Shown piece by piece: positions 1-64,000 of a DNA stretch of 64,000 nucleotides. The notes beneath the pieces were generated by a model. The model was not told the DNA's origin. It ran no database searches and saw only the letters and a program-made list of their open reading frames with translations. The position numbers and the translations under genes were made by a program. The stretch covers positions 1 to 64,000 of the forward strand of contig NZ_PHNT01000014.1 in the NCBI RefSeq assembly GCF_002834145.1, written 5' to 3'. The number at the start of each line of letters is the position of its first letter. The stretch's first letter is position 1. This DNA comes from Roseovarius salinarum (GTDB lineage Bacteria > Pseudomonadota > Alphaproteobacteria > Rhodobacterales > Rhodobacteraceae).

Positions 1-236
1 GCCGCGCGGCCAGCGGGCGCGGCGGCCCGGGGTTCGGGCGCATCGCCGGCGGAGGCGGACCGGCGCGTGCCTTCGGGCCGCGGCGCCTGTGCGCGGGCCC
101 TGAGCGTCTCGGCCGGCAGGAGCGCGGGATAGTCGGCGTCAGACGTGCTCGCGTCCGTCTCGAAGGCGGCCGGCGGGCTGCATGCCGCGGCCAGCGCGGA
201 TGTCAGAAGGAGCAGCAGAGAGGCCTTGGCGCGCAT
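1..236 (-). CDS. Lipoprotein, N-terminal part (gene runs off the left edge)
   Basis: The reverse strand opens with an ATG at 236 and stays open to base 1, giving 78 residues of an incomplete protein. It starts MRAKASLLLLLTSALAAAC, a typical lipoprotein signal peptide with lipobox LAAC and the lipidated Cys at about residue 19. The rest is rich in Ala, Pro and acidic residues with no recognisable domain. It is divergent from the TetR gene, with the 20-bp palindrome at 319-338 between them, so it may be a target of that regulator. Function unknown. The signal peptide is clear; the true C-terminus lies outside the window. Confidence 0.7.
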   Translation of the reverse strand, partial: MRAKASLLLLLTSALAAACSPPAAFETDASTSDADYPALLPAETLRARAQAPRPEGTRRSASAGDAPEPRAAAPAGRA

Positions 237-318
237 GCCGGCATTGTCCTCGGTGTCGAAAACGGAAACTCGCGGGCAGATTGCCACCGTTGTTGCCCCC
301 GGTGCAAGCGGGGCTTTG

Positions 319-338
319 ATCTGAACGCGCGTTCAGAT
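319..338. promoter_or_regulatory. TetR-type operator, 20-bp perfect palindrome
   Basis: ATCTGAACGCGCGTTCAGAT is a perfect inverted repeat lying 11 bp before the TetR start codon and about 83 bp before the divergent lipoprotein start. TGAAC...GTTCA arms in a divergent promoter are typical of TetR/AcrR autoregulatory operators. That the neighbouring regulator binds it is inferred. Confidence 0.7.
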
Positions 339-349
339 AAACGGATCCC

Positions 350-937
350 ATGGCACGGACGCAGGGCTCCCACGCCGGGATCACCGGCCCCAGGGTGCGC
401 GAGGCCGCCCTGCGGCTGTTCGCGCGGCACGGCTATGCCGCGGTCCCGATGCGGCAGATCGCGGCAGAGGTCGGCGTGCAGGCAGGGGCCCTGTACAACT
501 ACACCCCCGACAAGCAGAGCCTGCTGTTCGAGCTGATGAAGGAACACCTCGAGACGCTCCTGGCGGCCCGCCGGGCCGAACCCGTGCCGGCTGACGCGCT
601 TGCGGCCCTCGAACAGTTCACCCGCTTCCATATCCGTTTTCACGCCCGGCGCCCGGACGCCGTTTTCGTCGCCTACATGGAACTGCGCAACCTCGAGGCG
701 GACAACTTCGCCGTGATCGAGCGGCTGCGGCGGGCCTACGAGGACGATCTGGAGGCGATCCTGGACACGGGTGTGCAGCAGGGCGTGTTCGCCGTCGCCG
801 AACCGAAGATCGCCGCAATGGCACTGATCGCGATGTTGACGGGCGTGAACACCTGGTTCCGCGAGGGCGGCCGACTTAGCCTGGCGCAGGTCGAGGACAT
901 CTACTGGGACATGGTGCGCCGGGCCGTGGCCGCCTGA
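350..937 (+). CDS. TetR/AcrR family transcriptional regulator
   Basis: 195 aa, the usual TetR length. The N-terminal HTH is clear at about residues 15-60: ALRLFARHGYAAVPMRQIAA, then VGVQAGALYNYTPDKQSLLF, the recognition helix and the signature following it. The C-terminal ligand-binding part (about residues 80-190) is helical and not assignable to a ligand. The ATG lies just downstream of the 20-bp operator at 319-338, so autorepression is likely. The gene is divergent from the lipoprotein at the left edge and convergent with pirin. A strong 13-bp hairpin follows the stop codon. Confidence 0.88.
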   Translation: MARTQGSHAGITGPRVREAALRLFARHGYAAVPMRQIAAEVGVQAGALYNYTPDKQSLLFELMKEHLETLLAARRAEPVPADALAALEQFTRFHIRFHARRPDAVFVAYMELRNLEADNFAVIERLRRAYEDDLEAILDTGVQQGVFAVAEPKIAAMALIAMLTGVNTWFREGGRLSLAQVEDIYWDMVRRAVAA

Positions 938-941
938 ACGC

Positions 942-975
942 GGGGCGCCGCCCGTCACGCGCCGGGCGGCGCCCC
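942..975. terminator. Bidirectional hairpin between convergent tetR and pirin genes
   Basis: GGGGCGCCGCCCG at 942-954 pairs perfectly with CGGGCGGCGCCCC at 963-975 around an 8-nt loop, immediately after the TetR stop codon and 36 bp before the pirin stop codon. There is no real T-tract on either side, so it is a probable but not canonical terminator. Confidence 0.55.
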
Positions 976-1011
976 GGGCTTTGCGGGCAAAAGGCCGGTC
1001 GGGGCGGCCCG

Positions 1012-1923
1012 TCAGCCGGACTCGCGGATGAAGGTGCCGTTGTTCAGGTCGCGCATCGCCTGACGGATCTCCTCTTGCGTGTTCATCACGATGGGGCCGT
1101 GCCAGGCCACCGGTTCGCGGATCGGTGCGCCGGCGACCAGAAGGAAGCGGACGCCGCGCTCGCCGGCCCGGACTGTCACCTCGTCGCCCGCGCCGAAGCG
1201 CACCAGCGTCCTGTCGCCCGACAGGTCGCGCAGGTGCATTTCGTGGCCGGCCACCTGTTTTTCCAGCAGCACGCCGGACGGGGCGGCGGCGTCGGCAAAA
1301 CGTCCGTCGCCCTCGAACACGTAGGCGAAGGCCCGGCGGCGGGTGTCCACCGGCAGCCGCTTGTGCACGCCCGGCGGCACGGAGACGTCAAGGTAGAGCG
1401 GGTCGGCGGCGATCCCGTCCACCGGGCCGCGTCGGCCCCAGAAGCTGCCGGTGATGACGCGCACGGCGGTGCCGTCGTCGTCGATCACCACCGGGATCTC
1501 GGTGGCCGGCACGTCCTGGTAGCGCGGCGCGGTCATCTTCAGCGACGACGGCAGGTTCGCCCAGAGCTGGAAGCCGTGCATCTGCCCGGCGGTGTTGCCC
1601 TGCGGCATCTCCTGGTGGAGGATGCCCGACCCGGCGGTCATCCACTGCACGTCGCCCGCGCCCAGCGTGCCGCTGTTGCCCAGCGAGTCGCCGTGCGCCA
1701 CCGAACCGGACAGCACGTAGGTGATTGTCTCGATGCCGCGATGCGGATGCCAGGGAAACCCCCGCCGGAACCTTTCGGGGTCGTCGTTGCGGAAATCGTC
1801 GAACAGCAGGAACGGATCGGCGGCCTCCGGGTCGTCGAAACCGAAGGCGCGGTGCAGGTGAACGCCAGCGCCCTCGAGCGTGGGCTGGGCCTGGCGGGTG
1901 TCGGTGACGGGTCTGATGGACAT
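1012..1923 (-). CDS. Pirin family protein
   Basis: 303 aa, bicupin pirin (quercetin dioxygenase-like or redox-sensing cofactor). The N-terminal cupin carries the iron ligand pattern: WHPHRGIETITYVLSG supplies two His at about residues 58-60, and ILHQE supplies His and Glu at about 101-103. The C-terminal cupin follows (about 175-285). The start MSIRPVTDTRQAQPT is 169 bp from the divergent dehydrogenase, across an AT-richer spacer that probably holds both promoters. A near-perfect 12-bp palindrome (1971-1982, AATAC..GTATT) sits there. Substrate unknown; some bacterial pirins degrade quercetin, others only bind partners. Confidence 0.9.
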   Translation of the reverse strand: MSIRPVTDTRQAQPTLEGAGVHLHRAFGFDDPEAADPFLLFDDFRNDDPERFRRGFPWHPHRGIETITYVLSGSVAHGDSLGNSGTLGAGDVQWMTAGSGILHQEMPQGNTAGQMHGFQLWANLPSSLKMTAPRYQDVPATEIPVVIDDDGTAVRVITGSFWGRRGPVDGIAADPLYLDVSVPPGVHKRLPVDTRRRAFAYVFEGDGRFADAAAPSGVLLEKQVAGHEMHLRDLSGDRTLVRFGAGDEVTVRAGERGVRFLLVAGAPIREPVAWHGPIVMNTQEEIRQAMRDLNNGTFIRESG

Positions 1924-2091
1924 GGGCGAGCCTCCTTGGTTGGAAAATAGGATAATGGCAAGTGTGCGCCAATACGGGTATTTGTGGTGATGCAAACTGA
2001 AATTGTGCAAAAATGCCCATACCGAGCGTCGCGGAGGGGATCGACATGCCGCACAAAGCCCGCAAGGTTGGCCGAAACAGGGAGGAACGTC

Positions 2092-3036
2092 ATGAAAATC
2101 GGGTTCATCGGGCTGGGAAATGTCGGCGGCAAGCTGGCCGGCAGCCTTTTGCGCAACGGCATGGATCTTGTGGTGCATGACCTCGACGAGGGGCGCGTGG
2201 CCGCCTTCACGGCGCATGGTGCCGCGGCGGGGGGCGACCCGGCGCAGATGATGCGTGCTTGCGACGCGGTCATCACCTGCCTGCCCAGCCCCGAGGCGAG
2301 CGCGGCGGCGCTGGCCGCGATGCTGCCCGAGGTGGGGCCGGGCAAGATCTGGATGGAGATGTCCACCACCGATGCCGAGGAAGTGAAACGGCTGGGCCAA
2401 CAGGTGATCGCGGCCGGCGGCGCGTCGGTGGACTGCCCGGTGTCCGGCGGCTGCCACCGGGCGGACACCGGCAACATCAGCATCTTCGCCGGCTGCGACC
2501 GTGCCACATTCGAGCGCGTGCTGCCGCTGCTGACGGTCATGGGCCGGCGGGTGCTGCACACCGGCGCACTGGGCAGTGCGAGCGTGCTCAAGGTGCTGAC
2601 GAACTACCTGGCCACGGCGAATCTGGTTGCCTGCGCGGAGGCGCTTACGGTGGCCAAGGGCGCGGGCATGGACCTGGCCACCGCCTTCGAGGCGATCCGG
2701 ATCTCGTCCGGCAATTCCTTCGTGCACGAAACCGAAAGCCAGGTGATCCTGAACGGCAGCCGCGACATCTCTTTCACGATGGATCTGGTGGCCAAGGACA
2801 TCGGGCTGTTCCAGCGGACCGCGGAGGGGGCCGGCGTGCCGCTGGAACTCAACCCGCTTCTGATCGGTATCCTCGAGGACGGCATCGCCCGCTACGGGCC
2901 GCGCGAATTCTCGCCCAACATCATCCGGCGGCTCGAGGAGGCGACGGGCCTTGACGTTACCGCGCCAGGCTTTCCCGCCGAGATGACCGACGACGAGCCC
3001 GAGGCACCGGGCGGCGAGGTTCACCCGCGTACGTGA
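2092..3036 (+). CDS. NAD(P)-dependent oxidoreductase of the 3-hydroxyisobutyrate dehydrogenase family
   Basis: 314 aa. The ATG at 2092 follows the ribosome site GGAGGAAC and begins MKIGFIGLGNVGGKLAGSLL, the Rossmann GxGxxG motif of beta-hydroxyacid dehydrogenases. The substrate segment VDCPVSGGCHRADTGNISIFAG (around 120-140) and the region near ALGSASVLKVLTNYLATANL, containing the catalytic Lys (K in VLKVLTN), fit the family. Members oxidise 3-hydroxyisobutyrate, tartronate semialdehyde or related beta-hydroxyacids; the substrate here cannot be told. Divergent from pirin; a small membrane protein follows 59 bp downstream. Confidence 0.88.
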   Translation: MKIGFIGLGNVGGKLAGSLLRNGMDLVVHDLDEGRVAAFTAHGAAAGGDPAQMMRACDAVITCLPSPEASAAALAAMLPEVGPGKIWMEMSTTDAEEVKRLGQQVIAAGGASVDCPVSGGCHRADTGNISIFAGCDRATFERVLPLLTVMGRRVLHTGALGSASVLKVLTNYLATANLVACAEALTVAKGAGMDLATAFEAIRISSGNSFVHETESQVILNGSRDISFTMDLVAKDIGLFQRTAEGAGVPLELNPLLIGILEDGIARYGPREFSPNIIRRLEEATGLDVTAPGFPAEMTDDEPEAPGGEVHPRT

Positions 3037-3095
3037 TCCGGCCTCGCATCCCGCTGCGGTTCGCGGTATGGCCGTCGCGTGAAGGGAGAACGCGC

Positions 3096-3566
3096 ATGTC
3101 CGACAAGGTTCTGGCCACCGTCCGCGCCTCCGCCCCGCGCCGTGCCTTCGGGCTGGGCACGCTGGCGGGGCTGGGGCTGTTGCTGCTTTACATGGCGCTG
3201 GCGATGCCCCCGGCGAACCCGGTCTGGCGGGTGGTCATGGTGGTTCTGGGCGTGGCGGCGCTGTGGCTGACACGGGCGATGGCGCGCGCCACCGCCGGGG
3301 CGGTCGAGCTCACCGAGACGGAGCTGCGCGACAGTGACGGCACGCGCATCGCCCTGATCGAGGAGATCGTCGGGCTTGACCGCGGCATCTTCGCCTTCAA
3401 GCCGTCGAACGGCTTCCTGCTGCGGCTTGCGCGGCGGGCGCCGCGGGCATGGCGTCCGGGGTTGTGGTGGCGGCTGGGCCGGCGCGTCGGCGTGGGCGGG
3501 GTCACGCCGGGCGCGCAGGCGAAGATGATGGCGGAAGTGATCGAGACGATGCTTGCCACCCGCTGA
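3096..3566 (+). CDS. Small membrane protein, unknown function
   Basis: 156 aa starting MSDKVLATVRASAPRRAFG after a GGGAGAA ribosome site. Two transmembrane segments are visible at about residues 18-37 (GTLAGLGLLLLYMALAM) and 44-62 (RVVMVVLGVAALWLTRAMA). A soluble C-terminal domain follows with a PH-like or DUF-like look (LTETELRDSDGTRIALIEEI...GIFAFKPSNGFLLRL). Cotranscription with the upstream dehydrogenase is plausible (59-bp gap). Function unknown. Confidence 0.75.
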   Translation: MSDKVLATVRASAPRRAFGLGTLAGLGLLLLYMALAMPPANPVWRVVMVVLGVAALWLTRAMARATAGAVELTETELRDSDGTRIALIEEIVGLDRGIFAFKPSNGFLLRLARRAPRAWRPGLWWRLGRRVGVGGVTPGAQAKMMAEVIETMLATR

Positions 3567-3590
3567 ACCGCGGCCGGCGCGTGGCGGCGG

Positions 3591-4151
3591 TCAGCCGTCC
3601 AGGACGATCTGGGGCACGAAGCGGGGGCTGGCGAAAACCCGGGTCTCGACATCGAGGATCTCGTCCCCGGGCATCTCGAACGGCGTGAAGTAGCGCGAGA
3701 CCGAGTCGACGAGAAGCACCTCCTCGCCGTCGGTGAGAATGGGCAGCCGGTCGCGCCGCGCCTCGGCGTCGGCGTCCGTCCAGGGCGTGAGATCGCCGGT
3801 GCCGCGAACGCGCGACCACTTGACGGTGTATTCATCGTTGTCCGCGTCGTATTTGATGACGGTGAAACGCAGCTGGTTGCGCTCGCCGTCGCCGGCGATC
3901 GCGTCGAAGACCGTCTTGGCGTTGGTAAGATAGCTCTCGTCTATGGTCTGCATCTCGCGCGTGATCATGTCGGCGGTGGTGTAGGTCGCCTTGTCGCGGA
4001 TGCTGTTGAAGCGATAGACGTCGAAGAACACGAACATCAGCACCATCACCCATGCCAGGAAGGGCATGGTGATCGCGGCCTCCATCGTGGCCGTGCCCCG
4101 GGTGTCGTCGCGGAACCGCCGCAGGAAGGTGCTGATACGCGTGCGCCACAT
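3591..4151 (-). CDS. TadE-like pseudopilin / pilus assembly protein
   Basis: 186 aa. The N-terminus carries a TadE-type segment at about residues 15-45: RDDTRGTATMEAAITMPFLA followed by a hydrophobic WVMVLMFVFFDVYRF helix, a class-III-like leader/anchor with a conserved Glu at +5. The rest is a periplasmic domain with no catalytic motif. It is the third gene of a reverse-strand trio with another TadE-like and a TadG-like vWA protein; only 1 nt separates it from the preceding stop codon, so the three are surely one operon. Substrate and membrane role are inferred from the Tad family. Confidence 0.8.
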   Translation of the reverse strand: MWRTRISTFLRRFRDDTRGTATMEAAITMPFLAWVMVLMFVFFDVYRFNSIRDKATYTTADMITREMQTIDESYLTNAKTVFDAIAGDGERNQLRFTVIKYDADNDEYTVKWSRVRGTGDLTPWTDADAEARRDRLPILTDGEEVLLVDSVSRYFTPFEMPGDEILDVETRVFASPRFVPQIVLDG

Positions 4152-4152
4152 G

Positions 4153-4686
4153 TCAGTTCGGCTCCTGCACGAAGGCTGTCATCGTCGTCAGCTGCATCTC
4201 GCCGTCGGTGCGTGCCGTCAGCGCCGACGAGAAGCGGGTCGTCGGAAACAGCGGGTCGTAGACCGCGCAGGCGCGCAGCAGCATCAACTGGTTCTGCTGT
4301 CCCGGCGTGAACTGGCGCACCGGGTCGGATTCCGCGGCACGGTCGACGCAGTCGAACGCCTGGTCGAACAGCGACAGGTTGCGCAGGCTGGTCGGTTTCA
4401 TCTCGAGCCGCACGACCTCGCTGCAGTTGGGGATGATGATGGCGTTTTCGCAGATGATGTCCTTGATCTCGTCGTGCTGTGGCGCGGTGCCGGTGCCCAG
4501 CCGCAATTCGCGCACGGCGACGTCCAGCCCGCGTTCCAGCATCGCGTGCCGCGCCGTGACGAAGCTGACCTCGAGCGCCGCGAAGATCATGATCATGTAG
4601 GCCGGCAGGATCAGGATGAACTCGACCGCGGCCGCGCCGGTTTCGGCGCGCCAGAAGCGGGTCAGGAATTTCTTCATCCGGGTCAT
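4153..4686 (-). CDS. TadE-like pseudopilin / pilus assembly protein
   Basis: 177 aa from the ATG at 4686 (a second ATG three codons later, MKKFLTRF, is possible). RAETGAAAVEFILILPAYMI at about residues 13-32 is a classic TadE motif with the Glu after the cleavage site and a long hydrophobic stretch (MIMIFAALEVSFV). Several Cys residues in the C-terminal half (IICENAIIIPNC, FDC, RAC) could form disulfides in the periplasm. Its start overlaps the TadG-like stop (TAATG), showing translational coupling. TadE proteins are minor pseudopilins of the Flp/Tad secretion system. Confidence 0.82.
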   Translation of the reverse strand: MTRMKKFLTRFWRAETGAAAVEFILILPAYMIMIFAALEVSFVTARHAMLERGLDVAVRELRLGTGTAPQHDEIKDIICENAIIIPNCSEVVRLEMKPTSLRNLSLFDQAFDCVDRAAESDPVRQFTPGQQNQLMLLRACAVYDPLFPTTRFSSALTARTDGEMQLTTMTAFVQEPN

Positions 4687-6446
4687 TACTGCGTGAGCCT
4701 CAGCTGCACGACGTTGCCGGCGATCGAGCCGAAGGCGTCGTTGATGTTGATGCCGTCGGCGCGGTAGTAATGCGCCCCGGTCGAGGCGCAATCCTTGAGC
4801 GTGCGCTCGGCCGTGCCGCCCTGGCTGATCTCGAAGCCGATGGTGTAGACGACGACGCCTTCGTTCTTGGTGGCGGCGCACACGTTCTTCATCCGCGTGT
4901 TCTTTTCCGACCCGTCGACCCGTTCGGACCCGACGTAATCGTTCCAGGGGCCCGAATTGCCGGTGATGTCGCGGTAATAGTCGGGTGACATCATCCCCCA
5001 GGCCTCTTCCCAATCCAGTTGTTCGGTGCCGATGTAGCCCGGCAGGATCTGGTCCAGGTCCTTGAACTCCTGCCCGGAGATCCATTCGTCCTGGTCAATG
5101 TTGTAGTAATCGCCGTCGTCCGGATCACGCAGGTAGTAGACCGACTCCACGTCGCCGGTCGCCTTGTAGAAGCACTTGAACCAACCGTACTTGCAGTACT
5201 GCTCGTAATAGGGGTCTGTATAATGGTATCCCTTGTTGTACTTCGTGAAGCCGTAATCGAACTGCTGTTCCTGGTAGGTCACGTTGTAGAGGTCCGAGTG
5301 CTTGCCGCGGTATTCCGGATCGCTCACGTCGAAGAAATACGAGGTGGTGTTCTGGCCGTCGCCCATCATCACCACGACCTTCAGCGTCTCGCTCTGGTCG
5401 TAGTCCGCCGGCACCGTCGTGAGCGACGCGTCCATTTCACCGGAGTCGATCAGGTTGCCGGTCACGCCCTTGGTCCGAAATGTCGGATCGAGAAGGGCGG
5501 CGCCCCATTTCATGCCCTGGCTTCCCGACGTGTTGCCGCGGGCCTGCAGCGCGTCGATGGCGGTGTGCAGCGCGGTCTCGTTGTTCGAGTAAGGCAGGAT
5601 GCGCATGTAATCGTCGGTGTAGCACGACCGCCATGTGCTGTTGAGGTTCTGCCAGCCGCCATAGACTGCGGTATAGATCATCTGGTCGACGGGGATGCCG
5701 TTGCTGGTCGCCGACGCGCCGCTGGACAGCGAAGCGTGATTGAAATCCTTGTCCTTGAAGCGCAGGCAGGTGGAGTAGGTGTGCTTTTCGTCCACGGCGA
5801 GCGCGTCGTACATCCCCTGCGAGGGCGTCACCGACCAGCTGAAGGGGATGATCGAGATCACCGTGTCGCCGGGCGTCGAGTTGTCGAGGATGGTGGTGAC
5901 GAAATCCTTCGCCGCACTTTTGAGGTTGTTTAGCTTGGAGTTGCTGCCCATCGAGCCCGAGACGTCCAGCACGAGCGAGATTTCCAGTTTCGGAATCCGT
6001 TTCTCGGCCGTGGATGCCGCCACGGCGGTCATTGACTTGACGCCGCTGAATTTCAGCAGGTGCGTGGGCATCGTCATGTCGGCGGTGGCCTCGACGCGGG
6101 TCGCGTTGAGGGTGGTGTAGACGTCCTCGTCCTTGATCGGGTTGAGGTAGTTGCTCAGCCCGCTCTTGTCGAAATAGTCCTCGACGATCGCCTTGGGTTC
6201 CAGCCCGCGGGTGCCGGCCCCCGCAAGCACGGCGCTGTCCAGCGTGTTCTGAAGGTCGGCCCGCCGCATCTCGAACCGCATGATGTCGATGCCGATCCCG
6301 CCGGCGATCAGGATCATCATGAAGACGAAGAGCGAAAACACCGTGACGGCCCCGGATTCGTCGTGCACGAAGGCGGCCGACGCGCGGTGTCGCCGCCGCC
6401 GGTCCGTGTGCCGGTCGTTGCGTGCCGAGATACGCTGGCGTGTCAT
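4686..6446 (-). CDS. TadG-like protein with von Willebrand factor A domain
   Basis: 586 aa. HDESGAVTVFSLFVFMMILI at about residues 27-46 is the TadG/TadE membrane segment. After it comes a short conserved TadG stretch (RADLQNTLDSAVLAGAG). The vWA domain begins about residue 150: LVLDVSGSMGSNSKL is the MIDAS DxSxS, and VVMMGDGQNTT around 350 supplies the later Asp. Between that strand and the final VCAATKNEGVVVYTIGFEI strand is an unusually Tyr/Asp/Trp-rich insert of roughly 140 residues. TadG proteins are outer-surface or periplasmic partners of Tad pili. No tadA/B/C or prepilin gene lies nearby. Confidence 0.82.
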   Translation of the reverse strand: MTRQRISARNDRHTDRRRRHRASAAFVHDESGAVTVFSLFVFMMILIAGGIGIDIMRFEMRRADLQNTLDSAVLAGAGTRGLEPKAIVEDYFDKSGLSNYLNPIKDEDVYTTLNATRVEATADMTMPTHLLKFSGVKSMTAVAASTAEKRIPKLEISLVLDVSGSMGSNSKLNNLKSAAKDFVTTILDNSTPGDTVISIIPFSWSVTPSQGMYDALAVDEKHTYSTCLRFKDKDFNHASLSSGASATSNGIPVDQMIYTAVYGGWQNLNSTWRSCYTDDYMRILPYSNNETALHTAIDALQARGNTSGSQGMKWGAALLDPTFRTKGVTGNLIDSGEMDASLTTVPADYDQSETLKVVVMMGDGQNTTSYFFDVSDPEYRGKHSDLYNVTYQEQQFDYGFTKYNKGYHYTDPYYEQYCKYGWFKCFYKATGDVESVYYLRDPDDGDYYNIDQDEWISGQEFKDLDQILPGYIGTEQLDWEEAWGMMSPDYYRDITGNSGPWNDYVGSERVDGSEKNTRMKNVCAATKNEGVVVYTIGFEISQGGTAERTLKDCASTGAHYYRADGININDAFGSIAGNVVQLRLTQ

Positions 6447-6779
6447 GTCGATGCCTTTCCTCGGGCGTGTTGTCCCGCGCCTCTGACGGTTTTTCCCGGT
6501 GACTCAGTTTAACGAAGCCCGTGGCGAAAAAATGGCGGTTTTCCGACGAAATACGGCCCATTTGCCGGGTCTTGCGAACAGACGTTTCGCTTTGGCGGGA
6601 TTGTTGCCCGCTGCGATCCGGTCGGGAGGGGCGGGAAGGCATCGCAGGCACACGCGCCTTGGCGGTCCAAGGAACGGGTGGACAAAAATGTCGCATGCCT
6701 TAACGATGGGCGCGATCCCGGTGACAGCACGGCCGCGGCCACAAGCGGCATCCCGGGGCACGGACCAGGGAGGATGATG
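6447..6779. other. Divergent intergenic region, TadG-like / amino-acid dehydrogenase
   Basis: 333 bp between two divergently transcribed genes, so it should hold at least two promoters. It is slightly AT-richer near 6485-6545. No gene, repeat or recognisable operator was found; a GAAAA-n8-TTTTC weak inverted repeat lies at 6526-6543. The ribosome site GGAGG at 6769-6773 serves the downstream dehydrogenase. Confidence 0.6.
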
Positions 6780-8210
6780 ATGTCCGCGAAGAATGAGCCG
6801 ACGTTCCGCGAGTCAGTGGACCTGATGTTCAACCGCGCTGTGGCGCTGATGGATCTGCCGCCGGGGCTGGAGGAGAAGATCCGCGTCTGCAACGCCACCT
6901 ACACGGTGCGTTTCGGCGTTCGGCTGCGCGGCCAGATCCATACCTTCGTGGGCTACCGCAGCGTCCATTCGGAGCACATGGAGCCGGTCAAGGGCGGCAT
7001 CCGCTATTCGCTGGCGGTGCACCAGGACGAGGTCGAGGCGCTGGCCGCGCTGATGACCTACAAGTGCGCGTTGGTCGAGGCGCCCTTCGGCGGGTCCAAG
7101 GGCGGGCTGTGCGTCGACCCGCGGGAATGGGACGAGCACGAGATGGAGCAGATCACCCGCCGCTTCGCCTACGAGCTGGCCAAGCGCGACCTGATCCATC
7201 CCTCCCAGAACGTGCCGGCGCCGGACATGGGCACGGGCGAGCGGGAAATGGCGTGGATCGCCGACCAGTACCGGCGCATGAACACCACCGACATCAACGG
7301 CCGCGCCTGCGTGACCGGCAAGCCGATCAACGCCGGCGGCATCGCCGGCCGGACCGAGGCGACGGGCCGCGGCGTGCAGTACGCCCTCCAGGAATTCTTC
7401 CGTCACTCCGAGGACATCACGGCCAGCGGCCTGACCGGCACGCTGGACGGCAAGCGGGTCGTCGTCCAGGGGCTGGGCAACGTGGGCTACCATGCCGCCA
7501 AGTTCCTTCAGGAAGAGGACGGCTGCCGGATCATCGGGATCATCGAGCGTGACGGCGCGCTTTACAACGAGGACGGCATCGACGTGGAGGCGGTGCGCGC
7601 CTGGATCACCAAGCACGGGGGCATCACCGGTTTCCCGGATGCCTCGCACTCCGCGGAGGGTGCCGCGGTGCTCGAGGCCGAGTGCGACATCCTGATCCCC
7701 GCCGCGCTGGAAGGCGTGATCAACATGGAGAACGCCAAGCGGATCAAGGCGCCGCTCATCATCGAGGCCGCCAACGGCCCCGTCACCGCCGGCGCCGACG
7801 AGATCCTCAGCCAGAAGGGCACGGTCATCATCCCCGACATGTACGCCAACGCCGGTGGCGTCACCGTGTCCTATTTCGAATGGGTCAAGAACCTCAGCCA
7901 CATCCGCTTCGGCCGCATGGGCCGCCGGCAGGAGGAGGCGCGCCACCAGCTTCTGGTCAACGAGCTGGAGCGGCTGGACAACCAGCTTGGCGATGCCTGG
8001 GTCATCACGCCGGACTTCAAGGAGAAATACCTGCGCGGCGCGGGCGAGCTTGAACTGGTGCGTTCGGGCCTCGACGACACCATGCGCATCGCCTACCAGG
8101 GCATGCGCGAGGTCTGGCACGGCCGCGAGGACGTGCGCGACCTGCGCACCGCGGCCTATCTGGTCGCCATCGACAAGGTCGCGTCGAGCTACCGCGCGCT
8201 GGGGCTCTGA
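6780..8210 (+). CDS. Glu/Leu/Phe/Val family dehydrogenase (glutamate dehydrogenase-like)
   Basis: 476 aa. The N-terminal dimerisation domain contains EPVKGGIRYSLAVHQDEVEAL and FGGSKGG, with the substrate Lys in VKGGIRY and the catalytic Lys in LMTYKCALVEAPFGGSKG. The Rossmann domain follows from about residue 215 (RVVVQGLGNVGYHAAKFLQ). Three consecutive ATGs (6774, 6777, 6780) precede SAKNEPTFRESV; the third is best spaced from GGAGG. Family enzymes interconvert glutamate (or branched-chain/aromatic amino acids) and 2-oxoacid plus ammonium with NAD(P). The length and motifs favour glutamate dehydrogenase, but substrate and cofactor are inferred. Confidence 0.9.
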   Translation: MSAKNEPTFRESVDLMFNRAVALMDLPPGLEEKIRVCNATYTVRFGVRLRGQIHTFVGYRSVHSEHMEPVKGGIRYSLAVHQDEVEALAALMTYKCALVEAPFGGSKGGLCVDPREWDEHEMEQITRRFAYELAKRDLIHPSQNVPAPDMGTGEREMAWIADQYRRMNTTDINGRACVTGKPINAGGIAGRTEATGRGVQYALQEFFRHSEDITASGLTGTLDGKRVVVQGLGNVGYHAAKFLQEEDGCRIIGIIERDGALYNEDGIDVEAVRAWITKHGGITGFPDASHSAEGAAVLEAECDILIPAALEGVINMENAKRIKAPLIIEAANGPVTAGADEILSQKGTVIIPDMYANAGGVTVSYFEWVKNLSHIRFGRMGRRQEEARHQLLVNELERLDNQLGDAWVITPDFKEKYLRGAGELELVRSGLDDTMRIAYQGMREVWHGREDVRDLRTAAYLVAIDKVASSYRALGL

Positions 8211-8215
8211 CCGTC

Positions 8216-8836
8216 TTGAGCGGGCGGCTGCCGCTGGAATGCCGCTGCGGCGCGTTTCGGCTGGAGGTCTCGGTCCCCGGTCCCGCCGCCGGCACGCGGG
8301 TGGCCTGCTACTGCCGGGATTGCCAGACCGCCGCGCGCCATTTCGGAGCGCCCGGCGCGCTTCTCGGCCCCGCCAGCGGCACCGACATCTGGCAGACCAC
8401 ACCCGACCGGATCGCGATCGCGGCGGGCGCGGAGCGGCTGGCGATCCTGAGGTTGACGCCCGGGGGGCTGTTCCGCTGGTGCGCCAGCTGTTGCGACACG
8501 CCCGTGATCAACACGTTGCCGCGCCTTTCGCTGCCCTTCGCCGGTGTCGTGATGCGTCCGGGTCAGGCCGCAACGGCCGATCCCGTGCTCGGCCCGGTAT
8601 TCGCCCACGCATTCACGGCGAGCGCGCCGCCGGGCGCAGGTGCACCCGCCCGCGACCGCCACTTCGCGCGTGCCGGGCTGGCGGTCGTGCGCCGCATGCT
8701 GGCCGCCTGGATCTCGGGCCGTGCGCGGTTGACCCCGCTCCGCGGCCCCGGGGGTGGCCCCGTCGCGCCGGTGCATGTGCTGGACCCCGCCGCGCGGGCG
8801 GCCGCGCGCCCCGAGGCGGCGCCGCCCGCACAATGA
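8216..8836 (+). CDS. Conserved cysteine-rich protein, GFA/DUF6151-like
   Basis: 206 aa using a TTG start only 5 bp after the dehydrogenase stop; no ATG fits the conserved N-terminus. LECRCGAFRLEV (about 7-18), VACYCRDCQTAARHFG (about 36-50) and LFRWCASCCDTPVINT (about 92-107) form three Cys pairs resembling the zinc-binding layout of glutathione-dependent formaldehyde-activating (GFA) proteins and DUF6151. Catalysis has not been established for such proteins. Probably cotranscribed with the dehydrogenase, upstream of the sarcosine oxidase operon. Confidence 0.75.
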   Translation: MSGRLPLECRCGAFRLEVSVPGPAAGTRVACYCRDCQTAARHFGAPGALLGPASGTDIWQTTPDRIAIAAGAERLAILRLTPGGLFRWCASCCDTPVINTLPRLSLPFAGVVMRPGQAATADPVLGPVFAHAFTASAPPGAGAPARDRHFARAGLAVVRRMLAAWISGRARLTPLRGPGGGPVAPVHVLDPAARAAARPEAAPPAQ

Positions 8837-8957
8837 CCGGCGGCGTCGCGGCCTGACCGGAATCTGTCGAAAAACTTGGGGGCGCCCGGTATTCCCCATT
8901 GCTAAGCGAAAGGGGGGCTGCTTCACTCGCGGCCATTCAGCAGGGGATACCGACACC

Positions 8958-10211
8958 ATGCGCTTTTCCGGGCTGCGCGTTCTCAAGGAGGGTCTGACCG
9001 GCAACAAGGGCTGGTCGCCGCACTGGCGCGACGCAGACCCCAAGCCGGAATACGACGTGGTCGTGATCGGCGGCGGCGGGCACGGGCTGGCCACCGCCTA
9101 TTACCTCGCGCGCGAACACGGGATCACCGATGTCGCGGTGCTCGAGAAGGGGTACCTCGGCGGGGGCAACATCGGTCGGAACACCACCATCGTGCGTGCC
9201 AACTACTTCCTGCCCGGCAACTCGGAGTTCTACAGCCATTCCCTCAAGCTGTGGGAAGGGCTGGAGGAGGAGCTCAACTACAACGTGATGCACAGCCAGC
9301 GCGGGCTGATCAACCTGTTCCACAACGATGGCCAGCGCGATGCCATCGTCCGCCGCGGCAACGCGATGGTCAACCAGGGCGACGACGCGATCCTGCTGGA
9401 CCGCGCCGCGTTGCGCCGCAAGGTGCCCTACCTCGATTTCGACAACGCGCGCTTTCCCGTGCAGGGCGGCCTGTTCCACCCGCGCGGCGGCACCGCGCGG
9501 CACGATGCGGTGGCGTGGGGGTTCGCGCGCGGGGCCTCCGACAGGGGTGTCGACCTGGTGCAGAACTGCGAGGTCACGGGCATCGACGTGGATCGCGGCC
9601 GCGTCACCGGGGTGCAGACCACCCGCGGCGCGATCCGCGCCAGGAAGGTGGCGGTGGTGGTTGCCGGCCGGTCGAGCCAGGTGGCCACCATGGCGGGCAT
9701 GCGCCTGCCGATCGAAAGCCACGTCCTTCAGGCCTTCGTCACCGAGGGGCTCAAGCCCTGCATCGACCACGTCGTGACCTTCGGCATGGGGCATTTCTAC
9801 ATCAGCCAGTCCGACAAGGGGGGGCTGGTGTTCGGTGGCGACCTGGATTTCTATCCCTCATACGCGTCCCGCGGCAACCTGCCCACGGCGGAACACGTGA
9901 TGGAGGCCGGGATGACGCTGATGCCGATGATCGGCAAGGCCCGGCTGCTGCGCAGCTGGGGCGGCATCATGGACATGACGCCCGACGGCTCGCCGATCAT
10001 CGACCGCTCGGGCATCGAGGGGCTCTACCTGAATTGCGGCTGGTGCTACGGGGGGTTCAAGGCGGTGCCCGGCTCGGGCCACTGCATGGCGCACCTCGTG
10101 GCCACCGACCGGCCGCACGATGCGGCGGCCCGGTTCCGCCTCGACCGGTTCCGCACCGGCCGCGGCCTGATGGACGAGGAAGGCACCGGCAGCCAGCACA
10201 GCCTGCACTGA
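8958..10211 (+). CDS. soxB: Sarcosine oxidase beta subunit
   Basis: 417 aa. Beta subunit of the heterotetrameric (alpha-beta-gamma-delta) sarcosine oxidase, which oxidises sarcosine to glycine and passes the methyl carbon to tetrahydrofolate in the cytoplasm. VVVIGGGGHGLATAYYLA (about 36-53) is the FAD-binding GxGxxG motif. FHPRGGTARHDAVAWG around residue 175 includes the His that covalently anchors FMN in this family. CGWCYGGFKAVPGSG near 360 is the conserved C-terminal flavin contact. First gene of soxBDAG. The following 75-bp spacer contains one copy of a 21-bp motif repeated at 52980. Confidence 0.95.
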   Translation: MRFSGLRVLKEGLTGNKGWSPHWRDADPKPEYDVVVIGGGGHGLATAYYLAREHGITDVAVLEKGYLGGGNIGRNTTIVRANYFLPGNSEFYSHSLKLWEGLEEELNYNVMHSQRGLINLFHNDGQRDAIVRRGNAMVNQGDDAILLDRAALRRKVPYLDFDNARFPVQGGLFHPRGGTARHDAVAWGFARGASDRGVDLVQNCEVTGIDVDRGRVTGVQTTRGAIRARKVAVVVAGRSSQVATMAGMRLPIESHVLQAFVTEGLKPCIDHVVTFGMGHFYISQSDKGGLVFGGDLDFYPSYASRGNLPTAEHVMEAGMTLMPMIGKARLLRSWGGIMDMTPDGSPIIDRSGIEGLYLNCGWCYGGFKAVPGSGHCMAHLVATDRPHDAAARFRLDRFRTGRGLMDEEGTGSQHSLH

Positions 10212-10238
10212 GGCACCCGGCGGAGAGGTTCGGATCGT

Positions 10239-10259
10239 GAGTATTTTCGGCAAGATGAA
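10239..10259 (+). repeat. 21-bp intergenic motif, copy 1 (GAGTATTT..GGCAAGATGAA)
   Basis: GAGTATTTTCGGCAAGATGA(A) lies between soxB and soxD. It matches 19 of 21 positions of the copy at 52980-53000, which is also intergenic and in the same orientation. It codes for nothing obvious and sits 27 bp before the soxD start codon. Confidence 0.6.
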
Positions 10260-10286
10260 GCATCAGTGGCGCGCAGGGAGGACGGC

Positions 10287-10559
10287 ATGAGGATCACCTG
10301 CCCGATCTGCGGCGCGCGCGACCGGCGCGAATTCACCGTGAAGGGCGCCGCCCTGGCGCTGGAGCGGCCCGCGCGCGACGCGGGCGATGTGGCCTGGGAC
10401 GACTACCTGCACAACCGCGACAACCCCGCCGGACGCAGCGCGGAGCTGTGGTATCACGAAACGGGCTGCGCGGCCTGGATCGTGGTCGTGCGCGACACGG
10501 TCACGCACGAGGTGTTCGAGACCCGGCTGGCCGACGGCGACACGGAGGCGGGATCATGA
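10287..10559 (+). CDS. soxD: Sarcosine oxidase delta subunit
   Basis: 90 aa, the usual size. MRITCPICGARDRREF gives the first zinc Cys pair (C5, C8), and YHETGCAAW near residue 60 gives His and Cys of the same zinc site, as known for SoxD. AGDVAWDDYLHNRDNPAG is the family signature. Its stop overlaps the soxA start (ATGA), so translation is coupled. Ribosome site GGGAGGA upstream. Confidence 0.94.
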   Translation: MRITCPICGARDRREFTVKGAALALERPARDAGDVAWDDYLHNRDNPAGRSAELWYHETGCAAWIVVVRDTVTHEVFETRLADGDTEAGS

Positions 10560-13486
10560 GGATCGGTGGCGAGGGCCTGATCGACCGCGGGGCGCGCCTG
10601 GATTTCACGTTCGACGGGCACGGGTACCAGGGCGTGAAGGGCGATACGCTCGCCTCGGCGCTTCTGGCCAACGGCATCCGGCTGATGGGCCGGTCGTTCA
10701 AGTATCACCGCCCGCGCGGGCCGCTCACGGCCGACAGCGCCGAGCCCAACGCGCTGGTCACGCTGGGCCGCGGCCCCGGGCAGGATCCCAACGCGCGGGC
10801 CACCACCGTCGAGCTTCACGACGGCCTCGAGGCGCGCAGCCAGAACCGGTGGCCCGGTCTGGATTTCGACCTGCTGTCGGTCAACGACGCGCTGGCGCCG
10901 TTCCTGGGGGCGGGGTTCTACTACAAGACCTTCATGTGGCCGCGCGCCTTCTGGGAAAAGGTCTACGAGCCGGCGATCCGCCGCGCCGCCGGCCTGGGCG
11001 CGATCTCGCGCGTGCACGACCCCGACCGCTACGAGAAGGCCTTCGCGCATTGCGATCTTCTGGTGATCGGGGCGGGGCCCGCCGGGTTGATGGCGGCGCT
11101 CACGGCCGCACGGGCGGGCGCCGAGGTGATCCTGGCGGACGAGGACACGCACCCCGGCGGGCGGCTGAACGCCGAGACGCTGGAGGTTGACGGCCGGCCC
11201 GGCCGGGACTGGGCCGCAGCGGTGGCCGCCGAACTGTCGGAAATGGACAACGTGCGCCTCATGACGCGCACCGCCGTCGTGGGCGCCTACGACCAGGGCA
11301 CCTTCGGCGCGCTCGAACGGCTCGCGCCCGACATCGCCGCCCGCCGCGGTGCGCCGCGCGAATGCTTCTGGCGCATCGCCGCGCGGCGCGCGGTGCTCGC
11401 GGCCGGTGCGCTGGAGCGCCCGGTGGCCTTCCAGAACAACGACCGGCCCGGCGTGATGCTGGCCGGCGCCGTGCGCGCCTATGTCAACCGCTGGCGCGTG
11501 GCCCCGGGGCGCAACGTGGCGGTCTTCGGCAACAACGACGGCGCCCACCGCACGGCGGCCGACCTGATGGCCGCCGGCGTACACGTCAGCGCCCTGATCG
11601 ATTCCCGCCCCGGCGCGACCACGGACCTTGACCTGCCGTTCTTCCCCGGCGCCACGGTCACGGATGCCCACGGGCGCAAGGGGCTCGAGGCGATCTCGGT
11701 GGCCACCACGAGCGGCATCGACAAGCTGCAGGCCGAATGCCTGGCGGTTTCGGGCGGCTGGAACCCGGCGGTGCACCTGACGTGCCACATGAACGGCCGG
11801 CCCGCGTGGCGCGAGGACATCGCCGCCTTCGTGCCCCGCGACGGCGCCGTGCCGGGCCTGCGCGCGGCGGGGGCCTGTGCCGGCACGTTTTCCACCCGGG
11901 CCTGCCTGGAGGACGGCATCGCGGCGGCGCGCGAGGCGCTGGAGGAAATGGGCCGCACCGCGCCCGGAACATCCGCGCCGCGGGCCGAGGACGGCGCCTA
12001 TGCCATAACCCCGCTCTGGACCGTGCCGGGCAAGGCGCGCGCCTGGCTGGATTTCCAGAACGACGTGACGGTCAAGGACGTCAAGCAGGCCGCGCGCGAG
12101 AACTTCCGTTCGGTCGAGCACATGAAGCGCTACACCACGCAGGGGATGGCCACCGACCAGGGCAAGAACTCCAACACCGGTGCGCTGGCCGTGCTGGCCG
12201 ACGCGACGGGCCGCGCGATCCCCGAGACCGGCACCACGACGTTCCGCCCGCCCTACAACCCCGTGGCCATCGGTGCGCTCGGCGCGGGTGCGCAGGGCAT
12301 GGGCTTTGCGCCGCGGCGTCTGACGACCTCGCACGCGGCTTCGGTGGACCGCGGCGCCGAGATGCTCGAGGTCGGGCTTTGGTACCGGCCCAGCCATTTC
12401 CCCGCCCGCGGGGAAACGCACTGGCGCCAGTCCACCGATCGCGAGGTAACCATGGTGCGCGAGGCGGTGGGCATCGCCGATGTCTCGACGCTGGGCAAGA
12501 TCGACGTGCAGGGGCCGGACGCCGCGCGGTTCCTCGATTTCGTCTATGCCAACACCTTTTCGACGCTGAAGGTGGGGCGCGTGCGTTACGGCATCATGCT
12601 GCGCGAGGACGGGCACGTGATGGACGATGGCACCACCGCCCGGCTGGGCGAGACCCACTTCCTGACGACGACCACCACCGCCGCGGCGGGCGAAGTGATG
12701 CGGCATTTCGAGTTCGTGCACCAGTGCCTGTGCCCGGACTGGGACGTTCGCTTCATCTCGGTGACCGAGCAATGGGCGCAGTTCGCCGTGGCCGGCCCGA
12801 AATCGCGCGATCTGCTCGACGATCTGCTCGACACGCCCCTCGATGACGCGGCCTGGCCGTTCATGGCCTGCGGGCCGGTCGGCCTTGGCGGGGTGCAGGC
12901 GCGGCTGTTCCGCATCTCGTTTTCCGGCGAACACGCCTACGAACTGGCGGTGCCCGCGCGTTACGGCGACAGCCTGTTCCGCGAACTGGCCCGGCGCGCC
13001 GAGGCGCTGGGCGGCGGCCCCTACGGCATGGAGGCGCTCAACGTCCTGCGGATCGAGAAGGGGTTCATCACCCATGCCGAGATCCACGGCCGCACCACCG
13101 CCTTCGACATCGGCATGGACCGCATGGTCAGCCGCAAGAAGGACTGCATCGGGCAGGCCGCCGCCGAGCGGCCCGGCCTGCGCGAGGACGGCCGCGAGCA
13201 GCTGGTGGGCCTCAAGCCGGTGGGCGCGGTCAAGATGCTGACCGCCGGCGCGCATCTGTTCAACGAGACCGACCCGGCCGACCGCGACCACGATCAGGGG
13301 TACATCACCTCGACCGGGTTCTCGCCCACCTTCGGGCATTTCCTCGCGCTGGGGTTCCTGAAGAACGGGCGCGCGCGGCACGGTGAGGTGGTGCGCATGG
13401 TCGATCACCTGCGGGGCGTGACCGCCTATTGCGAGGTGCAGGATCCGGTCGTCTTCGACCCGAAAGGAGATCGTGTCCGTGACTGA
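10556..13486 (+). CDS. soxA: Sarcosine oxidase alpha subunit
   Basis: 976 aa. The N-terminal 2Fe-2S-like fold segment (LDFTFDGHGYQGVKGDTLASALLANG, ending RSFKYHRPRG) is followed by a Rossmann NAD+-binding domain at about residues 165-200 (LLVIGAGPAGLMAALTAARAG). The C-terminal half from about residue 610 resembles the aminomethyltransferase GcvT and binds tetrahydrofolate (REAVGIADVSTLGKIDVQGP, GYITSTGFSPTFGHFLALGF). Product: 5,10-methylene-THF, glycine and H2O2. Overlaps soxD by 4 nt and soxG by 8 nt. Confidence 0.96.
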   Translation: MRIGGEGLIDRGARLDFTFDGHGYQGVKGDTLASALLANGIRLMGRSFKYHRPRGPLTADSAEPNALVTLGRGPGQDPNARATTVELHDGLEARSQNRWPGLDFDLLSVNDALAPFLGAGFYYKTFMWPRAFWEKVYEPAIRRAAGLGAISRVHDPDRYEKAFAHCDLLVIGAGPAGLMAALTAARAGAEVILADEDTHPGGRLNAETLEVDGRPGRDWAAAVAAELSEMDNVRLMTRTAVVGAYDQGTFGALERLAPDIAARRGAPRECFWRIAARRAVLAAGALERPVAFQNNDRPGVMLAGAVRAYVNRWRVAPGRNVAVFGNNDGAHRTAADLMAAGVHVSALIDSRPGATTDLDLPFFPGATVTDAHGRKGLEAISVATTSGIDKLQAECLAVSGGWNPAVHLTCHMNGRPAWREDIAAFVPRDGAVPGLRAAGACAGTFSTRACLEDGIAAAREALEEMGRTAPGTSAPRAEDGAYAITPLWTVPGKARAWLDFQNDVTVKDVKQAARENFRSVEHMKRYTTQGMATDQGKNSNTGALAVLADATGRAIPETGTTTFRPPYNPVAIGALGAGAQGMGFAPRRLTTSHAASVDRGAEMLEVGLWYRPSHFPARGETHWRQSTDREVTMVREAVGIADVSTLGKIDVQGPDAARFLDFVYANTFSTLKVGRVRYGIMLREDGHVMDDGTTARLGETHFLTTTTTAAAGEVMRHFEFVHQCLCPDWDVRFISVTEQWAQFAVAGPKSRDLLDDLLDTPLDDAAWPFMACGPVGLGGVQARLFRISFSGEHAYELAVPARYGDSLFRELARRAEALGGGPYGMEALNVLRIEKGFITHAEIHGRTTAFDIGMDRMVSRKKDCIGQAAAERPGLREDGREQLVGLKPVGAVKMLTAGAHLFNETDPADRDHDQGYITSTGFSPTFGHFLALGFLKNGRARHGEVVRMVDHLRGVTAYCEVQDPVVFDPKGDRVRD

Positions 13487-14030
13487 GCTTCTGGCGAAGA
13501 CCCCCTGTGCCGGCCTGCTGCCGCTGCGCGCCGGCACCACGACGCTGACCGAGGTCGATCTCGGGCAACTGACCAGCCTTGCCCCCTACCGTGGGCAGGC
13601 CGCGGCGCTGTCCGACGCGCTGCATGCCGCCCACGGTCTGGCGGTGCCGGGGCCGGGGCAGACCACCGAAAGCGACGACGCCGAGGCGATCTGGTTCGGC
13701 CGCGCGCTGGTGCTGCTGGCGGGGCCGGCGCCCGACGCGTCGCTGGCCGCGCATGCCGCGCTCACCGACCAGTCGGATGCCTGGGCGGTGGCGGAACTGG
13801 CCGGCGATGACGCGGCCGCCGTCCTGGCGCGGTTGACGCCGCTCGACCTGCGCGCCAGCCGGTTTCCCGTCGGGGCGACCGCGCGCTCCGAGCTTGCCCA
13901 CATGGCGGCCAGTGTCACCCGCACGGGCGAACAGGCGTTCCGCGTGATGGTCTTCCGCGCGTTCGCGCAAACGCTTGCGCACGAGATGCGCACGGCCATG
14001 GACGGGGTTGCGGCCCGGCGGACCCGCTGA
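13479..14030 (+). CDS. soxG: Sarcosine oxidase gamma subunit
   Basis: 183 aa. A GTG start at 13479 is well placed 8 nt after the ribosome site AAAGGAGA; another GTG at 13473 is too close. The protein is a GcvT-like small subunit lacking catalytic residues. LTPLDLRASRFPVGATARSE and RTGEQAFRVMVFRAFAQTLAHEM are characteristic SoxG sequence. It overlaps the soxA stop. Completes the tetrameric enzyme. No folate gene (glyA, folD, purU) follows. Confidence 0.9.
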   Translation: MTELLAKTPCAGLLPLRAGTTTLTEVDLGQLTSLAPYRGQAAALSDALHAAHGLAVPGPGQTTESDDAEAIWFGRALVLLAGPAPDASLAAHAALTDQSDAWAVAELAGDDAAAVLARLTPLDLRASRFPVGATARSELAHMAASVTRTGEQAFRVMVFRAFAQTLAHEMRTAMDGVAARRTR

Positions 14031-14061
14031 CAGGGTGTCGCCCGAATGCAGCGACGTCACC

Positions 14062-14400
14062 ATGAGACGGGGGCCCGAGATGACGCAACCGATGTTGAGC
14101 ACCCTTGCCGGCCTGCTGATGCTTGCGCCGCTTGCCGCGGTGGCCGAGACGGCCGAGGAACGGGCCGCCCGCTGTGCCGCGCAGGCCGATCTGGTGTCCG
14201 AAGCGGTGGTCCTGCGCAGCGACGGGGCAGACAAGACGCGGGCCGTCGAGCGGATCAAGGCCGGCGACAACGCGGCCGCGGAGCGCTATCCGTCGACCGT
14301 CTCGGTGCTGGTGGGCTGGGTCTACACCCTGCCCGATGACCAGTTGACCGCGGACGCCGCGAGCGCCTTCGAGAAATCCTGCGTGGCCTTCGAGCAATAG
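14062..14400 (+). CDS. Small exported protein, unknown
   Basis: 112 aa from the ATG at 14062 (MRRGPEMTQPML; the inner ATG at 14080 is an alternative). The Arg pair before MLSTLAGLLMLAPLAAVAETA gives a sensible signal-peptide n-region, with cleavage near AVA|ET. The mature part of about 85 residues has two Cys (ARCAAQ, KSCVAF), possibly a disulfide, and SVLVGWVYTLPDDQLT. Not recognised as a family. It may be an appendage of the sox operon, 31 bp after soxG, but the link is only positional. Confidence 0.65.
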   Translation: MRRGPEMTQPMLSTLAGLLMLAPLAAVAETAEERAARCAAQADLVSEAVVLRSDGADKTRAVERIKAGDNAAAERYPSTVSVLVGWVYTLPDDQLTADAASAFEKSCVAFEQ

Positions 14401-14505
14401 GCCCTGGCACTGCCCGCACCCGCCCGGGCAAATCGCGCGCGGCGCGCGGGATCGCCGCGCAACCGGGTTGGCGCCGGGGCGCCGATGGCCCATATTGCGG
14501 GGATC

Positions 14506-16458
14506 ATGAGTCTGCCGCCCGGGTTCCTTGACGAATTGCGCAGCCGCGCGAGCCTTGCCGATGTTGCCGGGCGCAAGGTGATCTGGGACAGGCGCAAGTC
14601 CAACCAGGCCCGCGGCGACATGTGGGCGCCGTGCCCCTTCCACCAGGAAAAGACGGCCAGCTTCCACGTCGACGACCGCAAGGGATTCTACTATTGCTTC
14701 GGCTGCCACGCGAAGGGGGATGTCATCACCTTCGTGCGCGAGACCGAGAACGTCGATTTCATGGAAGCGGTGCGTATTCTCGCCGCGCAGGCGGGCATGG
14801 AAATGCCCGACCGCGACCCGCAGGCGCAAGCGAAGGCGGACCGGCGCACGCGGCTGGCCGAGGTGATGGAGGACGCCGTCCGCCATTTCCGGATGCAGTT
14901 GTCCACGGCCGCCGGGGCGGCGGCACGGGATTACCTGGCCGGGCGCGGGCTGGACGACCCGACGCTGGACCGCTTCGAGATCGGTTTTGCCCCGGACGCA
15001 TGGCGCGGGCTGCTCGACCACCTGCGCGGCAAGGGGATCGACGACGACACCATCCTGGCCGCGGGACTGGCCCGGACGGGGCGCAACGGCGGACCGCCCT
15101 ACGACACGTTCCGCGGCCGCGTCATGTTTCCCATCCGCGACGCGCGGGGGCGGTGCATCGCCTTCGGCGGGCGGGCGATGGCCCCGGAGGCGGACGCGAA
15201 ATACCTCAACAGCCCCGACACGGACCTCTTCGACAAGTCCCGCACGCTATACAATCACGGGCCTGCGCGGCAGGCGGCGGGCAAGGGGCAGACCCTGATC
15301 GTGGCCGAAGGCTACATGGACGTGATCGCGCTGGCGGCGGCCGGGTTCGACGCGGCGGTCGCGCCGCTGGGCACCGCGGTGACCGAGCACCAGCTCCAGC
15401 TTCTGTGGCGCATGGCCGACGAGCCGGTGATCGCGCTCGACGGCGACACGGCCGGGCTGCGCGCGGCCCACCGGGTGATCGACCTTGCCCTGCCGCTGCT
15501 GGAGGCCGGCAAGTCGTTGCGCTTCGCGCTGATGCCCCCGGGCAAGGACCCCGACGACCTGATCCGAGAGGGCGGCCCGGCGGCCATGCAAGGGCAGATC
15601 GACGCGGCGCTGCCGATGGTCCAGCTGCTGTGGCGGCGCGAGACCGAAGGGCGCGCGTTCGACAGCCCCGAGCGCCGCGCCGCACTGGACAAGGCCCTGC
15701 GCGAGCACCTGGGCCGCATTCGCGATGCGTCGATCCGCGCGCACTACGGGCAGGTCATCAAGGAACTGCGCTGGCAGCTGTTCAACCCGCGCCGCGCCGC
15801 CCGGCAGGAGGGGACCGGCAAGGGGGGCGCCCGGTGGCGCCCGGTTGGCGTGGCGCGGCCCACCACGAAATCCTCGTTGCTGGTGGCGGCGGGCGACCGG
15901 GCGCACGACGGCCTGCGCCGCGCCGTGATCCTTGCCACGCTGGTAATGACCCCGGATGTGACCGAGGAGTTCGAGACGGCGCTGGAAGGGCTGGACTGCC
16001 CCGATCCCGAGCAAGCGCGGTTGCGCGACCTGATCCTGCGGCACTGGCCCGAGGGCGCGGAAGGTTTGCGGGGGCGCATTGTCCGGCAGATGGGCGAGGA
16101 CGCCCTTGAAAAGCTTCTGAGCCTGCCCCATGTCGCGATAACGCCCGCGGTGCGCCACCCGGGCGACATGGAAACCGCCCGACTGACCATGGCCGAGGAG
16201 CTGGCCAAGCTGACCGCCGAACGGGGCCTTGCCGCCGAGGTGTCGGAGGCCGCCGAGGATCTGTCCGGCCTCGCCGACGAGGCCGTGACCTGGCGGCTGG
16301 GGCAGGCGGCCGAGGCACGCAACCGCGCCCTGCGCAGCGAGACGCAGGACGGCACGGAGTATGACACCGGCGACAATGGCGCGCGAATCAGGCGCGACGA
16401 ACGCGAGGAATTCGACGCGCTGCTGGACAGCATTACATTTTCCAAACCGGGCCGCTAG
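14506..16458 (+). CDS. dnaG: DNA primase
   Basis: 650 aa. Synthesises RNA primers for replication. Zinc-binding domain: C43, H46, C64, C67 (CPFHQEK and YYCFGC). The TOPRIM core holds TLIVAEGYMDVIALAAAGFD with the catalytic Glu, and VIALDGDTAGLRAA with the DxD metal-binding acids. The C-terminal DnaB-interacting part is divergent, as usual. Start MSLPPGFLDELRSRA chosen by ribosome-site distance (GCGGGG) and family start. Followed by rpoD after 118 bp, the common dnaG-rpoD pair. Confidence 0.97.
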   Translation: MSLPPGFLDELRSRASLADVAGRKVIWDRRKSNQARGDMWAPCPFHQEKTASFHVDDRKGFYYCFGCHAKGDVITFVRETENVDFMEAVRILAAQAGMEMPDRDPQAQAKADRRTRLAEVMEDAVRHFRMQLSTAAGAAARDYLAGRGLDDPTLDRFEIGFAPDAWRGLLDHLRGKGIDDDTILAAGLARTGRNGGPPYDTFRGRVMFPIRDARGRCIAFGGRAMAPEADAKYLNSPDTDLFDKSRTLYNHGPARQAAGKGQTLIVAEGYMDVIALAAAGFDAAVAPLGTAVTEHQLQLLWRMADEPVIALDGDTAGLRAAHRVIDLALPLLEAGKSLRFALMPPGKDPDDLIREGGPAAMQGQIDAALPMVQLLWRRETEGRAFDSPERRAALDKALREHLGRIRDASIRAHYGQVIKELRWQLFNPRRAARQEGTGKGGARWRPVGVARPTTKSSLLVAAGDRAHDGLRRAVILATLVMTPDVTEEFETALEGLDCPDPEQARLRDLILRHWPEGAEGLRGRIVRQMGEDALEKLLSLPHVAITPAVRHPGDMETARLTMAEELAKLTAERGLAAEVSEAAEDLSGLADEAVTWRLGQAAEARNRALRSETQDGTEYDTGDNGARIRRDEREEFDALLDSITFSKPGR

Positions 16459-16576
16459 GCAACAACGGTGAGGAATGTCTAGGGAAAACAGGGTAAACGG
16501 GTGAACGAATCAGCGAATCACGCTAGTGAGTCGGTTTAATCGATTCGCCCGACCGCCCAGAGTTGAGGAGACCTTC

Positions 16577-18577
<2,001 letters not shown>

Positions 18578-18597
18578 AGGGGGAAACGGCAGGCGGC

Positions 18598-18611
18598 TTG
18601 ACTTTCGTCAA
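18598..18611 (+). promoter_or_regulatory. FNR/CRP-family box upstream of ubiT
   Basis: TTGACTTTCGTCAA is a perfect TTGAC-N4-GTCAA palindrome, one base per arm from the FNR consensus TTGAT-N4-ATCAA and identical to boxes read by Dnr/Nnr-type relatives. It is centred 42.5 bp before the ubiT ATG. Because ubiTUV works without oxygen, FNR-type activation fits. If it activates at -41.5, the transcript would be almost leaderless. Confidence 0.65.
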
Positions 18612-18646
18612 TCGCCGGCTGCGCCCCGCTTGCTAGGCGGGGGGGC

Positions 18647-19174
18647 ATGACAGATGTCCCCACTCACGACAGCGGCGGGGCGCACGCGGCGACGGGCTGG
18701 GCGCCGCCCCTGCCGCTGTTCCTGCTGCAGCCCGTATTGGCCCGCGTGGTCAGGCGGGTGGCCAGCCGATACCCCGAGCTTCTCGAACGTCTTGGCCCGG
18801 TCCGGGGCGCGCGCTTCCTGATCGATCCGCGCGGCCTGCCGTTTACCCTGCTGCTGAAGCCCGACCCGGACGCCCTGCTGCTGCGGGCCTGCCCGCGGGG
18901 GCGGCCGCCCGCGCATGATGCGCTGATCGCGGGACGGTTCCTGGATCTGCTGGAACTGGTGGACGCGGCCGAGGACGGCGACGCGCTGTTCTTCTCGCGC
19001 GAGCTGACCATCACCGGCGACACCGAGGCCGTGGTCACCCTGCGCAACGCGCTCGACAACGTGGAAGGTTCGGTCGCGGCGACGGTGGCCGGGATGTTCG
19101 GCCCCCCGGGGCGTGCCGCGCTTGCGGCCCTGCGCCGCGCCGCCCGGCGTGGCACCCCGGAGGCGCAGCCATGA
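18647..19174 (+). CDS. ubiT: Ubiquinone anaerobic biosynthesis accessory factor UbiT (SCP2 domain)
   Basis: 175 aa with an SCP2 lipid-binding domain (about residues 35-145: [38 protein letters not shown]). UbiT binds prenylphenol intermediates and is required for ubiquinone synthesis when O2 is absent. Identity rests on domain plus its ATGA overlap with ubiU and the ubiV gene behind. An FNR-type box precedes it. Ribosome site GCGGGGGG overlaps the expected transcript start. Confidence 0.88.
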
Positions 19175-20169
19175 TCCGCCCCGAGCTTGTCTGCCCCGCC
19201 GGCACGCCAGCGGGCCTGCGCACCGCCGTGGAGGCGGGGGCGGACACGGTCTATTGCGGGTTCCAGAACGCCACCAACGCGCGCAATTTCCCCGGGCTGA
19301 ACTTCACGCCGCAGGAGATGGAACGCGCCGTGGGTCACGCCCACGACCGCGGCACCAAGGTGCTGCTGGCGCTCAACACCTTCCCGCCGGCGGGCAAGTT
19401 CGACCTGTGGCGCGACGCGGCCGCACTGGGCGCGGAAATGGGGGTGGACGCCTTCATCGTGGCCGACATCGGCGTGGCCGATCACATCGCGCGCGAACAC
19501 CCCGGCGCGCGGTTGCACCTGTCCGTGCAGGCCGCGGCCTCAAGCCCCGAGGCGATCCGGTACTACTGCCGTGAATTCGGGGTGAAGCGTGTCGTGCTGC
19601 CGCGTATCCTGACGGTGCCCGAGATCGAGGCGCTGGCGGCCGAGATCCCGTGCGAGATCGAGACCTTCATCTTCGGCAACCACGGCCTGATGGTCGAGGG
19701 ACGTTGCAGCCTGACGAACTACGTCACGGGGCTGTCCACGAACATGGACGGGGTGTGTTCGCCGGCGGCGGACGTGCACTACGACCGCGATACCGAGGGC
19801 ACCATGACCACACGGCTGCGCGACGTGACCATCGACCGCTTCGGCTGCGCAGAGACGGCCGGCTACCCCACGATCTGCAAGGGCCGCTACCACGCGCCGC
19901 ACCGCGAGGACGGCTATTACGCCTTCGAGGAACCCGTGAGCCTGAACCTCGCCAAGCTGCTGCCGAGCCTGATGGGCGCCGGCGTGCACGCCTTCAAGAT
20001 CGAGGGACGGCAACGCTCGCGTGCCTACGTGCGCAAGGTGGTGGGCGCGTTCCGCCGGGCCGTGGACGACGTGATGGCCGGCGAGACTCCCGCGCTGGAC
20101 GACCTCGTGGCGCTGACCGAAGGGCGGAAGCAGACCGAAGGCGCCTTCAAGACGAAGAAATGGCGGTGA
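19171..20169 (+). CDS. ubiU: Ubiquinone anaerobic hydroxylation protein UbiU (U32 peptidase family)
   Basis: 332 aa, U32 family. UbiU with UbiV forms a 4Fe-4S heterodimer that hydroxylates ubiquinone precursors without O2. Cys179, Cys196 and Cys236 match three of the four known cluster ligands (C-X16-C, then X39-C). The fourth expected Cys, seven residues before C179, is Gly172 in FGNHGLMVEGRC; an extra Cys226 in DRFGCAETAGY may replace it. ELVCPAGTPAGLRTAVEAGA is the family N-terminus. Overlaps ubiT by 4 nt. Function in oxygen-free ubiquinone synthesis is from family knowledge. Confidence 0.88.
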   Translation: MIRPELVCPAGTPAGLRTAVEAGADTVYCGFQNATNARNFPGLNFTPQEMERAVGHAHDRGTKVLLALNTFPPAGKFDLWRDAAALGAEMGVDAFIVADIGVADHIAREHPGARLHLSVQAAASSPEAIRYYCREFGVKRVVLPRILTVPEIEALAAEIPCEIETFIFGNHGLMVEGRCSLTNYVTGLSTNMDGVCSPAADVHYDRDTEGTMTTRLRDVTIDRFGCAETAGYPTICKGRYHAPHREDGYYAFEEPVSLNLAKLLPSLMGAGVHAFKIEGRQRSRAYVRKVVGAFRRAVDDVMAGETPALDDLVALTEGRKQTEGAFKTKKWR

Positions 20170-20174
20170 AATCC

Positions 20175-21083
20175 ATGAGCCGGAAACTGACGCTCGGCCC
20201 AATTCCCTTCCACTGGCCGGCCGAGACCAAGCGAGATTTCTATGCCCGCATCGCCGACGAGGCGCCGGTCGACGAGGTTTACCTGGGCGAGGTGATCTGC
20301 TCCAAGCGCGCGCCGTTCTTCGAGAGGGCGTACGCCGCTGTCGCCGATCGTCTGGAACGCGGCGGCAAGCGCGTGATCCTGTCCTCGCTCAGCGAGGTTA
20401 TGACGAAACGTGAACGCCAGATGATGGCGGGACTGTGCGAGGTCGACGACCGCGAGATCGAGATCAACAACAATTCGGGGTTGTTGCACGTGTCGGGGCG
20501 GACGCACCGCATCGGCCCGATGATGAACGTCTACAACGAACGCACGCTTGCCGTGCTGCACGTCCGTGGCGCAACGCATTTCGCCCTGCCGGTCGAGATG
20601 CCGGGCCACGCGGTCGCGCGCATCGGCCAAGCAGCCGCCGCGGCCGGCGCGGGTCTGGAGGTGCAGGTCTTCGGTCGCGCGTCGCTGGCCGTCTCGGCGC
20701 GCTGTTACCACGCGCGCGCCCACGGTCGGACGAAGGACAACTGCCAGTTCGTCTGCGAGGACGACCCCGACGGCATGCCGCTGACCACGCTCGCGGGCGA
20801 ACCGTTCCTGCGGATCAACGGCATCCAGACGCTGTCACAGTCCTGCGTCAACCTGCTGGGGGATCTGGACGATGTCGCGGCCAGCGGCGTCACGCACTAC
20901 CGCCTTGTCCCCCAGGACACGGACATGCTTGCCGTGGTGGGGGTTTTCCGCGACGTCCTCGACGGCCGGGCCACCGGCGCCGAGGGCGCCGCGCGCATGG
21001 ACGCGCTGGACATCGCCGCGCCGTTCTCCAACGGCTTCTGGCACGCGCGCCCGGGCGCGCACCACGTCAGGACGGCGCGCTGA
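20175..21083 (+). CDS. ubiV: Ubiquinone anaerobic hydroxylation protein UbiV (U32 peptidase family)
   Basis: 302 aa. Partner of UbiU. Four cysteines in the order and spacing of the UbiV cluster: C42 (LGEVICSKR), C177, C190 and C194 (ARCYHA...DNCQFVC, C-X12-C-X3-C). GPIPFHWPAET opens the TIM-barrel domain. I chose ATG 20175 (MSRKLTLGP), six bases past the ubiU stop; an ATG at 20160 overlapping ubiU is the alternative. Third gene of ubiTUV; convergent with the dodecin gene, with 19 bp between stops. Confidence 0.88.
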   Translation: MSRKLTLGPIPFHWPAETKRDFYARIADEAPVDEVYLGEVICSKRAPFFERAYAAVADRLERGGKRVILSSLSEVMTKRERQMMAGLCEVDDREIEINNNSGLLHVSGRTHRIGPMMNVYNERTLAVLHVRGATHFALPVEMPGHAVARIGQAAAAAGAGLEVQVFGRASLAVSARCYHARAHGRTKDNCQFVCEDDPDGMPLTTLAGEPFLRINGIQTLSQSCVNLLGDLDDVAASGVTHYRLVPQDTDMLAVVGVFRDVLDGRATGAEGAARMDALDIAAPFSNGFWHARPGAHHVRTAR

Positions 21084-21102
21084 ACCGCAATCCCCGGCCT
21101 CC

Positions 21103-21312
21103 TCAGCTCGGATCCTCGAGCACGAAGGTGACCAGCATGTTCACACGGTAGCTGGTGATGGACCCGTTCTCGACGCCCACGCTCTGTTCCTTGACCCAGG
21201 CGCTCTGCACGTTGCGCAGCGTCTCGGTCGCGCGGGTGATACCCTTGTTGATGGCGTCCTCGAAGCCCTGGGTCGAGGTCGAGGAGATCTCGGTGACACG
21301 TGCAACGGACAT
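21103..21312 (-). CDS. Dodecin family protein
   Basis: 69 aa, full dodecin length. MSVARVTEISSTSTQGFEDA, then AINKGITRATETLRNVQSAW with the Trp that stacks on flavin, and the C-terminal strand YRVNMLVTFVLED. Dodecins assemble into hollow dodecamers that store or buffer riboflavin/FMN. Ribosome site AAGGAAGG precedes the ATG. A flavin-binding protein a little upstream of ribD fits the theme of the region. Confidence 0.93.
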   Translation of the reverse strand: MSVARVTEISSTSTQGFEDAINKGITRATETLRNVQSAWVKEQSVGVENGSITSYRVNMLVTFVLEDPS

Positions 21313-21469
21313 TTCAGCCTTCCTTTCTTCCGATTGGATCCGGACATGGTGACACGCCGCGGGGCGGGCACGAAACAACCTGCGTTAATCCGCCCGAACG
21401 CCAGCGGAGGCGTGCCGCCGCCCCCGCGCGGTTGACATCCTCGGCCCGGCGGGCATTAGGCTGCGCGTC

Positions 21470-21883
21470 ATGCAGACGCATTTCAGCATCGCCACGCGCG
21501 GCCCCGGGCTTTACGAATTCACGCGTGAAGTGACGCGCTGGGTGGCCGGGCAGGGGGACGGGCTGCTCACCCTGTTCGTGCGGCACACCTCGGCCTCGCT
21601 GCTGATCCAGGAAAATGCCGACCCGGACGTGCAGCGCGACCTGCGCGCCTTTTTCGAGCGGCTGGTGCCGCCCGCCGATGCCCCGGACATGGCGTTCCTG
21701 CGCCACACCACCGAAGGCCCCGACGACATGCCCGCCCACATAAAGGCCGCGATGATGCCGGTATCGCTTTGCGTGCCGGTGGCGGATGGCCGCCCGGCGC
21801 TGGGCACCTGGCAGGGGATCTATCTGTTCGAACACAGGAATGCGCCGCACACCCGGCAGGTGGCGGCGCATCTTGGAACATGA
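21470..21883 (+). CDS. YjbQ / UPF0047 family protein
   Basis: 137 aa. The family signature is complete: LTLFVRHTSASLLIQENADPDV followed by a middle HTTEGPDDMPAHIKAAM and final LGTWQGIYLFEHR, with conserved His and Asp/Glu residues. YjbQ can substitute for thiamine phosphate synthase weakly, but its true role is unknown. Stands alone between dodecin (divergent) and nrdR. Confidence 0.93.
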   Translation: MQTHFSIATRGPGLYEFTREVTRWVAGQGDGLLTLFVRHTSASLLIQENADPDVQRDLRAFFERLVPPADAPDMAFLRHTTEGPDDMPAHIKAAMMPVSLCVPVADGRPALGTWQGIYLFEHRNAPHTRQVAAHLGT

Positions 21884-22091
21884 GACCACATTCCTGCTGA
21901 AGGGTCCTGCGGCAAATGTCGTGATCGCAAGGGTATTTGCCAACCGCCCGGGCGGCAGTTTCCGCTGAAAGACCGTATTTGGTGGCCGCGAATTTGGGCT
22001 ACCCAAAAACTTGCGGCTGCCCTATAGTGGCTGTGGAAAAACTGGGCGAAAGACCCACGGCGAGAGGCAGAGAAGAAAAGGGGACAGGCCG

Positions 22092-22592
22092 ATGCGCTGC
22101 CCGTTTTGCGGAAACATCGACACCCAGGTCAAGGACTCGCGGCCGGCCGAGGACCACGTCTCGATCCGGCGGCGTCGGTTCTGCCCGGCCTGCAGCGGGC
22201 GGTTCACGACCTACGAGCGGGTGCAGCTTCGGGACCTGGTCGTCGTCAAGTCGAACGGCCGCCGCGAGGATTTCGACCGCGACAAGCTGGAACGTTCCAT
22301 CCGGATCGCGTTGCAGAAACGCCAGATCGACCCGGAGCGGGTGGATCAGATGATCTCGGGCATCGTGCGCCGGCTGGAAAGCATGGGTGACACCGATATC
22401 AACTCCAAGCTGATCGGCGAGATCGTGATGGAGGCGTTGGCGCGCATCGACACGGTGGCCTACGTGCGGTTCGCGAGTGTCTACAAGAACTTCCAGGCCG
22501 CCGACGATTTCGACAAGTTCGTCAGCGAGTTGCGCCCCGAGGCCGAGGCCGCGGAGGCGCAGGCACAGGCTGGCGAAAAGACCGAAGAGTGA
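22092..22592 (+). CDS. nrdR: Transcriptional repressor NrdR
   Basis: 166 aa. The N-terminal zinc ribbon MRCPFCG ... [17 protein letters not shown] (C3, C6 and a second pair about residues 31 and 34) is followed by the ATP-cone ([20 protein letters not shown] to about 135). NrdR senses (d)ATP and represses ribonucleotide reductase operons by binding NrdR boxes; none was noticed here. Its stop overlaps the GTG start of ribD, so the pair is an operon, a common arrangement in proteobacteria. Confidence 0.96.
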
Positions 22593-23680
22593 ACGACGAC
22601 GCCCGCTTCATGGCGCTGGCGCTGGCGCTGGGCCGGCGCGGGCAGGGCAACGTCTGGCCCAATCCGGCCGTGGGCTGCGTGATCGTCGCGGACGGGCGCA
22701 TCGTCGGCCGCGGCTGGACCGCGCCCGGCGGTCGGCCGCACGCCGAGACCCGCGCCTTGGCACAGGCCGGGGCGGCGGCACGGGGCGCCACCGCCTACGT
22801 CAGCCTGGAACCCTGCGCGCATCATGGCCAGACGCCGCCCTGCGCGGTGGCGCTGGCCGACGCGGGTGTGGCGCGCGTGGTCGTTCCCGTTGCCGATCCC
22901 GATCCCCGCGTCGCCGGTCGCGGCCTAGAGATGCTGCGCGGCGCGGGCATCACGGTCGAGACCGGATGCCTGGAGGACGCGGCGCGCGCGGATCTGTCCG
23001 GTTTCCTGATGCGCGTGGCCGAGGGGCGCCCGCGCGTGACGCTGAAACTTGCCACCTCCTTCGACGGGCGCATCGCGACGGCCAGCGGCGACAGCCAGTG
23101 GATCACCGGCGCCCGGGCGCGCCGGCAGGTGCACGCATTGCGCGCGTGCCACGATGCGGTGATGGTCGGCGGCGGCACGGCCCGCGCCGACGACCCCTCG
23201 CTGACGGTGCGGGGGCTGGGCATCGCGGCCCAGCCGGTGCGCGTGGTGATCTCTCGCCGGCTCGACCTGCCGCGCGACTCGAAGCTCGCCCGCAGCGCCG
23301 CCGCGCCGGCGGTGTGGTTGTGTCACGGGCCTGACGTGGCTGCCGACCGCGTCGATGCATGGCAGGCGCTTGGCGCGCGCACGGTCCCGTGCGCTCTGTC
23401 CGGCGGACAGGTCGATCCGGCCTCCGTGCTGGCGGAGCTCGGGGCGCTGGGGCTGACCAGCGTGTTTTGCGAGGGCGGCGGCACCCTGGCGGCCGCGCTT
23501 CTGGGCGCGGGGCTGGTGGACGAGCTTGTCGGTTTCACCGCGGGTCTCGCGCTGGGTGCCGAGGGGCGCCCGGCGATCGGTGCGCTGGGGCTGACGGCGC
23601 TGGATGAGGCCGGGCGGTTCCGGCTGGCCGAGACACGCGCCGTCGGCGGCGACGTGATGCACCGCTGGCTGCGCGCCTGA
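22589..23680 (+). CDS. ribD: Bifunctional diaminohydroxyphosphoribosylaminopyrimidine deaminase / reductase
   Basis: 363 aa, GTG start overlapping nrdR (GTGA). The N-terminal deaminase has the zinc motif PHAETRAL then [12 protein letters not shown] around residues 50-85. The C-terminal reductase domain (from about residue 150: [40 protein letters not shown]) uses NADPH. Catalyses the second and third steps of riboflavin synthesis. The downstream kpsC stop lies 13 bp away on the other strand. The other rib genes are further along the window. Confidence 0.96.
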
Positions 23681-23693
23681 GCCGCGCGGGCGC

Positions 23694-25718
23694 TCAGCGC
23701 CGCCAGAGATGGGCCTGCGAGGCGAAGGCCCCCTGCACCTTGGCGAGCGCGCGGTTCAGCGGGCCGGGGTGCGGGATCTGCCCGGTTGCCAGTCGGTCCA
23801 CGGCCACTTCCACGGGGCAGGGGCGGTGGGTGACCGGGTCGAAATACCGTGGATAATCGATCAGCGCCGCGTGCACGAGGCCGGCCAGCCCGGGCCGCGC
23901 GGCGCGGCGCGCGGGCGTTCGCCCGAGGTCGCGCGTCAGCCCCCACCCGGCATAGAAGGGCGCGCCGGTGGTCGTGACGGGCAGGCCGCGCAGCAATGCC
24001 TCGAACCCCAGAAGCGAGGTCATGGTCCAGACCTCGTCGACCTCTGGCAGAAGTGTCGCCGGGTCGGCGCCACGGATGACGACATCGGCAAGCCCCTTCA
24101 GCACCCCGTCCGGCACATGGCCCGGTCGCAGGCCGGCCTCGACGTCCGGGTGCGGCTTGTACAGGATCAGCGCGGCCGGGTTCGCGGCCCGGACCTGTTC
24201 CAGCAGCGCGCGGTTGGTCGCGATCTCCCCGGCGCCGAGGCGGATCGAGGCATCGTCCTCGACCTGTCCCGGCACCAGGATGCGGTGCCCCCCGGGCAGG
24301 GCCGGCGGCACGCTGCCGAGGTTGTATTTCGACACGCCGAGCCGGGTGATCCGCGCGATCAGCGCCTCGGCGCGCGCGCGCTGGTCTTGGCGCAGCCGCG
24401 CCCGCGCGTCGATCAGCGCGTCCAGTCGCGAGGGGCGCGTCGGGTCGTAGTAGATGCCGCGATCATCGAGCACCAGCGATACCGGCGGCACCAGTTCCGC
24501 GCCCAGCCCGCGCGAGCGCAGGAACCCGTCCTCGGCCCTGACGGCGCTCTCGGGGGCTGCCGGCGCCCCGGCCGACGCCCAGACCATGTGGCGCCGCGTG
24601 GTGTCGGCACGCTCGAACCGCATGGCGCGGTGGCGGCCGAAGACGGCTTGCAACGGGCGCCGTTTCCACAGCCGCATGCCGTGGCCCACCCAGCCGTGAC
24701 GGTCCTCGCGCCACGCGCGGACCTCGGCCTCGAGCGCGGCGATGGCGTCTTCCAGCGTGCAAAGCCTGTCGCGGCAGGGGTCGTACCATGCCGGATAAAG
24801 GATCATTGCCGCCGCGAAAAGCTGTGCCCGGCTCAGGTTGCGCCCGCGCCGCGGCAATGGCGCGGGGTGGCGGTCGACGGTCAGGCCCCAGCCGGCGTAG
24901 AACGGGCGGCCGAAAACCTGCGGCCGGTGGCCCGCGAATATGGCCTCGAACCCCAGCTGGGAACTGACGGTGTAGACGGCGATCGCCCCGTCCAGAAGCG
25001 CCCAGGGGCTGACCGGGGCATCCAGCAGCTGCACGGGGCCGCCGGCGTCGGTCGTGCCGAAGTGGCCGGGCCGATGACCTGCGCGCGTTTCCGGGTGGGT
25101 CTTTATCAGGATTCGCGCGCCGGGGTTCTCGTCGCGGGCGCGGGCCAGCATGTCGCGGAAGGTCGCGGCGCAGGCCCCGCCGTGGGTGACGCTGGCATCG
25201 CCGCGCGTTTGGTCGATGACCAGCACGTAACCGGGATCGGGGCAGCGCAGGCCCGGATCGTGGGCATTGTACTTGCTCAGGTGCGCCTCTTGCAGCCGCG
25301 CGATGGCGCCGCGGGCGCGGTTCATCAGCCCCGTGTCGTCCAGCGGGTGGTGGGCCAGCAGGTCCTCGAGATCCGACGGCGATTCGGCATCGAAATGCAC
25401 GCCGCGGCCGTCGATCAGCAGACCCAGCGGCGGCGTTCCGGCGCGCCCGGGGTGGATCGATCGCAGGAAGGCGTCCTCCACGCGCAGCAGCGCAGCGCCG
25501 GTGCGGGCGGCGACGGCCTCGCCGCGCCAGGCATGGGGGCTGCGGCCCCACACGGCCACGCCGTCGCCGGGCCGCGGCCAGCCAAGGCGCAGCGGGTGGC
25601 CGGCCAGCGCGAGGATGCGCCGCAGCCGTCGTTGCCGCACGAACCCGGCGTTGTAGAAGAAAACCCGCCGGGGGGCATCCCCGGCGGGCGTGGTGGGGCC
25701 GTGGCCGGTCTTCGGCAC
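23694..25718 (-). CDS. kpsC: Capsule polysaccharide Kdo-transferase KpsC
   Basis: 674 aa. Extends the poly-beta-Kdo linker that joins group 2 capsule to lyso-phosphatidylglycerol. The two-domain repeat is visible: VEDAFLRSI and SKYNAHDPG with RPFYAGWGLT in the first half; AEDGFLRSR, SKYNLGS and APFYAGWGLT in the second. These are the two Kdo-transferase (GT99/GT107-like) units. A GTG at 25718 overlaps the stop of the exporter gene (TAGTG), giving full family length. Last of three reverse-strand capsule genes. Confidence 0.92.
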   Translation of the reverse strand: MPKTGHGPTTPAGDAPRRVFFYNAGFVRQRRLRRILALAGHPLRLGWPRPGDGVAVWGRSPHAWRGEAVAARTGAALLRVEDAFLRSIHPGRAGTPPLGLLIDGRGVHFDAESPSDLEDLLAHHPLDDTGLMNRARGAIARLQEAHLSKYNAHDPGLRCPDPGYVLVIDQTRGDASVTHGGACAATFRDMLARARDENPGARILIKTHPETRAGHRPGHFGTTDAGGPVQLLDAPVSPWALLDGAIAVYTVSSQLGFEAIFAGHRPQVFGRPFYAGWGLTVDRHPAPLPRRGRNLSRAQLFAAAMILYPAWYDPCRDRLCTLEDAIAALEAEVRAWREDRHGWVGHGMRLWKRRPLQAVFGRHRAMRFERADTTRRHMVWASAGAPAAPESAVRAEDGFLRSRGLGAELVPPVSLVLDDRGIYYDPTRPSRLDALIDARARLRQDQRARAEALIARITRLGVSKYNLGSVPPALPGGHRILVPGQVEDDASIRLGAGEIATNRALLEQVRAANPAALILYKPHPDVEAGLRPGHVPDGVLKGLADVVIRGADPATLLPEVDEVWTMTSLLGFEALLRGLPVTTTGAPFYAGWGLTRDLGRTPARRAARPGLAGLVHAALIDYPRYFDPVTHRPCPVEVAVDRLATGQIPHPGPLNRALAKVQGAFASQAHLWRR

Positions 25719-26854
25719 TAGTCTTCGCCGATCCCCGAGAGCGTGTCGACCGTCGTCAGCGTGCCGGTGAGCGCCGAGATCGCCTTGTTCGCCTGGGTGA
25801 ACGGCGCCTCGGTGACATAGAGCGTGTCGTCGTCGCGGATCGAGAAATCGCGCGCCATGAACATGCCGTTGGGCTTGGTCAGGTCCAGCACGTAGATCAG
25901 CCGTTGCGCGCCCTGCAGGTCGCTGCGGCCGAGCACCTGGTTGGCGATCTCGGCCGGTTCGTTGCGCATAACGAAGACGCCCGTGGGGTCGGCGGCGTTG
26001 GACAGAAGCCCGCCGACCTGGGCGATGGCCTCGAGCGCACTGAGCGTCTGGGTCTCGAAGGGCACGCGGGCCTGCGCGCCGGTGGCGCCCAGCGCCGTGA
26101 AGGCGCGGGTGTCCTGCTCCACGAGGATGCGGTCGTCGGCGCGCAGCGCGATGTCGAACGACGGGTCCTTGTAGAGATCCTGGAACCAGACCCTGTCGCG
26201 CTGGCCGTTGCGGATCACCGTGATCTGCGCGACCTCGGGTTCGATCGCCACGCCGCCCGCGGCGGCCAGCATGGACGACAGCGTGCGCGTGGGCCGCTCG
26301 ATCGGGTAGACGCCCTGTGCGCCCACCGCGCCCACGACCGAGACGGTCGCGCCGTCGCCGGCCAGGCGGCGCACCTCGACCTGCGGGTCGGGGGTCTGCT
26401 CGTCGAGCTTGCTGGTGATGATGCGGCGCACCGCCTCGGGCGTGTTGCCGGCGGCGCGGATGCGTCCGGCGTAGGGCACGAAGATGAACCCCGAGCCGTC
26501 GACCTGCACCTCTTCCAGCACGGTCTGGTTGCCCATCTCGCCGGACAGCAGCCCGTCGTCGACGTTTTCCCAGACCGTCAGCCCCAGCGTGTCGCCGGGT
26601 CGGATCGTGTCCGACCCCAGCTTGCCGGCGCGCTTGAATTCCTCGGAAAACCCGAGTGCGGGTCGCACGGCGGTCGCCCGCGTCACGCGGTCGTTGACCG
26701 ACACGACGAAGGCATCGCCCTGCTTCTGGACGGAGCCGGCATAGATTTCGCGCTTGTTGGGGCCCGTGCGGGGCAGCACGCCACAGGACGCCACGAGCGC
26801 CACGGCAGCAATAAGGGCGACGCCACGCGCCCACCGGGTTGTTTGGGATGTCAC
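25718..26854 (-). CDS. Polysaccharide export lipoprotein (Wza/KpsD type)
   Basis: 378 aa lipoprotein: GVALIAAVALVASC has the lipobox Cys at about residue 24. The poly-export domain follows (SDTIRPGDTLGLTVWENVDDGLLSG, residues about 80-105; VDGSGFIFVPYAGRIRAAGNTP), then SLBB-like repeats (VSVVGAVGAQGVYPIERPTR). It should form the outer-membrane channel that exports capsular polysaccharide. Between kpsS and kpsC. An AT-rich promoter-like spacer with a TTTTAC/GTAAAA inverted repeat lies just upstream. Confidence 0.88.
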   Translation of the reverse strand: MTSQTTRWARGVALIAAVALVASCGVLPRTGPNKREIYAGSVQKQGDAFVVSVNDRVTRATAVRPALGFSEEFKRAGKLGSDTIRPGDTLGLTVWENVDDGLLSGEMGNQTVLEEVQVDGSGFIFVPYAGRIRAAGNTPEAVRRIITSKLDEQTPDPQVEVRRLAGDGATVSVVGAVGAQGVYPIERPTRTLSSMLAAAGGVAIEPEVAQITVIRNGQRDRVWFQDLYKDPSFDIALRADDRILVEQDTRAFTALGATGAQARVPFETQTLSALEAIAQVGGLLSNAADPTGVFVMRNEPAEIANQVLGRSDLQGAQRLIYVLDLTKPNGMFMARDFSIRDDDTLYVTEAPFTQANKAISALTGTLTTVDTLSGIGED

Positions 26855-26897
26855 TGCTCGGTCTCCTCGACCTGTTCTCGTTCTGCCTCAGATTATC

Positions 26898-26932
26898 TTT
26901 TACCGCTAAATTACAGGAATCCGGCAGTAAAA
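26898..26932. promoter_or_regulatory. Inverted repeat and TTAC-N7-TTAC in the kpsS-exporter spacer
   Basis: TTTTAC at 26898-26903 and GTAAAA at 26927-26932 form an inverted repeat in the only AT-rich patch of the capsule cluster, 44 bp ahead of the exporter start. TTAC-N7-TTAC at 26900-26914 is close to half of the CtrA consensus TTAA-N7-TTAA. Purely sequence-based; binding is unproven. Confidence 0.25.
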
Positions 26933-26955
26933 TCCAGCGCTAGAAATTGTGCCGC

Positions 26956-28251
26956 TCAGCGCACGAGACGCAAGTGTTGCCGCGGCGCCGCCGTGCCGGA
27001 TTCCAACGCGTCGTATGGGTCCTCGTGGGCCAGCATCATGTCCACGGCCAACCGCAGCAACTGCCGCCGGCCGCGCGCCGAGTAGAAGCCGCCGGGGATC
27101 TGGCTGGTTTCCAGCAGGTAGCGTCGGAACACGCGGTAGGCACGCCGGTCCGGACGTTCGGGGCCGGCGAAGAAATCGGCCAGCGGCCTCGTCGAGACGA
27201 ACTCGGGCTTTGCATAGACCGCCGCGCCGAACGTGCGCAGCGGGATGCCGCGCCACAGCACCTGTTGGCCGGCGGTGGAATTGACCGTCACGGCGGTGCG
27301 CGCCTCGTCCAGCAGGCGCGCCAGCTTGCCGCCGCGCACGTAATGCACGCGATCGGCCACGCCGTTGTCCCGTGCCAGCCGGCGCAGGCAGCGTCGCACG
27401 GGGGCGCGGCCATCCTCCAGCGGGTGGGCCTTGACCACGAGGTGATGGTGCGCCGGCGCGCCGCGGGCGAAGCCGGTGATCACCGTCTCGAGGAAATCGC
27501 ACATTGTCGCGAAGGGCGAATGCGCCTGGAAGGCCGCGTCGTGTTCCAGCTGTAGAAGGGCAAGGTGATAGGGAAATCCGCCGCGCCGCACGCGGCGCGT
27601 GGCCAGCCACCGGTCGATCGCCTGAAATGGCATCAGGAGCAGGCGGCGCAGGTAGAGACGGAACTCGGCCGACACGTTCAGTGCCCTGTGGGGCCGGAAC
27701 TCGCGGTAGCCGTGGTTGGCCAGCAGAACGAACCCGTGGTAGGCGGCGCCGTAGAAGATGTGCTGGCGCATGTCGCCCCAGCTTGCCGGGGGCGGCAGGG
27801 TGTCGGTTTCCGATTCTTCCAGCACAGCGCGCATCTGCGCGACATCGGTTTCCATCAGGCGCGAGTTGCCGTTGCTGCCGCCGCGTTCGTAGGTGACCCA
27901 GTAGGGCCGCAGGTAGCCTTCCTCGAACACGTGCACGCGCAGGCCGGCGGCACGCGCCCGTTCCACGGCGGCGGCATGGACGGGCCGCGTATCACCGTAG
28001 AGCACGATGTCGGTGACCTGTTTCTCGGCCACCAGCCGTTCGAAGGTCTCCGGCCAGTCTTCGGGACGGCCGCGGTAGGGAATGTAGCTGGCCCGGTCGC
28101 GCCAGAACGCGCGGTCGCCGGCGTTGAAGCCCACGCGCCAGACACATGCCCCGGCGTCGCGCAGCACGCCGGCCAACCGGTCGAAGAAAGGGCCGTGCGG
28201 CCCCTGCAGGAAAAGGAAACTGCGCGCTTCGGTGGCCTGGCGCCGGGTCAT
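26956..28251 (-). CDS. kpsS: Capsule polysaccharide Kdo-transferase KpsS
   Basis: 431 aa. Adds the first beta-Kdo to lyso-phosphatidylglycerol, starting the linker on which capsule is assembled at the inner membrane. RSFLFLQGPHGPFFDRLAG at the N-terminus, DIVLYGDTRPVHAAA and VFEEGYLRPYWVTYE around residue 105-125, and VNSTAGQQVLWRGIPLRTFG around 320 are KpsS hallmarks. First of kpsS-exporter-kpsC, transcribed leftward; the gene is convergent with nothing and divergent from ribE, 149 bp away. Confidence 0.92.
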   Translation of the reverse strand: MTRRQATEARSFLFLQGPHGPFFDRLAGVLRDAGACVWRVGFNAGDRAFWRDRASYIPYRGRPEDWPETFERLVAEKQVTDIVLYGDTRPVHAAAVERARAAGLRVHVFEEGYLRPYWVTYERGGSNGNSRLMETDVAQMRAVLEESETDTLPPPASWGDMRQHIFYGAAYHGFVLLANHGYREFRPHRALNVSAEFRLYLRRLLLMPFQAIDRWLATRRVRRGGFPYHLALLQLEHDAAFQAHSPFATMCDFLETVITGFARGAPAHHHLVVKAHPLEDGRAPVRRCLRRLARDNGVADRVHYVRGGKLARLLDEARTAVTVNSTAGQQVLWRGIPLRTFGAAVYAKPEFVSTRPLADFFAGPERPDRRAYRVFRRYLLETSQIPGGFYSARGRRQLLRLAVDMMLAHEDPYDALESGTAAPRQHLRLVR

Positions 28252-28400
28252 CTGTGGTCCTCGGGCGGGCTGCTCTGCCTCTGATCCGCGGGGTTCTACC
28301 GGAAAATTCGGGCTTGAGTAAGGCCCGTTTGTGCCGGCGCCGCCTTGCCAGCGCCACGCCGGGCGGCTAGGTCCGGATCAGACCACGCAGGAGCGGCGCC

Positions 28401-28988
28401 ATGTTCACGGGCATCATCACTGATATCGGCGAGGTTCTCGCGCTCGAGCAGCGCGGCGACCTGCGCGTGCGCATGGGCACACGGTACGACACCGCGGGGC
28501 TCGACATCGGTGCGTCGGTCGCCTGCGACGGCGTATGCCTGACGGTGGTGGCCACCGGGCCGGACTGGTTCGAGGTCGAGACTTCGGCCGAGACGCTGTC
28601 GAAGACCAACCTCGACCGCTGGCGCGAGGGCAGCCGCGTGAACCTCGAACGTGCGCTCAGGGTGGGCGACGAACTGGGCGGGCACATCGTGTCGGGCCAT
28701 GTCGACGGCATCGCCGAAGTCGTGGCGGTCGCGGACGAAGGCGACAGCACCCGCGTGACCCTGCGCGCGCCCGATGACCTCGCGAAGTTCATCGCGCCCA
28801 AGGGGTCGGTCGCGCTCAACGGCACCTCCCTGACCGTCAACGAGGTCTCCGGCGCCGATTTCGGCATCAACTTCATCCCCCACACCAAGAAGGTGACGAC
28901 ATGGGGCGAGGTCGCCGTCGGGGATCCCGTGAACCTGGAGATCGACACGCTGGCGCGCTACGTCGCGCGCCTGCGCGAGTGGGGCTGA
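28401..28988 (+). CDS. ribE: Riboflavin synthase alpha subunit
   Basis: 195 aa: MFTGIITDIGEVLALEQRGD starts the family. Two tandem lumazine-binding barrels are visible, the first ending with ...CDGVCLTVV...WFEVETSAETLSKTN, the second with ELGGHIVSGHVDG ... GTSLTVNEV ... INFIPHT. Dismutates two 6,7-dimethyl-8-ribityllumazine to riboflavin. Here it is separated from ribBH by five genes. Downstream, convergent with the PAP2 gene (16 bp between stops). Confidence 0.96.
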   Translation: MFTGIITDIGEVLALEQRGDLRVRMGTRYDTAGLDIGASVACDGVCLTVVATGPDWFEVETSAETLSKTNLDRWREGSRVNLERALRVGDELGGHIVSGHVDGIAEVVAVADEGDSTRVTLRAPDDLAKFIAPKGSVALNGTSLTVNEVSGADFGINFIPHTKKVTTWGEVAVGDPVNLEIDTLARYVARLREWG

Positions 28989-29004
28989 GGCCCGCCGCGG
29001 GCGG

Positions 29005-30084
29005 TCAGGCGACCCGCCGGGCGACGGCGCGCGCGGCCAGCCAGCAGGCACCGGCGATGACGATGCCGAAATAGCCGTCGATTGCGTAGTGCCACGCCAG
29101 GTGGACCGAGCCGACCTGGATCACGACCAGGAAACCCGCCAGCGCCCAGCCGATCCAGCGCCGCACCGTGAACCCGTGGAAGGCCAGCAGCGCGGCACAG
29201 GCGACGTGCATGCTGGGCATCGCCGAAATGCCCTTCACGGGGCCGTCGTTCAGGTAACCGTCGAGGAGCATGGCATGCACTTTCACGGCCCAGATCGGGG
29301 TTTCGGCGTTGATCGCGTGCAGCCGCTCCATCAACGGGGCGAAGGCGTCGCCGAAGCCCAGCGGCGCGTAGTAGACCGGGCCGACGGACGAGAACGCGAT
29401 CGCCAGCGCGTTGCCCCCCACCACCCAGGTCAGCACGAAGGCCAGCAACAGCGTGGCGCGGCGGACGGGATTGCGGGTGTCGAAGCAGGTCGCGATGACG
29501 ACGAAGTAGATCAGGAAGAACCACAGGTAGTATGCGGCGTCGAGGATGCGGGTCGCCACCGGGTTGCCCAGCACCGGCATGAGCAGCGCGTAGGGGTCGT
29601 GGCCGCCGTGCAGCGCGCGGTCCAGCGCGGCGAAGGCCGGGTCCCAGTCGAAGGGGTTGATGATCGGGATCAGATCCTTGACGAACGCCGAAGTGCCGGC
29701 CAGCACAGAGATGCAGGCCAGCCCGGCCAGCCCGCCGAGCAGCCGGCCGGGTTCGCCGGCCAGCCGGCGCAGGTCGTCGATCAGCCACCGGACCGGGTGG
29801 GCCGGGCGTACGGCCACGGCCATGACCGCGAAGCGCCAGCCCACGAGGATGGCAAGGAAACAAGGCAGCAGCTTTGTCAGTGCCGTGATCAGCATCGGAA
29901 CCGTGCCCGACTCGAATGGCACGCCGAGCATGGCGGCCAGTGCCGCGGCCGCCGCCATGTGCACCGCCACGGCGGCGATCAGGATGCGGTCGCGCCGCAA
30001 GGCCCGCGCCACCGCCGTGGCGAGTTCGCTCGCCCGGTTGCCGCCGGGTGCCGCGATGCGTGGGGCGTCGATGCGCATGCTCAT
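29005..30084 (-). CDS. PAP2-superfamily membrane phosphatase / phosphotransferase
   Basis: 359 aa with about seven hydrophobic segments. The C-terminal PAP2 catalytic motifs are present: SAMPSMHVACAALLAF (PSMH) and GSVHLAWHYAIDGYFG with the catalytic His and Asp. The sequence resembles the inositol-phosphotransferase-like PAP2 branch (PF14378). Substrate, probably a lipid phosphate or phospholipid, is not known. Start MSMRIDAPRIAAPGG (a second ATG two codons later is possible). Confidence 0.82.
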   Translation of the reverse strand: MSMRIDAPRIAAPGGNRASELATAVARALRRDRILIAAVAVHMAAAAALAAMLGVPFESGTVPMLITALTKLLPCFLAILVGWRFAVMAVAVRPAHPVRWLIDDLRRLAGEPGRLLGGLAGLACISVLAGTSAFVKDLIPIINPFDWDPAFAALDRALHGGHDPYALLMPVLGNPVATRILDAAYYLWFFLIYFVVIATCFDTRNPVRRATLLLAFVLTWVVGGNALAIAFSSVGPVYYAPLGFGDAFAPLMERLHAINAETPIWAVKVHAMLLDGYLNDGPVKGISAMPSMHVACAALLAFHGFTVRRWIGWALAGFLVVIQVGSVHLAWHYAIDGYFGIVIAGACWLAARAVARRVA

Positions 30085-30267
30085 TGACCTGGTCCCGTTG
30101 CTTTTGATCCGCCGGGGCCCGGCCTAGCGTGCCTTCTGGGCCGCTCGTCGGCAGCAATGGGCCGATTTAGAGGCGGCCGCGCCAGATGCCCGACGACATA
30201 TTCACGAAACATATTGCGTTGTTGCGTCGCTTCCCTATCCTGCGGGCAAACGAGGGGAGGACCGACA

Positions 30268-31239
30268 ATGACCTTGATGAAGCCCACGCGCCGCGAACTT
30301 CTCAAACTCGCCGCCGCCGCGCCGGCGCTGGCCATGCCGGCCGCGGCGCGGGCCGAGCTGGGCAAGCCGCACGGGCCGAACCCGGCGCATTTCCGCTTTT
30401 CCGTCGGTGACGCGCGGGTCACGGTCGTCTCGGACGGCTACTTCTCGCTGCCCACCGACGGGCTTGCGGTGAACGCTGACCGCGAGGAGGTCAAGGCGTT
30501 CCTCAAGCGGCATTTCCTGTCGCCCGAGGACGGCTATTCGCATACCAACCACCTCTACATCGACACGGGCGACGCGCGCGTTCTGGTCGACGTGGGCTCG
30601 GGCAACCGGTTCATGCCCACCACGGGGCGACTGATGCAGAACCTCGAGGCCGCGGGCATCGATCCGTTCGAGATCACGCATGTCGTCATCACACATGCCC
30701 ACCCTGACCACATCTGGGGCATCCGCGACGGTTTCGACGAGGCGGTCATTCCCGGCGCGAACTACATCATCGGCCAGGCCGAGCACGATTACTGGATGCA
30801 GGACGGGCTGGTCGATCGCGTGCCGGCCGAGGACCAGCAGTTCGTCCTCGGGGCCGTGAACTCGATCGAGGTGACCGGCGCCGACTGGACTTTCGCGCAG
30901 GACGGTCACGAGGTCGTGCCGGGTGTCACGCTGTTCGACACGCCGGGCCACACGCCGGGGCACATGAGCGTGCGGGTGGACAGCGGCGACGCCTCGCTGA
31001 TCGCCACCGGCGACGCGCTGACCCACGCCTACACCAACTTCGCGCGGCCGGGCTGGTACAACAACTTCGACCATGACGGCGAACAGACCGTCGCCACACG
31101 CCGCAAGCTGCTGGACATGGCCGCGGCCGACCGCACGCCGATCCTGGGCTACCACTTCCCCTTCCCGGGCGTCGGGCACGTCCAGCGCGACGGCGACGCC
31201 TACCGCTTCGTCCCCGCGCTCTGGCAATTCCAGGGCTGA
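30268..31239 (+). CDS. Tat-exported metallo-beta-lactamase-fold hydrolase
   Basis: 323 aa. MTLMKPTRRELLKLAAAAPA gives a twin-arginine leader, with cleavage near AAARA, so it acts in the periplasm. The MBL motif HAHPDH (about residue 148-153), a downstream His in DTPGHTPGHMS and Asp in GDALTH complete a dinuclear metal site. Start ATG 30268 follows GGGAGG. Hydrolytic function is clear in principle; substrate unknown. Related proteins are annotated as quorum-quenching lactonase-like or arylsulfatase-like MBLs, which I cannot separate here. Confidence 0.85.
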   Translation: MTLMKPTRRELLKLAAAAPALAMPAAARAELGKPHGPNPAHFRFSVGDARVTVVSDGYFSLPTDGLAVNADREEVKAFLKRHFLSPEDGYSHTNHLYIDTGDARVLVDVGSGNRFMPTTGRLMQNLEAAGIDPFEITHVVITHAHPDHIWGIRDGFDEAVIPGANYIIGQAEHDYWMQDGLVDRVPAEDQQFVLGAVNSIEVTGADWTFAQDGHEVVPGVTLFDTPGHTPGHMSVRVDSGDASLIATGDALTHAYTNFARPGWYNNFDHDGEQTVATRRKLLDMAAADRTPILGYHFPFPGVGHVQRDGDAYRFVPALWQFQG

Positions 31240-31433
31240 TGCGTGCCTTCTGCGGCACGGGGTCCTGAAATCCCTTGTCCGGGGCTTTCGCAAGGCATTG
31301 GCGCCGAGGGGCCGGCCATCGTGCACGCACCGATATCGGGGGTGGTCATGACGGCCCGTCCGTGTTCTACGGCGCACAGGGTGAAGCGACCGGTTGGGGC
31401 GCGCCCTCCGGCAGGCGACAGGGAGTGGTGCAG

Positions 31434-31655
31434 ATGGACGAGGCCGAAATCACGGTGACCCGTATCGCGGGGCCAACCGACACGCTGAAGCTGACGCAGC
31501 AGGGCAGCGTGCTTGCGACGGTGCGCGTGGATGCCAGCGGCGCGGCGGAGATGCACGACGCCGGCGGGCGCAGAATCGGCAGTTTCGACAATGCCGAGGA
31601 TGCCGTCGCCTTCCTGCGGCGCGATCGCCAGGTCGACGGCAGCGTGCTGGACTGA
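31434..31655 (+). CDS. Small conserved-looking hypothetical protein
   Basis: 73 aa: MDEAEITVTRIAGPTDTLKL opens it, then VLATVRVDASGAAEMHDAGG and IGSFDNAEDAVAFLRRDRQV. It has beta-strand-like alternation, no signal, no Cys. A GGGAGTGG ribosome-like sequence precedes the ATG by a few bases. A longer in-frame version starts at 31275, but its extra sequence is not protein-like. Function unknown; between the MBL protein and a desaturase. Confidence 0.55.
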   Translation: MDEAEITVTRIAGPTDTLKLTQQGSVLATVRVDASGAAEMHDAGGRRIGSFDNAEDAVAFLRRDRQVDGSVLD

Positions 31656-31850
31656 ACGGCACGCCGTCGCCCTGTCGCAAAAGCTTTGTTGGACAGTGCC
31701 GGACCCGACTGTTACGCGGTCGGCCCGACAAGGCGAGACGGGGCGCGCGCGTGATGGCGCGGGTTCTTCCGCAGGACCGGTGCCTGCCCGCGGCGATGCT
31801 CTGGCCGCGCGGGGCGCCGCGCCCCAGGCAAAGGAGCGCGCGATTTCTTC

Positions 31851-32894
31851 ATGACAACTGACACCACAGGACGCCACACGCCGACCACGCCCGAGCATCC
31901 GCGCGACTGGGTGCGCGTTCTGGCCCGCTACCGCGATCCGCATCACGGCCGCAGCCTGTTCGAACTGGCCGTGAGCGTCGGGCCGCTGCTGGCCCTCTGG
32001 GCCGCGGCCCTGGCGGTGCTACCGGTCAGCGGCTGGCTGGCGCTGGGCCTGTCGGTGGTCAACGCCCTGTTCCTCGTGCGGGTGTTCATGATCCAGCACG
32101 ATTGCGGTCACGGCGCGTTCTTCCGCCCGCGCGCGGTGAACGACTGGGTGGGGCGTGCGCTCGGGGTGCTGACTTGCACGCCCTACGACGTTTGGCGGCG
32201 CAAGCACGCGATACACCACGCCACGGCCGGCAACCTCGACGCGCGCGGCACCGGTGACATCCCCACGCTGACGGTCGAGGAATACCGCGCGATGCGCTGG
32301 CCGATGCGGCTGGCCTACCGCCTGTACCGCAATCCGCTGGTGGTCTTCGGGCTCGCGCCCACCTACGTCTTCGTGTTCCAGAACCGGCTGCCGTTCGGGG
32401 TGATGCGCGACGGCTGGCGCGTCTGGGTCAGCGCAATGGCGACGAACGCCGCGCTGGCGGTCGCGGTGACGGGCATCGTGTGGCTGGGCGGCTGGGCCGC
32501 GCTTTGGCTGGTCTTCGTGCCCACGCTGCTTGTCGCGGCCTCCATCGGGATATGGCTGTTCTACATCCAGCACCAGTTCGAGCATACGCACTGGGACCGC
32601 GGCGAGGACTGGCAACTGCACGAATCCGCGCTGCACGGCGCATCGCACTACGACCTGCCGGCCGTTTTGCGCTGGTTCACCGCCAACATCGGCATCCACC
32701 ACGTCCATCACCTTTATGCGCGGATCCCGTTCTATCGTCTCACCGAGGTGCTGCGGGATCATCCGCCGCTGGCCGAGGCGCAACGCGTGACGTTGCGCGA
32801 AAGCCTGCATTGCGCGCGTCTGCACCTTTGGGACGAGGGGCGCCAGCGTCTGCTGTCGTTTGCCGAGGCCCGGCACGTCGCGCCCGCGGCCTGA
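31851..32894 (+). CDS. Fatty acid desaturase (membrane di-iron type)
   Basis: 347 aa. The three His boxes are all present: HDCGH (about 83), HAIHH (about 118) and HHVHH (about 283), with several membrane spans (ELAVSVGPLLALWAAALAVLP, LGLSVVNALFLVRVFMI, AALAVAVTGIVWLGG). Catalyses O2-dependent double-bond insertion in acyl lipids. Position of desaturation cannot be inferred. Adjacent to riboflavin genes with no evident functional link. Confidence 0.9.
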   Translation: MTTDTTGRHTPTTPEHPRDWVRVLARYRDPHHGRSLFELAVSVGPLLALWAAALAVLPVSGWLALGLSVVNALFLVRVFMIQHDCGHGAFFRPRAVNDWVGRALGVLTCTPYDVWRRKHAIHHATAGNLDARGTGDIPTLTVEEYRAMRWPMRLAYRLYRNPLVVFGLAPTYVFVFQNRLPFGVMRDGWRVWVSAMATNAALAVAVTGIVWLGGWAALWLVFVPTLLVAASIGIWLFYIQHQFEHTHWDRGEDWQLHESALHGASHYDLPAVLRWFTANIGIHHVHHLYARIPFYRLTEVLRDHPPLAEAQRVTLRESLHCARLHLWDEGRQRLLSFAEARHVAPAA

Positions 32895-32982
32895 ACGCCG
32901 GTGCACAGCCGCTCGCGGTTCGCCTCTGGCGTTCCGGGGGCGGCTGCGCTATCTGGCAGGCTGCACCAGCCGAGAGGGCAAG

Positions 32983-34122
32983 ATGTCCGACAGACTGCCG
33001 TTCGAGAAGCCGGGCCCGGTCGAATCCGAGTTCGGTGGCGTGATCGCCCCGACCGAGGAAATCATCGCCGAGGCGCGCGCCGGGCGCATGTTCATCCTTG
33101 TCGATCACGAGGACCGCGAGAACGAGGGCGATCTCGTCATTCCCGCGGAATTCGCGGACGCGAGGGCGATCAACTTCATGGCCACCCACGGGCGCGGGCT
33201 GGTCTGCCTGCCGATGACGGCCGAGCGGGTCGACAACCTCGGGCTGCCGATGATGGCGCAGCGCAATTCGTCGCGCCACGAAACCGCCTTCACCGTCTCG
33301 ATCGAGGCGCGCGAAGGGGTGACCACCGGCATCTCGGCCGGCGACCGCGCCCACACCATCGCCACCGCGATCAACGACCAGAACACCATGGCCGACCTCG
33401 CCACGCCCGGGCACGTCTTCCCGTTGCGTGCGCGCCAGGGCGGGGTGCTGGTGCGTGCAGGCCACACCGAGGCGGCGGTGGATATCTCGCGACTGGCGGG
33501 GCTGCACCCCTCGGGCGTGATCTGCGAGATCATGCGCGATGACGGCAGCATGGCGCGGCTGCCCGACCTCGTCGCGTTCGCGCAGGCCCACGGCATGAAG
33601 ATCGGCGCGATCTCCGACCTCATCGCCTATCGCCACAAGCACGACAACCTGGTGCGCGAGATGCGGCGCACCACCGTCCATTCCGAACATGGCGGCGAAT
33701 GGCAGATGCGGATCTTCGCCGACCAGATCAGCGGCACCGAACACGTCGTCCTGACCAAGGGTGACATCACCGACGGCAAGCCGGTGCTGGCCCGCGCGCA
33801 TGCGCTCAACGCGCTCGAGGACGTGCTCGGCATAGGGGGGATGCCCCCCAACAAGCTGCCCCGCGCGATGGAGATCATCGCGCGCGAGGGGCGCGGCGCG
33901 GTCTTCCTGTTCCGCCAGCCGCGCCCCAAACTCTCGAGCGAGATGGAGGAGGACGAGGGGCCGCGCACCGTCAAGCAGACCGGGCTGGGCGCACAGATCA
34001 TGGCGACCATGGGGTTGCACGAGCTGATCCTGCTGACCGACAGCCCCGACACGCGCTACCTTGGTCTGGACGCCTACGGCATCTCGATCACCGGAACCCG
34101 CCCCATCAGCGACGAGGACTGA
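32983..34122 (+). CDS. ribB: 3,4-dihydroxy-2-butanone 4-phosphate synthase with a degenerate RibA-like domain
   Basis: 379 aa. N-terminal DHBP synthase motifs are intact: [16 protein letters not shown] (about 37-52), [14 protein letters not shown] (about 165) with the catalytic acids and His. The C-terminal GTP cyclohydrolase II-like domain (from about residue 225: THSE-like [15 protein letters not shown]) lacks the zinc cysteines: the expected HSEC...GD..CDCG segment reads [17 protein letters not shown], so it should be inactive. Makes the four-carbon unit of lumazine. Adjacent to ribH, 3 bp away. Confidence 0.93.
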
Positions 34123-34125
34123 GAC

Positions 34126-34671
34126 ATGGCCGAGACCGAATACAGCCTGCCGCGCCCCGCCTTCGATTCGCCGGTGAAGCTGCTCGTGGCGGTCGCACCG
34201 TTCTACCGCGATATCGCCGACAACCTGATTTCCGGCGCCGCGGCCGAGATCGAGGCCACGGGCGCCACCCACGAGACGGTGGAGGTGCCCGGCGCGCTGG
34301 AACTTCCGGCGGCGATCGGAATGGCCGAGCGGCTCTCGAATTTCGATGGCTACGTGGCGCTGGGCTGCGTGATCCGGGGCGAAACCACCCATTACGAGAC
34401 AGTGTGCAACGACAGTTCGCGCGGGCTGATGCTGCTGGGGTTGCAGGGGCTGTGCATCGGCAACGGCATCCTCACGGTCGAAAACCGCGCCCAGGCCGAG
34501 GCGCGTGCCGATCCTGAGCGGATGAACAAGGGCGCGGGTGCGGCGGCGGCGGCCTTGCATCTGATCGCGCTTGCCCGTAAGTGGGGCGGCCGGCGCGAGG
34601 GCGTGGGCTTCAAGCCCGCGGCCGAGGAATACCGCATCGCCGGCGAACTCAAGGACACGCCCAAGGCATGA
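34126..34671 (+). CDS. ribH: 6,7-dimethyl-8-ribityllumazine synthase
   Basis: 181 aa. VAPFYRDIADNLISGAAAEI, VPGALELPAAIGMAE and ALGCVIRGETTHYETVCNDS contain the conserved phosphate and substrate-binding residues, including the His in TTHYE. Forms icosahedral or decameric shells. Condenses the RibB and RibD-phosphatase products to lumazine. Three bases after ribB and overlapping nusB by 4 nt (ATGA), so ribB-ribH-nusB is one operon. Confidence 0.96.
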   Translation: MAETEYSLPRPAFDSPVKLLVAVAPFYRDIADNLISGAAAEIEATGATHETVEVPGALELPAAIGMAERLSNFDGYVALGCVIRGETTHYETVCNDSSRGLMLLGLQGLCIGNGILTVENRAQAEARADPERMNKGAGAAAAALHLIALARKWGGRREGVGFKPAAEEYRIAGELKDTPKA

Positions 34672-35153
34672 CGACCCCCGACCCCCAGATATCGGGCAAC
34701 GCGCGGCGGCGGATGCGCTCGGCCGCGCGCCTCTACGCGGTGCAGGCGCTTTTCCAGATGGAGCATTCCGGCCAGAGCGTGGACGCGGTGCGCCGCGAAT
34801 TCCTGCATCACCGGTTCGGTGCCGAGTTGGACGATGACACCGAGATGGCCGATGGCGACGTCGACCTTTTCGGCCGGCTGCTTGACGACGCCGTGAACCG
34901 GCAGGCGATGATCGACCAGATGACCGATCGCGCGCTGGTGGCCCGCTGGCGGATCGACCGGATCGATCCGACGCTGCGCGCCCTGTTCCGCGCCGCCGGC
35001 GCCGAACTGGTGGAAACCGAAACGCCGCCGCGGGTCGTCATCATGGAGTACATCGACATCGCCAAGAGCTTCTACCCCGAGGGACAGGAGGTGAAGCTGG
35101 TGAACGCGGTGCTTGACCACATGGCGCGCGAGGCGAAACCGGAAGCGTTCTGA
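34668..35153 (+). CDS. nusB: Transcription antitermination protein NusB
   Basis: 161 aa, an all-helical NusB: SARLYAVQALFQMEHSGQSVD, IDPTLRALFRAAGAELVETETPP, VVIMEYIDIAKSFYPEGQEV, LVNAVLDHMAREAKPEAF. It acts with NusE (S10) on boxA RNA for rRNA antitermination. Coupled with ribH by an ATGA overlap, a widespread rib-nusB arrangement. Confidence 0.95.
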   Translation: MTTPDPQISGNARRRMRSAARLYAVQALFQMEHSGQSVDAVRREFLHHRFGAELDDDTEMADGDVDLFGRLLDDAVNRQAMIDQMTDRALVARWRIDRIDPTLRALFRAAGAELVETETPPRVVIMEYIDIAKSFYPEGQEVKLVNAVLDHMAREAKPEAF

Positions 35154-35231
35154 GCCGCCACCTTGCAGCACGGGTCGTTCGGCGCCCGCGTCGAATTGTC
35201 GGGGGCGGCGGCGGTGTGCCGCCGATGCTCT

Positions 35232-35256
35232 TGAGATATCCTGTCCCTGAGATATC
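35232..35256 (+). repeat. Two 9-bp direct repeats TGAGATATC
   Basis: TGAGATATC occurs at 35232-35240 and 35248-35256, 16 bp apart, just upstream of the gene at 35286. Each carries the GATATC hexamer. Could be an operator for that gene, or chance. Confidence 0.4.
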
Positions 35257-35285
35257 TTTCGTCCAAACGATAGGGAGTCGTCGCC

Positions 35286-35621
35286 ATGCCCAAGCTCATA
35301 CGCCTTTACATCACCCATGTCGCGATCGGGTTCGCGATCGCGGCGGCCTTCGTGGGCATGTTGCTTTACCTGAACGTGGCCAACCTGTGGCATCTGGTGA
35401 CGCACACCGAGCAGGGGATCCTGGCCGTCGCGATCCTGTGGTTCGCCAACGGCATCGTGTTCGCCGGCGTTCAGTTCGGCATTGCCGTCATGCGCCTGAA
35501 GGACGATGACGACAACGACGACGACGGCGGCAAGCGCATGGGCGAGATGGTGCGCCAGCACGCCACCATCCCCGTTCGCGCCGACGAGGGCGACCAGCGC
35601 GCGAGCTGGCTCAAGCGCTGA
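35286..35621 (+). CDS. Small two-helix membrane protein, unknown
   Basis: 111 aa. Transmembrane helices at about residues 8-32 (ITHVAIGFAIAAAFVGMLLYLN) and 45-68 (GILAVAILWFANGIVFAGVQFG) are followed by an acidic run (KDDDDNDDDGGK) and a soluble tail. Start ATG at 35286 lies after the 9-bp direct repeats TGAGATATC. No family recognised. Downstream of the nusB operon, last ordinary gene before the AT-rich toxin-antitoxin pocket. Confidence 0.7.
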   Translation: MPKLIRLYITHVAIGFAIAAAFVGMLLYLNVANLWHLVTHTEQGILAVAILWFANGIVFAGVQFGIAVMRLKDDDDNDDDGGKRMGEMVRQHATIPVRADEGDQRASWLKR

Positions 35622-35917
35622 GCGTCGCCGGACGTAAGCCGGCAACATGCAGACATTCCACGGGGGCGCCGCGGGCAAGCCCTTCACTTTAGAGTGGGCG
35701 TTATGTGGTTATGATGCCCATATTTGGATTAGAATAAGGTTGCTCCGTCAAACTATTGAGTGATGCTCTAAAAAACTGGTGGCGATTCCGATATGTGGCT
35801 GACTTTCTGATTCTTTTTCTGGACCAGCCTCTCCATACGGTCCAGCGGGAGACATTTCTTTAGGCTCGACTTGCCGTTTGGCAAAAAACAAATATATTAT
35901 TGCCAAAGGAGGCGCCT
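35622..35917. other. AT-rich spacer upstream of the toxin-antitoxin pair
   Basis: About 295 bp without a gene. From 35690 the composition is clearly AT-richer than the rest of the window (for example 35700-35890). No ORF with gene-like codon use, repeat or tRNA is present. It ends with the antitoxin promoter/operator. Probable mark of transferred DNA. Confidence 0.6.
35877..35907. promoter_or_regulatory. Inverted repeat operator of the toxin-antitoxin operon
   Basis: TTTGGCAA at 35877-35884 and TTGCCAAA at 35900-35907 form an 8-bp inverted repeat; an extra TTGCC at 35871-35875 gives three alternating half-sites. AT-rich TATATTAT between them is a plausible -10. It lies 11 bp before the antitoxin ATG, where Xre-type antitoxins typically autoregulate. 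Binding is inferred. Confidence 0.55.
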
Positions 35918-36331
35918 ATGGACATGCAACTCGTCACCCCGACCCGCGCAACGCCCGACACGCCTGCGATCACCGACGACGAGGCGGCTGCACTGGCGCG
36001 AACAACCGTCAACCTGTTCCGGGCTTGGCAGCTCACCGATGCCGAGGCCTGCACGCTCCTCGGCGGCATGGCCAAGCGGACCTGGGCGCGCTGGAAGGAC
36101 GGGCAGATCGGCCGGATCGACCGCGACCTGAGGATGCGGATGGCCCTGCTCATGGGCATCCACAAGGGGCTTCGCTACCTTTTCCGCGATCCCGAGCGCG
36201 GCTATGCATGGATCCGCAAGCCCAACGCCGCCTTCGAGGGCCGCTCGGCGCTTGATGTCATGCTCCGCGGCGAAATGACGGACCTGATCGCCCTGCGCGA
36301 CTGGCTGAACGCTGAACGCGGCGCATGGTGA
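35918..36331 (+). CDS. MbcA/ParS/Xre-type antitoxin
   Basis: 137 aa after AAAGGAGG. Two parts: an N-terminal Xre-like helix region (LFRAWQLTDAEACTLLGGMAKRTWARWKDG, about 38-65) and the DUF2384 C-terminus (YLFRDPERGYAWIRKPNAAFEGRSALDVML, with RDWLNAERG near the end). This family neutralises RES toxins. Overlaps the toxin start. The TTTGGCAA inverted repeat ahead of it suggests autorepression. Confidence 0.9.
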   Translation: MDMQLVTPTRATPDTPAITDDEAAALARTTVNLFRAWQLTDAEACTLLGGMAKRTWARWKDGQIGRIDRDLRMRMALLMGIHKGLRYLFRDPERGYAWIRKPNAAFEGRSALDVMLRGEMTDLIALRDWLNAERGAW

Positions 36332-37023
36332 GCGGTGCCGCGACCCCTGTCCGGGTCGACTGGCCGCAGACCTACCGGATCATCCGCGCGATCTACCCGC
36401 CGATCGACCTTTTCGAGGACATCGCCGATCCCGCGGACTGGGAGGCGATCACGGTCGCCGACGCCAAGGTGAACGGGGCGATGAGCGCTGCCGTTGGCGA
36501 TCTGTCGAAGGTGCCCGTGGCCCGCCGCGTCGCCGGGGCCGGCGCGAGCTGGGTCATGGCGCCCTTCGTCCACTGCTCGACCCTGCGGCCGGGCCGGTTC
36601 ACCGACGGTAGCTACGGCATCTACTACGCCGGTGACAGCGAGACGGTGGCCTTGGCTGAGACCATCCATCATCACCAGGTTATGATGGCGGCCACCGCGG
36701 AGGCGCCCGGCTGGACCTCGGATTTCCGCGTTCTCGTCGGATCTATCGACCGTGATCTCGACGATGTCGATGCCGTTCCGGGCGTCCGGGACCCGGTGAA
36801 TTACGGGCCCTCGCAGATCGAGGGTGCCGCGCTCCGCGCCGCCGGGAGCGACGGCGTCACCTGGGAAAGCGTTCGTCACCCGGGCGGCCGCTGCATCGGC
36901 GTGTTCTGGCCGGATGTCGTCACCATTCCGGTACAGGGCGCGCATTACATGTACCACTGGGACGGGACGCGCGTGGATCGGATCTGGAAGCACGACACCC
37001 GCGAACTCTTCAATATCGTTTGA
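36325..37023 (+). CDS. RES domain toxin (NAD+-depleting)
   Basis: 232 aa. The RES domain spans about residues 75-215: STLRPGRFTDGSYGIYYAGD contains the key Arg and Tyr, ETVALAETIHHHQ the Glu, and SVRHPGGRCIGVFWP the C-terminal Ser region. RES toxins phosphorolyse NAD+ in the cytoplasm. ATG at 36325 overlaps the antitoxin stop by 7 nt (GTG at 36328 is an alternative). With the antitoxin it is a type II pair; no further cargo gene was found nearby. Confidence 0.92.
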   Translation: MVSGAATPVRVDWPQTYRIIRAIYPPIDLFEDIADPADWEAITVADAKVNGAMSAAVGDLSKVPVARRVAGAGASWVMAPFVHCSTLRPGRFTDGSYGIYYAGDSETVALAETIHHHQVMMAATAEAPGWTSDFRVLVGSIDRDLDDVDAVPGVRDPVNYGPSQIEGAALRAAGSDGVTWESVRHPGGRCIGVFWPDVVTIPVQGAHYMYHWDGTRVDRIWKHDTRELFNIV

Positions 37024-37235
37024 GATGGACGTCGCTATGTACCGGTGACCGTCGAAGGTTCTCGCAAGAACCTCCAAATCTCGTGGTCTTCGATTTTAGA
37101 CCCGTAATGCGCTCGCGAAAAAATCTTCGCGCGGAGACAAGCTCTGGGCAACGTGCTAACACATTGCCCAGTATGACATTTTTCCGAAGCGTTCCTGTAT
37201 CGTTCCTAATATAGCCACTCTAAAGAGAACGGCTG
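37024..37235 (+). other. Three stacked hairpins downstream of the toxin gene
   Basis: No coding frame is convincing. Hairpins: AGGTTCT/AGAACCT at 37056-37073 (loop CGCA), CGCGAA/TTCGCG at 37114-37131, and CTGGGCAA/TTGCCCAG at 37145-37172 (12-nt loop). The stretch is AT-richer than the window and ends at a good terminator (37236-37258). It may be the 3' UTR of the toxin-antitoxin transcript or a separate small RNA. Confidence 0.4.
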
Positions 37236-37258
37236 GGCGCCGCGGGCGCCCCTTTTTC
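37236..37258 (+). terminator. Rho-independent terminator
   Basis: GGGCGCC-GCG-GGCGCCC (37236-37252) followed by CTTTTT: a 7-bp GC stem with 5 T in the + direction, about 213 bp past the toxin stop. It closes whatever is transcribed from the toxin-antitoxin pocket. Confidence 0.75.
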
Positions 37259-37273
37259 GTTTGTCGCATGAAG

Positions 37274-37453
37274 GAAGGGTGTGGCGGGCCCGCACGCAAC
37301 CGTCCGGTTCGCTCATTCCCGAGGACCTGCATGCACAGGTGGGCGCCGGTATAACCAGACCACGGCCTGGACAGAGCCAGCTCCCTCGGTTTTGTCTAAG
37401 GCCAGCGGAATGCAACCTTGCACGGGAAGGGCAGAACCCGCCACTGCCCTACC
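37274..37453 (+). ncRNA. Possible structured RNA or leader between terminator and mmcB (weak)
   Basis: GTGGCGGG at 37282-37289 can pair with CCCGCCAC at 37437-37444, extended by AGGG/CCCT and GG/CC across small internal loops (about 14 pairs over 180 nt). A competing local hairpin AGGGCAG/CTGCCCT (37428-37450) exists. No known RNA family consensus was recognised. The stretch has no coding frame that looks real and precedes the mmcB promoter. Confidence 0.2.
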
Positions 37454-37491
37454 TAGTCCCCGCGCGGACGGGCGGCAAGGGGGTTGCACAC

Positions 37492-37506
37492 GTTCGCCTT
37501 TCGTTC
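37492..37506 (+). promoter_or_regulatory. LexA (SOS) box upstream of mmcB
   Basis: GTTC-GCCTTTC-GTTC is the alphaproteobacterial LexA operator GTTC-N7-GTTC, 11 bp before the mmcB ATG, i.e. over the promoter/leader. mmcB is known to be LexA-controlled in Caulobacter, so the site is credible; LexA itself is not in the window. Confidence 0.75.
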
Positions 37507-37517
37507 ATATTCGGGCC

Positions 37518-37961
37518 ATGAGCGAGCCCAACGGAGCAAACCTGATGCCCGGCCAGCGTCTGGCCCGGGGGGTCTGCCGGCATCTTGCCGAGCTCGATTT
37601 CGCCTGCATCGAGGAATTCGCGCCCGAGCGCGGCAAGCGCGTGGATGTCATGGCGCTGGGGCCGCGCGGCGAGTTGTGGGTCATCGAGTGCAAGTCCGGC
37701 CGGGCCGATTTCCGCGCCGACGCCAAATGGCAGGGTTACCTCGACTGGTGCGACCGGTTCTTCTGGGCCGTGGATGCCGATTTTCCCGCCGAGCTTCTGC
37801 CGGCGGAAACAGGTCTTATCGTCGCCGACGGTTTCGGCGCGGAAATCCTGCGCATGGCGCCCGAATCAAGACTGGCGGGCGCCCGGCGCGGCGCGCTCAC
37901 GCGCCGGTTCGCGCGGCATGCGGCGCGGCGGCTGCAGGGGTTGCGCGACCCGGGATCATGA
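37518..37961 (+). CDS. mmcB: MmcB family DNA repair protein
   Basis: 147 aa. A small nuclease-like protein of the PD-(D/E)XK type: RVDVMALGPRGELWVIECKSG (about 40-60) holds the D...ExK catalytic pattern, then DFRADAKWQGYLDWCDRFFW. In Caulobacter, MmcB is needed for survival of mitomycin C damage. A LexA box lies 11 bp before the start, and the region ahead ends with the AT-rich pocket. Its stop overlaps the 3' end of the convergent DUF6324-like gene. Confidence 0.9.
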   Translation: MSEPNGANLMPGQRLARGVCRHLAELDFACIEEFAPERGKRVDVMALGPRGELWVIECKSGRADFRADAKWQGYLDWCDRFFWAVDADFPAELLPAETGLIVADGFGAEILRMAPESRLAGARRGALTRRFARHAARRLQGLRDPGS

Positions 37962-38144
37962 CGAGCGTTTTCTCGCGGTTTGCGCGGCGGCGGTGATCTC
38001 GCCGGCGATTTCCTCGGCCTCTTCGGGCGTGAAATCCATCGGGATCTCGACGCCGCCTGATTCGACGTAGAGACGCACCATGCCGCGGTCGGTCGGCCCG
38101 ATCTGCAGGTTGGCCTCGGAATCGCTTTGCTTGTCTATGCCCAT
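37956..38144 (-). CDS. DUF6324-like small protein
   Basis: 62 aa: MGIDKQSDSEANLQIGPTDR then GMVRLYVESGGVEIPMDFTPEEAEEIAGEI. Acidic, no Cys, compact; found widely in Rhodobacteraceae next to mmcB. No known function. Convergent with mmcB, their stop ends sharing 6 bp. Divergent from the GNAT gene, 78 bp apart. Confidence 0.82.
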   Translation of the reverse strand: MGIDKQSDSEANLQIGPTDRGMVRLYVESGGVEIPMDFTPEEAEEIAGEITAAAQTARKRSS

Positions 38145-38222
38145 CGGCGGTCTCCCTAATGCAGACGGTCGGGTATCCGGTTCCCCCTTGCTTGGCAAGC
38201 ACCCGCGCTGTTTGCTGGACGC

Positions 38223-38705
38223 ATGGAGGGTGTTTCGCTGCGACCTTACCGCCCCGGCGACGCGGGCTGGATCACGCGCCAGCACGGGCATCTCTATGCC
38301 CGCGAGGAAGGCTTCGACGGAAGTTTCGCGCCAATGGTGGCGGGCATTCTTCGCGATTTCGAGTCCAACCACGACCCTGACTGCGAACGTGGTTGGGTGG
38401 CCGTGCGCGACGCCCGTCGGCTGGGCTGCATCTTCTGCGTGCGGGACGCGCCGGGGATGGCCAGGCTGCGGCTGTTCCTCGTGGTGCCTCGGGCACGCAA
38501 TACCGGCCTTGGTCGCCGGCTGCTGCAGACCTGCACGGGGTTCGCGCGCGCGGCCGGCTATGACAGGATGCGGCTTTGGACGCATGAAAGCCACCGGGCG
38601 GCCTGCCGGCTCTACCGCCGCACCGGCTGGCGGCTGATGACGTCTGTCCCCGTGCGCGCTTTCGGCATCGATCTGGTCGAGCAAAGCTGGGAAATCGACC
38701 TGTAA
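38223..38705 (+). CDS. GNAT family N-acetyltransferase
   Basis: 160 aa. The acetyl-CoA motif appears as LRLFLVVPRARNTGLGRRLLQTC (around 80-100, with the R/Q-x-x-G-x-G/A-like turn RNTGLG). LRPYRPGDAGWITRQHGHLYAREEGFD opens the protein and MRLWTHESHRAACRLYRRTGW closes the fold. It resembles the C-terminal half of MarR-GNAT fusions. Acceptor substrate unknown. Followed by tRNA-His 44 bp later. Confidence 0.88.
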   Translation: MEGVSLRPYRPGDAGWITRQHGHLYAREEGFDGSFAPMVAGILRDFESNHDPDCERGWVAVRDARRLGCIFCVRDAPGMARLRLFLVVPRARNTGLGRRLLQTCTGFARAAGYDRMRLWTHESHRAACRLYRRTGWRLMTSVPVRAFGIDLVEQSWEIDL

Positions 38706-38749
38706 CAGACTTGCATTCGCGCGCCGCGGGGGATAAATCGCCGGTCAGT

Positions 38750-38826
38750 GCCGCCTTAGCTCAGTAGGTTAGAGCGCTTGATTGTGGATCAAGAGGTCCC
38801 CCGTTCGAGCCGGGGAGGCGGTACCA
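38750..38826 (+). tRNA. tRNA-His (anticodon GTG), without G-1, A73, G1:U72
   Basis: A 77-nt cloverleaf: acceptor GCCGCCT pairs with AGGCGGT leaving G1-T72 as a wobble, discriminator A73 and an encoded CCA end. T8, A14 and G15 fit the D-arm, anticodon stem CTTGA/TCAAG holds loop TTGTGGA (GTG at 38784-38786). Standard tRNA-His carries an extra G-1 opposite C73; here none is present. This matches the unusual tRNA-His known in many alphaproteobacteria, read by a divergent HisRS. Confidence 0.93.
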
Positions 38827-38868
38827 TCTCCCGATCACCGGTTGCGTCCCGCGCGAGGCTTGCCCGCG

Positions 38869-39090
38869 TCAGCCGTGCCGCCGGTCGACCAGTGCGCGCC
38901 GCAGCCGCGCCGCCGTCGACGGGGTGAGCCCGAAATACCGCGCGATTTCGCGGTCGGTGAGCCCGTAGTCGGTCATTGCCCGCAGGGTGGCCGCCGGCGC
39001 CGGGCCAAGCTTTTCAGCCAGCCGCCGGCGGCGCTGCGCGCCCCCGGGCACCAGCGGCAGGTTCAGCGTTTGCTGAAGTCGGTCCGTCAC
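38869..39090 (-). CDS. Small helix-turn-helix protein, unknown
   Basis: 73 aa with a GTG start after a very strong GGGAGGAGGG ribosome site. The C-terminal half reads DYGLTDREIARYFGLTPSTAARLRRALV, a clear HTH with a serine/threonine-rich turn. The N-terminus is basic (GGAQRRRRLAEKLG). It may bind DNA near tRNA-His or the divergent FNR-box region. A longer frame upstream of the GTG is not protein-like. Confidence 0.65.
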   Translation of the reverse strand: MTDRLQQTLNLPLVPGGAQRRRRLAEKLGPAPAATLRAMTDYGLTDREIARYFGLTPSTAARLRRALVDRRHG

Positions 39091-39173
39091 GACCCTCCTC
39101 CCTTGGCTGTGACAGAGCGCGCGGATGACCCGTGTGCGCGATTCCACCATGGCCTGCTATCCCGCGCCGTGCA

Positions 39174-39187
39174 TTGATCGCGGTCAA
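39174..39187 (+). promoter_or_regulatory. FNR box upstream of the CBS-domain gene
   Basis: TTGATCGCGGTCAA matches TTGAT-N4-ATCAA except one base. Centre 39180.5; a CATTAT -10-like hexamer at 39211-39216 puts the start near 39222, i.e. the box at about -41.5, the class II activator position. FNR-type control of the CBS gene follows. Confidence 0.6.
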
Positions 39188-39252
39188 GCGCGCCGACCAT
39201 GACACCGGTCCATTATCGCAGATCAACGCGCCCCGCGCGATAAAAGGGTAAC

Positions 39253-39732
39253 ATGAACCATGTCGTGCCAGCCGGGTCGGGACATCGACAGGCGCAAGGA
39301 CAAGGGGTTTTTTCGGTGCGTGTTTCGCAGATCATGACGCCCGAACCGTTGAGCGTATCGCTTGCCACCCCGGTCAGCGTGGTTGCGGGTGCCATGCGCG
39401 ACGGGGGCGTGGGGGCCTTGCCGGTGATCGACGGCGGGCGCCTGGTGGGCATGGTCACGGACCGGGATGTCACGGTGCGGTGGGTGCCCGAGGCACCATC
39501 GGCGGCACGCGTTCCCGTCGAAACGGTGATGACCGTGGGCATGCGGCATTGCATCGTCGACCAGACGGTCGAGGCGGCCGCGGCGATCATGGGCGACAAC
39601 CAGCTTCGGCGGCTGCCGGTGCTTGATCGGGCGGGGTGCTTTGTCGGCATGGTGTCTCTGGGCGATATCGCCGAGCATGCCAGCGAAAGGCTTGCCGGCG
39701 AAGCCTTGGGCGAGATCGTCGAACGGCGTTAG
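39253..39732 (+). CDS. CBS domain protein
   Basis: 159 aa, two CBS repeats: VSQIMTPEPLSVSLATPVSV...LPVIDGGRLVGMVTDRDV and VETVMTVGMRHCIVDQTVEA...LPVLDRAGCFVGMVSLGDIAEH. CBS pairs bind adenine nucleotides and modulate other proteins. ATG at 39253 has a good AAAAGGG ribosome site; a GTG at 39316 would shorten the N-terminus. Convergent with the Crp/Fnr gene. FNR box 66 bp upstream. Confidence 0.86.
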   Translation: MNHVVPAGSGHRQAQGQGVFSVRVSQIMTPEPLSVSLATPVSVVAGAMRDGGVGALPVIDGGRLVGMVTDRDVTVRWVPEAPSAARVPVETVMTVGMRHCIVDQTVEAAAAIMGDNQLRRLPVLDRAGCFVGMVSLGDIAEHASERLAGEALGEIVERR

Positions 39733-39749
39733 ACGATGTTCGAGCGGGA

Positions 39750-40562
39750 TCAGCCGCAGGCGGCCCGGCGCCGCTGTTCGGGCGTGGTGGGCGTGGTCGG
39801 TTCGGCCGTCGCGCCGGTGATCGTGCGCGACAACTGCGCGAGATCGACCTGCGAGATCCGAGCCAGGCCCTGCGGGTTGCGCAAACGAATATCCATGTGA
39901 TCCCGGGTCGCGATCAGCCCGTCGCGTTCGAACCGGCGCAGCGTGCGGCACACGTGCACGGACGACAGCCCGGTGAATTCGCCAAGTCGCTGTTGGGTGA
40001 GCGGCAAGTGGAATTCGCTGTCCCGGTCCGAGGGCAGCATGCCCAGACGCAAGCCGAATTCCAGCAGCGCGTAGGCGATGCGCACCGCCGCGCTGCCACG
40101 CCCCAGTCGCAGCAGCCTCTCGCTGAACCTTGCGTGTGCCCTGTCCGCGCGCCGGGCCTGCAACGCGATGAAGTCCTCCGATACGCTGCGCAGCCTGCGC
40201 AACGCGCGCCTGTCGAAAACGGCAACGGTCGCATCACTCAGCGTCTCGACCTCGACAAGGGCGATGCTGCCGTCGGCGGAAGCCGTGAACGCGATGTCGC
40301 CGGGCAGGCAGATGTCGATGATCTGCGTTTCCCCGTTCTCCAGCGTCTTGGACTGGGCGATCCAGCCATCGAGCACGCACAGCACGGGGCAGGCGGAATC
40401 GCCTTCGCGAACGATCTCCGCGCCCGCCTCGAAATGCCGGGCATGGCCGGCGATCGCGCTGACGAGCGGATCATGCGCGCTGATATCCTCTTGCCCGAGA
40501 AAGCGCGCGGTGAAACGCAATATCCCCGGCCCTTTCTCCGGTTGGGTCCTTGTCGGTGCCAT
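39750..40562 (-). CDS. Crp/Fnr family transcriptional regulator without N-terminal iron-sulfur cysteines
   Basis: 270 aa. Cyclic-nucleotide-like sensor domain: AEIVREGDSACPVLCVLDGW, QIIDICLPGDIAF, then the long dimer helix, and the HTH (LTQQRLGEFTGLSSVHVCRTLRRFERDGL). No Cys cluster of FNR type is present near the N-terminus, so it does not bind 4Fe-4S. MAPTRTQPEKG is chosen for its AAGGGGGGG ribosome site. An FNR box sits about 135 bp before the start. Ligand unknown; related proteins respond to nitric oxide or other signals. Confidence 0.88.
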   Translation of the reverse strand: MAPTRTQPEKGPGILRFTARFLGQEDISAHDPLVSAIAGHARHFEAGAEIVREGDSACPVLCVLDGWIAQSKTLENGETQIIDICLPGDIAFTASADGSIALVEVETLSDATVAVFDRRALRRLRSVSEDFIALQARRADRAHARFSERLLRLGRGSAAVRIAYALLEFGLRLGMLPSDRDSEFHLPLTQQRLGEFTGLSSVHVCRTLRRFERDGLIATRDHMDIRLRNPQGLARISQVDLAQLSRTITGATAEPTTPTTPEQRRRAACG

Positions 40563-40696
40563 TTCCCCCCCCTTGAAGAATGGGCGTCCGAAATGTCTTG
40601 GCGTGAATACCTGCAGTCCGTCCGGGCTCCTATATCCCGGCACGGGCATCATCGACAGTGTATCATGATGATATTGCTGCCGTGCCGGCGGGAGAT

Positions 40697-40710
40697 TTGA
40701 TCCAGATCAA
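40697..40710 (-). promoter_or_regulatory. Perfect FNR box upstream of the Crp/Fnr regulator
   Basis: TTGATCCAGATCAA is an exact TTGAT-N4-ATCAA. On the reverse strand a TATCAT -10 hexamer (40673-40668) gives a start near 40661, with the box centre (40703.5) at about -42. So the regulator is most likely activated by FNR under low oxygen. Confidence 0.7.
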
Positions 40711-40850
40711 GGCGTTTGGATGCAGTCTGTGCCGCATGCTCCCCCGATTTCCTGCGGCGTGAAATACCGGGACAGCGCAGGCCTTTGAGTGCGCAACGGG
40801 GCGCAGGCCGCGTCGGCACGTTTTCGCTGATTCGCGGCTGGGTTGTGCCA

Positions 40851-41144
40851 CTAATCGATTTGCACGCTCTGGCGCAAGCGTCCGGTGTCACGGTCGAAAA
40901 CAAGAATCCGGTCGTCGCGCGTGACGACGGCATACCAGTCATCGCCCACGGTCACGGCCGTGGCCGCGACGCCCTCGGGAAGCTCGATGGCCTCGGGCAG
41001 GGGCGGCGCGCCCCCGGAGAAGCGGATGACAAACAACCCGATCAGCACTAGAAGCCCTAGGATCATCGTGCCGGTCAGCACCGTGACCAGCACCCGCAGG
41101 AATTTCACCGTGGCCGGGTCGACCGGCCGAGGGTTGTCGTCCAT
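40851..41144 (-). CDS. DUF6476-like small membrane protein
   Basis: 97 aa. One TM segment is visible at about residues 18-42 (VTVLTGTMILGLLVLIGLFVI), then DAWYAVVTRDDRILVFDRDTG, a short beta-propeller-like periplasmic piece. Starts MDDNPRPVDPATVKFL. Its ATG and the rluD ATG share the CATG at 41142-41145 on opposite strands. Unknown function; often found next to rluD in this family of bacteria. Confidence 0.8.
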   Translation of the reverse strand: MDDNPRPVDPATVKFLRVLVTVLTGTMILGLLVLIGLFVIRFSGGAPPLPEAIELPEGVAATAVTVGDDWYAVVTRDDRILVFDRDTGRLRQSVQID

Positions 41145-42168
41145 GGGTTCATCCCCCCTGTCCCTGCGGATCCAGGCCGATCCGCCACCCCGCCTTGATA
41201 AGGCGCTCGCCCGGGATGTGCCAGAGGCGGCGGCGCTGTCGCGCACGCGTCTGGCGCGTCTCGTTGCCGAGGGGGCCGTGCAGGTGAACGGGCAGGTGAT
41301 CACCGATCCCAAGGCCCGCGTCACCGAAGGCGATCACGTCACGCTGGTGGTGCCCGAGGCTGCCGAAAGCCCGATCGCGGGAGAGGATATCACGCTCGGA
41401 GTCGTTCACGAGGACGCCGATTTGATCGTCGTGAACAAGCCCGCGGGGATGGTGGTGCATCCCGCGCCCGGCACGCCGGGCGGCACCTTGGTCAACGCGT
41501 TGCTGCACCACTGCGGCGACAGCCTGTCGGGGGTGGGCGGCACGCGGCGGCCGGGCATCGTGCATCGGATCGACAAGGACACCTCGGGCCTTCTGGTGGC
41601 TGCCAAGACCGACCGCGCGCACCACGGCCTGGCGGCGCAGTTCGCGCGCCACAGCGTCGACCGGGTCTATCGCGCCGTGGTGCACGGCGTGCCCGAACCC
41701 AATGATCCGCGCCTGCGCGGGCTGCGCGGCGTGTCGTTCGAAACGGGCGGCGTGCTTCGCATTGCCACCGGCCTGGCGCGTCACCGCACCGACCGGCAGC
41801 GCCAGGCGGTGGTCTTCGAGGGCGGGCGCGCCGCGGTGACCAGGGCACGCGTGCTTGAACGCTTCGGCGTGCCGCCGGCCTGCGCCCTTATGGAATGCTG
41901 GCTGGAGACGGGACGCACCCACCAGATCCGTGTGCACATGACGCACGCGGGGCACGGGCTGGTGGGGGATCCGATCTATGGCGGCCGGCGCAAACCCTCG
42001 GCCCGGGCGCTGGGCGAGGCCGCCAGCGCCGCCGTCGGCGCGTTTCCGCGGCAGGCGTTGCATGCGGCAGTCCTCGCCTTCGACCACCCGGTGACGGGCG
42101 CGCGGCTGCGCTTCGAGGCGCCGCTGCCCGAGGACATGTTGGCGCTGCTCCGGGCGTTGCGGGCTTGA
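41143..42168 (+). CDS. rluD: Ribosomal large subunit pseudouridine synthase D family
   Basis: 341 aa. N-terminal S4-like segment (RLDKALARDVPEAAALSRTRLARLVAEG, VQVNGQVITDPKARV), then the RluA catalytic core with HRIDKDTSGLLVAA (the catalytic Asp), and LETGRTHQIRVHMTHAGHGLVGD. It converts uridines of 23S rRNA helix 69 to pseudouridine. The only ATG that gives a full N-terminus (41143) overlaps the divergent gene's start codon. Confidence 0.9.
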   Translation: MGSSPLSLRIQADPPPRLDKALARDVPEAAALSRTRLARLVAEGAVQVNGQVITDPKARVTEGDHVTLVVPEAAESPIAGEDITLGVVHEDADLIVVNKPAGMVVHPAPGTPGGTLVNALLHHCGDSLSGVGGTRRPGIVHRIDKDTSGLLVAAKTDRAHHGLAAQFARHSVDRVYRAVVHGVPEPNDPRLRGLRGVSFETGGVLRIATGLARHRTDRQRQAVVFEGGRAAVTRARVLERFGVPPACALMECWLETGRTHQIRVHMTHAGHGLVGDPIYGGRRKPSARALGEAASAAVGAFPRQALHAAVLAFDHPVTGARLRFEAPLPEDMLALLRALRA

Positions 42169-42392
42169 GCGGTCCGTGCCCGGTCGACCCGCTTTTATGC
42201 AAATGATCGGACAATACGCCAAAGAATGTGTGTTCTCGTTCGTTGCAAGATGCGGAGAGGGTCGTCATTGTCAGGTCGGCCGCCGTCAGCCCGCGGCGTG
42301 CACAGTTGCGTGAGGCGGGTTTCGCCAGCGCCGGTTTCCCGTCAAGCTGGGTGAAACGGGTGCCGCATCGGGTGAACTGAACTGTTCAGGTT

Positions 42393-42418
42393 CTTGAAAA
42401 CAGAATTTGCGTCATTAC
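42393..42418 (+). promoter_or_regulatory. Putative heat-shock (sigma-32) promoter of rpoH
   Basis: CTTGAA at 42393-42398 and CATTAC at 42413-42418 are 14 bp apart, 43 bp before the rpoH ATG, resembling the sigma-32 -35/-10. A 13-bp palindrome CTGAAC-T-GTTCAG lies just upstream (42377-42389). Autoregulation of rpoH is typical; this match is weak. Confidence 0.35.
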
Positions 42419-42460
42419 GTTCAAGTTAAACTGCGTAACATCGAAAGGGACAGGGAAACC

Positions 42461-43357
42461 ATGAGCAACTATGCAAATCTTCCGGCACCGTCGCCCGAGG
42501 GCGGTCTCAACCGGTATTTGCAGGAGATCCGCAAGTTTCCTCTGCTCGAACCGGAAGAGGAATACATGCTGGCCAAGCGCTGGGCCGAGGAAAAGGATCC
42601 GGAGGCCGCGCACAGGATGGTCACCAGTCACCTGCGCCTGGCGGCCAAGATCGCCATGGGATACCGTGGTTACGGCCTGCCGCAGGCCGAGGTGATCTCG
42701 GAGGCCAACGTCGGGCTGATGCAGGCCGTCAAACGCTTCGACCCGGAGAAGGGATTCCGGCTGGCGACCTACGCCATGTGGTGGATCCGTGCCAGCATCC
42801 AGGAATACATCCTGCGCAGCTGGAGCCTCGTGAAGCTCGGCACGACGAGCGCGCAGAAAAAGCTGTTCTTCAACCTGCGCAAGGCCAAGGCCAAGATCGG
42901 CGCGCTCGAGGAGGGCGACCTGCGCCCCGACAACGTCAAGCAGATCGCCCATGACCTGGGCGTGACCGAGGACGAGGTCATCAGCATGAACCGCCGCCTG
43001 TCGGGCAGCGACGCCTCGCTCAACGCCCCCGTCGGCGGTGAAGAGGACGGTTCGATGCAGTGGCAGGACTGGCTGGAGGACGAGCATGCCGACCAGGCCG
43101 CGGAGTACGAGGCGCGCGACGAGCTGGACGCCCGGCGCGAGCTTCTGGCCGAGGCGATGGACGTTCTCAACGAGCGCGAGAGCGATATCCTCACCCAGCG
43201 ACGGCTGAAGGACAAGCCCGTCACGCTCGAAGATCTCAGCGCTCAGTACGACGTCAGCCGCGAACGCATTCGCCAGATCGAGGTCCGCGCCTTCGAGAAA
43301 CTCCAGGACCGCATGCGCGAACTGGCCGATGAAAAAGGTCTGATGGCGCCCGCCTGA
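42461..43357 (+). CDS. rpoH: RNA polymerase heat-shock sigma factor RpoH
   Basis: 298 aa. Region 2 (GLMQAVKRFDPEKGFRLATYAMWWIRASIQEY), the RpoH box (TSAQKKLFFNLRKAKAK, residues about 127-143) and region 4.2 ([22 protein letters not shown]) are all present. Directs heat-shock and oxidative-stress genes; roseobacters often carry two rpoH genes. Start ATG at 42461 follows AAAGGGACAGGG. A long 292-bp spacer with a palindrome and possible sigma-32 promoter precedes it. Confidence 0.96.
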   Translation: MSNYANLPAPSPEGGLNRYLQEIRKFPLLEPEEEYMLAKRWAEEKDPEAAHRMVTSHLRLAAKIAMGYRGYGLPQAEVISEANVGLMQAVKRFDPEKGFRLATYAMWWIRASIQEYILRSWSLVKLGTTSAQKKLFFNLRKAKAKIGALEEGDLRPDNVKQIAHDLGVTEDEVISMNRRLSGSDASLNAPVGGEEDGSMQWQDWLEDEHADQAAEYEARDELDARRELLAEAMDVLNERESDILTQRRLKDKPVTLEDLSAQYDVSRERIRQIEVRAFEKLQDRMRELADEKGLMAPA

Positions 43358-43477
43358 CGTCTTGGTCCGCCGGCGGATTGCCTGTAACCTGCGCGCGAGT
43401 GTGCAGACATTCGTCCGGGCCGGCCCCTCGGGGACGCGACCGGGGCAGGCGAACGCGAGGCAAAGGACTTCATCGGC

Positions 43478-44539
43478 GTGCAGATCCGGCGGGGAACTGG
43501 CAGGGGTGCCACGGCTTTGCTCGTGGCGCTGGCGTTTCTTGTGGCGGCCTGTGCCCCGCCCCGTATCGCCAAGCTGGCGACGCCCGACCCCGCGGCGCAG
43601 GTGCAGAGCCTGTTCGTGGCCACCGAGCGGCGGCTCGACCAGGTGGGGCGCATATTCGGGCAGGACCGCTCAACGGAAATGCATTACGCGCGCGTGGACG
43701 TCTCGGTGCCGCCCGTGCACGAACCGGGCCGGATCGAATGGCCCGATCGCGGCCAACCCGCTGATCCTGCGCGCCATTTCGCCGTGACCGACTACGTCGT
43801 GCACGACCGGGTCGGCTCGTTCCGGCAGGCCTTGCGCGCCCGCCGCGACGGGACCGAGACGATGGTCTATGTCCACGGCTACAACAACACCCTGTCTGAG
43901 GCGATGTACCGGCTGGCCCAGATCCGCGCGGATTTCGAGCCGCCGATGCCCTCCGTCCTGTTCTCCTGGCCATCGGCGGGCGATCCGCGCGGCTATATCT
44001 ATGATCGTGACAGCGTGCTGTTCGCGCGTGACGACCTCAAGGCGCTGCTGGGCGACCTGACGGCGGGGCAGGGGGAAAAGGTGTTCCTGCTGGCCCACTC
44101 CATGGGGGCGCACCTGGTGATGGAGGTCTTGCGCCAGGCTGCGATCGCCGGTGACCGTCGGCTGCTGAACCGGATCTCGGGCGTGGTGCTGATGTCGCCC
44201 GACATCGATCCCGACCTGTTCCGCCGGCAGGCCGAAGCGATCGGTGACCTGCCCCAGCCGTTCCTGATCTTCATTTCCGAGCGCGACCGGGTTCTCAACC
44301 TTGCCGCGCTGATCACCGGCCGCAAACCTCGGCTTGGCGGCATCACCGACCCGGCGGAGGTCGCGGGGCTGGATGTGCAGGTGGTCGATTTCACCGCGCT
44401 GTCGGAGGATAACGCGGCCAACCACGCGGTGCCCGTGACATCGCCCGCGGCGATCTCGGTGCTGCGGGGCATGATCGAGCAGGCCGCGCGAAACGCCACG
44501 GGCTTCGAGGAGTACATGCTGCTGCCCGCCCAGCCCTGA
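43478..44539 (+). CDS. Alpha/beta-hydrolase lipoprotein (DUF900-like)
   Basis: 353 aa, GTG start. TALLVALAFLVAACAPPRI is a lipoprotein leader (Cys about residue 25). The hydrolase core is intact: YVHGYNNTLSEA, FSWPSAGD, LLAHSMGAHLVMEVL (nucleophile Ser in AHSMG), and a later His near ANHAVPV. Substrate unknown; anchored to membrane by lipid. The zinc-finger gene follows 59 bp later. Confidence 0.82.
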   Translation: MQIRRGTGRGATALLVALAFLVAACAPPRIAKLATPDPAAQVQSLFVATERRLDQVGRIFGQDRSTEMHYARVDVSVPPVHEPGRIEWPDRGQPADPARHFAVTDYVVHDRVGSFRQALRARRDGTETMVYVHGYNNTLSEAMYRLAQIRADFEPPMPSVLFSWPSAGDPRGYIYDRDSVLFARDDLKALLGDLTAGQGEKVFLLAHSMGAHLVMEVLRQAAIAGDRRLLNRISGVVLMSPDIDPDLFRRQAEAIGDLPQPFLIFISERDRVLNLAALITGRKPRLGGITDPAEVAGLDVQVVDFTALSEDNAANHAVPVTSPAAISVLRGMIEQAARNATGFEEYMLLPAQP

Positions 44540-44598
44540 CGCGCCCTTTGACGCCAAGCTGCGCGGCGCGATAGTCTGACCCGCGAAAGGAGACGACC

Positions 44599-44868
44599 AT
44601 GGCCGGCGGATGGGCACGAGACGGTGCCGTGCACGAGCAGATCGAGGCGTCGGTGGAGGACGAGCTCAAGCGCCTGAAGGCGCGGTCCGGGCCACGGGGC
44701 GAAAGCCTGACGCATTGCGCCGAGTGCGAGGAGCCGATCCCCGAGGCGCGGCGGCAGGCGCTGCCCGGCGTGAAACTGTGCATCGAGTGCCAGCAGGAGC
44801 GCGACGGCGCCCGCGGCGCGCGCGGCGGCATCAACCGGCGCGGGTCCAAGGACAGCCAGCTGAAATAG
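44599..44868 (+). CDS. DksA/TraR-type C4 zinc-finger protein
   Basis: 89 aa: LTHCAECEEPIPEARRQALPGVKLCIECQQ holds the C-x2-C...C-x2-C zinc finger of DksA/TraR proteins, but the coiled coil expected for DksA is short. Full-length DksA binds RNA polymerase; such short TraR-like versions may do similarly. Ribosome site AAAGGAGA. Convergent with the amphi-Trp gene (6 bp between stops). Confidence 0.88.
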   Translation: MAGGWARDGAVHEQIEASVEDELKRLKARSGPRGESLTHCAECEEPIPEARRQALPGVKLCIECQQERDGARGARGGINRRGSKDSQLK

Positions 44869-44874
44869 GCGCGC

Positions 44875-45150
44875 CTATCCCAGTTCCAACGAGCTGGCAG
44901 GCGTCGTGCCGTCAAACCATTTCATTTCGACCTCGAGGCTGTGCTGAGTGCCCCGCCGGCGCTTTTCCTCATCCTCGACCTTGATCTCGAGCACCATCTG
45001 CCCGGGCAGATCCAGCGCCATTTCCTCTTCGCCCCGGCGAAGGGTGACCCGGCCGGAGTCCAGCCTGTCCGCGAGATCGCGCAGGAACGCGCCGACCTCC
45101 TGCCGGGATCTGGTTTCCTTGCTGCTGAACAGAACGGTCTCGCGGCCCAT
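44875..45150 (-). CDS. Amphi-Trp domain protein
   Basis: 91 aa: FSSKETRSRQEVGAFLRDLAD then MALDLPGQMVLEIKVEDEEK and VEMKWFDGTTPA. The amphi-Trp domain is a short, mostly beta C-terminal piece of unknown binding role. Strong GGAGGGC ribosome site before MGRETVLF. Sits with a TraR-like finger in a convergent pair; the oligoendopeptidase gene starts on its far side. Confidence 0.8.
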   Translation of the reverse strand: MGRETVLFSSKETRSRQEVGAFLRDLADRLDSGRVTLRRGEEEMALDLPGQMVLEIKVEDEEKRRRGTQHSLEVEMKWFDGTTPASSLELG

Positions 45151-45300
45151 CTTGCCCTCCTCTTCCACGAACGCCCCGAAAGACGGTGCAGGAAACCGGG
45201 CGGCGATGTCGCAACCCGCCCGGCAGTGCGCTCGTCTTCCGATCTGGACGTGGGAAGGCGGGCGCCGCGTTCAAGGTCATGCGGCAAGATGCGGCACGTG

Positions 45301-47121
45301 TCAGCCTTCCATCGCCTCCAGCTCGTCGATCATCCGCGAGATCATCGACAGCCCCTTGTCCCAGAAGGCCGGGTCCGTCGCATCGAGGCCGAAGGGCGCG
45401 AGCAGCTCGGTGTGGTGCTTGGAGCCGCCGGCCTTGAGCATCTCGAAATACTTGTCCTCGAACCCGTCCGTGCCTTCCTCGTAGACAGCGTAGAGCGCGT
45501 TCACCAGCCCGTCACCGAAGGCGTAGGCATAGACGTAGAACGGCGAGTGGACGAAATGCGGGATGTAGGCCCAGAAGGTTTCGTAGCCGTCCATGAACTC
45601 GAACGCCGGCCCGAGGCTTTCGGCCTGCACCGACATCCACAGCGCGTTGATGTCGTCGGGCGTCAGCTCGCCCTCGCGGCGGGCGGCGTGAAGCTTGCAC
45701 TCGAAATCGTAGAAGGCGATCTGGCGGACGACCGTGTTGATCATGTCCTCGACCTTGCCGGCCAGCAGCACCTTGCGTTCGGTTGCCGTCTCGGCATTGT
45801 CGAGCATGCGGCGGAAGGTCAGCATCTCGCCGAAGACGCTGGCGGTCTCGGCCAGCGTCAGCGGCGTGCTCGCCAGGAGTTCGCCCTGATCGGCCGCCAG
45901 CCGCTGGTGCACCCCGTGGCCCAGCTCGTGGGCGAGCGTCATCACGTCGCGCGGCTTGCCGAGGTAGTTGAGCATCACGTAGGGGTGCACGTCGGTCACG
46001 GTGGGATGCGCGAAGGCGCCGGGCGACTTGCCCGGTTTCACACCCGCGTCGATCCAGCCCTTGTCGAAGAAGGGCTCGGCCAGGTCGGCCATGCGCGGAT
46101 CGAAGGCGCGATAGGCCGCGCTCACGGTTTCGCGGGCCGTGTCCCAGTCGACGGTCTTTGGATCCTCGATGGGCAGGGGCGCGTTGCGGTCCCAGACCTG
46201 CATCTTGTCGACGCCCAGCCACTTGCGCTTGAGCTCGTAATAACGGTGGCTCAGCCGCGGGTAGGCGGAGACGACCGCGTCGCGCAGCGCCTCGACGACC
46301 TCGGGCTCGACATCGTTTGCCAGGTGCCGCCCGGTCTGCGGGGTGGGCATGCCGCGCCAGCGGTCGATCACCTCCTTTTCCTTGGCAGAGGTGTTGTGCA
46401 CGCGCGAGAAGGTGCGGATGTTGGCGCCGAAGACCCGCGCCAGTTCGCGCGCCGCGGCCTCGCGCCGGCCGCGGTCCGGGTCGGTCAGCAGGTTGAGGGT
46501 GGATTCAATGCCCATCTCCTCGCCGTCGATGGTGAAGGTCAGCCCGGCGATCGTTTCGTCGAACAGCCGCTCCCAGGCGTCACCGACGACGCCCATGTCG
46601 TGCAGGAACTTCTCCAGCTCGTCGGACAGCTGATAGGGCTTCATCGCGCGGATGCGGCGGATGACCGGCGCGTAGCGGGCCAGTTCCGCGTTCTCGTCGT
46701 ACATGGCCTTCAGCCGCGCCTCGTCGAGGCGGTTGAGCTCGAGCGTGAAGAACACCAGCGGCGTGGTGTATTCGGTGATCTTCTCCTGGCAGTCGGACAG
46801 GAACTTGGCGCGGCCGCCATCGGTGGTGCACTGGTGATAGCGCAGCCCGGCGAACGACATGATCCGCCCCGCGACGGTGCTGATCCTCTCGTCGCGGCGG
46901 ATGCATTCCAGCAGGCCGTCGGCGCCGAGGTCGTCCAGCTTGCCCTCGTAATCGGCGGCGAAATCCGCGCAGGCCTGTTTGAGCCAGTCGAGGTCGCGCT
47001 GAAGCTCCGGCGCGTCCTCGCCCTTGTAAAGATCGCTCAGGTCCCATTCGGGCAGGTTGCCCAGCTCCTCTTGGCCGGCGGTGGCGTTGGCGTCATGGAC
47101 GGGGCGGGGCGTGTGCAACAT
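45301..47121 (-). CDS. M3 family oligoendopeptidase F
   Basis: 606 aa. The zinc motif HELGHGVH (about residues 392-399) and a later Glu (ETASVFGEML) form the gluzincin active site. N-terminal helical domain and the C-terminal clam shape are long enough for an M3 family enzyme. Cleaves short peptides in the cytoplasm. Start MLHTPRPVHDANATAGQ. Upstream of it is the DMT transporter, 153 bp away in the same direction. Confidence 0.93.
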   Translation of the reverse strand: MLHTPRPVHDANATAGQEELGNLPEWDLSDLYKGEDAPELQRDLDWLKQACADFAADYEGKLDDLGADGLLECIRRDERISTVAGRIMSFAGLRYHQCTTDGGRAKFLSDCQEKITEYTTPLVFFTLELNRLDEARLKAMYDENAELARYAPVIRRIRAMKPYQLSDELEKFLHDMGVVGDAWERLFDETIAGLTFTIDGEEMGIESTLNLLTDPDRGRREAAARELARVFGANIRTFSRVHNTSAKEKEVIDRWRGMPTPQTGRHLANDVEPEVVEALRDAVVSAYPRLSHRYYELKRKWLGVDKMQVWDRNAPLPIEDPKTVDWDTARETVSAAYRAFDPRMADLAEPFFDKGWIDAGVKPGKSPGAFAHPTVTDVHPYVMLNYLGKPRDVMTLAHELGHGVHQRLAADQGELLASTPLTLAETASVFGEMLTFRRMLDNAETATERKVLLAGKVEDMINTVVRQIAFYDFECKLHAARREGELTPDDINALWMSVQAESLGPAFEFMDGYETFWAYIPHFVHSPFYVYAYAFGDGLVNALYAVYEEGTDGFEDKYFEMLKAGGSKHHTELLAPFGLDATDPAFWDKGLSMISRMIDELEAMEG

Positions 47122-47274
47122 GGGGTCCTCTCTCGCATTCGGGTCTGCCACAGATAGGTCCGGCGCGGGTGCGGGATCAAGCCCGGAACGTGTCGACCGC
47201 CCGGGATTCGCGGACACGGGCCGGCACGGGCGGACAGCCGGACAGGTGTCGACGCCGGCGGGCCGGCCGCCGCG

Positions 47275-48177
47275 CTAGCGTGGCGTTCCGCGGCGGCGCC
47301 GGGGCAGCGGCCAGACCTCGAGAAGCGCGGCCACCAGCACCAGCGCGCCGCCGGCGATCTCGGCCCGCCCCATCTGCTCGTCCGCCAGCCATGCCGCCGA
47401 GGCCGCGCCGACGAGAACCTCGGTCATCAGCAGGATGCCCACGCGCGCGGGTTCCAGCCGCGCGGTGGCCCACATCAACCCGGCCATCGACAGCCCCCAC
47501 CACAGCCCGCCGGCGGCCAGCGCCCATCCGGCGCCAGCCCACAGCCCGGCCGGGTCCGGCCCGGCCGGCAGCGGCGCGAACAGCGGCACCAGCGCGGCCG
47601 CGCCCACGCAGGCGCCTGCCGCGAAGACGAAGGCGGCTTCGCCCGGCCCCAGCGGGGCCTTGGTGCGGATGCCCGTCGTGGCGACCGACCACAGCAACCC
47701 CGACAGCAGCGCCAGCCATTCGCCGGCGCCGCGGGGCAACGGCACGCCACCATCCGCACCCAGCATCACCGCCAGTCCGGCCATCCCCACCGCGATCGCC
47801 GCCAGCCGCAGCGGTGCGGCCGGCCAGCCCATCACGACCCGGCCGATCAGCGTGCTCCAGACGGGCGTGAGAAAGAACAGCAGGATCACGATCGCCACCC
47901 GCCCGTGGACGAAGGCGACCGAGTAAAGCACGAAGGCCGCCCCGCCGAGGGCGACCGCGGCCACGGCCATCCGGTCGGCCGCGGCAAGTTGCCGGCGCCG
48001 CGCCGCGGCCACGGGCGCCAGCAGCAACGCCGCGGCGGCGACGATGGCCAGCGTGCCCCAGGCGCCCGGCAGCGCGGTTTCCGCCAGCCGGCGCACCGGG
48101 ATCCAGTAGAGCCCCCAGAGCGCGCCGGTGCCCAGCACGACGAGCGAGGCGGCAAGGCTCGTGCGGTTCGTCTGCAT
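47275..48177 (-). CDS. DMT (EamA) family permease
   Basis: 300 aa with about ten TM segments and two EamA repeats: TGALWGLYWIPVRRL ... VILLFFLTPVWSTLIGRVV in the first, VFAAGACVGAAALVPLF ... TARLEPARVGILLMTEVLVG in the second. Exports or imports amino acids or other metabolites; substrate unknown. Start MQTNRTSLAASLVVLG. In line with the DNA ligase gene, 42 bp behind it. Confidence 0.9.
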   Translation of the reverse strand: MQTNRTSLAASLVVLGTGALWGLYWIPVRRLAETALPGAWGTLAIVAAAALLLAPVAAARRRQLAAADRMAVAAVALGGAAFVLYSVAFVHGRVAIVILLFFLTPVWSTLIGRVVMGWPAAPLRLAAIAVGMAGLAVMLGADGGVPLPRGAGEWLALLSGLLWSVATTGIRTKAPLGPGEAAFVFAAGACVGAAALVPLFAPLPAGPDPAGLWAGAGWALAAGGLWWGLSMAGLMWATARLEPARVGILLMTEVLVGAASAAWLADEQMGRAEIAGGALVLVAALLEVWPLPRRRRGTPR

Positions 48178-48219
48178 GGGGCCCGGATACCCGCCTTCGT
48201 GCGGCTTGGCAAAGCCCGC

Positions 48220-49815
48220 TCAGCCGTAGGCGGCCAGCATCTCGTGCAGGTGCTCCAGCGTGTCGGCCTCGGCCGCGCCCTTGTCGTGGCGCCAGCGGCT
48301 CATCCGGGGAAAGCGCAGGGCCACGCCCGACTTGTGGCGGCGGCTTTCCTGGATACCCTCGAAGGCGATCTCGAAGACATGCGCGGGGCGCACCTGTCGC
48401 ACGGGGCCGAAGCGCTGCACGGTGTTGCGCCGCACCCACTGCGTGATCTCGCGGAACTCGGCGTCGGTCAGCCCGGAATAGGCCTTGGTGAAGGGCACGA
48501 GGTCATCGCCCGCGCGCACCGCGAAGGTGAAATCGGTGAACAGGTTGGCGCGGCGCCCGTGGCCCTGCTGGGCATAGATCAGCACCGCGTCGATCGTCAG
48601 CGGGTCGAGCTTCCATTTCCACCAGTCGCCTTTCCTGCGCCCGGCGTGGTAGGGGCTGTCGGCGCGCTTGAGCATCAGCCCCTCGGCCCGGCGCGCGCGG
48701 GCCGTGCCGCGCAGCGCGGCCAGATCCGCCCAGCTGTCGAAGGGTACCAACGGCGAGGGCCGCAGGGCCGCGTTTTCAGGCACCCGCGCCAGCACCTCGT
48801 CCAGCGCGGCCCGGCGTTCGGCTAGGGGCCGCGCGCGGATGTCGCGCCCCCCGAGTTCCAGCAGGTCGTAGGCCAGCAGGACCGCCGGCGCCTCGGCCAG
48901 CAGCGAACGGGGCACATGCTTGCGCCCGATGCGCTTTTGCAACGCGGCGAACGGCAGCGGCCCGTCGCCGGACCACGCCAGCACCTCGCCGTCGATGACC
49001 GTGCCATCGGGCAGCCAGTCCGCGGCGCCGGCGAACTCGGGGAAGCGGTCGGTCATCAGCTCCTCGCCGCGCGACCACAGGTGGTGCGCGCCGGCGCGGG
49101 CGATGAGTTGGCCGCGGATGCCGTCCCACTTCCACTCCGCGCGCCAGTCGTGCGGGGCGCCGAGGGCCTCCGGGCCCGTCTCGTCCAGCCCGTGGGCCAG
49201 GCAGAACGGGTAGGGGCGCGCGGTGTCGGCGACAGGGTCGTCGGCCTCGATCAGCGTGTGCCAGGTCGTGCTGTCCGGTGTCCAGTCGCCCATCAGGCGG
49301 TGGGCCAGCTCCGCCTCTTCGCGGCCGGTGGCCTGCGCCAGCGCGCGGGTCATCAGCTTGCGGCTGACGCCCACGCGGAAGCCGCCCGTGATCAGCTTGT
49401 TGAACACCAGCCGCTCCACGGGCGGCATCCGGTCCCAGGCATCGAGTACCGCCGCCTTGCGCGCGGCCTCGTCGGCGTCGTCGAGCGCGCGCAGCCGCCC
49501 GATCCAGGTGCTCAGCCCGTCGTCGTGCGACCGTGTCGGCGCGGGCAGCACCAGCGCGATGGTCTCGGCCAGGTCGCCCACGATCGGATAGCTTTCCTCG
49601 AACAGCCATAGTGGAATGCCCGCCCGCTCGGCCGCCCATTCGCGCAGGCGGGAGGTGGTGATCGCCCGGCGCGGCCGGCGGCCCGAGAACAGCGCGACGG
49701 TCCAGACCCGGTCCTCGGGCGGGGCCGCGCGGAAGTATTCCGCCAGCGCCTCGACCTTGGCGTTTGTCCGCGTCGTCTGGTCGACCGCGGTGAAGAGCCG
49801 TGCCAGTTGCCGCAT
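48220..49815 (-). CDS. ATP-dependent DNA ligase (accessory)
   Basis: 531 aa. The adenylation motif EWKWDGIRGQ (about residue 230, catalytic Lys in KWDGIRG) and the other motifs (IDGEVLAW, LLAYDLLELGG, EGLMLKRADSPY, WWKWK) are present, with an N-terminal DNA-binding domain (KLITGGFRVGVSRK) and an OB-fold. Works in accessory repair of nicks or breaks. Its partner exonuclease is two genes away; no ligase-associated helicase or phosphoesterase is in the window. Confidence 0.93.
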   Translation of the reverse strand: MRQLARLFTAVDQTTRTNAKVEALAEYFRAAPPEDRVWTVALFSGRRPRRAITTSRLREWAAERAGIPLWLFEESYPIVGDLAETIALVLPAPTRSHDDGLSTWIGRLRALDDADEAARKAAVLDAWDRMPPVERLVFNKLITGGFRVGVSRKLMTRALAQATGREEAELAHRLMGDWTPDSTTWHTLIEADDPVADTARPYPFCLAHGLDETGPEALGAPHDWRAEWKWDGIRGQLIARAGAHHLWSRGEELMTDRFPEFAGAADWLPDGTVIDGEVLAWSGDGPLPFAALQKRIGRKHVPRSLLAEAPAVLLAYDLLELGGRDIRARPLAERRAALDEVLARVPENAALRPSPLVPFDSWADLAALRGTARARRAEGLMLKRADSPYHAGRRKGDWWKWKLDPLTIDAVLIYAQQGHGRRANLFTDFTFAVRAGDDLVPFTKAYSGLTDAEFREITQWVRRNTVQRFGPVRQVRPAHVFEIAFEGIQESRRHKSGVALRFPRMSRWRHDKGAAEADTLEHLHEMLAAYG

Positions 49816-49879
49816 CGCGCCACCCGCTGCGCCGCCCTGCGCGGCGACGCGGCAAAGGATGGCGCGCCGCGCCGCGCGG

Positions 49880-50884
49880 TCAAGCGGGCGCGGGGCCCGG
49901 TTCGCCGGCCGCGTCGTCGCTGCCGAAGGTCAGGTAGGCTTGCAGCTCCTGCCGGATCTCGGGGGCGAGTTCGTCGGAATGCAGGACGCGTGCGTAGAAC
50001 AGCGTGAAATAGATCACCTTGACCGCCGTGACGACGCGCTTGAACGCCGACGACACCAGCTTGCCGAGGAAGATGCACACGAAGATCGGCAGCCAGTTGA
50101 ACACCGTGTCCGCCGACCAGGGCAGGTAGCCGAAGGCCTCCGGCGGCAGCAGCTCGCCCAGTTCGCCGCCTTCGAAGGCGGCGGGCATGATCCCGCTGGC
50201 CCATGTGCCCAGCGCCACGCCGGCGAGGATCAGCAGGAAATAGAGCGGCGCCATGATTGTGGCCACCACGCGGCCCATGACGTCGATGCCGAAGACGCCC
50301 ACCAGCGTCTCGGGCACGTTCTCGCGCGCGGCGCGCAGCTTGCCCATGCCGTCGCGGAACCCCACGCCGTCCACCGCGAAGGCGGGCAGCAGGAAATGGT
50401 TGACCAGGTCCCAGCCCTCGGTCATCGCGCCGAGGATCAGGTTGGTCAGGAACCCGTTGTTTTCCGAGTTGCTGCGCCGCCAGGCGATCCAGGCCGCCGC
50501 CATGTCCAGAAGCGCCAGGATGCGGATCTGCCCGCCCAGCTCACCGGCGCGCGCGGTTGCCTCGGGAAAGCTGCGGTCGCGGCCCGAGGCGGTCTCGAAC
50601 ACCAGCCAGCTCAGCGCCAGTTCCTGCCTGTTGAAATAGAAGAAGTGGTAGATGCCCACGCCCGCCCAGAGCAGCAGCAGGATGGTGCCGGTGCCGTTCG
50701 CCTCGACGACGTAGGCCGCGATCATGGCGAAGAAGAGCGTCACCAGGATCACCGAGAAGACGACCGTGCGGATCACGGGGGCGACGATGTCGAAATCGCG
50801 GCCCACGATGGTGACCGTGTGCTTGAGCAGATAGCCCATCTGCGAGAATCGCTCGCTCAGGCCCGGCTTGCGGAAACGTGTCAT
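49880..50884 (-). CDS. Membrane protein of unknown function, between ligase and exonuclease
   Basis: 334 aa from MTRFRKPGLSERFSQ, ribosome site AAGGGAC. About five TM spans (VVFSVILVTLFFAMIAAYVV, ILLLLWAGVGIYHFFYF, IMAPLYFLLILAGVALGTW, VFNWLPIFVCIFLGKLV, VIYFTLFYARVL) with a cytoplasmic middle. It is not a standard part of ligase operons. No family recognised; may be cotranscribed with the exonuclease (70 bp) and ligase (64 bp). Confidence 0.65.
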   Translation of the reverse strand: MTRFRKPGLSERFSQMGYLLKHTVTIVGRDFDIVAPVIRTVVFSVILVTLFFAMIAAYVVEANGTGTILLLLWAGVGIYHFFYFNRQELALSWLVFETASGRDRSFPEATARAGELGGQIRILALLDMAAAWIAWRRSNSENNGFLTNLILGAMTEGWDLVNHFLLPAFAVDGVGFRDGMGKLRAARENVPETLVGVFGIDVMGRVVATIMAPLYFLLILAGVALGTWASGIMPAAFEGGELGELLPPEAFGYLPWSADTVFNWLPIFVCIFLGKLVSSAFKRVVTAVKVIYFTLFYARVLHSDELAPEIRQELQAYLTFGSDDAAGEPGPAPA

Positions 50885-50954
50885 CGCTGTCCCTTTCTTC
50901 CTGTCGGCCCCTGCGGCCCGTCGCCGCGGAGCCTCGCCGGAAAGGGGCGTCGGA

Positions 50955-51974
50955 TCAAGGGGGGGCTGACCCGGCCGGCGGCGCGCCTTCATCGAGCGTC
51001 TCGCCGGTGAACTCGGTGGGCACGATGCGGGCGTCGTATCCCCGGCTCGTCAGCCAGCGCGCGAAGATCTCGGTATAGCCGTGCGTGACATGCACCGATT
51101 GCGCGCCGGTTTCGGCGATGGCGCGGTTCAGGCCGGCCCAGTCGGCATGGTCCGAGATCACGAATCCTCGGTCGACCCCGCGGCGGCGCCGGACCCCGCG
51201 CAGGCACATCCAGCCGCTGGCGACCCCGGTCGAGGCGGGGCGGAACCGGCGCGCCCAGCCGGTCGAGAAGGCGCCGGGCGGCGCCAGGACCAGCGCGCCG
51301 GGATGGTCCTGGCGCCGCGTGCCGGGGGTGACGGGCACGGTGTCGGGCAGGGCCAGGCCCTGCGCGCGAAGCACGGCGTTGGTATTCTCGACCGCGCCGT
51401 GGGTCAGGACGGGGCCGATCGACGTGTCCAGCAGCGACAACACCCGCTGCGCCTTGCCCAGCGCGTAGGCACCCAGAAGGCTGAACCGGCCCGCGGCGGC
51501 GTTGGCGGCCCACCACGCGTTGATCTCGGCCGCGACCCCGGCCTGCGGCGGCCAGTCGAAGACGGGCAGGCCGAAGGTGCATTCGCTCACGAAGTGGTGG
51601 CAGCGCAGCGGCTCGAACGGCGCAGACAGCGCGTCGGCCTCGAGCTTGTAGTCGCCGGAGACGACCCAGACCTCGCCACCGACCTCAACCCGCACCTGCG
51701 CCGAGCCGGGCACGTGCCCGGCGGGGTGCAGCGACACGCGCGCCCCGCCGATCCGGCGGACCTCGCCGTAGGCCACAGTGTCGAGCGTTATCTCGCCCAG
51801 CCGGTGGCGCATCACCGGCGCGGCATCATCGGTCGCCAGGTAACGCGCGTGCCCCGGGCGGGCGTGGTCGGCATGCCCGTGAGTGATGACGGCGCGGTCC
51901 ACCGGCTGCCAGGGGTCGACGAAGAAGTCGCCCGCCGGGCAGTAGATGCCGCGCTGCGTGAACTCCAGTACCAT
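50955..51974 (-). CDS. Ligase-associated MBL-fold DNA exonuclease
   Basis: 339 aa from ATG 51974 (MVLEFTQRGIYCPAGDFFVD, the family start; a GTG nine bases upstream is possible). The MBL motif HGHADHARPGHARY (about residues 34-47), DYKLEAD, and SDHADW give the metal site. The family, related to mRNA 3'-end factors, degrades DNA ends for the accessory ligase. Divergent from the FAH gene. Confidence 0.9.
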   Translation of the reverse strand: MVLEFTQRGIYCPAGDFFVDPWQPVDRAVITHGHADHARPGHARYLATDDAAPVMRHRLGEITLDTVAYGEVRRIGGARVSLHPAGHVPGSAQVRVEVGGEVWVVSGDYKLEADALSAPFEPLRCHHFVSECTFGLPVFDWPPQAGVAAEINAWWAANAAAGRFSLLGAYALGKAQRVLSLLDTSIGPVLTHGAVENTNAVLRAQGLALPDTVPVTPGTRRQDHPGALVLAPPGAFSTGWARRFRPASTGVASGWMCLRGVRRRRGVDRGFVISDHADWAGLNRAIAETGAQSVHVTHGYTEIFARWLTSRGYDARIVPTEFTGETLDEGAPPAGSAPP

Positions 51975-52076
51975 GCGTGCCACGATAGCCCGCCGCGGCC
52001 CGCCCGCCAGCCCCTTGCGGGCCGGCCCCGCGCGGCTATGCTGCGCAGCCGCAGGTCAGGACAAAGGGGACGGGCG

Positions 52077-52907
52077 ATGAGATTTGCGAGATACGGGATG
52101 CCGGGGCAGGAGACGCCGGCGGTGCTGGACACGGCAGGCCGGCTGCGCGACCTGTCGGGCGTTGTGGACGACCTTGCCGGCCCGGTGCTGGGCGACCTGC
52201 CGCGCATCGACCCCGAAACGCTGCCCGAGGTGGCCGGCACGCCGCGCCTCGGCCCGCCGGTGGCCGGCGTGGGCAAGTTCATCGGCATCGGGTTGAACTA
52301 TTCCGACCACGCGGCCGAAGCGGGGCTGGAACCGCCCGCCGAGCCGATCGTCTTCATGAAGGCGACCTCGTCGATCGTGGGGCCGGACGACGACGTGCTG
52401 CTGCCGCGCGGGTCGGAGAAATCCGACTGGGAGGTCGAGCTTGGCGTGGTGATCGGCCGCCACGCCAAGCACGTGCCGCAAGAGCGTGCGCTGGATCACG
52501 TGGCGGGGTACTGCATCGTCAACGACGTCTCCGAGCGCGCGCTGCAGGGCGAGGGCACCGGGCAGTGGACCAAGGGCAAGAGCTGCGACACATTCGGGCC
52601 GACGGGGCCGTGGCTGGTCACGCCCGATCAGGTCGGCGACCCGCAGGCGCTGGACCTCGCGCTCGATCTCAACGGCGAACGGATGCAGACCGGCAACAGC
52701 GCCGCGATGATCTTTTCCGTGGCGCGGATCGTTGCCTACCTGAGCAGGATGATGAGCCTGCACCCCGGCGACGTGATCGCGACCGGCACGCCGCCTGGCG
52801 TGGGCATGGGCCGCAGGCCACGGCGTTTCCTGAAGGAGGGTGACGAGATGCGGCTGAGCATCTCGGGTCTGGGCGAGCAGTGCCAGAGGGTCGGCCGCGA
52901 ACCCTGA
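52077..52907 (+). CDS. Fumarylacetoacetate hydrolase family protein
   Basis: 276 aa. The FAH domain holds GLNYSDHAAEAGLEPP, the metal-binding EVELGVVIGR, and DTFGPTGPWLVT. It resembles 2,4-diketo-3-deoxy-L-fuconate hydrolases and ureidoglycolate lyases. ATG at 52077 follows AAAGGGGAC. Downstream lies a GGGGGGCC/GGCCCCCC palindrome and the second copy of the 21-bp motif. Substrate unresolved. Confidence 0.88.
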   Translation: MRFARYGMPGQETPAVLDTAGRLRDLSGVVDDLAGPVLGDLPRIDPETLPEVAGTPRLGPPVAGVGKFIGIGLNYSDHAAEAGLEPPAEPIVFMKATSSIVGPDDDVLLPRGSEKSDWEVELGVVIGRHAKHVPQERALDHVAGYCIVNDVSERALQGEGTGQWTKGKSCDTFGPTGPWLVTPDQVGDPQALDLALDLNGERMQTGNSAAMIFSVARIVAYLSRMMSLHPGDVIATGTPPGVGMGRRPRRFLKEGDEMRLSISGLGEQCQRVGREP

Positions 52908-52951
52908 GCGGCCGTGCGGAGCGCCTGGCGGCGCGCACGATCCGTCGAACG

Positions 52952-52967
52952 GGGGGGCCGGCCCCCC
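52952..52967. terminator. GC palindrome between convergent genes
   Basis: GGGGGGCCGGCCCCCC is a perfect palindrome that folds as GGGGGG/CCCCCC with a CCGG loop. Forty-four bases past the FAH stop and 38 bp before the lysophospholipase stop. No T-tract; may act as a hairpin terminator or merely be high-GC spacer. Confidence 0.4.
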
Positions 52968-52979
52968 GAACCCCCCCCG

Positions 52980-53000
52980 GAGTATTTCGGGCAAGATGAA
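52980..53000 (+). repeat. 21-bp intergenic motif, copy 2
   Basis: GAGTATTTCGGGCAAGATGA(A) directly follows a run of C after the palindrome at 52952-52967 and matches the copy at 10239-10259 in 19 of 21 positions, both in + orientation. Here the 6 bp before the convergent stop codon of the hydrolase, outside any gene. Confidence 0.6.
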
Positions 53001-53005
53001 ACGTG

Positions 53006-53989
53006 TCAGGCGCCCTCTGCGGCCGGGGTGCCGGTTTGCGGCTGCGCGGCGTCGCCGTAATGCGCCGCCAGCATCTCGGCGGCGGCCGCCCGGGTATCCG
53101 GGCCTTCCATCAGGACCTCGTGCAGCGCGCCGTCGAGGATCTCCAGCCGGCCGCCAGGCCATGCGTCCATGCGTGCGCGGATGCGGTCCAGGTCGACGAT
53201 CTCCTCGCCGTCGCCGGCGAGCGTCAGGCAGGGCAGGGCGGGCGACGGGCGGCGGGCGAGGTCGCGGGTTTCGATCAGCGCCTCGTGCAGCCATCGCAGG
53301 CTTGGGCCGCCCAGTGCCAGCTCGGGGTGCGCGCGGAGCTGGTCGATCATGAAGTCGTACATCCCGCGGTCGGTCGTCAGCTTGTTGGTCTCGAAGGGTT
53401 CCGACAGCACGTAGCTTTCCGAATCGGTGCCGGGGGCGTAAAGGTGATCGACGCCCAGCTGGCGCGTGCCCCAGGCCAGCGACCACGCCACCGGGCGGAG
53501 GGCCTGGGCCATGCGGATGCCCCACATCGGCCCGGTGAAGGAAGCCGAGGCCACGTCGAGCCCGGACATCGCCGCGCGCAGCCCGATCGCGCCGCCCATC
53601 GAATGGGCCAGCAGGTGCCACGGCCTCGGCATGCCGGCCGCCCCGGCCGCGGCGACCATCTCGGCGACGTCTTTCTGGTAGTCGGCGAAGCGATGCACGT
53701 GCCCCGACATCGCGTCCTCGACCAGACGGTCGGCGAGGCCCTGGCCGCGCCAATCGATCGCCATCACCGCGTAGCCCCGGGCGCCGAGGTCGCCCGCGGT
53801 GGGCCCGTATTTCTCGATGTATTCGGTCCTGCCGGGAAACAGCAGGACAGTGCCGCGCGGCCGTTCGGGCACCCATGCGCCGACGCGCAGGCGCACGCCG
53901 TCGGCGGCGCGCACCCACCAGGCGCGCCCGCCCGCGGGCGCGCAAGCCACCTCGTCGAACAGCGGGGCGGGATCGAGCGCCTCGGTCAC
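53006..53989 (-). CDS. Lysophospholipase-like alpha/beta hydrolase
   Basis: 327 aa, GTG start. Monoglyceride-lipase/PldB-type: LFPGRTEYIEKYGPTAGDL, GYAVMAIDWRGQGLADRL, LLAHSMGGAIGLRAA (Ser nucleophile) and a late Asp/His (LAGDGEEIVD, LHEVLMEG). Likely a lysophospholipase or monoacylglycerol lipase in the cytoplasm. The SCP2 gene stops 3 bp from its start on the same strand. Confidence 0.87.
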   Translation of the reverse strand: MTEALDPAPLFDEVACAPAGGRAWWVRAADGVRLRVGAWVPERPRGTVLLFPGRTEYIEKYGPTAGDLGARGYAVMAIDWRGQGLADRLVEDAMSGHVHRFADYQKDVAEMVAAAGAAGMPRPWHLLAHSMGGAIGLRAAMSGLDVASASFTGPMWGIRMAQALRPVAWSLAWGTRQLGVDHLYAPGTDSESYVLSEPFETNKLTTDRGMYDFMIDQLRAHPELALGGPSLRWLHEALIETRDLARRPSPALPCLTLAGDGEEIVDLDRIRARMDAWPGGRLEILDGALHEVLMEGPDTRAAAAEMLAAHYGDAAQPQTGTPAAEGA

Positions 53990-53992
53990 CGG

Positions 53993-54283
53993 TCAGGCCA
54001 GCACGTTGCCGAGTTTCATGGCAAGGCCCATGTCGCCGTCCACGACCAGCTTGCCGGACATGAAGGCCGCGGTGGGGTCCATGTCGCCGCCGAGGATCGC
54101 CTCGAAGGTTTCGGCGTCGGCGGTCAGCGTGACGTCGGCCTCGCCGTCCTCCGCCCGCGCGCCGTCGCCGTCGAGCATGATCGCGCCCTCGCCCTCGATC
54201 ACGAACTTGGCGGAGCCGTCGAAACCCTCTTCGCCCATCTTCTCGTTGAGGGCCTTGACCGCGGCCGTCACTACATCGCTCAT
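53993..54283 (-). CDS. SCP2 sterol-binding domain protein
   Basis: 96 aa: MSDVVTAAVKALNEKMGEEG opens, DVTLTADAETFEAILGGDMDPTAAFMSGKLVVDGDMGLAMKLGNVL closes. A stand-alone SCP2 lipid carrier, unlike UbiT which is longer. Precedes the lipase gene by 3 bp, suggesting a lipid-handling operon. Ribosome site AGGAGTGA before the ATG. Confidence 0.93.
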   Translation of the reverse strand: MSDVVTAAVKALNEKMGEEGFDGSAKFVIEGEGAIMLDGDGARAEDGEADVTLTADAETFEAILGGDMDPTAAFMSGKLVVDGDMGLAMKLGNVLA

Positions 54284-54366
54284 CTGTCACTCCTTTGCGT
54301 TCGTGTTCGAATCGGCCGCGCCGGGGGCTTTCATTCCCCGCGTGCGGCGCTACATTCAAAGGCGTT

Positions 54367-54939
54367 ATGGGCGCAGTAAAGCATAATCTCAAACGTGCCG
54401 TCGCGGCATTTCTCGCCGTCGTGCTCGCCGTGGCAATGGCCGGCCCCGCCGCGGCGGTGGACGAGGCGCGGCTCGACAAGCTCTTTGCGCGGCTGGAGCA
54501 GGCCGACCCCGGCGAGGCACGGCGAATCGCCAAGGAGATCGAGCTTGAACTGTCGAAATCCGGCTCGCCGGCGATGGACCTTCTGCTCAAGCGCGGACGC
54601 GACGCCCTGGAGGCCGGCGAGACCGGGGCGGCAATCGAACATCTGACCGCTCTGACCGACCACGTGCCGGACTTCGCGCAGGGATGGCACCTGCGTGCCA
54701 TCGCCTTTGCCAAGAAGGATCTTTATGGCCCCGCGCTCGCGGACCTGGAGCGCGCGCTGGCGCTGCGGCCGCGGCACTTCGCGGCGCTTTACGGGCTGGG
54801 CACCATCCTCGGGGAGGTCGGACGCCCCGGGATGGCGCGCGAGGTCTTCGAGAAAGTCCTCTCTATACATCCGCATTTCAAGGACGTACCCAAGGCCCTG
54901 GAACGGCTGGACCGCCAGCGCGGCGGGGCCACGCTCTGA
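54367..54939 (+). CDS. TPR-containing exported protein
   Basis: 190 aa. HNLKRAVAAFLAVVLAVAMA then PAAAVDEARL is a signal peptide (from MGAVKHNL). At least three TPR-like helices follow (RGRDALEAGETGAAIEHLTA, AFAKKDLYGPALADLERALA, LGTILGEVGRPGMAREVFEK). Periplasmic scaffold role is likely. The start MGAV is selected over an upstream in-frame ATG because only it has a proper signal. Its C-terminus is 22 bp from the helicase start. Confidence 0.85.
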   Translation: MGAVKHNLKRAVAAFLAVVLAVAMAGPAAAVDEARLDKLFARLEQADPGEARRIAKEIELELSKSGSPAMDLLLKRGRDALEAGETGAAIEHLTALTDHVPDFAQGWHLRAIAFAKKDLYGPALADLERALALRPRHFAALYGLGTILGEVGRPGMAREVFEKVLSIHPHFKDVPKALERLDRQRGGATL

Positions 54940-54961
54940 CGGCAAGCGACGGAGCCGACCG

Positions 54962-57817
54962 ATGGCCGAGCAGTCAAGGATCCTCGCGGTCCTGGGGCCG
55001 ACGAACACGGGCAAGACGCATTTCGCGATCGACCGCATGCTGGCCCACCGCACCGGCGTGATCGGGCTGCCACTGCGGTTGCTGGCACGCGAGGTCTACG
55101 AACGCATCAAGGCGGCACGCGGCCCGTCGGTGGTGGCGTTGGTCACGGGCGAGGAACGCATCGTGCCCGAGCGCACCCAGTACTGGGTCTGTACCGTCGA
55201 GGCGATGCCGGAGGGGCTCGGCGCCGATTTCGTGGCCATTGACGAGATCCAGCTGTGCGCCGATCCCGAGCGCGGGCACGTCTTCACCGACCGGCTCCTG
55301 CGCATGCGCGGCCAGCACGAGACGCAGTTCCTGGGCGCACACACCATGCGCGGCACGATCGGGGCGCTCGTGCCGGGGGTGGAGTTCGTGGGCCGCGAGC
55401 GGATGTCGCGGCTGTCCTTCGCGGGGCGGCGCAAGATTTCCAAGATGCCAAGCCGAAGCGCCATCGTGGGTTTCTCGGTGGAAAGCGTTTATGCCACCGC
55501 CGAGCTGCTGCGCCGGCAGAAGGGTGGCGCGGCGGTGGTCATGGGGGCGCTCAGCCCGCGCACGCGCAACGCGCAGGTGGCGCTTTATCAGAACGGCGAT
55601 GTCGATCACCTGGTGGCCACCGATGCCATCGGCATGGGGCTGAACCTCGATATCGACCATGTGGCGTTCTCGTCCCTGACCAAGTTCGACGGCCGCCGGA
55701 TGCGCCCGCTGGCGCCCAACGAACTTGCCCAGATCGCCGGCCGCGCGGGGCGGGGGATGCGCGACGGCAGCTTCGGCGTGACCGGCGAGGCCCCCGACCT
55801 GCCCGACGAGGTGGCGCAGGCGATCATGGATCACCGCTTCACCCCGGTAAGCAAGTTGCAGTGGCGCAACCCCAGGCTGCCGTTCGGCAACATCGACGCG
55901 CTGATCGCCGCGCTCGAGGCGAAGCCGGACAACCCGCTCCTGATGCGTGCGCGCGAGGCCGACGACCTCGGCGCGCTCAAGACGCTGTCCGGCCGCGAGG
56001 CCGTGCGCGCCCGCGCCACCGACGGCCCCTCGGTGCGGCTGTTGTGGGATGTCTGCCGGATTCCGGATTTCCGCGGCATCAGCCATGCCGAGCACGCCGG
56101 CCTGCTGGAATCGATTTTCGGCCATCTGAACGAACACGGGCGCCTGCCCGAGGACTGGCTGGCGCGGCAGGTCAGGCGCATCGACCGCACCGACGGCGAC
56201 ATCGACACGCTGTCGCGCAGGCTTGCGCATATCCGCACATGGACGTATGTCGCGCAGCGCCGCGGCTGGGTGGAGGACGAAACCCATTGGCGCGAAGCAA
56301 CGCGCGCGATAGAAGACAGGGTGTCGGACGCGTTGCACGAGCGTCTGACCCAGCGGTTCGTGGACCGGCGCACCTCGGTGCTGATGCGCCGGCTCAAGCA
56401 GAAGGAGGCCATGGTGGCCGAAGTGAACGACGCAGGCGAAGTCACGGTCGAGGGCGAGTTCGCCGGCCGCATGGAGGGCTTCCGCTTCATCCAGGACAAG
56501 GCGGCCACCGGGCAGGAGGCCAAGACGCTGCGGCAGGCCAGCCTCAAGGCGCTGGCCCCGCATTTCCACCTCAAGGCCGACCGGTTCTACAACGCCCCGG
56601 ACACCGAGATCGACTTCACCGACCAGGGCGGGCTGATGTGGGGCGAGCAGGCCGTGGGCAAGCTCGTCGCCGGCGAGGATCCGCTCAGGCCGCGCGCCGA
56701 GGCCTTCGTGGATGACGAGGCCGGTGCCGAGGTCGTCCAGAAGGTGCAGCGCCGCCTGCAACATTTCATCGACCGGCGCATCGCCACGCTGTTCGAGCCC
56801 TTGCTGAACATCCAGCGCGACGAGACGCTCACCGGGCTCGCGCGCGGCTTCGGGTTCCGCATGGTCGAGGCGCTGGGCGTGATCCCGCGCGGCGAGGTTG
56901 CCGAGGAGGTGCGCGCCCTCGATCAGGAGGCGCGCGGCCAGCTGCGCAAGCACGGCGTGCGCTTCGGCCAGTTCACAATCTTCATGCCCCTGTTGCTCAA
57001 ACCGGCGCCGACGCGGCTGCGACTGGTGCTCTGGGCGCTGCACAACGGGCTGGACACCTTCCCCGAGGCGCCTCCGCCGGGCCTGGTGACCGTCCCCGCG
57101 GCCAGCGATGCGCCGCGCGGCTATCATTCCATGGCCGGTTACCGCGCGGCCGGAACCCGCGCGATCCGCATCGACATGCTGGAAAGGCTGGCTGACCTGC
57201 TGCGCGCCGAGGACAGCCGCGCGGGCTTCGAGGCCACCGCCGACATGCTGTCGATCACCGGCATGACGCTGGAGCAGTTCGCCGAGCTGATGCAGGGCCT
57301 GGGGTACCGGGCCGAGCGCGGCGAACGCGAGAAGGTGAAACCGGCCGATGCCGCGGCGGCCGCGCCCGCCGAGGAGGCCGCCCCGCCGGCCCGTGCCGAC
57401 GCCCCGACCGCGGACGACGCCGTGGATTCCATTGCCGACAAGGGGGCGGCGCCGGTGGCCGAGGAGCCGCCACAGGCGGGCGAAGTCCCCGCCGAGATCC
57501 CCGCCGCGGGCGAGGACGCGCCGGAGCTGCCCCCCGGCGAGACGCCGGATGCCGACGCGGCCGAGCGCGAGGTGTACTACGTTTTCACTTGGGCGCGCAC
57601 GCGGGGCGGCAAGCCCGACGCGGCCGGCAAGACGCGCCAGAAGCCGCAGAAGAAACGCGGCAAGCCCAAGGGCGCGGCAGCCGGCGCGGATGACGGCAAG
57701 CGGTCGCGCCAGTACTCGGCCAAACCGGACAAGAAGGGCAAGGGCGGCAAGGCCGACATGATCGATCCCGACAATCCCTTCGCCGCCGCGCTCATGGGGC
57801 TGAAGGACAAGTCGTGA
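54962..57817 (+). CDS. SUV3-like DEAD/DEAH-type RNA helicase
   Basis: 951 aa. Walker A AVLGPTNTGKTHFA near the N-terminus, DEIQ box (FVAIDEIQLCAD), SVESVYATAELLRR and QIAGRAGRGMRDGSFG motif VI form the helicase core; a SUV3-specific C-terminal region follows to about residue 800. The last 150 residues are Ala/Glu/Pro-rich then Lys/Arg-rich (about 790-930), a disordered tail. Likely acts in RNA turnover. First of helicase-S4-fdxA-carD. Ends 13 bp before the S4 gene. Confidence 0.92.
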   Translation: MAEQSRILAVLGPTNTGKTHFAIDRMLAHRTGVIGLPLRLLAREVYERIKAARGPSVVALVTGEERIVPERTQYWVCTVEAMPEGLGADFVAIDEIQLCADPERGHVFTDRLLRMRGQHETQFLGAHTMRGTIGALVPGVEFVGRERMSRLSFAGRRKISKMPSRSAIVGFSVESVYATAELLRRQKGGAAVVMGALSPRTRNAQVALYQNGDVDHLVATDAIGMGLNLDIDHVAFSSLTKFDGRRMRPLAPNELAQIAGRAGRGMRDGSFGVTGEAPDLPDEVAQAIMDHRFTPVSKLQWRNPRLPFGNIDALIAALEAKPDNPLLMRAREADDLGALKTLSGREAVRARATDGPSVRLLWDVCRIPDFRGISHAEHAGLLESIFGHLNEHGRLPEDWLARQVRRIDRTDGDIDTLSRRLAHIRTWTYVAQRRGWVEDETHWREATRAIEDRVSDALHERLTQRFVDRRTSVLMRRLKQKEAMVAEVNDAGEVTVEGEFAGRMEGFRFIQDKAATGQEAKTLRQASLKALAPHFHLKADRFYNAPDTEIDFTDQGGLMWGEQAVGKLVAGEDPLRPRAEAFVDDEAGAEVVQKVQRRLQHFIDRRIATLFEPLLNIQRDETLTGLARGFGFRMVEALGVIPRGEVAEEVRALDQEARGQLRKHGVRFGQFTIFMPLLLKPAPTRLRLVLWALHNGLDTFPEAPPPGLVTVPAASDAPRGYHSMAGYRAAGTRAIRIDMLERLADLLRAEDSRAGFEATADMLSITGMTLEQFAELMQGLGYRAERGEREKVKPADAAAAAPAEEAAPPARADAPTADDAVDSIADKGAAPVAEEPPQAGEVPAEIPAAGEDAPELPPGETPDADAAEREVYYVFTWARTRGGKPDAAGKTRQKPQKKRGKPKGAAAGADDGKRSRQYSAKPDKKGKGGKADMIDPDNPFAAALMGLKDKS

Positions 57818-57830
57818 GGCGGCCCGAGCC

Positions 57831-58211
57831 GTGACCGGTCCGGCCGAAAAGACCCGCCTCGACAAGTGGCTGTGGCAGGCGCGCTTCTTCAAGACGCGCG
57901 CGATCGCGGCGCGGCTGGCGGGTGGCGGGCGCATCCGCGTGAACGGCGCACGCATCGAGAAGCCCGCGCACCAGGTGGCGCCGGGGGACGTGCTGACGTT
58001 TCCGCAGGCACGGCGCGTGCGCGTGGTGCGCATCCTCGCCCTTGGCGAGCGTCGCGGCCCGGCGCCCGAGGCCCGCGCGCTTTACGAGGACATGACGGAA
58101 GACGCGCCGGAAAACGATGTTCCCCGCGCCCCGCGCTACGAGGGAAAGGGTCGGCCGACGAAACGCGACCGGCGCAAACTCGACCGGAATGATCCCGGGG
58201 CGCTTGATTGA
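57831..58211 (+). CDS. S4-domain RNA-binding protein (HslR type)
   Basis: 126 aa, GTG start. EKTRLDKWLWQARFFKTRAI (S4 helix), LAGGGRIRVNGARIEKPAHQVAPGDVLT is the S4 core, then a basic tail (RRKLDRN). Related HslR (Hsp15) binds stalled 50S subunits with nascent tRNA and recycles them after heat shock. Downstream of the helicase. Confidence 0.92.
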   Translation: MTGPAEKTRLDKWLWQARFFKTRAIAARLAGGGRIRVNGARIEKPAHQVAPGDVLTFPQARRVRVVRILALGERRGPAPEARALYEDMTEDAPENDVPRAPRYEGKGRPTKRDRRKLDRNDPGALD

Positions 58212-58263
58212 CCCCCGTCGCTGGATTAGCTAGGCGGCAAGACGTCTATCATGAGAGACCGAA

Positions 58264-58602
58264 ATGACCTATGTCGTCACCGACAATTGCATCGAGTGCA
58301 AATACACCGACTGCGTCGAAGTCTGCCCCGTGGACTGTTTTTACGAGGGCGAGAACATGCTGGTCATCCATCCTGACGAATGCATCGACTGCGGGGTCTG
58401 CGAACCCGAATGCCCCGCCGACGCCATCCGCCCGGACACCGAACCGGACATGGAGAAATGGGTCGAGTTCAACCGCAAGTACTCCGAGAAATGGCCGGTG
58501 ATCGTGACCAAGAAGGATGAACTGCCCAATGCCGAGCCCCGCGATGGCGAGACCGGAAAGCTGGAGAAGTACTTTTCCGAGAACCCGGGCGAGGGTGGCT
58601 GA
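58264..58602 (+). CDS. fdxA: 7Fe ferredoxin FdxA
   Basis: 112 aa. [17 protein letters not shown] and [17 protein letters not shown] carry the Cys for one 3Fe-4S and one 4Fe-4S cluster. FdxA of alphaproteobacteria is essential-like and carries electrons in the cytoplasm. Ribosome site GAGAGACC; 52 bp after the S4 gene. Confidence 0.96.
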
Positions 58603-58893
58603 CACCCGCGCGCGCGACCGATTCGCGCCGCGGTGCGGCATCCGGACTTGAATTTCGCGGCGCAGTTCCCAGATAATTCACGCAAAACAAATGTTCCCGG
58701 CGCGGCGGCCTTCCGGGGCGGCGCAAAATGTGATACATTTCCGTTACAGAAGAGGAAAGCTGCCGTTGTTCATTGTCCCGGGCGCCGCCACCGGTGATGG
58801 ACGCCTTTCGCCCGGTAATGCTGCTTCCCTGGCTCGGTGGGGGCCTTGGGGGGCGGTGTTTGCGCCGGACATGTGCTTGCGAGGAAGACCTGA
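58603..58893. other. Intergenic region fdxA-carD (about 290 bp)
   Basis: No gene is evident. It is AT-richer around 58660-58760 (ATAATTCACGCAAAACAAAT, GTGATACATTTCCGTTACAG), so the carD promoter is likely there. No repeat or known operator. Confidence 0.5.
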
Positions 58894-59403
58894 ATGAGCA
58901 AAACCAAGAAATCCGAGTTTCGTCCCAACGACTATGTCGTCTACCCCGCGCACGGCGTGGGCCAGATCGTCTCGATCGAGGAACAGGAAATCGCCGGCCT
59001 GCCGCTGGAGCTTTTCGTTATCTCTTTCGAGAAGGACAAGATGACGTTGCGCGTGCCGACCGACAAGGCAAGCGAAATCGGGATGCGCTCGCTGTCCAGC
59101 CCCGACGTGGTGTCGAAGGCCATCTCGACGCTCAAGGGCAAGGCGAAGGTGAAGCGCGCGATGTGGTCGCGGCGTGCGCAGGAGTATGAGCAGAAGATCA
59201 ACTCCGGCGACCTGATCGCCATTGCCGAGGTCGTCCGCGACCTGCACCGCGCCGACGACCAGCGCGAGCAGAGCTATTCCGAGCGTCAGCTCTACGAGGC
59301 GGCGCTGGAGCGGCTGACACGCGAACTCGCGGCCGTGAGCGGCGGCGACGAGGTGCAGGCGGCCAAGGAAGTTGACGAGGTTCTGGTATCCCGGGCGGCC
59401 TGA
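58894..59403 (+). CDS. carD: CarD-family transcription factor
   Basis: 169 aa: RPNDYVVYPAHGVGQIVSIE opens the RNA-polymerase interaction domain (RID, Tudor-like, about 10-70), then a helical DNA-binding part (RAMWSRRAQEYEQKINSGDL...RDLHRADDQREQSYSER). CarD stabilises the open promoter complex. ATG follows an AGGAAG-like site at 58881-58887. A large hairpin 59430-59456 follows. Confidence 0.95.
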   Translation: MSKTKKSEFRPNDYVVYPAHGVGQIVSIEEQEIAGLPLELFVISFEKDKMTLRVPTDKASEIGMRSLSSPDVVSKAISTLKGKAKVKRAMWSRRAQEYEQKINSGDLIAIAEVVRDLHRADDQREQSYSERQLYEAALERLTRELAAVSGGDEVQAAKEVDEVLVSRAA

Positions 59404-59429
59404 CGGGCCGCGACGGAGGGTGATATTCC

Positions 59430-59456
59430 GGGCCGCGTCCCCACGGGGCGCGGCCC
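59430..59456. terminator. Strong hairpin between convergent carD and cobS
   Basis: GGGCCGCG (59430-59437) pairs with CGCGGCCC (59449-59456), with inner CCCC/GGGG and one bulged T, loop AC. No T-tract, but its place 27 bp after carD and 19 bp before the cobS stop fits a bidirectional terminator. Confidence 0.55.
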
Positions 59457-59474
59457 TGCGCGTTGCATGGGCCG

Positions 59475-60239
59475 TCAGGCGGCAAGAGTCGCCAGAACCG
59501 CGATTTCCGCCAGTTGCTGGGCCGCGCCCAGCACGTCGCCCGTCTGCCCGCCGATCCGGGTGCGCGCGAGTGCGCCCAGCCCCCACGTGAGCAGCGCCGC
59601 CCAGATTGCCGCCGGGATCGCCGCCCATCCCAGCAGGACGAGCGCGGCGCCCGCGGCGACCGCCGCCGCCAGCACGGCCGCGCGTGGCGTGGCCGCGCCG
59701 ACACCGCGCGACAACCCGCCGTCGCGGGCATGTGGCAGGACGGCCATCAGCGGCACCATCGCGGCGCGCGACAGCGCGCCGGCCGCCATCAGCGCGGCCA
59801 GCCCGGCGCCCGAACCGGCCTCCAGCACGATCCACAGCGCGGCCCAGCGCGCCGCGAGCCCCAGCACCAGCGCGATCACGCCGTAGGCGCCGATGCGGCT
59901 GTCCTTCATGATCGCCAGCCGGTCCGCGCGGTCCCAGCCGCCCCAGAACCCGTCGGCGCAATCGGCCAGCCCGTCCTCGTGCATCGCGCCCGTGGCCGCG
60001 ATGCCGGCGGCCAGCGCGGCGAGCGCCGCCAATTGCGCCGGCAGGCCAAGGCCCAGCGCCACGGCCGCGGCCAGGCCGGCGACACCGCCCAGCATCAACC
60101 CCGCCAAGGGGTAGGCCCACGCGGCCGCAGCGCCACGGTGCATCGCCGCGGCGTCGAGCGGAACGGGCAGCCGGCTGAGCAGCCCGAGCGCCGCCGAGAC
60201 GTCGCGCAGAGCGGTCGCGAAGGGGTCGGTTTTTCTCAT
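59475..60239 (-). CDS. cobS: Adenosylcobinamide-GDP ribazoletransferase (cobalamin-5-phosphate synthase)
   Basis: 254 aa integral membrane enzyme: [59 protein letters not shown] (metal-binding acids), [16 protein letters not shown]. Joins alpha-ribazole to adenosylcobinamide-GDP. Divergent from cobT, sharing a 76-bp promoter spacer. [13 protein letters not shown] at the start. Confidence 0.94.
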
Positions 60240-60315
60240 CCGAGGGTCCGTTTCAGGCTGTGCTCGCGTGCTGTCCGCGATACACAGGCGCGGCGCAAAG
60301 TTCAACGAGGGGACC

Positions 60316-61332
60316 ATGACGCAGGATTTCGACAGCCTCGACGCGTTCGCGGACCGGCTCGCAGCCGTGCCGGGACCCGACGCCGCGGCGCGCGACCGTG
60401 CCGTTGCCCGCGACGCCGAGCTGACGAAGCCACCGGGGTCGCTGGGCCGCCTGGAAGAGCTGGCCGCATGGTACTGCGCCTGGCGCGGCGATGAACGCCC
60501 GCGCATCACCGCGCCGCAGGTGATCGTCTTTGCCGGCAACCACGGGGTGACGGCGCAGGGCGTATCGGCCTTCCCGCCCGAGGTGACGGCGCAGATGGTC
60601 GGGAACTTTCGTCATGGCGGTGCCGCGGTGAACCAGCTTGCCGAGATATCGGGCGCGCGCGTGGACGTGCATGCGCTGTCGCTGGAGACCCCGACGGCCG
60701 ATTTCACGCGGGGCCCGGCGATGACCGAGGCCGAGGCGGTAACAGCGCTGCGAGCCGGCTGGCAGGCCGTCGATCCGGCGGCGGACCTGCTGGTCACCGG
60801 CGAGATGGGGATCGGCAACACGACCTCAGCCGCGGCGTTGGCCCATGCGCTTTTCGGCGGGCAGGCGGCCGACTGGACGGGCCGCGGCACCGGTGTCCCC
60901 GAGGCGGGGGTGGCGCACAAGGCCGAGGTGGTGGCGCGCGGGCTGGCAGCCAACCCGGAAGCACGGGGAAACGCCTTGGCTGCGCTGCGTTGCCTCGGCG
61001 GGCGCGAACTGGCGGCGATGGCTGGCGCCATCGCCCGGGCACGGCAGCTGCGTATCCCCGTCATCCTGGACGGGTTCATATGCACCGCCGCGGCGGCCTG
61101 TCTGGAACGGGCCCGGCCCGGGGCGCTGGATCACGCGGTGGCCGGCCACCGCAGCGCCGAGGCCGCGCACGGGGCACTGCTGGCGCGGCTGGGCAAGGCG
61201 CCGTTGCTCGATCTGGGCATGCGGCTGGGCGAGGGCTCGGGCGCGGCGCTGGCCATCGGTGTGCTGCGCGGTGCACTGGCCTGCCATTCGGGCATGGCGA
61301 CCTTCTCGGAGGCCGGCGTCTCCGGCGCCTGA
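60316..61332 (+). CDS. cobT: Nicotinate-nucleotide--dimethylbenzimidazole phosphoribosyltransferase
   Basis: 338 aa. [40 protein letters not shown] and [15 protein letters not shown] (the catalytic Glu in LGEG) are the CobT motifs. Makes alpha-ribazole-5-phosphate for the lower loop of B12. Start ATG 60316 follows CGAGGGG. Divergent from cobS; both belong to late cobalamin synthesis. Confidence 0.95.
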
Positions 61333-61483
61333 GGGGCGGGCGCGTCGGGGCACGCGGTTTCGCGCTTGGCCGCACGGAAACGCGTCGCTGCCGGGCCGGA
61401 TGCGCTGTCGTGCCGCCGGCCCGGTGATGGCCCCGTCACGGGGCCGGACGCTGGCGCTCTTTACCCGTGGCGGGGCGGGGCGG

Positions 61484-63388
61484 TCATTCCCCGGCTTCGC
61501 GCGCGGCCTCCGCCGCGCCGTCCTCGAGCTGTGACAGCAGCATCGTCTCCAGGTCCTTTTCCAGATCGCGCGCACGCTGGATGTAGGCCGCGTTTTCCGC
61601 GGTGGGAATGTCCGGGTCCCACAGCGCGGCCAGTTCGCGCACCGACTGGCGGTCGTGCTGGTAGAAGGTCTGCTCCAGCTCGGCGGCCTCGAATTCGCTG
61701 AGGCCGATGTTCTCGAGCACGTAACGCCCCGCGCGCAGCGAGCTGTCGAACAGCTCGCGCACGATGTGGTCGGCACCCGCCTTGTAGAGCCGGAAAACAT
61801 GCGTGCGGTCGCGCGCCCGGGCGACGATCCGCAGGTCGGGGCGTTCGCGGCGCGCGTATTCCACCAGCCGGGTGGTGTCTTCGGGGTTGTTGAGCGCGGC
61901 CACGAGGATCCGCGCCTCGTCCAGCCCGGCGGCATGCAGCAGCTCGGGCCGGGTGGGGTCGCCGAAGAACCCCTTGATGCCGAACCGGCGCATGCGCTGG
62001 ATGGTGTTGAGGTCGTGGTCAAGCACCACCGTCCGGTAACCCGAGGAACGCACGAGACGGTTGACGATCTGCCCGAACCGGCCGATGCCCGCGATGATGA
62101 TCGGGGCGCGTTCGTCGATATGGTCGGGTTCCCGCGCCTCGGCCGCCTCGCTTGTCATGCGCCGCGACAGCCATTCGTAGGTCATGAACAAAAGCGGCGT
62201 GATCAGCATGGTCATGCCGACCACCAGAAGAAGCGTTTCCGACAGCGCGGGCGGCAGGACGTGCTGCTGATCGGAAAACGCGATCAGCACGAAGCCGAAT
62301 TCGCCCGCCTGCGCCAGCCCCAGCGTGAACAGCCACAGGTCGCGGCCGCGCAGGTCGAAGGCACGCCCCAGCAGGTAGAGGATGCAACCCTTGACCAGGA
62401 TGACGGCCAGCGCGAGGCCCATGATCGTTCCCGGCGCGCCGATCAGCGTGGCGAAATCGATGCCCGCGCCCACGGTGATGAAGAACAGGCCCAGCAGCAG
62501 CCCCTTGAAGGGGGCGATGTCGCTTTGCAACTCGTGGCGGAACTCGCTGCTGGCCAGCACCACCCCGGCAAGGAAGGCGCCAAGCGCCGGCGACAGCCCG
62601 ACCAGGTTCATCAGGAAGGCGATGCCCACCACGATCAGAAGCGCCAGCGCGGTGTACATCTCGCGCAGGCGCGCGGCGTGGATGAACCGGAAGACCGGCC
62701 GCGTCAGGTAGATGCCGGTCAGGATGATCGCGGCCACGGCGCCGAGGGTGACCAGCGTCACCCCCCAGCCGGGCAGACCCTCCACCAGCGAAAGCGCTGC
62801 GCCGTGCGCCCCCTCGGCCGTGTCGCCTTCTGCCCCGCGTTCCAGGACTTCGCCAAGCACCACCTCGGGCGGCTTGGGCATGGCCAGCAACGGCAGCGCC
62901 GCCAGCATCGGGATCACCGCGATGTCCTGCGTCAGCAGGACCGAGAAGGTTGACCGCCCGCCGCCGGTCTGCATCAGCCCCTTTTCCGAAAGGGTCTGCA
63001 ACACGATCGCGGTTGACGACAGCGCGAAGATGAGTCCGGCGGCCAGGGCGATGCTCCAGGGCTGGCCCAGCGCCATGGCGCCCACCATAACCGCCAGCGT
63101 GGTCACCCCGATCTGCAAGCCGCCCAGCCCCAGAAGGCGGTGGCGCATGTCCCACAGCGCGCGTGGCTCCAGCTCCAGCCCGATGAGGAACAGCATCATG
63201 ACCACGCCGAATTCGGCGAAATGCTGGATCTCCTTCGTTTCGTGGCCCACCAGGCCCAGCGCCGGCCCGACGAGGATACCGGCAGCGAGGTACCCCAGCA
63301 CCGAGCCCAGCCCCAGACGCGCGGCCAGCGGCACGGCGATGACCGCCGCGGCCAGGTAGATCGAGGCCTGGAACAGGAAACCTTCCAT
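61484..63388 (-). CDS. CPA2 family monovalent cation:proton antiporter (KefB/RosB type)
   Basis: 634 aa. About twelve TM segments (FQASIYLAAAVIAVPLAARL to ETLLLVVGMTMLITPLLFMTY), with the CPA2 Glu/Asp-rich HNFDTEAFxxM-like middle, then a TrkA-N NAD-binding domain (IIIAGIGRFGQIVNRLVRSSG, RIVARARDRTHVFRLYKAG) and a TrkA-C-like end. Exports K+ or Na+ for H+, gated by nucleotide. Start MEGFLFQASIYLAAAV. Confidence 0.92.
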   Translation of the reverse strand: MEGFLFQASIYLAAAVIAVPLAARLGLGSVLGYLAAGILVGPALGLVGHETKEIQHFAEFGVVMMLFLIGLELEPRALWDMRHRLLGLGGLQIGVTTLAVMVGAMALGQPWSIALAAGLIFALSSTAIVLQTLSEKGLMQTGGGRSTFSVLLTQDIAVIPMLAALPLLAMPKPPEVVLGEVLERGAEGDTAEGAHGAALSLVEGLPGWGVTLVTLGAVAAIILTGIYLTRPVFRFIHAARLREMYTALALLIVVGIAFLMNLVGLSPALGAFLAGVVLASSEFRHELQSDIAPFKGLLLGLFFITVGAGIDFATLIGAPGTIMGLALAVILVKGCILYLLGRAFDLRGRDLWLFTLGLAQAGEFGFVLIAFSDQQHVLPPALSETLLLVVGMTMLITPLLFMTYEWLSRRMTSEAAEAREPDHIDERAPIIIAGIGRFGQIVNRLVRSSGYRTVVLDHDLNTIQRMRRFGIKGFFGDPTRPELLHAAGLDEARILVAALNNPEDTTRLVEYARRERPDLRIVARARDRTHVFRLYKAGADHIVRELFDSSLRAGRYVLENIGLSEFEAAELEQTFYQHDRQSVRELAALWDPDIPTAENAAYIQRARDLEKDLETMLLSQLEDGAAEAAREAGE

Positions 63389-63407
63389 CAGCGGCTCCTT
63401 CGCGGGG

Positions 63408-63863
63408 TCAGGTGGGCAGGGGGGCGTCGGATTTGCATTGGTCCATCACGATCCGGCTGTGCACGCGGTCCACCGCGTCGTGCGGCAGAAGAACATCGTG
63501 CACAAGTGCGTTGAGCGCGCCCAGGTCGGGGCAAGAGACGCGCAAGAGCCATTCGGCGCAGCCCGTCAGCGTCCAGGCACTGACAACCTCGCGCCGGGTT
63601 TCGACAAGCCGCAGGAAGCTGCGGGCATGATCCCTGCCGCGCGCGTTGAGCTGTACCTGCACGAAGGCCTGCAGGGCCAGCCCCAGCTGCCGTGGGTCCA
63701 GCCGCGCGGTGTCGCTGCGGATGACGCCCGCCGCCTCCAATCGCTGGCGCCGGCGGCCCGCCTGGCTCGGCGAACGGCCGAGCCGTTCACCCGGTTCCTG
63801 CGCGGTCGGATGGGCGGTTTTCTGCGGGGCGGCGAGAAGGCGTGTATCGGTTTCGTCAAGCAT
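63408..63863 (-). CDS. Lrp/AsnC family regulator
   Basis: 151 aa from MLDETDTRLLAAPQKT. HTH region about residues 5-50 is degenerate in appearance but ERLGRSPSQAGRRRQRLEAAGVIRSDTARLD matches Lrp helix 3 and wing. The RAM domain follows (LALQAFVQVQLNARGR, VVSAWTLTGCAEWLLRVSCPDLGAL, LVHDVLLPHDAVDRVHSRIVM). Senses an amino acid. Twenty bp after the antiporter gene's start on the same strand; the region to the right edge is its promoter. Confidence 0.88.
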   Translation of the reverse strand: MLDETDTRLLAAPQKTAHPTAQEPGERLGRSPSQAGRRRQRLEAAGVIRSDTARLDPRQLGLALQAFVQVQLNARGRDHARSFLRLVETRREVVSAWTLTGCAEWLLRVSCPDLGALNALVHDVLLPHDAVDRVHSRIVMDQCKSDAPLPT

Positions 63864-64000
63864 ATGCGGACATTTAGCCCGATTTGTAACAGCGACGCAA
63901 ATCCGGCGCGCCCGTTGCCGCAAATGGCGAGGACTCCGCGCGATCCTTGGGCATCGAGGCACCCATCGTGCAGCGTGCGTGCCGTATACGACAGCAAACC
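63864..64000. other. Right-edge intergenic region
   Basis: Upstream of the Lrp-type regulator. No supported gene; a TTG-started open frame from about 63943 reaches the edge but is only 18 codons and has no ribosome site, so it cannot be called. Confidence 0.5.

Follow-up and report, generated by a model that had tools for sequence, protein, structure and literature searches.

A predicted FnrL-activated ubiTUV operon in Roseovarius salinarum, with promoter spacing consistent with a leaderless ubiT mRNA and a UbiU that lacks one reported cluster cysteine

We consider it probable that the ubiTUV genes of Roseovarius salinarum constitute an operon that FnrL activates and that serves to make ubiquinone without oxygen, which is, taken as a whole, the best explanation of the sequence data presented here. 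Two features of this operon appear to be new, namely a conserved promoter spacing that points to a leaderless ubiT mRNA and a UbiU protein without the equivalent of E. coli C169; the control of ubiTUV by FNR has already been published. The original prediction for this DNA concerned ubiTUV behind an FNR-type box, and both the missing UbiU cysteine and a promoter spacing common to hemN go beyond it.

The ubiTUV genes and the samples of relatives

The window, that is, the whole stretch of 64,000 nucleotides that was analysed, carries three overlapping genes on the forward strand that had been read as ubiT, ubiU and ubiV. This reading was confirmed, with UbiT and UbiV scoring above their NCBIfam cut-offs and UbiU 1.7 bits below. 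The first gene, ubiT (18647-19174), codes for an SCP2-domain accessory factor of 175 aa (PF02036; NF047962, 70.4 bits, cut-off 46.9). A later ubiT start was considered and rejected: before the conserved region, the sole in-frame start found was the ATG at 18647. The second gene (19171-20169) overlaps ubiT by 4 bases and codes for a U32-family protein of 332 aa (PF01136) without an equivalent of E. coli C169, which we name UbiU-like because its score of 438.3 bits lies below the NF047963 cut-off of 440. With the same model, five other UbiU proteins of the lineage called type A below scored 454-459 bits, two of type B 503-504 and that of E. coli 559.9. The gene stands together with ubiT and ubiV in an order that is kept in relatives, and the R. 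salinarum genome holds one ubiT match and one UbiU match. The third gene, ubiV, codes for another U32-family protein (NF047965, 353.2 bits, cut-off 275); it ends at 21083 and starts at 20160 or, alternatively, at 20175. The start at 20160 gives a 10-base overlap with ubiU, and the alignment of many relatives begins at that residue. All four cluster cysteines are present in UbiV: Cys 47, 182, 195 and 199 are invariant in 82/82 type A sequences of at least 280 aa (shorter ones were excluded), R. salinarum UbiV included. His 18, 116 and 140 of UbiV are near-specific to type A (79, 76 and 80 of the 82) and rare in type B.

Relatives were drawn from several samples, and all counts across loci or genomes are raw, kinship being ignored. 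The family survey covered 295 genomes, nearly all one per genus, and ubiT was found in 59 of them at 60 loci, with a single ubiT in 58 of the 59. The loci belong to two lineages. Type A UbiU proteins (33 loci) are 73-80% identical to that of R. salinarum and type B proteins (27 loci) 52-56%; one genome, G252, carries both types. A GTDB named set consisted of the best 80 of 199 confirmed relatives, all type A. Because the family and GTDB sets may share organisms, the 113 type A loci do not amount to 113 independent organisms. A class-wide UbiU sample comprised 40 of the 385 genomes matched at 1e-80 (39 excluding R. salinarum), and a quick UbiU tree was built from 101 sequences (34 of the 113 type A, the 27 of type B, the 39 class-wide ones and E. 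coli), the cluster-site columns being excluded.

An FNR-type operator and a predicted -10 precede ubiT

An FNR/FnrL-type operator, TTGACTTTCGTCAA, occupies positions 18598-18611 on the forward strand; the window has no other exact TTGAC-N4-GTCAA. Its centre at 18604.5 lies 42.5 bp from the A of the ubiT ATG (18647), which is where the perfect palindrome had originally been placed. The exact pattern occurs at 11 sites in the 3.4 Mb genome vs 0 for a reversed control pattern, and the window contains 3 copies of the degenerate form TTGAY-N4-RTCAA vs 0.07 expected from shuffles; these comparisons rule out a chance origin of the box. With the box above chance and FnrL in the genome (470.5 bits, cut-off 300; the gene adjoins hemN and lies near ccoN on the same contig), the predicted FNR-type control of ubiTUV also holds up as a sequence-based proposal. 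The genome codes for six strong matches to Crp/Fnr-type proteins (nine above cut-off), so a Dnr-like protein may act at the box, either in place of FnrL or alongside it.

Downstream of the box, a predicted extended -10 (TG-C-TAGGCG, 18631-18639, forward strand) has its TA 22 bp past the box. The box/-10 spacing and the conserved ATG distance described below together point to a transcription start at 18646-18647 on the same strand, which would give a leader of 0-1 nt; with a start at 18646 the box would take the class II position (-41.5). Judged by spacing, the arrangement of class II FNR promoters, in which the box lies near -41.5 and the -10 is in register with it, is found here and in relatives. 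Among the 11 exact boxes of the genome, a TA at 21-23 bp and an ATG at 40-43 bp occur together only at ubiT.

Elsewhere in the window, a gene for a Crp/Fnr-type regulator (39753-40652, reverse strand) is preceded by a perfect TTGAT-N4-ATCAA (40697-40710), 51.5 bp from its ATG; the product is FixK-like and below the model cut-off. A perfect TTGAY-N4-RTCAA is also found at 39174-39187, upstream of an ORF (39253-39732) that, by eye, probably codes for a CBS-pair protein.

The distance from box to ATG is conserved in type A loci

For each ubiT locus we took the best-scoring box with at least 9/10 matches to TTGAY-N4-RTCAA within 300 bp upstream, ties going to the most upstream. By this measure, 44/113 type A and 25/27 type B loci have a box, and the TA of a -10 lies 21-23 bp past it in 42/44 and 25/25, respectively. 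In 41 of the 44 type A box loci an in-frame ATG stands 40.5 (9 loci), 41.5 (21) or 42.5 bp (11) from the box centre. Three loci depart from this spacing: L024 has its ATG at 61.5 bp, L183 has two boxes with the ATG 58.5 bp from the first one, and L219 additionally carries a second perfect box, at 40.5 bp from an ATG. ATG accounts for 41 of the 43 in-frame codons at the 40.5-42.5 bp position in type A vs 11/1017 elsewhere at less than 100 bp. In type B, an ATG at that position is found in 1/25 box loci (L052), against 41/44 in type A (Fisher p 3e-14, kinship ignored), and 11 of the 25 type B box loci are without any in-frame ATG at 38-100 bp. The extended -10 motif TGnTA was found in 28/41 of the predicted leaderless type A loci vs 0/440 shifted windows, and in 5/25 type B loci vs 3/250. 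Leaderless mRNAs of Bradyrhizobium have been reported with this motif in front of them (PMC4842269); it is not specific to leaderless genes, since the same paper also places it before 2560 start sites.

Because the ATG sits where class II transcription should begin, the predicted 5' end of the ubiT RNA is the A of the AUG or the base preceding it, and the conserved ATG provides the AUG start codon expected of a leaderless mRNA. Thus, a leaderless ubiT mRNA in type A box loci is supported by the conserved spacing, which bears out, as a prediction, what had been proposed for R. salinarum. The accompanying remark that this is an uncommon design is right in general and wrong within the organism's own lineage, where the design is the rule if the box is present. 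Type B ubiTUV keeps the box and the -10, with predicted leaders in most loci.

It is unlikely that ubiT is instead expressed mainly from an mRNA with a leader, made by rpoD read-through or from a dominant upstream promoter, with the box repressing or tuning expression. The gap between rpoD (16526-18577, forward strand) and ubiT is only 69 bp, neither a terminator nor a consensus sigma-70 promoter was found in it, and the G-rich stretch immediately upstream of the ubiT ATG could be a weak ribosome site if transcription began upstream, for instance by rpoD read-through. However, rpoD is the upstream neighbour in just 14 of the 44 type A box loci (R. salinarum and 13 others), whereas 41 of the 44 keep the ATG distance and 42 the position of the TA. 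A further argument against a leader comes from hemN, which has the same design and is a known FnrL target in some relatives (see below). We favour the leaderless reading.

At one other site (L003:1501-1514; G000:C5:78068) a single box lies between divergent long ORFs, with ATGs at 70.5 bp and 41.5 bp. It is a possible further leaderless case, though without a TA at 21-23 bp.

hemN shares the box, spacer and ATG spacing

A family-wide search for the pattern box-22-TA-9..11-ATG gave matches in 154/295 genomes and 2 control matches (as read from the table), the control being the reversed pattern, which tests base composition only. Thirty of the loci were translated: 12 were hemN (by eye), 16 were frames of less than 100 aa that look mostly like chance, and 2 were other long frames. 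hemN matches were obtained in 80/100 genomes, and the 30 best-scoring loci, which include R. salinarum hemN, all have a perfect box with an ATG at 42.5 bp (22 loci) or 43.5 bp (8). The R. salinarum hemN box is of the degenerate form and lies outside the 11 exact sites. Past the spacer, hemN mostly has TAA, and TGnTA was present in 0/29 of the loci found by script. The FnrL-type hemN promoter of the Rhodobacterales therefore resembles that of ubiT in its box, the spacer of about 22 bp, the -10 and the ATG spacing, but is without TGnTA. FnrL is reported to target hemN in Dinoroseobacter and R. sphaeroides (PMC4263372, PMC5398030), whereas in Rhodobacter capsulatus hemN is reported not to be a direct target (PMC4634722). 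FNR-box genes do not share this design in general: in R. salinarum the boxes of ccoN are at distances of 100.5 and 132.5 bp, and only ubiT fits among the 11 exact boxes. If true, a conserved leaderless design on genes for oxygen-independent heme and ubiquinone synthesis would suggest a translational feature common to the Rhodobacterales anaerobic switch.

Type A loci without the box often carry an NsrR-like regulator

We then compared the type A loci with and without the box. An Rrf2-family gene was detected by tblastn in 43/69 no-box loci vs 0/44 box loci (Fisher p 4e-13), presence being counted anywhere in the locus, at any position and on either strand, with many loci short. In L228, the one locus analysed in full, the Rrf2 gene is divergent and its best model is NsrR (112.3 bits, cut-off 182). 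Between it and ubiT lie genes for a YtfE/DnrN-like di-iron protein (below cut-offs), a DUF2478 protein and 5-formyltetrahydrofolate cyclo-ligase, and parts of this gene set recur in many other no-box loci. An FNR box farther upstream, before locus position 3000, was mostly not found in the 48 named no-box type A loci, one of which has a perfect box (L242) and five a 9/10 site. In the UbiU tree, 14 of 16 no-box loci fall on one branch (SH-aLRT 93), L020 and L036 standing apart. There is a derived type A subgroup without the box, often with a predicted NsrR-like regulator and putative NO-repair genes nearby. By eye, a GGTA...TACC-like repeat precedes the Rrf2 gene in many no-box loci.

UbiU lacks one of four reported cluster ligands

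The [4Fe-4S] cluster ligands reported for E. coli UbiU are C169, C176, C193 and C232 (CX6CX16CX38C; PMC6747719). Three of the four are found in the R. salinarum protein, as Cys179 (codon 19705-19707; E. coli C176), Cys196 (19756-19758; C193) and Cys236 (19876-19878; C232), all on the forward strand. Gly172 stands in place of C169, within Asn170-His171-Gly172 (19678-19686, forward strand). The C169 site is Gly in 113/113 type A sequences, inside an invariant Asn-His-Gly, and Cys in 27/27 of type B; the class-wide sample (39 without R. salinarum) has Cys in 33 and Gly in 6. Over 179 UbiU sequences, mostly near relatives, the site holds Cys (60) or Gly (119) and nothing else, while C176, C193 and C232 are each kept in 179/179. 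In the UbiU tree, type A groups with the sequences L264-L266 on a single branch (SH-aLRT 100), and 4 changes are required at the C169 site; the placement of the long branches of E. coli, L291 and L300 is uncertain. The four cysteines have been called strictly conserved, and the C169A/C176A pair is reported with about half the iron of the complex; the same paper describes an in vivo assay of C176A, and C169A in combination with C176A (PMC6747719). Since the C169 site varies between Cys and Gly while the other three positions are invariant, three cysteines may suffice, with one iron open. We infer that the R. salinarum UbiU cluster is held by Cys179, Cys196 and Cys236, and that the fourth iron is either open or has His171 as its ligand.

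It is possible, though in our view somewhat doubtful, that the cluster still has four protein ligands, with His171 or the lineage-specific Cys161 (codon 19651-19653, forward strand; V158 in E. coli) taking the role of C169. Both residues are invariant in type A (113/113), and Cys161 is also present in the three sister sequences L264-L266. However, two of these, L265 and L266, have Ile at the His171 site, and the separate Gly sequences L274, L291 and L300 are without both residues, L274 having a Cys one residue on. In the structure prediction, strand 162-172 begins right after Cys161 and has Gly172 at its far end; the two residues are accordingly expected to be well separated, with pLDDT below 50 around the cluster. 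Because pLDDT is below 50 at 171-203 and 228-245, the model carries no information on the cluster itself; its best Foldseek match is the U32 structure 5D88 (E 3e-8, TM 0.43), and a PDB sequence search gave no match at E 0.01. Cys226 ('FGC') was also considered as a substitute ligand and rejected, being found in 23/113 relatives only. Very improbable, to our mind, is a loss of hydroxylase activity or a switch to another reaction. Although R. salinarum UbiU lacks a reported ligand and scores just below the UbiU cut-off, its operon is intact with UbiT and UbiV, the 73-81% identical relatives share many invariant residues with it, and the five other type A UbiU proteins scored are all above the cut-off. 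In addition, ubiT is linked with NosZ across genomes (see below) and is usually the sole copy.

For U32 enzymes, how oxygen is inserted into carbon without O2, and the role and ligands of the cluster, are described as unsettled in a review (PMC11574389). A natural set of UbiU proteins with Gly for one reported ligand makes the four-cysteine model testable; if Gly-type UbiU proteins work, that model must change, an open catalytic iron being the leading idea. We tentatively put forward a joint reading, to which we give rather less than even confidence. The UbiU cluster would be a natural three-Cys, site-differentiated [4Fe-4S] cluster whose open iron binds prephenate (the oxygen donor) or the quinone precursor, as in IspH/aconitase, and C169 would be optional, because the 179 sequences show Cys or Gly only. 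In these same bacteria FnrL would drive, via leaderless mRNAs, the genes that replace oxygen-dependent steps of heme (hemN) and ubiquinone (ubiT) synthesis, and one subgroup would later have shifted ubiTUV to NsrR-like, nitric-oxide-linked control.

Comparison with known systems

FNR activation of the ubiTUV genes has been published for E. coli (PMC10470549), and FNR sites before ubiTUV for 1362/1566 triplets (PMC11707229). The FNR-regulated ubiTUV genes of Pseudomonadota described in the latter paper have the same FNR-type site before the first gene and lie on one strand, as here; the words 'leaderless', 'cysteine' and 'NsrR' are absent from its main text, figures and supplements aside. The E. 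coli system (PMC6747719, PMC10470549) has the same three homologues, the four UbiV cysteines and FNR control, but its UbiU has C169, and its ubiT and ubiUV are divergent, whereas R. salinarum has a single ubiT-U-V operon with the leader predicted to be absent. In the related genus Rhodobacter, the acuR-acuI-dddL operon of R. sphaeroides likewise has a leaderless first gene, acuR, mapped experimentally there and predicted here; its regulator is a TetR-type repressor, in contrast to the FNR activator at ubiT (PMC3017554). We found no mention of leaderless ubiT or hemN, UbiU without C169 or NsrR-linked ubiTUV in open-licence literature text, a scope outside which figures, supplements and subscription papers fall.

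Proposed mechanism and respiratory setting

In the mechanism that we propose, FnrL would activate the ubiT promoter, class II by its spacing, when O2 is absent. Ribosomes would read the leaderless ubiT AUG directly, and ubiU and ubiV would be translated by coupling over the overlapping stop/start codons. If the pathway is as in E. coli, UbiT would handle a quinone precursor that UbiU-UbiV hydroxylate without O2, and the ubiquinone would feed the reduction of nitrite, NO and N2O.

The genome codes for a NirS-type cytochrome d1 nitrite reductase (PF02239), NirJ and NosZ (1118.9 bits). A NosR-like protein scores 831 bits, below the cut-off of 1000, and a norB-like COX1 protein is encoded next to one that resembles COX3 and NorE. 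Because these proteins are present, denitrification is predicted from nitrite onward, and respiration from nitrite to N2 is likely in R. salinarum. There are four molybdopterin oxidoreductase matches: two are formate-dehydrogenase-like, one is DmsA/PhsA-like with a DmsC-like anchor, and one is a 725-aa frame on contig C3, which by its length may be NuoG. NapA/NarG was not the best model for any of the first three, which were the ones tested, and no DorA/TorA-type DMSO reductase was seen in the genome. Of the two kinds of anaerobic respiration that the original prediction had given as examples, denitrification is thus retained from nitrite onward, with the nitrate step unsupported; DMSO respiration keeps a candidate in the DmsA/PhsA-like protein with its anchor and lacks a DorA/TorA-type enzyme.

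NosZ was found in 73/295 family genomes at 1e-100 (72 above cut-off). It occurs in 39 of the 59 genomes with ubiT vs 34 of the 236 without (Fisher p 1.6e-14, kinship ignored); by group, the counts are 9/12 for type A with the box, 10/21 for type A without it and 20/26 for type B. G278, the sole other genome of the genus searched, has neither ubiT nor NosZ. In three relatives (G070:C8, G244:C60 and G010:C6), a single contig carries both ubiT and nosZ, at a distance of about 5-13 kb from each other.
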